Below, piece after piece: positions 1 through 15,011 of a stretch of 15,011 nt of DNA (position 1 is the stretch's first letter; every line of letters begins with the position of its first letter). The notes beneath the pieces were generated by a model that worked only from the letters and a program-made list of their open reading frames with translations, ran no database searches and had not been told where the DNA came from. The position numbers and the translations under genes are program-made. Source of the stretch: Nitrospirota bacterium (lineage in GTDB: Bacteria; Nitrospirota; Nitrospiria; Nitrospirales; UBA8639); the NCBI GenBank assembly GCA_029881175.1, contig JAOUNC010000018.1:1-15011 (forward strand). Direction: 5' to 3'.

Positions 1-755
1 AAGAGTGTGCCGTCGGATCGTCGTAACGGGGACGTGCTATAAACAACCGGTCGTTCCCCTTTGATCGGATCGAACAGGAGGGAATGATCGGGCGGGTGAA
101 GGGGGGCGCCCACCTTTAAGACATGGGTGACGGGATGGTCGTTTGTGTCATTCACCCCGGCATACAGAAACCGTACGACTTCTTCTATCGATCGTCCCAT
201 AGCATTTCGCTGTGTCCAGCCGCTCAACTTCTCTGCCATGTGATTCATGTAGGTGATGCGCCCATGTTGATCGGTCGTCAAGACGCCTTCAATGATTGAG
301 CACAGCGTAATGGCCATGCGCTCACGTTCTTCGCGTAAGGTCTCCTCCGTGAGCTTGAGTTGCTGCTCCTGGTGTATCTGGTCAAACGTGTGCGTCACAA
401 TGGACGGGAGAAGCTCGATGAGACTACTGTCTTTAATGAAATAATCGCGGGCACCCTGTTTCATCATTTTGACGGCGAGGCGTTCGTCGCCTTGACCCGT
501 GACGACGATAAACGGAATCGTGCGGTGTTGTTGGTTGAGCTGGTGGATCAGATCTTCGCCGGACATATCGGCGAGCTGAAGATCCAAAAGGAGGAGGTCT
601 GCGTGATGATGTGAAAGCCACGTCAGAGCCTCCTGCCCGGTATGGGCGGAAGCGGTGTGAAACCCTTCACGTGTCAGGCACCGTTGGATGAGAGAAATCA
701 GACCTTGGTGGTCGTCAACGATTAAGACGGTGCGGGAGTGCGATCGATCCTCCAT
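1..755 (-). CDS. Response regulator receiver-PAS signalling protein (3' end outside window)
   Basis: The minus-strand frame is open from the ATG at 755 to the window edge, giving 251 residues with no stop. Residues 8-125 form a CheY-like receiver domain: the acidic pair is D14/D15 in VLIVDD, the phosphoacceptor is D58 in LLLLDLQ, the conserved Thr is T86 in FIVVTG, and the conserved Lys is K108 in YFIKD. A short helical linker (about 126-145) leads to a PAS domain starting near residue 147 (ITLCSIIEGVLTTD, then GRITYMN and SGW). The start is supported by GGAGGG six bases upstream. The output module lies outside the window; in this architecture it is usually a histidine kinase, GGDEF/EAL or sigma-54 module, so the exact class is unknown. 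It is transcribed away from the transporter genes. Confidence 0.88.
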   Translation of the reverse strand, partial: MEDRSHSRTVLIVDDHQGLISLIQRCLTREGFHTASAHTGQEALTWLSHHHADLLLLDLQLADMSGEDLIHQLNQQHRTIPFIVVTGQGDERLAVKMMKQGARDYFIKDSSLIELLPSIVTHTFDQIHQEQQLKLTEETLREERERMAITLCSIIEGVLTTDQHGRITYMNHMAEKLSGWTQRNAMGRSIEEVVRFLYAGVNDTNDHPVTHVLKVGAPLHPPDHSLLFDPIKGERPVVYSTSPLRRSDGTL

Positions 756-1186
756 GAAGAACCCTCCTTCAACAAACTCAAGGGAAACCGGAACTCTGTG
801 TGGCGCACGTCAGAATGGGGGAAAAATAAAGACGAATAGGACACAGGGCTCATCGGGTGTTGATGAGGGAACGGGAGAACATGGGAAGATTGGTCTGTCG
901 GAATATGGCACAGATAAAAAGACCCTTGTGGGTGTGCCAAAGGAATGAAGGTATTCATAACCGCACCGACCCAACTGGAATGGTTTAGAAAAAGGAACGC
1001 GGAGTCTAGCGAAATCTCACAAGGACTGCAAGGTTAAAATTGCCTGGACGTGGCGCCACTTGTTGAATTATCAGATCGTGTCGTAGATGGCGTTGCTGTG
1101 GATAACCCTCATCAGGCATAGCATCCCTTGTGGGTTCTTGATACCATTAAAATATTTTTGTGTTTCTCTAGGTAGTCGTCACATCA
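756..1186. other. Intergenic spacer between divergent genes
   Basis: This 431-base spacer separates the minus-strand signalling gene from the plus-strand transporter operon, so promoters for both should lie here. I see no convincing -35/-10 pair on either strand. An 11-base string, CCCTTGTGGGT, occurs near 921 and again near 1126, too short to interpret. Open frames on both strands here lack ribosome sites and recognisable protein character. Confidence 0.5.
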
Positions 1187-3319
1187 ATGATTGTTAAACG
1201 TCTCCTTCTGTTCATCCCTCTCGTTCTTATCCTTTTGCTCCTCCAATCCTATTTCTGGGTTCCTACCTACGAGAACCAAGCCGCAGGAAATCCGGATCGT
1301 CTGGTGACCTATATTGAGGGGTCGAGTGGAGATGCCAAGATCCTCAATCCGATCTTAAATGCCGACTCCTCCAGCTCGAGTATTGTGAGTCAGGTCTTCG
1401 AAGGCCTACTCGATCTCGATGAAAACCTCGACCTCCGAGGCCGCCTTGCGACGGATTGGCAGATTACTGAACGGGCCTACGTATTGGTGAACTCCCGTCA
1501 CCGATTCCCGGATGGGGCAGAAGTCACAGGAGACGCCCTTTTTCAAAAAATTCATAGGGCTTGGCAAACGGGAACCGATGAAGGCCTAAAAAATTATGTT
1601 CAATCAATGGAGCTATTGCCGGCGACTCAAAAGCAAGAAACCATTTCTTTGTTATTGCCCAATGCGGAAGGCAGGCCGCAGCTGCAGGATGTATCCGTGA
1701 CGGTTCAGGTTCCGGAACGAGTGGCCTTCAGTCTTACTCAGGTCGACCAGGATTTATTTGATCGCTTGACACCCCTTCTTGGCGAACGATATTTCGAGCA
1801 TTTTCCTTATGATGAAGCCATTCATCCGGAAGAAGGACTTTCCAAGGAAACCGAGCAGGCTCTTCGTGAAAAATATCCTGAAATTCTTCCTGTTGGAGAA
1901 CATAATCCGACCATTGTGTTTCATCTGCGAAAGGGTGTGAGGTTTCAAGATGGCCATGAATTCGATGCAGGGGATGTCAAGTTTACGTATGAAGCGATTA
2001 TGAATCCCAAAAATCTGTCGCCACGGACACCGGATTTTGAACCCATAAAAACCGTAGAAATCATTGATCCGTATACGGTCACAATCATTTATAAACGCCT
2101 GTATTCTCCTGCGATCAATGCCTGGACGATGGGCATTCTTCCTGAGCATCTGCTCAATGCCGAGTCATTGACGCGCGAAACAGAACAGCGGGGTTTATCA
2201 GCAGAGGCCCAAAAGGCTTTTGGGATGCGGGATAGTCAATTTAACCGGCATCCGATCGGGAGCGGGCGTTTCCAGTTTGTGGAATGGCAGGGGGATGAAT
2301 TTATTCATCTGAAGCGATTTGATGGCTATTGGGAAGGCCCGGCGCAATATCATGATTTTTACATGCGGATTATTCCTGAACTCTTTACGCAAGAAGTCGA
2401 GTTTCGCACCGGAGCCATCGACTTTTATGGGGCGCAACCGCATCAAGTCGATCGCTATAAAAACGATCCCACGTATCAATGGTTTTCCAGCTTGGGTTTT
2501 GCGTATACCTATATTGGCTATAACAATCGAAAGCCGTTGTTTGCCAACGCAGACATTCGAAAAGCGTTAGGCATGGCGATTAATGTTCAAGAAATTATTC
2601 AATATCTGATGTATGGAGAAGGTGAGCGGACCACCGGGCCCTATCCCAAAAATACTGAATGGTATGATTCCACGATTCAACCCCTTCCTTACGATCCCGA
2701 GGGGGCAAAAGCCATTTTTCAGCAGGCCGGGTGGCATATGAATGCAGAGGGATGGCTTGAAAAGGATGGGAAGATTTTTGAATTCAATTTAATTACGAAT
2801 AATGGCAACCCCATTCGAAAAAATCTGATGACCATCGCGCAGAATGCCTGGAAAAAAATCGGGGTGAAAGTGAATACCCAAGTGTTCGAGTGGGCGGTGT
2901 TTTTAGGTGATTTTGTGAATACCGGGGACTTTGATGCGGTTGTCTTGGGATGGAGCATGGGCATTGATCCTGATTTGTATCAGATTTGGCATTCCAGCCA
3001 GGCGGGCCCTCAACAATTAAATTTTGTCGGCTACAAGAGCCAAAGGGCCGACGAACTCATTGTCCGGATCCGTCAGGAATACAACCGCGACCGACAACGA
3101 CAACTGACACACGAACTGCATCGATTGATCTATGATGATCAACCCTATACGTTCCTGTATGCTCCCTTGAGCACACGGGTTTTGGATAAGAAAATTGTGC
3201 TGGTTGAGAAAGGACCTGATGGGAAGGAGCAGTATCAAAAGATTTATCCCACCAAAAGCGGTGATATTACCTTCTATTTTCATAAATGGCGAAAGCTGGA
3301 ATTCACGCCAAATTTTTAG
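1187..3319 (+). CDS. Peptide ABC transporter substrate-binding protein (SBP family 5)
   Basis: This 710-residue protein should capture an oligopeptide or similar solute in the periplasm and deliver it to the permease pair encoded downstream. Residues 4-24 are a strongly hydrophobic segment after a basic start (MIVKR). No lipobox Cys follows, so it is probably a signal anchor or uncleaved signal rather than a lipoprotein signal. Family 5 features include ILNPILNAD near residue 52, VFEGLLDLDENLDLRGRLA near 70, FHLRKGVRFQDGHEFDAGDV near 245, and ADIRKALGMAIN followed by YDPEGAKAIFQQAGW in the C-terminal half. It is longer than the usual 500-600 residues because about 140 residues (roughly 100-240) sit inside the N-terminal lobe. 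No strong Shine-Dalgarno precedes the ATG; the start is chosen because it gives a proper N-terminal hydrophobic segment. Confidence 0.93.
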   Translation: MIVKRLLLFIPLVLILLLLQSYFWVPTYENQAAGNPDRLVTYIEGSSGDAKILNPILNADSSSSSIVSQVFEGLLDLDENLDLRGRLATDWQITERAYVLVNSRHRFPDGAEVTGDALFQKIHRAWQTGTDEGLKNYVQSMELLPATQKQETISLLLPNAEGRPQLQDVSVTVQVPERVAFSLTQVDQDLFDRLTPLLGERYFEHFPYDEAIHPEEGLSKETEQALREKYPEILPVGEHNPTIVFHLRKGVRFQDGHEFDAGDVKFTYEAIMNPKNLSPRTPDFEPIKTVEIIDPYTVTIIYKRLYSPAINAWTMGILPEHLLNAESLTRETEQRGLSAEAQKAFGMRDSQFNRHPIGSGRFQFVEWQGDEFIHLKRFDGYWEGPAQYHDFYMRIIPELFTQEVEFRTGAIDFYGAQPHQVDRYKNDPTYQWFSSLGFAYTYIGYNNRKPLFANADIRKALGMAINVQEIIQYLMYGEGERTTGPYPKNTEWYDSTIQPLPYDPEGAKAIFQQAGWHMNAEGWLEKDGKIFEFNLITNNGNPIRKNLMTIAQNAWKKIGVKVNTQVFEWAVFLGDFVNTGDFDAVVLGWSMGIDPDLYQIWHSSQAGPQQLNFVGYKSQRADELIVRIRQEYNRDRQRQLTHELHRLIYDDQPYTFLYAPLSTRVLDKKIVLVEKGPDGKEQYQKIYPTKSGDITFYFHKWRKLEFTPNF

Positions 3320-3378
3320 TCGACCTGGGATGGGCCTGTATTGGCATGCTTTCAGTTAAGATCGATGTCGCTTTTCGT

Positions 3379-3405
3379 GATGCCTGCAAGCAGTTGGCAG
3401 GCATC
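3379..3405. repeat. Perfect inverted repeat in the transporter operon
   Basis: GATGCCTGC at 3379-3387 is the exact reverse complement of GCAGGCATC at 3397-3405, with a 9-base loop. It lies between the binding-protein and first permease genes. No T-run follows, so it is not a classic intrinsic terminator. It could act as an RNA-stabilising hairpin or be part of a dispersed repeat. Confidence 0.75.
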
Positions 3406-3435
3406 TTGAGCCAAGGGAGCGACATTCAAGGAGAG

Positions 3436-3460
3436 ATCCCTGCCGGAAGCAAGCAGGGAT
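3436..3460. repeat. Second perfect inverted repeat in the same gap
   Basis: ATCCCTGC at 3436-3443 pairs exactly with GCAGGGAT at 3453-3460 around a 9-base loop (CGGAAGCAA). It lies 30 bases after the previous hairpin and 34 bases before the permease start. The form resembles short palindromic REP-like sequences scattered through many genomes; that family resemblance is from memory, not a search. Confidence 0.75.
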
Positions 3461-3494
3461 AACAACCGTTTAATAGGAACCCGTTCAGAAGAAC

Positions 3495-4457
3495 ATGTGG
3501 AATTTTATTATTCGTAATATTGCGCAGCGACTGATTTTGCTGGTCATCGTCTCTTTTGTCGCGCATTCATTTATCCATTTGGCGCCTGGAGAGCCTAGCG
3601 AAGTGGATCCGATGAATCCCCGGATGAAACCGGAAGACATCGCCAAGATCCGCGCGGCGTTTCACTTAGATGACCCGTTGTATATGCAATATGCTTATTG
3701 GATTCGGGATTTGGCATCAGGAGAATTGAAATCATTTAAGGACAGTCAGCCGGTTCTCCCCAAAATCTGGGACCGGTTTCTCAACTCGCTGCCCCTGTTT
3801 ATCTTAGCCACGTTGTTAGTCTGGACATGGGCATTTCCGACCGGAATTTATGGGGCGGTGTTTCGAGGCGGGGTGTATGATCGGGGTACCGTCTTTTTGT
3901 CCTATGCACTTATTTCCATCCCTGGATTTTTCCTGTCCTATTTAGCAATCATGTGGGTAGTCGGATGGTTTGGTGTGCCCGTGATTAGCATCAAAACCTT
4001 TGGCATGGAGCATGCGGAGACAGCGTATAGGATGATGGATCGTGTCTGGCATTTGGTGATTCCCTCCGTCATGGCGGCGATTGGAGGCATTGCGGTGTTG
4101 TCCCGCTATGTCCGCTCGCAAATGTTAGAGGTGTTAAGCCAGGATTATGTGCGGACGGCTAGAGCCAAAGGGTTGGAAGAAGACACCGTCATTTATGGTC
4201 ATGCCCTTGGGAATGCGTTGCTCCCTTTTGTGACGATGTTCGGGCTTTTGTTGCCAGGCCTGATTGGAGGGTCTGTGATTTTTGAGCAAATCTTTGCCTG
4301 GCCGGGATTGGGGCGGTTGGCGTACGAAGCGATTCTGTCACGAGACTTTCCTATCATTATGACCTTGAATTTTATCGCGGCGGTCTTAACCTTGGCGGGA
4401 ACCTTACTCTCGGATATTCTTTATGCGGTGGTAGATCCTAGAATTCGCTTGCATTAA
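3495..4457 (+). CDS. Dpp/Opp-type ABC transporter permease, first subunit
   Basis: This is a 320-residue inner-membrane permease of the binding-protein-dependent transport family (DppB/OppB type). The N-terminus has a membrane segment (about residues 9-28) followed by the typical periplasmic stretch HLAPGEPSEVDPMNPR and LDDPLYMQYAYWI. Further hydrophobic segments lie near 95-120, 130-160, 185-205, 240-270 and 285-310. The cytoplasmic EAA-type loop that docks the ATPases is QDYVRTARAKGLEEDTVIYG followed by HALGNAL. The C-terminus ends VVDPRIRLH, as is usual in the family. It lies between the binding-protein gene and the second permease gene, so it should form the heterodimeric channel with the latter. 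Only a weak purine-rich ribosome site (AGAAGAAC) precedes the ATG. The true substrate (peptide, nickel or other) cannot be read from the sequence. Confidence 0.93.
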   Translation: MWNFIIRNIAQRLILLVIVSFVAHSFIHLAPGEPSEVDPMNPRMKPEDIAKIRAAFHLDDPLYMQYAYWIRDLASGELKSFKDSQPVLPKIWDRFLNSLPLFILATLLVWTWAFPTGIYGAVFRGGVYDRGTVFLSYALISIPGFFLSYLAIMWVVGWFGVPVISIKTFGMEHAETAYRMMDRVWHLVIPSVMAAIGGIAVLSRYVRSQMLEVLSQDYVRTARAKGLEEDTVIYGHALGNALLPFVTMFGLLLPGLIGGSVIFEQIFAWPGLGRLAYEAILSRDFPIIMTLNFIAAVLTLAGTLLSDILYAVVDPRIRLH

Positions 4458-4567
4458 GGGAGTGTTGAATAATTGCGATTTCAAAGGGCGAATAGGCTGA
4501 GGGTCGTGTTGCACATCAAAGGTGGTGGGTCGGTTCAAAAAAGTCCATTCAGCAAGGCCCCGGCCTT

Positions 4568-4642
4568 TTTTGCGCGCGGAGCGTACTCATAGTACGTGAG
4601 CACGGAAAAATGGCGAGAACGCCGCTGACGGCTTTTTTCAAC
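4568..4642. repeat. Dispersed intergenic repeat, copy 1
   Basis: These 75 bases match 11305-11379 at about 64 of 75 positions by my count; the block GGCGAGAACGCCGCTG is identical. This copy contains a small perfect hairpin, CGTACT (4582-4587) with AGTACG (4591-4596). It fills most of the gap between the two permease genes. In both copies the wider element may begin further left at a TTCAAAAAAG motif (near 4535 here). It looks like a non-coding mobile or REP-type repeat. I see no role as a terminator. Confidence 0.75.
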
Positions 4643-4680
4643 AAACCCATTAACTGAAAAACCTTGAAAGCCATCTGTTT

Positions 4681-5673
4681 ATGAATGGACCAAAAACATC
4701 GGCTTCGCGCCAGGCGGCTCACATGTCGTTAGACCCCGAAGCCATGGCTCCCCCCGAAACGCCCTGGCAAGAATTCCTTCGAATCTTTCGGAAGGATTAC
4801 CAAGCGCTCTTTGGGTTTTGGGTGTTAATGCTCCTGCTAGTGAGCGCGTTGGCTGGAAAGGCCTTAACGGAATGGTGGGTGGTGTTTGATCCGGAAGTAG
4901 TCCGACTGACCGACAAATTCCTTCCTCCGTTCTCCGTCCCGTCACCAGACAGCCTTCCAACTGATAGGCCGTTTGGTGGCATCTATCTTATGGGCACTGA
5001 CGAATTGGGGCGGGATGTGTTTGCTCGAATGTTCCAAGGCTCGTTTGTGTCGCTGTCTATTGGATTTGTGGCGGTGGGTATTTCCTTAGGAATTGGCATA
5101 TTGTTGGGAGGATTGTCTGGATTTTACGGGCATGTCAAATTGTGGTGTATCACGGTGGACACGCTGATCATGCGGTTCACGGATGCGATGATGTGCTTTC
5201 CGACGTTTTTTCTTATTTTGACCGCGGTCGCATTACTGCCTCCCAGTATTTACACCATTATGATGATTATTGGATTGTTTAGTTGGATGGGAACCGCGCG
5301 GTTTGTCCGGGCAGAATTTTTATCGATTCGAGAGCAGGACTACGTCACAGCCGCGAAGGCGTTAGGGATACCGGAAGGCCGGATAATTTTTCGCCATATG
5401 GTGCCGAATGCCTTAGCGCCGGTGTTTGTGTCAGCCACCATTGGTGTGGCCTCGGCCATTCTGACGGAATCCGGGTTGAGCTTTTTGGGTTTTGGGGTGC
5501 CTCCGCCAGATGCCACATGGGGAAATATTCTTTCCGATGGCAAAGGATTTATTTTTGACGCACCATGGCTCTTCTTTATCCCCGGCATGGCGATCTTTAT
5601 GGTTGTGCTGGCCTTTAATCTTGTGGGTGAGGGGTTACGTGAAGCTCTCAACCCAAAATTGCGAAGTCGCTAA
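4681..5673 (+). CDS. Dpp/Opp-type ABC transporter permease, second subunit
   Basis: This 330-residue DppC/OppC-type inner-membrane permease pairs with the preceding permease. Family marks in order: a cytoplasmic N-terminus with EFLRIFRKDYQALFGFWVL leading into the first membrane segment (about 44-62), the motif MGTDELGRDVFARMFQGS near 104, several membrane segments between about 125 and 215, the EAA-type loop QDYVTAAKALGIPEGRIIFR followed by HMVPNALAP, and the late motif ESGLSFLGFGVPPPDATWG. The C-terminus EGLREALNPKLRSR is typical. The start is uncertain: the first ATG has a poor ribosome site, and an in-frame ATG at 4723 (MSLDPEAM) follows a weak GGCGG, which would give 316 residues. The stop codon is followed directly by the ATG of the next gene, implying translational coupling. 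Confidence 0.93.
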   Translation: MNGPKTSASRQAAHMSLDPEAMAPPETPWQEFLRIFRKDYQALFGFWVLMLLLVSALAGKALTEWWVVFDPEVVRLTDKFLPPFSVPSPDSLPTDRPFGGIYLMGTDELGRDVFARMFQGSFVSLSIGFVAVGISLGIGILLGGLSGFYGHVKLWCITVDTLIMRFTDAMMCFPTFFLILTAVALLPPSIYTIMMIIGLFSWMGTARFVRAEFLSIREQDYVTAAKALGIPEGRIIFRHMVPNALAPVFVSATIGVASAILTESGLSFLGFGVPPPDATWGNILSDGKGFIFDAPWLFFIPGMAIFMVVLAFNLVGEGLREALNPKLRSR

Positions 5674-6660
5674 ATGACATCCAGAATCCACCCTCTCTTA
5701 CAGGTTTCCAATCTTCAAACGTCGTTTTTTACGGACAAGGGTGAAATTAAAGCGGTTGATGATGTGAGCTTTACCATTCATGGTGGCCAGACGCTGGCAT
5801 TGGTCGGCGAGTCGGGTTGTGGGAAGTCAGTGGCCGCCTTATCCATCATGCGATTGCTGTCTTCGCCGGGCCGCGTGGTCGGTGGGACAATTAACTTTAA
5901 GGGACAAGATCTGCTGAGCCTCCCTGAAACGGCCATGCGCAAGGTACGAGGAAAGTCTATTGCCATGGTTTTCCAAGAGCCCATGACTTCATTGAATCCG
6001 GTGATGCGGATTGGCGATCAGATTGGAGAAGTGTTGCAGATTCATACGGATCTTTCGAAACAAGCGATTCGCCAAGAAGTGATTGGATTGTTGATGAAAG
6101 TGCGTATTGCGTCACCCGAACAACGCATTGATCAATATCCCCATGAAATGTCGGGTGGCATGAAACAACGCGTGATGATTGCCATGGCCTTAGCCTGCAA
6201 GCCGGACTTGTTGATTGCCGACGAACCGACTACGGCCTTAGATGTCACGATTCAAGCACAGATTCTGGATTTGTTGTCCGACCTTCAAAAAGATTTGGGC
6301 ATGGCCATTTTGCTCATCACGCATAACCTGGGCGTTGTCGCGCAATTTGCTCAAGAGGTGATTGTGATGTATGCGAGTAAAATCGCCGAACGGGCTGAGG
6401 TCAAGACACTCTTTCAGCATCCGAGCCATCCCTATACGCGCGCGCTCTTGAAATCGTTACCGCGGCCAGGAGAACGACAAGTACGGTTGGAGGCCATTCC
6501 AGGGACGGTGCCGTCGCCTTTGCAATATCCCACAGGATGCCATTTTGCCTCACGATGTGCCGATGTCTTAGAGCAATGTCCCACGCAATCTCCCCCAACC
6601 ATTCAAATAGGGGAGTCGCATGAAGCCGTCTGTTGGTTGCATCAATCAAAGTCAGTATGA
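5674..6660 (+). CDS. Dpp/Opp-type ABC transporter ATPase, first subunit (DppD-like)
   Basis: This 328-residue cytoplasmic ATPase energises the importer. It has a Walker A motif GESGCGKS at 45-52, Q-loop Q101 in [11 protein letters not shown], the ABC signature MSGGMKQR at 159-166, Walker B LLIADEPT around D183/E184, and switch H217 in ITHNLG. After the ATPase core comes the C-terminal oligopeptide/dipeptide domain ([15 protein letters not shown]). It ends with four cysteines, C289, C295, C302 and C320, spaced as in family members reported to bind a [4Fe-4S] cluster; that property is inferred here. It starts immediately after the second permease stop (TAA then ATG), so translation is probably coupled. 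MSGGMKQR is the first-subunit form of the signature, in contrast to FSGGQRQR in the partner ATPase. Confidence 0.95.
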
Positions 6661-6686
6661 GGGCCATGATGCCTCTTATATGTATT

Positions 6687-6875
6687 CCCCTCGCCCCTTT
6701 GGGGAAAGGGTAGGGTGAGGGTGCAGACGTCAACCTGACATGGAAAGAACAAATTTGCTAAATGTTCTTCTCGAAATATTTTGATCAAATATCTGTATGG
6801 CGAGCTACGTCATAAGCGTTTTTCCTATTGACTAATTCACCCTCACCTCCATCCTCTTCCTGAGAGGGAGAGGAA
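6687..6875. repeat. Inverted pair of CCCTCACC-type repeats
   Basis: The segment 6687-6721 (CCCCTCGCCCC ... TAGGGTGAGGG) and the segment 6840-6875 (CCCTCACCTCC ... GAGAGGGAGAGG) are related in opposite orientation, with about 118 bases between them. Each also has internal pyrimidine/purine complementarity (for example CCCC...GGGG and CCTCT...AGAGG). They occupy the 284-base gap between the two ATPase genes. The intervening sequence is A+T-rich around 6770-6795 and shows no gene. Repeats of this look are common as dispersed pairs in bacterial intergenic DNA. Confidence 0.6.
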
Positions 6876-6944
6876 GGAACTTTTCTGGAGAAATGAACAG
6901 CCACAAATGACCTGTTCTCTCTGAAAGTAAAATTTGTTTGATTT

Positions 6945-7931
6945 ATGAATTCCACAACCTCCCCACTCCTCCAAGTCACCGGACTTAAAAAATACTTCCC
7001 TGTCCGCAGCGGGATTTTTTCGCGCGTGTCGGGATGGGTCAAGGCTGTCGATGATATTACGTTACAAATAAAGCACGGGGAAACATTGGGGCTGGTCGGT
7101 GAGTCGGGCTGTGGCAAAACAACGGTGGGACGCTCTATTCTCAGGCTGATGGAACCGACGGCTGGCGAAATTAAATTTGAGGGCGAAGATCTGCTGGCCC
7201 TCAAGCCTCGTGAGTTGCGACAGGCACGTCGGCGCATGCAAATCATCTTTCAAGATCCCTATAGTTCGCTCAATCCACGCATGACCATTGGATCTATTGT
7301 GTCGGAGCCGCTCAAAATTCATAAAATTGCCAAGGGTCAGGAATTACAGGATCGAGTCAATCAATTGTTTGTGAAAGTCGGCCTCAGGCCTGAACATCAG
7401 TCTCGGTATCCGCATGAGTTCTCCGGTGGACAACGGCAACGGGTAGGGATTGCGCGTGCACTGGCGCTCAATCCAAAATTTATTGTCTGCGATGAGGCGG
7501 TGTCGGCATTGGATGTTTCGATTCAAGCGCAAATCTTAAATTTGCTTCGTGACCTTCAGCAGGAATTTCATCTATCCTATCTCTTTATCACGCACGATCT
7601 GAATGTGGTCCAATATCTGGCCGACCGGATCGCTGTCATGTATTTGGGGCAATTGGCTGAAGTGGCCTCAACCGAAGATCTCTTTGCCACGCCAAAACAT
7701 CCCTATACGCAAGCGCTCTTGTCAGCCAACCCTGTGCCGGATCCGACCGCCGTGTCCCAACGAATGATCCTCTCCGGCGATGTCCCTTCGCCGTTACACC
7801 CACCAACCGGATGCCGGTTTCATCCCCGCTGTCCGCAAGTCATGGATGTCTGTAAAACAGCCGCTCCCCCACTGATTCAGATCGGCCCTCCAGAAGAAGG
7901 CCACCAAGTCTGGTGCCACTTGTATACTTAG
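6945..7931 (+). CDS. Dpp/Opp-type ABC transporter ATPase, second subunit (DppF-like)
   Basis: This 328-residue ATPase is the partner of the preceding one; the two should form the heterodimeric motor. Motifs: Walker A GESGCGKT at 52-59, Q-loop Q103 in [11 protein letters not shown], signature FSGGQRQR at 159-166, Walker [13 protein letters not shown] around D183/E184, and switch H217 in ITHDLN. The C-terminal oligopeptide domain ([17 protein letters not shown]) carries cysteines C290, C296, C303 and C324, again spaced like the iron-sulfur-type tail of this family. The start has no good ribosome site, but the N-terminus [19 protein letters not shown] is normal for the family. The last 90 bases (from ATG 7842) recur in decayed form at 8875-8976 and 10965-11030, which makes this the apparent parent copy of a triplicated 3' end. 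Confidence 0.95.
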
Positions 7932-8044
7932 GCAAATCCAGATGAACGGTCTCAGGTCGACTGACCATCCCATATGTACAAGAAAATTGACTGCATTATT
8001 CAGGCATTAGATGAAAATCGCTCAGTGACACCCTACATCAGGTT

Positions 8045-8107
8045 GTCATCCTGAGCGCATGGCGAAGGATCTGTGCCCAGGTACAGCAGCTATGGTTCAA
8101 CCTGGGC
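8045..8107. repeat. REP-like sequence followed by an inverted repeat
   Basis: GTCATCCTGAGC...CGAAGGATCTG at 8045-8073 has the look of a widespread REP-like palindrome. Directly after it, GCCCAGGT (8075-8082) pairs perfectly with ACCTGGGC (8100-8107) across a 17-base loop. A related GGCATCC...GAGGATGAC sequence, apparently in the opposite orientation, lies at 9095-9129, at the matching position downstream of the second ATPase-tail copy. Confidence 0.55.
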
Positions 8108-8221
8108 TCACTTCTTTTGTTCTGAATCGTGGCCAATAAAAGGTGTGCCAAGCTCAGCCCATTCGGAGACCCAGGGACTTATCCGTTTGCAGCGATAATG
8201 TAACTATGCCAATCGGTATAT

Positions 8222-8242
8222 CATGCCGCTGATTTCGGCATG
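8222..8242. promoter_or_regulatory. Hairpin/operator candidate upstream of TA pair
   Basis: CATGCCG (8222-8228) and CGGCATG (8236-8242) are perfect inverted arms around a 7-base centre, ending eight bases before the -35 box of a candidate promoter. TA operons are usually autorepressed through such palindromes, but the site lies about 120 bases before the antitoxin start, so operator function is only a suggestion. Confidence 0.35.
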
Positions 8243-8249
8243 GATAGCG

Positions 8250-8278
8250 TTGACAAGTTTATGATTCAAGACGACAAT
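8250..8278 (+). promoter_or_regulatory. Candidate sigma-70 promoter for the TA pair
   Basis: A consensus -35 box TTGACA (8250-8255) is followed, after exactly 17 bases, by GACAAT (8273-8278), which matches four of six -10 consensus bases. It would produce a leader of roughly 80 bases before the antitoxin ATG. Confidence 0.45.
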
Positions 8279-8362
8279 CAGAGAGGAATTTGGAGCTGGC
8301 CACGTACGTTGCGGCGGTCCGTAAGCGCAAAGGTGTTTGGACATTTCTAAACAGGAGTGAGT

Positions 8363-8548
8363 ATGTCAAATATTAAAGAGAAAATGACCGAAGTGATTCA
8401 GTCACAACCTGAAGATGCGACTTATGAGGAAATCATGCGCGAACTTGCCTTTGAGCGGATGATCGAACGAGGTCTCGTGGATTCTCGTAGCGGGCGCGTC
8501 GTATCCAACGAAGATATGGAACGCCGGATTCGCTCATGGCAGAAATAA
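8363..8548 (+). CDS. RelB-like type II antitoxin
   Basis: This 61-residue acidic, helix-rich protein begins MSNIKEKMTEVIQSQPEDAT and continues with YEEIMRELAFERMIERGL, a pattern common in short antitoxins paired with ParE/RelE toxins. Its role would be to bind and neutralise the toxin encoded next and to repress the operon. The ATG at 8363 is chosen because AGGAG lies five bases upstream. An in-frame GTG at 8357 overlaps that ribosome site and is less likely. The 3' end overlaps the toxin gene by 13 bases, typical of coupled TA pairs. The family call rests on size, position and residue pattern and is not motif-rich. Confidence 0.8.
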   Translation: MSNIKEKMTEVIQSQPEDATYEEIMRELAFERMIERGLVDSRSGRVVSNEDMERRIRSWQK

Positions 8549-8832
8549 GATGGACCGAAGAAGCTCACCGTTGGCTTCGTGACATCCACGATTACATAGC
8601 AGAGGATAATCGAGAAGCAGCTCAGAACGTGTTATCGGGAATTTATGAGAAAGTACAGTTGCTGCGGCGTTTTCCCGAAATCGGTCACAAGTATCGCACT
8701 GAGACAGATGGTGAAATCAGAATCTTACTCTACGGACATTATCGGATCGCATACCTTCTGAGATCTTCCACCAGTATTGACATTTTAGGTGTATTTCACG
8801 GAGCACTGGACATTAGCAGGTATCTTCCGTGA
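8536..8832 (+). CDS. ParE/RelE-family toxin of a type II TA system
   Basis: This 98-residue protein has the family layout: an opening strand EIRWTEEAHRWL, a long helical pair (LRDIHDYIAEDNREAAQNVL and IYEKVQLLRRFPEIGHKY), then the beta core GEIRILLYGHYRIAYLL, and the closing strand IDILGVFHGALDISRYL. The YIAEDN...AAQ, P-x-x-G-x-x and YRI.Y...I.IL.V.HGA pattern favours ParE-type members, which act on DNA gyrase, over ribosome-dependent RelE, but the target cannot be decided from sequence. The start overlaps the antitoxin end. The pair lies between the intact ATPase-gene tail and its first degenerate copy, so it may have arrived as a cassette. Confidence 0.87.
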   Translation: MAEIRWTEEAHRWLRDIHDYIAEDNREAAQNVLSGIYEKVQLLRRFPEIGHKYRTETDGEIRILLYGHYRIAYLLRSSTSIDILGVFHGALDISRYLP

Positions 8833-8874
8833 TTCAAGTGAATACCCTATTGGCCAACCTTCGTCGTTAGAGGG

Positions 8875-8976
8875 GGCGCTTCCTGTCCCGTATGCAAAAT
8901 AGTCGACCTTCCTTGCCTGATTCAGGTCGGCCCTGGAGAAAAAGACCATCTGGTCTGGTGCCACTTGTATGCTTAG
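8875..8976 (+). pseudogene. Decayed copy of the DppF-like ATPase 3' end
   Basis: Reading from 8875, the frame gives GASCPVCKIVDLPCLIQVG and then PGEKDHLVWCHLYA before TAG at 8974-8976. The intact ATPase ends [20 protein letters not shown] then QVWCHLYT. From CTG ATT to the stop, 51 of 60 bases agree by my count, and similarity continues past the stop (TTAGGCAAA..CCAGATGAACG) well into non-coding sequence. There is no start codon or rest of the gene, so this is a fragment left by duplication. It lies directly downstream of the TA pair. Confidence 0.85.
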
Positions 8977-9309
8977 GCAAAAGCCAGATGAACGTTCTCT
9001 GAACGGTTAAATCACTCCGATGTGTCAGGAAATTGATTCCACAATTTCGACATTGAATGAATACGTGATGATTCTGTGAAGACCTCACCAAGTTGGCATC
9101 CTTTGCCTTGAGCTGAGGATGACAATCTGGGTAGGGTCTCACCGAGGTATCCCGTATTCGTTCAATTCCTGAACCGTAAAATCTCTTTTTTACAAAATAT
9201 CCTTCAGCTTTCATTTTCATTGAAAACAGCACATGTGTATTCATCGTACGTCCATCTTTTTATCTTATAGGGGCCTAATGCGATATAATGACAAAGAGGT
9301 TAAGTTTTT
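8977..9309. other. Spacer downstream of the tail copy, leader of decarboxylase gene
   Basis: About the first 150 bases resemble the sequence following the intact ATPase gene, including a GGCATCC...GAGGATGAC repeat at 9095-9129 that looks inverted relative to its counterpart at 8045-8073. The rest leads into the decarboxylase gene. I see no gene on either strand. Confidence 0.55.
9284..9289 (+). promoter_or_regulatory. Possible -10 box before the decarboxylase gene
   Basis: A perfect TATAAT lies 20 bases before the ATG, but no good -35 box is 16-18 bases upstream. The expected transcription start would fall almost on the AGAGG ribosome site (9295-9299), so this may be chance. Confidence 0.25.
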
Positions 9310-10965
9310 ATGAATCCCCCCTATACCATTGGCACTCTCCTTCTGGACCGCTTGTACAAGCTGGGGCTGCATCATATTTTCGGCATCCCCGGCGATTATG
9401 TGCTGACGTTCTATAAGCTTCTCGAAGAATCCCCTATCCAGCATATCGGGACCACTCGCGAAGATTGCGCAGGTTTTGCATCGGATGCCTATGCCCGCAT
9501 TCATGGGATTGGTGGCGCATGCGTGACCTATTGCGTGGGTGGTCTGAACATGGTCAATGCCATTGCCTGCGCCTATGCTGAGCGATCACCAGTCGTGGTC
9601 ATTTCCGGATCTCCCGGGCTGACCGAACGAGTGAATGATCCCTTTCTGCATCATATGGTGCGTGATTTCTCCACTCAACGCGATGTGTTTGAAAAAATTA
9701 CCGTGGCCTCCGTGATTTTGGATGACCCTCATACTGCCGAACGGGAGATTGATCGAGCCTTGAAGGCATTGATGCAATTTAAGCGACCGATCTATTTGGA
9801 AATACCACGAGATCTCGTACTGACTCCTGTGCAAGTGGCCTCAACGGAACCACCCCAAGAAACTGTCTGCCAAAGTGATCCAGCGGCCCTCAAAGAAGCC
9901 GTTGCAGAAGTGCGTGCCATTCTGTCAGATTCAGAACGTCCGGTTATTTTGGCTGGCGCAGAAATTCACCGGTTCGGTCTTCAGGATGAATTAACCGAAC
10001 TGGTCGAGCATATGAACGTCCCCATCGCAACGACCTTGTTGGGGAAGTCGGTCATCCGCGAAGATCATCCTTTGTATATTGGCGTGTATGGGGGATTGGT
10101 GGGGCGAGAAGAAATTTTAGAGTTTGTGGAGAACGCCGACTGCCTGCTGATCTTAGGGACCTTGCTCACTGATGTCGAAGACGTCAAAGCGCATACCATG
10201 CTCCTGTCCGCAGGCCGCACCGTTCATGCGACGGCAGACTCCCTTGCCATCAAGCATCATACCTATGAAGACGTGCGCTTTGAAGATTTTATCCGGGCCT
10301 TGGCGGCGTCGCCCTTGTCGTCATTTCCTGCGCGGGCGCTTCCTCCTCGTGACAGCGTTCGATTTGATCCACCTGGACCGGAAGCGGCCGTGACCCTTCG
10401 TAATGTGTTCGGGTATTTGGATGGTTTGCTGAATGACAAGACGGTGGTGATCGCTGATGTCGGGGAATCGCTGTTTGCCGCTGCTGATTTGCGGGTACGG
10501 AAAAGCGCGGAGTTTTTGTCTCCGGCCTATTACACGTCCATGGGATTCAGCGTCCCGGCCGCTCTTGGTGCCGGATTTGCCGATCCTACCCTCAGGCCTC
10601 TGGTGTTGGTAGGTGATGGAGCATTTCAAATGACGGGCACAGAATTGTCCACGTGCATTTGCTATGGGCAGGCCCCCATCATCGTGGTGCTGAATAACCA
10701 CGGCTATGGGACGGAACGGGAAATTCTCGAAGGCCCTTTCAATGACATCCATGAATGGCAGTATGAAAAAGTCTGCGACTTGTTGGGAGGAGGCGTGGGA
10801 CATCGGGTGGGGACATTTGGAGAATTAGTCCAGGCCCTGAATTCCGCCGTTGATGATGTTAAGCACGTACATGTGCTAAATGTCCTACTTGACCCAAGTG
10901 ATCGTTCCACCGCCATGAAGCGGGTCGCCCGGCGACTGGCGAAACGGATGGCAGGGCAAAAGTAA
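9310..10965 (+). CDS. Thiamine-diphosphate 2-oxo-acid decarboxylase (pyruvate/indolepyruvate decarboxylase type)
   Basis: This 551-residue cytoplasmic enzyme should remove CO2 from a 2-oxo acid, giving an aldehyde. The N-terminal ThDP-binding domain has GIPGDY (25-30) and the cofactor-activating glutamate E51 in TTREDCAGF. The adjacent histidines H114/H115 (PFLHHMVRDF) are the catalytic pair seen in pyruvate and indolepyruvate decarboxylases and separate it from acetolactate synthase. The middle domain begins near residue 185. The C-terminal ThDP motif runs GDGAFQMT (435-442) to LNN (461-463), and E469 in GYGTER matches the second catalytic acid of the family. Substrate could be pyruvate, a branched-chain or an aromatic 2-oxo acid; this is not decidable here. 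AGAGG precedes the ATG by ten bases. The stop codon TAA overlaps the start of an ATPase-tail fragment (TAATG). Confidence 0.92.
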   Translation: MNPPYTIGTLLLDRLYKLGLHHIFGIPGDYVLTFYKLLEESPIQHIGTTREDCAGFASDAYARIHGIGGACVTYCVGGLNMVNAIACAYAERSPVVVISGSPGLTERVNDPFLHHMVRDFSTQRDVFEKITVASVILDDPHTAEREIDRALKALMQFKRPIYLEIPRDLVLTPVQVASTEPPQETVCQSDPAALKEAVAEVRAILSDSERPVILAGAEIHRFGLQDELTELVEHMNVPIATTLLGKSVIREDHPLYIGVYGGLVGREEILEFVENADCLLILGTLLTDVEDVKAHTMLLSAGRTVHATADSLAIKHHTYEDVRFEDFIRALAASPLSSFPARALPPRDSVRFDPPGPEAAVTLRNVFGYLDGLLNDKTVVIADVGESLFAAADLRVRKSAEFLSPAYYTSMGFSVPAALGAGFADPTLRPLVLVGDGAFQMTGTELSTCICYGQAPIIVVLNNHGYGTEREILEGPFNDIHEWQYEKVCDLLGGGVGHRVGTFGELVQALNSAVDDVKHVHVLNVLLDPSDRSTAMKRVARRLAKRMAGQK

Positions 10966-11057
10966 TGGATGTTTGTAAAACTACCGATTCTCCTTTAATC
11001 CCAATCGGCTCTCTCGAAAAAGGCCACATGAGTGAGCCGTTCCCCATTGCTGATTGA
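10965..11057 (+). pseudogene. Second decayed copy of the DppF-like ATPase 3' end
   Basis: From the ATG overlapping the decarboxylase stop, a 30-codon frame begins MDVCKTTDSPLIPIGSLEKG and continues HM before diverging, ending at TGA 11055-11057. The intact ATPase tail reads [20 protein letters not shown] then H. About 14 of 21 residues agree over 10965-11027, after which similarity fades; the family's Trp-Cys-His ending is absent. The match seems to reach a few bases upstream, through the decarboxylase stop (GCAAAAGTAATGGATG against GCAAGTCATGGATG). I read it as a remnant of the same duplicated gene end, although translation as a small coupled peptide cannot be excluded. Confidence 0.75.
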
Positions 11058-11242
11058 AAAGAAACCGATAATGGCGTATGTTTGAGGTAATCAATAACAT
11101 GTGCTTTGGACAGACTCTCATTGGTTTGTCCCATAGGATGTTTACAGAGTGCTCATCAAAAACAGTCTAGTTATGATAAGGTGGGAGGAATGAAAATATG
11201 ACCATAAATGCCGAGGCTTCGGGGCGTTTCAAAAAAGCATGC

Positions 11243-11379
11243 CCTGAGTTTCTTCGAAGGGTTCGTCCTGTCCTGAGCTTTGCCGAAGGGAAGGCCGCAG
11301 CCAGTTTTGCGCGGAGAGCGTCCTTCCACTACGTGAGCAGGGAAAACTGGCGAGAACGCCGCTGGCGGCTCTTTTCAAC
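11243..11379. repeat. Dispersed repeat copy 2 with nested direct repeats
   Basis: The segment 11305-11379 is the second copy of the element at 4568-4642. Just upstream are two 19-base direct repeats, 11243-11261 and 11272-11290, both of form CCTGAG...CGAAGGG and matching at 15 of 19 bases. They resemble the CCTGAG/CGAAGG repeats found dispersed in many bacteria. A TTCAAAAAAG motif near 11228 matches the one near 4535, so the CCTGAG unit may have inserted inside the longer element. Confidence 0.7.
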
Positions 11380-11445
11380 TGCCCCTTATGCATTATAAAT
11401 CGACGTCGGATGAAATTCCTGTCCTCACAGTAGCGTATTTACACC

Positions 11446-11468
11446 AGAGGCCCGATTACTGGGCCTCT
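11446..11468. repeat. GC-rich inverted repeat
   Basis: AGAGGCCC (11446-11453) and GGGCCTCT (11461-11468) are perfect complements around a 7-base loop. No U-tract follows on the plus strand, so an intrinsic terminator is possible only in a weak form. Confidence 0.5.
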
Positions 11469-11717
11469 TGGAAACAGTAAATAGGTATCCTGCTTCATCA
11501 TCTTTTTTAATTGCCCCTCCCTAGAGTCCTCTGATCTCATCGGAGCCACCAAATCTGGTTTAATTTGCCTAGGTAATCGCTAATAGCTTTACCAACGATA
11601 TCCTGAATTCCTGGTTGCCTTACCCCCCCTTGAGGTAGATTCATCGGTCTTACGGATAAAGTCTAACGCCAGGGATGGGTGTCGCAAAGTCCAGCATTGT
11701 TAGAAAGGAAGCCTGCT

Positions 11718-12389
11718 ATGAAACGTGTCTCTCTCTTGTGTGGAGCCGTGGCCTTGTTGGTGGCCATGACCGCGCCGTCCGCCTGGGCGCTCTCCATTAC
11801 CAAAACTAACAACACCTTCGGGTCCGTGGATAATAGTTCCGACACCAGAACGGTCGACATTGCTGCCGGTGATATCACCATGGGGACGGGAACGATCCTC
11901 AGTGTGACGGCCACATTGGACTTCTCTAAATGTAACGACACTGCCACAGCCAGTGGTTGTAGTGGTACAGGGGGTGGCACAATTCCTTTCTCAAATGAAA
12001 TTGCTTTTGCACTCACCAGTCCGACTGGGACGACGGTAAATTTGGTGACTGCCGGCACGTTTACTTTTGGGAGTGGGGAATATCGGGCGGAAATAACCTT
12101 CGATGATTTGGCGGTTTCCGCTCTTCCAGCGAACCCAACCAATGGGACCTTCCAACTGGTCGGGACCTTGGGGAGTTTTGCCGGGGAGAATGCGGTGGGC
12201 ACGTAGTCCCTGGCATTTTCAGACAATGCAGACGGCGATCCTTTGGGTCTACATAGTTTTTCTTTGACAGTAGAGACCGACATGCCCACCCAGCCTCCGG
12301 CCGTCCCGGAACCAGGCACAATTCTTTTGTTTGGCACCGGCCTAGCCGGTCTGGCCGCCTGGCGGTACAAGAACCACAAGGCTGCCTAA
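11718..12389 (+). pseudogene. PEP-CTERM protein with P-domain-like region, split by in-frame TAG
   Basis: The ATG at 11718 follows AAAGGAAG by about seven bases. It opens with a Sec signal peptide (basic MKR, a hydrophobic core, then PSAWA with cleavage probable before LSITKT). The exported body includes FALTSPTGTTVNLV and ends its upstream part GSFAGENAVGT at codon 162. Codon 163 is TAG (12204-12206). The same frame stays open after it: SLAFSDNADGDPLGLHSFSL, then the PEP-CTERM signal VPEPG (196-200), a hydrophobic segment LLFGTGLAGLAAW, basic RYKNHK and TAA at 12387-12389. The GT-W-SL..SDNA.GD...L.S.SLT pattern fits the end of proprotein-convertase P-type beta domains, where Trp (TGG) normally follows Gly-Thr, so a single G-to-A change explains the stop. 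As written, the product would be secreted but not sorted or anchored. Sequencing error or stop readthrough are alternatives. Confidence 0.85.
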
Positions 12390-12421
12390 ACTTTGTCAGA
12401 TTGCGGCGAGTGAATCTTCCT

Positions 12422-12456
12422 AAAAAGCCTGGCTCTGAAAAGAGCCAGGCTTTTTT
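12422..12456 (+). terminator. Strong intrinsic terminator after the PEP-CTERM gene
   Basis: AGCCTGGCTCT (12426-12436) and AGAGCCAGGCT (12441-12451) form a perfect 11-bp stem with a GAAA tetraloop, extended by A-tract/T-tract pairing and followed by a run of T. It lies 36 bases after the TAA at 12387-12389, not near the internal TAG, which supports the longer frame being the original gene. Confidence 0.92.
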
Positions 12457-12511
12457 GTGTTCTTACTTTTCACTTCTCACATTTCTCTTTTAACCCTCTT
12501 CTGTTGGTTGG

Positions 12512-12541
12512 TTGCGGGCATGCTGAACTGGCCCGTATAAT
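12512..12541 (+). promoter_or_regulatory. Candidate promoter of the MEMO-family gene
   Basis: TATAAT at 12536-12541 is a perfect -10 box; TTGCGG at 12512-12517 is a weak -35 at 18-base spacing. It lies after the terminator and about 50 bases before the ATG at 12590, the right place for an independent promoter. Confidence 0.42.
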
Positions 12542-12589
12542 GGCTGTTTTTGAGGCATCATTCTTTATTTTTCAAGATTGGATTCCCCT

Positions 12590-13858
12590 ATGAGTACTGA
12601 GACTGTGGAAAAAGATTCGAAAAATTACCCGATTCTTCGGAATTTGCAATATTCGCCATTAAAGCAGGGGGATGAGCAATACATTGTGTTGTGGGATCCG
12701 ACTGGTTTGTCGGCGGAAAAGCTGGTCCTGCCGCTCAATTATTTCTGGCTGTTTCAGTTTTTTGATGGAGAGCATTCGTTAGAGCAGCTCGGTGGGGAAT
12801 ACCTGAAAAAGTATGGGGAATTCATGATGCCGGATCAGCTCACCAAATTGGTGGCCGATCTGGAGGAAAAATTGTTTTTGGAAGGCGATCGCCTGAAGCA
12901 AGTCCAGAAGCAAGCTTTTGAAGCCTATCGTAAGCTTGAGGTGAGGCCGATGGCGTTTGCCGGGAAACAATATGAAGCAGATCCCGTGAAATTGCGTGAG
13001 CAGATTGACGGGTTTTATGCCTCGAAGGAAGGGCCCGAGCAGGGCAAGGCCGAATGTGCCGGTCAGATAATTAAAGGTCTGGTGGCTCCAAATTTTGACA
13101 TCAAGGATGCCGGACCCATTTACGCCTGGGGCTATCAGGAGTTGCAGGAAGGCCAGGTCCCCGATGTGTTTGTGTTGATTGGGACGTGCCATGCGGGTCT
13201 TGAAGGCGGTATTGCGTTGACGGATAAAGATTTTGAAACGCCGTTTGGGACGGTTCCGGTGAATCGAGCGATTATTGATGCGATTCGTCAAGAAGCGGGT
13301 GAGACGTTTTTTGCTGAAGATATTTCTCATCTTCGGGAGCACAGCCTGGAATTGCAATTGCCGTTTCTCCAGCATGCGCTGGGTGAGGGGCGTGAGATTT
13401 CCATTGTGCCGATTTTGGTCGACTTTCCTCCGGACACACTGACGGGTGGAGAGTTTCAACAGCTCTTTCATCGAATCGATCAATTTTTGACGATCACCAA
13501 ACGTGCGATTCAAGCCAGTGGCCAACAGGTGTGCGTCATTGGCAGCGCCGATCTGGCGCATATCGGCATTCGGTACGGCGATCAAAAGCCACCCACCGAT
13601 TTTTCATTCCATCGCTGTATGCAGACTGATTTGGAGATGCTGAAAAAAGTTGAAGAGGCTGATCCGGAAGGCTTTGCGGAGTTTATTTTGAAAGAAGGCA
13701 ATCAGCGACGAATTTTAGGATTTTCGGTAATTTTTACCTTAATGAAACTGTTGCAACGCGATAGTGAGCCACTGAAGGGGCAAGTGTTACGTTATGATCG
13801 CGGCATTACGGATCAGTTCAATTCGACTGTGACGTATGCCAGTATTGCGTTTGTCTAA
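12590..13858 (+). CDS. MEMO-family protein (AmmeMemoRadiSam system protein B-like) with N-terminal PqqD-like domain
   Basis: This 422-residue protein has two parts. Residues 1-105 resemble the small PqqD-like winged fold found with radical-SAM peptide systems (YIVLWDPTGLSAEKLVLP, FFDGEHSLEQL, then a helical stretch). Residues about 120-422 form a MEMO domain: GTCHAG with H201, EHSLELQLPFLQ with H251, and GSADLAHIG with D321 and H324. In human MEMO1 the corresponding last motif carries a metal-binding Cys; here that place is Ala (A323), so metal binding may differ. The biochemical role of bacterial MEMO proteins is unsettled; they often occur with AMMECR1 and radical-SAM genes, neither of which is in this window. 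ATG 12590 is preferred over an in-frame TTG at 12578; neither has a clear ribosome site. The PqqD-like assignment is tentative. Confidence 0.85.
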   Translation: MSTETVEKDSKNYPILRNLQYSPLKQGDEQYIVLWDPTGLSAEKLVLPLNYFWLFQFFDGEHSLEQLGGEYLKKYGEFMMPDQLTKLVADLEEKLFLEGDRLKQVQKQAFEAYRKLEVRPMAFAGKQYEADPVKLREQIDGFYASKEGPEQGKAECAGQIIKGLVAPNFDIKDAGPIYAWGYQELQEGQVPDVFVLIGTCHAGLEGGIALTDKDFETPFGTVPVNRAIIDAIRQEAGETFFAEDISHLREHSLELQLPFLQHALGEGREISIVPILVDFPPDTLTGGEFQQLFHRIDQFLTITKRAIQASGQQVCVIGSADLAHIGIRYGDQKPPTDFSFHRCMQTDLEMLKKVEEADPEGFAEFILKEGNQRRILGFSVIFTLMKLLQRDSEPLKGQVLRYDRGITDQFNSTVTYASIAFV

Positions 13859-13918
13859 CAGGATGTTGAAAAATCTTGTCCGCCTAGTTTTTGGCAGGGG
13901 GGCTATCATCTAATTTTT

Positions 13919-13994
13919 GTCATACCCTCGAAGGCGGGTATCCATCCTGAAAATCCCTTCAGATGGATTCCCGATTGAAAACGTCGGGAATGAC
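13919..13994. repeat. Bipartite inverted-repeat (REP-type) element between convergent genes
   Basis: The 76-base element is nearly symmetric overall: the left outer GTCATACCC faces the right outer GGGAATGAC, and the inner GTATCCATC faces GATGGATTC. Each half also folds alone: ATACCC (13922-13927) with GGGTAT (13936-13941), and ATTCCCG (13967-13973) with CGGGAAT (13985-13991). It lies between the 3' ends of the MEMO gene (plus) and the isomerase gene (minus) and could serve as a two-way transcription stop, although no T-runs are present. Confidence 0.75.
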
Positions 13995-14086
13995 CCAATA
14001 GGTGAAACCAGGGTCTTCTGGTATTCACATCCACCCACTGCTTCATCTCTACTTTCTACTTCATTCGTTTCCCTTTTCACGTGGCG

Positions 14087-14656
14087 CTATTCCTCGGCCC
14101 GAATCGTGATCCGTACGGGATTTAGGGGGTTATCTCGGTCGTCTCGTGGAGCTGCCACGATTTGATCGACCACATCCATTCCTTTGACGACCTTCGCGAA
14201 GACCGAATAGCTTCGGTCCAGACTCCCCTGGTCTTCGACGCATATAAAAAATTGTGAGCCGCTATCGGTTACGTCACGCGTGGAATCCTCGCTTCGTGCC
14301 ACTTTGGCCATGGAAATCGTGCCACGGCGATGAGGGCGATCACTGGTTTCCGGGGGAAGATTAAAACCTGGGCCTCCGGTTCCGTGAAGGCTGCGGTCGG
14401 GATTTTTGCTGAGCGGATCTCCAGATTGAACGAGAAACCCTGGGATCACACGGTGAAACGACATGCCATCAAAGAATTTCAACCTGATCAAGTTGAGGAA
14501 GCTTTCAACATGGCGTGGTGCGTCGTCGGTGAAAAAACGAATTTCAATGTCTCCAAGGGCTGTGGAGATCACGGCTTTGGGATTTTTCTTTTTGAATTGT
14601 ATGGAAGGTGGTGTCAACATAGGGAATGCACTGTACCAAGTGCTCGTAAAGGTCAT
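14087..14656 (-). CDS. Cyclophilin-type peptidyl-prolyl cis-trans isomerase
   Basis: This protein of about 189 residues catalyses cis-trans isomerisation of X-Pro bonds and assists folding. Family marks in order: AVISTALGDIEIRFF, APRHVESFLNLI, the catalytic stretch FHRVIPGFLVQSGDP containing the conserved His-Arg, Phe and Gln, then RGTISMAK, GSQFFICVED, and LDRSYSVFAKVVKGMDVVD. It ends IRAEE followed by TAG (14087-14089 on the plus strand). No signal peptide is evident, so a cytoplasmic location is likely. The start is uncertain: ATG 14656 has GAGGG only three bases upstream, while an in-frame ATG at 14620 (MLTPPSIQF) has no ribosome site but gives a more usual length. It is convergent with the MEMO gene and lies 97 bases downstream of the glycosyltransferase gene, possibly in one transcription unit with it. 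Confidence 0.93.
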   Translation of the reverse strand: MTFTSTWYSAFPMLTPPSIQFKKKNPKAVISTALGDIEIRFFTDDAPRHVESFLNLIRLKFFDGMSFHRVIPGFLVQSGDPLSKNPDRSLHGTGGPGFNLPPETSDRPHRRGTISMAKVARSEDSTRDVTDSGSQFFICVEDQGSLDRSYSVFAKVVKGMDVVDQIVAAPRDDRDNPLNPVRITIRAEE

Positions 14657-14753
14657 CAACCCTCAGGGGCATTTAAAAATAGATAGAGGGAACAGGTCTT
14701 GACAGGAGGAGGGGCACGTATGGCCGAAGCTTCTGTTGGGAGACGCTGGAAGG

Positions 14754-15011
14754 CTAATCCATTAATGATTCAATCAGTATGCAGCTTGCCGCCAATGGGT
14801 CCGTTTCGCTGAATATCTTTTGAATCGTGTGGCAGGCTGTGCGAACCTTGGGGGAAGTGAGAAGGTGCTCCAGATCCTGTACGATTCTTTTTTCATGGAA
14901 GGCTCGCCGAGAAATGGTGCGACCCACGCCTAATTTTTCGATGCGGGCGCCGTTATCAAATTGATCAAATGCGTAGGGCTGAATGAGTTGGGGGATGCCG
15001 GCTCGCAGGGC
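14754..15011 (-). CDS. UGT-type glycosyltransferase, C-terminal end (5' part outside window)
   Basis: The minus-strand frame is open from the window edge to TAG at 14754-14756, giving 85 residues. The sequence begins ALRAGIPQLIQPYAFDQFDN and continues GARIEKLGVGRTISRR. This matches the end of the nucleotide-sugar binding domain of GT1/MGT-type glycosyltransferases: the A-L-R-A-G-x-P-Q-L-x-x-P stretch, followed by the D-Q-F-D-N acceptor-proximal motif and the R-I-x-x-L-G-V-G-R segment. The remaining helix-rich tail (VQDLEHLLTSPKVRTACHTI and on) is ordinary for the family. Sugar donor and acceptor cannot be inferred from this fragment. It is upstream of the isomerase on the same strand. Confidence 0.85.
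   Translation of the reverse strand, partial: ALRAGIPQLIQPYAFDQFDNGARIEKLGVGRTISRRAFHEKRIVQDLEHLLTSPKVRTACHTIQKIFSETDPLAASCILIESLMD

Follow-up and report, generated by a model that had tools for sequence, protein, structure and literature searches.

In the classic picture of site-specific integration, the 3' end of a gene is regenerated upstream and the displaced end lies downstream. Integron gene cassettes form another pattern, in which different small cargoes stand behind one promoter at a fixed place. For the cdiA/rhs loci, the relevant passages of one account propose that new material enters the gene and that the old 3' end is pushed downstream as a fossil, reiteration of which yields a row (PMC4927057). 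Chromosomal hotspots without mobile elements are described, in the part of the literature source that deals with them, as being diversified by homologous recombination in the flanking core genes (PMC5635113). Homology-facilitated illegitimate recombination, as outlined in a section of a third source, couples a RecA-dependent homology anchor to a junction elsewhere that spans a few bases (PMC6382021).

The window, as we call the whole stretch of 15,011 nucleotides that was analyzed, comes from a marine-type Nitrospira relative and contains an intact gene for a dppF-like ABC transporter ATPase (6945..7931, forward strand, 328 aa; PF00005, 5.1e-33; PF08352, 6.9e-19). The ATG at 7842, taken as the start of this gene in a previous sequence-only reading of the window, is internal. 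The last ~100 bases of the gene, referred to as copy 1, are followed by a 3' UTR (7932..8039, forward strand) that is homologous to the UTRs of other genus members, as seen by blastn to relatives and by nhmmer (8.7e-18, with that very UTR in the training set).

Downstream of the intact gene, the dppF 3' end occurs twice more, each time in degenerate form. The sequence-only reading had noticed these copies after the toxin-antitoxin pair and after a decarboxylase gene, and alignments and HMM matches, far above chance, confirm both. Copy 2 (8890..9090, forward strand) consists of a degenerate dppF tail, which runs to 8976, and the 3' UTR. It shares 71 of 82 bases with copy 1 at 8917-8999, is matched by the tail HMM at 8890-8975 (E=1.5e-13), and is extended by a UTR HMM match at 8978-9090 (E=1.7e-12, the copy 1 UTR being in the training set). 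Copy 3 (10957..11027, forward strand) corresponds to the dppF tail from about -98 to -27 and was detected both by alignment with copy 1 (51/68 identical, 10960-11027) and by the tail HMM (10957-11027, E=1.6e-12), which was trained on 17 dppF genes, including the intact one of the window, with copies 2 and 3 left out. Its homology to dppF begins inside the last two codons of the decarboxylase gene (DC) and ends 27 bases short of the dppF stop. What is displaced of the ATPase gene amounts to fewer than 30 codons.

Chance similarity or convergent C-termini are ruled out by the shuffle scores, the HMM E-values, and a gene-end test. The Smith-Waterman scores are 103 for copy 2 and 51 for copy 3, versus a best score of 30 in 200 mononucleotide shuffles of a 4.6 kb stretch. 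Nine gene ends of the window were tested, and that of dppF alone recurs; the score of 47 for the DC end stems from its overlap with copy 3. A DNA search of the whole genome (509 contigs, 82% complete) returned copy 2 and, apart from it, no match better than E=2, copy 3 lying beneath the sensitivity of that search. Among the loci examined, copy 3 occurs only in the source genome, where it is known from one contig of one fragmented assembly.

The stretch between copies 1 and 2 starts with the left copy of a REP-like dispersed repeat (8039..8082, forward strand), which has matches in at least 15 of 20 genus genomes and, among the matches listed, many in most of those 15. An inverted copy of this repeat together with part of the dppF UTR lies upstream of DC (9098..9195, reverse strand; HMM 1.1e-7; alignment 57/70, score 55 versus 28 in shuffles). 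Being dispersed in most genus genomes, these inverted repeats are not read as element-specific transposon ends. A conserved box with promoter-like hexamers (8245..8293, forward strand; TTGACA at 8250, 17 nt, GACAAT to 8278) also precedes different accessory genes in relatives, and the hexamers alone prove nothing because one promoter-like match was found versus 2.4 expected in shuffles. It is followed by a small ORF (8363..8548, forward strand), a putative antitoxin by its position that has no Pfam match and a homologue of which precedes ParE in relatives G009 and G008, and by the gene for a ParE-like toxin (8536..8832, forward strand; PF05016, 1.8e-14). The spacer between ParE and copy 2 (8833..8889, forward strand) is shared with G009, G016, and G019 and contains no detectable dppF-derived sequence. 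DC, a 2-oxoacid (indolepyruvate-type) decarboxylase named from its homologues (9310..10965, forward strand; PF02775/02776/00205), stands between copies 2 and 3, and a Memo-like protein is encoded farther downstream (12578..13858, forward strand; PF01875, 1.5e-38). Pfam identified no integrase among the 10 window genes scanned, just as the sequence-only reading had stated, and no recombinase was recognised in the window. ARAGORN found no tRNA, none of five Rfam matches in 7800-12600 comes near its gathering score, and PADLOC on 10 proteins gave a single weak match (Csx1, 0.0036).

Both joins lie inside the last 100 bases of dppF, with the intact gene upstream and the displaced 3' ends, copies 2 and 3, downstream. 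They enter dppF at different points, about -82 for the ParE block and about -98 for DC, counted from the stop. The DC join passes straight out of coding sequence: the DC stop codon falls within the junction with copy 3, and the window passes from DC into dppF-like sequence inside a short segment that the two have in common (GCAA..AGT); the bases shared there are few, and no parental allele was seen. Eleven of the 14 other DC genes compared are one residue longer than that of the window, and most of the homologous proteins among the 80 listed likewise extend one residue beyond it, whereas P0006, P0019, and P0025 stop at the same residue as the window; DC length alone says little, however, because the other three genes (G019, G046, and G047) end one residue sooner. 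No dppF tail follows any of the 14 other DC 3' ends compared, and none was found behind cargoes other than ParE and the window's DC. A duplicated DC end in G008 (L078) was dropped as evidence, since the 77-base match is exact, lies at a contig end, and may be an assembly overlap.

Comparison of the locus in relatives revealed the gene order dppF, accessory genes, DC, and then Memo. In nine genomes from four other genera, as well as in G014 and G017 of the same genus, dppF and Memo are direct neighbors (<400 bp apart). Between dppF and DC, the distance ranges from 60 bp (G013) to 4.7 kb (G019), and the interval carries different small modules, often behind the conserved promoter-like box. As judged from this gene content, the region after dppF is an accessory-gene hotspot with variable genes between conserved neighbors; the idea of an insertion site, already put forward in the sequence-only reading, is borne out to that extent, and the tail fragments mark junctions with unrelated genes. 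The only recombinase recognised in the relatives' stretches is an IS110-type transposase in G009, among 22 ORFs scanned with Pfam that represent part of all interval ORFs. A palindrome in the compact G005:C134 locus was rejected as a landing place, its self-match being no better than in shuffles and its fold z-score being -0.52.

ParE, the spacer, and the dppF tail occur together in four species (the window, G009, G016, and G019); the tails of G009 and G019 have diverged strongly. Because the three elements co-occur in three other species, copy 2 is not a recent local event. This distribution, together with the tail-free 3' ends of the other DC genes, does not support the earlier proposal of two insertions in the source genome, one per copy. 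Decay of three whole ATPase genes, also considered earlier, finds no support in the gene counts: a dppF match at E<=1e-130 was obtained in 14 genus genomes, 13 of which have a single dppF, and the three matches in the fragmented bin G005 are each on a contig of their own. G008 has an additional dppF fragment at a contig start (L074).

The window DC is 90-92% identical to that of the second clade of the genus, whereas the corresponding range for dppF is 84-88%. A recent transfer of DC from that clade was dropped, as the DC tree puts the window outside it and next to a clade-A relative (CAKZPV, SH-aLRT 83). A firm tree would need longer tail fragments than these: the position of copy 3 shifted between two tree builds, and a topology that groups copies 1, 2, and 3 was not rejected (p-AU 0.18).

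The fragments downstream of dppF are probably scars of past DNA insertions or rearrangements beside the gene. More specifically, we lean, with some reservation, toward one-sided joins into the dppF 3' end at a hotspot apparently without its own recombinase. In such a join, the far end of the cargo (ParE with the spacer, or DC) would become joined to a point within the dppF 3' end, and an intact dppF end would be left upstream; host recombination was likely guided by dppF homology on one side, with the other side closed by an illegitimate or microhomology join. In favor of this reading are the dppF-Memo neighbors, the variable interval, the recurrence of ParE, spacer, and tail in four species, the start of copy 3 within the DC end, and the different dppF positions of the joins. 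We infer that the toxin-spacer-tail block arose once, that RecA-type recombination did the joining, and that the cargo came from other cells; no donor or intermediate allele was seen among the loci examined. Also counted against one-sided joins were the single contig behind copy 3, the DC genes that end sooner, the shortness of the tail fragments, the DC tree without a recent arrival of DC from the other clade, and the microhomology of just a few bases at the DC join. The main rival, possible if rather doubtful, is a tandem duplication, in which the segment from inside the dppF 3' end to the cargo would be copied in place and the second unit eroded or refilled. It would yield the same joins without outside DNA, and the UTR/REP/box module does appear again between different cargoes in two relatives, twice in G006, and in G016 as a tail-UTR-REP-box series after ParE; these arrangements were counted in favor of one-sided joins as well. 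After copy 3, however, neither a second UTR nor a second box was found, direct repeats of the toxin or DC genes were not found, and copy 3 is not beside copy 1 in the best trees, even though that grouping was not rejected (p-AU 0.25).

Site-specific integration at an attachment site in the dppF 3' end, by an integrase since lost, one of the mechanisms offered in the sequence-only reading, would account for the intact end upstream and the displaced end downstream, for the short accessory genes as cargoes, and for the position of both joins within the last 100 bases; yet we regard it as very improbable, given that neither the 10 window genes nor the 22 scanned ORFs of relatives include an integrase, the two joins share no crossover point, the DC join abuts coding sequence, and tails are confined to ParE and the window's DC. 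The persistence of the toxin-tail block in four species and the retention of the UTR and hairpin-like repeats in the window could also mean that the tail and UTR serve the toxin operon as a functional 3' end (a terminator or RNA-stabilising segment) and are not mere scars. The divergence of the tails in G009 and G019, the Rfam result, and a terminator-like match at copy 2 that is on the minus strand make this hardly credible. A further, unlikely reading is that the dppF tail, UTR, REP-like repeat, and promoter-like box form a reusable landing module, integrase-free and integron-like, so that small gene sets would be added or exchanged behind one fixed promoter via homologous recombination between module copies. 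Nothing in G019, the relative whose interval is longest, matches the box pattern, and this was counted against such a module.

If one-sided joins formed the tail copies, the locus would preserve, as a legible fossil record, the way in which small toxin-antitoxin and HEPN-type genes enter and spread at a single chromosomal site in nitrite oxidisers of the marine type, with entry independent of any recognised mobile-element enzyme, and displaced gene ends could help to spot integrase-free hotspots elsewhere. The dppF locus resembles integron cassettes in that, at a fixed place, the small cargoes differ and the promoter-like box before them is conserved; unlike in integrons, the repeats are gene-end and UTR sequence, and Pfam recognised no integron integrase among the interval ORFs scanned. 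Homology-facilitated illegitimate recombination is shown, in the section concerned, by transformation experiments in other bacteria (PMC6382021), whereas the dppF locus offers a footprint only, and one that keeps the recipient's tail. With the element-free hotspots, as far as the part describing them extends (PMC5635113), the locus shares a turnover of accessory genes that occurs at one spot between conserved neighbors, with no integrase recognised. It differs in its duplicated ends, which imply an illegitimate join on one side, since double recombination in both flanks would be expected to leave none. The displaced gene end downstream of an intact gene resembles the orphan cdiA/rhs 3' ends. 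According to the passages on those loci, what is displaced there codes for toxin/immunity modules, the product of the anchor gene is altered, and genes for transposases and integrases frequently lie close by (PMC4927057), whereas the anchor gene of the window encodes a transporter ATPase, of which a tail fragment has been displaced.

Alignment of the downstream region with the dppF gene (6945..7931, forward strand) confirmed that the repeats of its 3' end noticed in the sequence-only reading are real: both candidate copies align with the last ~100 bases of the intact gene (copy 1) and match a dppF-tail profile. Copy 2 (8890-9090, its coding tail reaching 8976) shares 71 of 82 bases with copy 1, and the similarity runs on into the 3' untranslated segment (UTR); copy 3 (10957-11027) is identical at 51 of 68 bases. 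The profile, built from 17 dppF tails, matches copies 2 and 3 at 1.5e-13 and 1.6e-12, respectively. Among nine gene ends tested in the window, only that of dppF recurs.

The window corresponds to contig C73 of a genome assembled in fragments (509 contigs, 3.07 Mb, 82% complete), and its genes run in this order: a solute-binding protein, dppB, dppC, dppD, dppF, a small ORF with ParE, a 2-oxoacid decarboxylase (DC, 9310..10965), a small protein, and a Memo-like gene (Memo, 12578..13858). For relatives, we searched 20 genomes of the genus and 48 of the family (the 20 included), and retrieved 46 stretches (L numbers; G and C numbers denote genomes and contigs), to which one named locus, CAKZPV (L090), was added. 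Relatives differ in the length and cargo of the dppF-DC interval, which is a hotspot. The window, G001, G002, the two remaining G005 contigs, G009, G010, G019, and G038 have intervals of 1.4-4.7 kb; those of G013, CAKZPV, and G005:C134 measure 60 bp, ~210 bp, and ~280 bp, respectively. The three G005 contigs bearing dppF and DC (L059, L060, and L061), each with a different interval, reflect a bin of mixed origin or else a locus present more than once.

The cargo, defined as genes 3' of dppF or 5' of DC, includes ParE with a partner in the window, G009, and G008 (where ParE is truncated), ParE at a contig end in G016, and a disrupted ParE with no recognised partner in G019. Other loci carry DUF2442 with a HEPN match below the cut-off (G006), an AbiU2-type HEPN protein (G010), an addiction-module component with a nucleotidyltransferase (G008:C474), and DUF4258 with DUF2283 (G008:C152); an IS110-type transposase lies inside the G009 interval. 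Pfam gave no match for 12 of the 19 cargo proteins scanned.

At most such loci (12 stretches compared), dppF is followed by the UTR, a REP-like repeat, a ~40-base box, and then the cargo. The box (8245-8293 in the window) contains promoter-like hexamers and is conserved 5' of differing accessory genes in several relatives. With up to 3 mismatches, its pattern has 11 sites in 9 of the 20 genus genomes, nine at the dppF locus and two elsewhere (G006:C149:43081 and G008:C177:463); the reversed pattern, used as a control, has none in these 20 genomes. The lack of a match in G019, which has the longest interval, G005:C454, G007, and G018 counts against a universal box, and the pattern is likewise absent from the compact loci G005:C134 and G013. 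G006 carries two UTR-REP-box blocks, each ahead of separate cargo, and in G016 the tail, UTR, REP-like repeat, and box stand 3' of ParE and 5' of another cargo. A profile search also found an inverted partial UTR copy 5' of DC in the window (1.1e-7) and several other loci; this match exceeds shuffles in 7 of 10 loci (compact G005:C134 counted apart), narrowly in G019, and does not in G002, G009, and G013. The REP-like repeat (TCATCCTGAGC...GAAGGATCTG) is found at 8039-8082 and 9098-9129, in inverted orientation flanking the toxin pair, and is dispersed, with many copies in most genus genomes among the matches listed.

Outside the genus, dppF and Memo lie <400 bp apart in 9 of the 18 genomes with both matches on one contig, the nine representing four genera; DC was found in four of them (G040, G042, G046, and G047), distant or on another contig. 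Within the genus, dppF is directly 5' of Memo in G014 and G017. DC stands between the two genes in the window, G001, G002, G005 (two contigs), G009, G019, CAKZPV, and G038, the last from a different genus of the family, and whole or partial DC precedes Memo on contigs lacking dppF in G006, G007, G008, and G016. Nothing in the trees points to a recent arrival of DC from the second clade of the genus. The DC-Memo interval is variable too, as CAKZPV carries a different long gene there (L090:7660-9500). G008:C229 (L078) has a DC fragment (from residue ~418) ahead of Memo; its contig start repeats the DC end exactly over 77 bases, possibly through an assembly overlap.

Copy 2 is old and belongs to a shared block. 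The ParE-side spacer (8833..8889), whose likeness to dppF is no better than chance, also occurs together with a dppF tail in G009, G016, and G019 (spacer matches 1e-16, 1.9e-12, and 7.1e-6, of which the first two come from rows used to train the profile; tail matches 7.8e-6, 3.8e-19, and 7.3e-4, none a training row). Most simply read, the join of ParE to the tail arose a single time and was then inherited or transferred. In the window, the copy 2 tail resembles the dppF of its own clade, grouping with G004 (95/76 and 86/75 in two trees, not starred), which suggests that tail copies may later have exchanged sequence; its grouping with the G016 tail is not rejected (p-AU 0.36 and 0.24 in the two trees).

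Among the loci examined, copy 3 was found in the window alone, and in none of the others does a dppF tail stand behind DC. The DC stop codon lies within dppF-like sequence. Relative to the window, 11 of 14 other DC 3' ends lie one residue later and three (G019, G046, and G047) one residue earlier; among 80 homologous proteins (of 120 listed from 575 found), three end at the window's residue and most one further. The homology of copy 3 halts 27 bases 5' of the dppF stop, and the following ~1.5 kb includes the gene of a small protein whose homologue in G012 (71%; L171) lies close to Memo. This protein (11679-12206) has a signal-like start and no Pfam match, and the next frame, as read from the sequence, ends in a PEP-CTERM-like tail. 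The tree position of copy 3 differs between two builds, near or within the window's clade and not beside copy 1; holding it together with copy 1 is not rejected (p-AU 0.25). Two intergenic regions share a direct repeat of 89 bases (4554-4642 and 11291-11379, 83% identical), the second copy of which also has matches just 3' of Memo in G005:C454 and G019.

The proposal that the dppF 3' end serves as a dedicated attachment site is not supported, since the join positions differ, one join abuts DC coding sequence, and Pfam scans of 10 window genes and 22 ORFs of relatives recognised no recombinase other than the IS110-type transposase of G009. We lean towards one-sided recombination into the dppF 3' end as the source of the tail copies: an intact gene end upstream, then cargo, then an interior piece of the same end is the footprint that such events would leave. 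Tandem duplication, the main rival, would also leave this pattern, and we consider it the less likely source. The locus appears to work like a mixture of three described arrangements: displaced orphan ends at cdi loci (PMC4927057), hotspots that lack mobile elements (PMC5635113), and illegitimate recombination facilitated by homology (PMC6382021).
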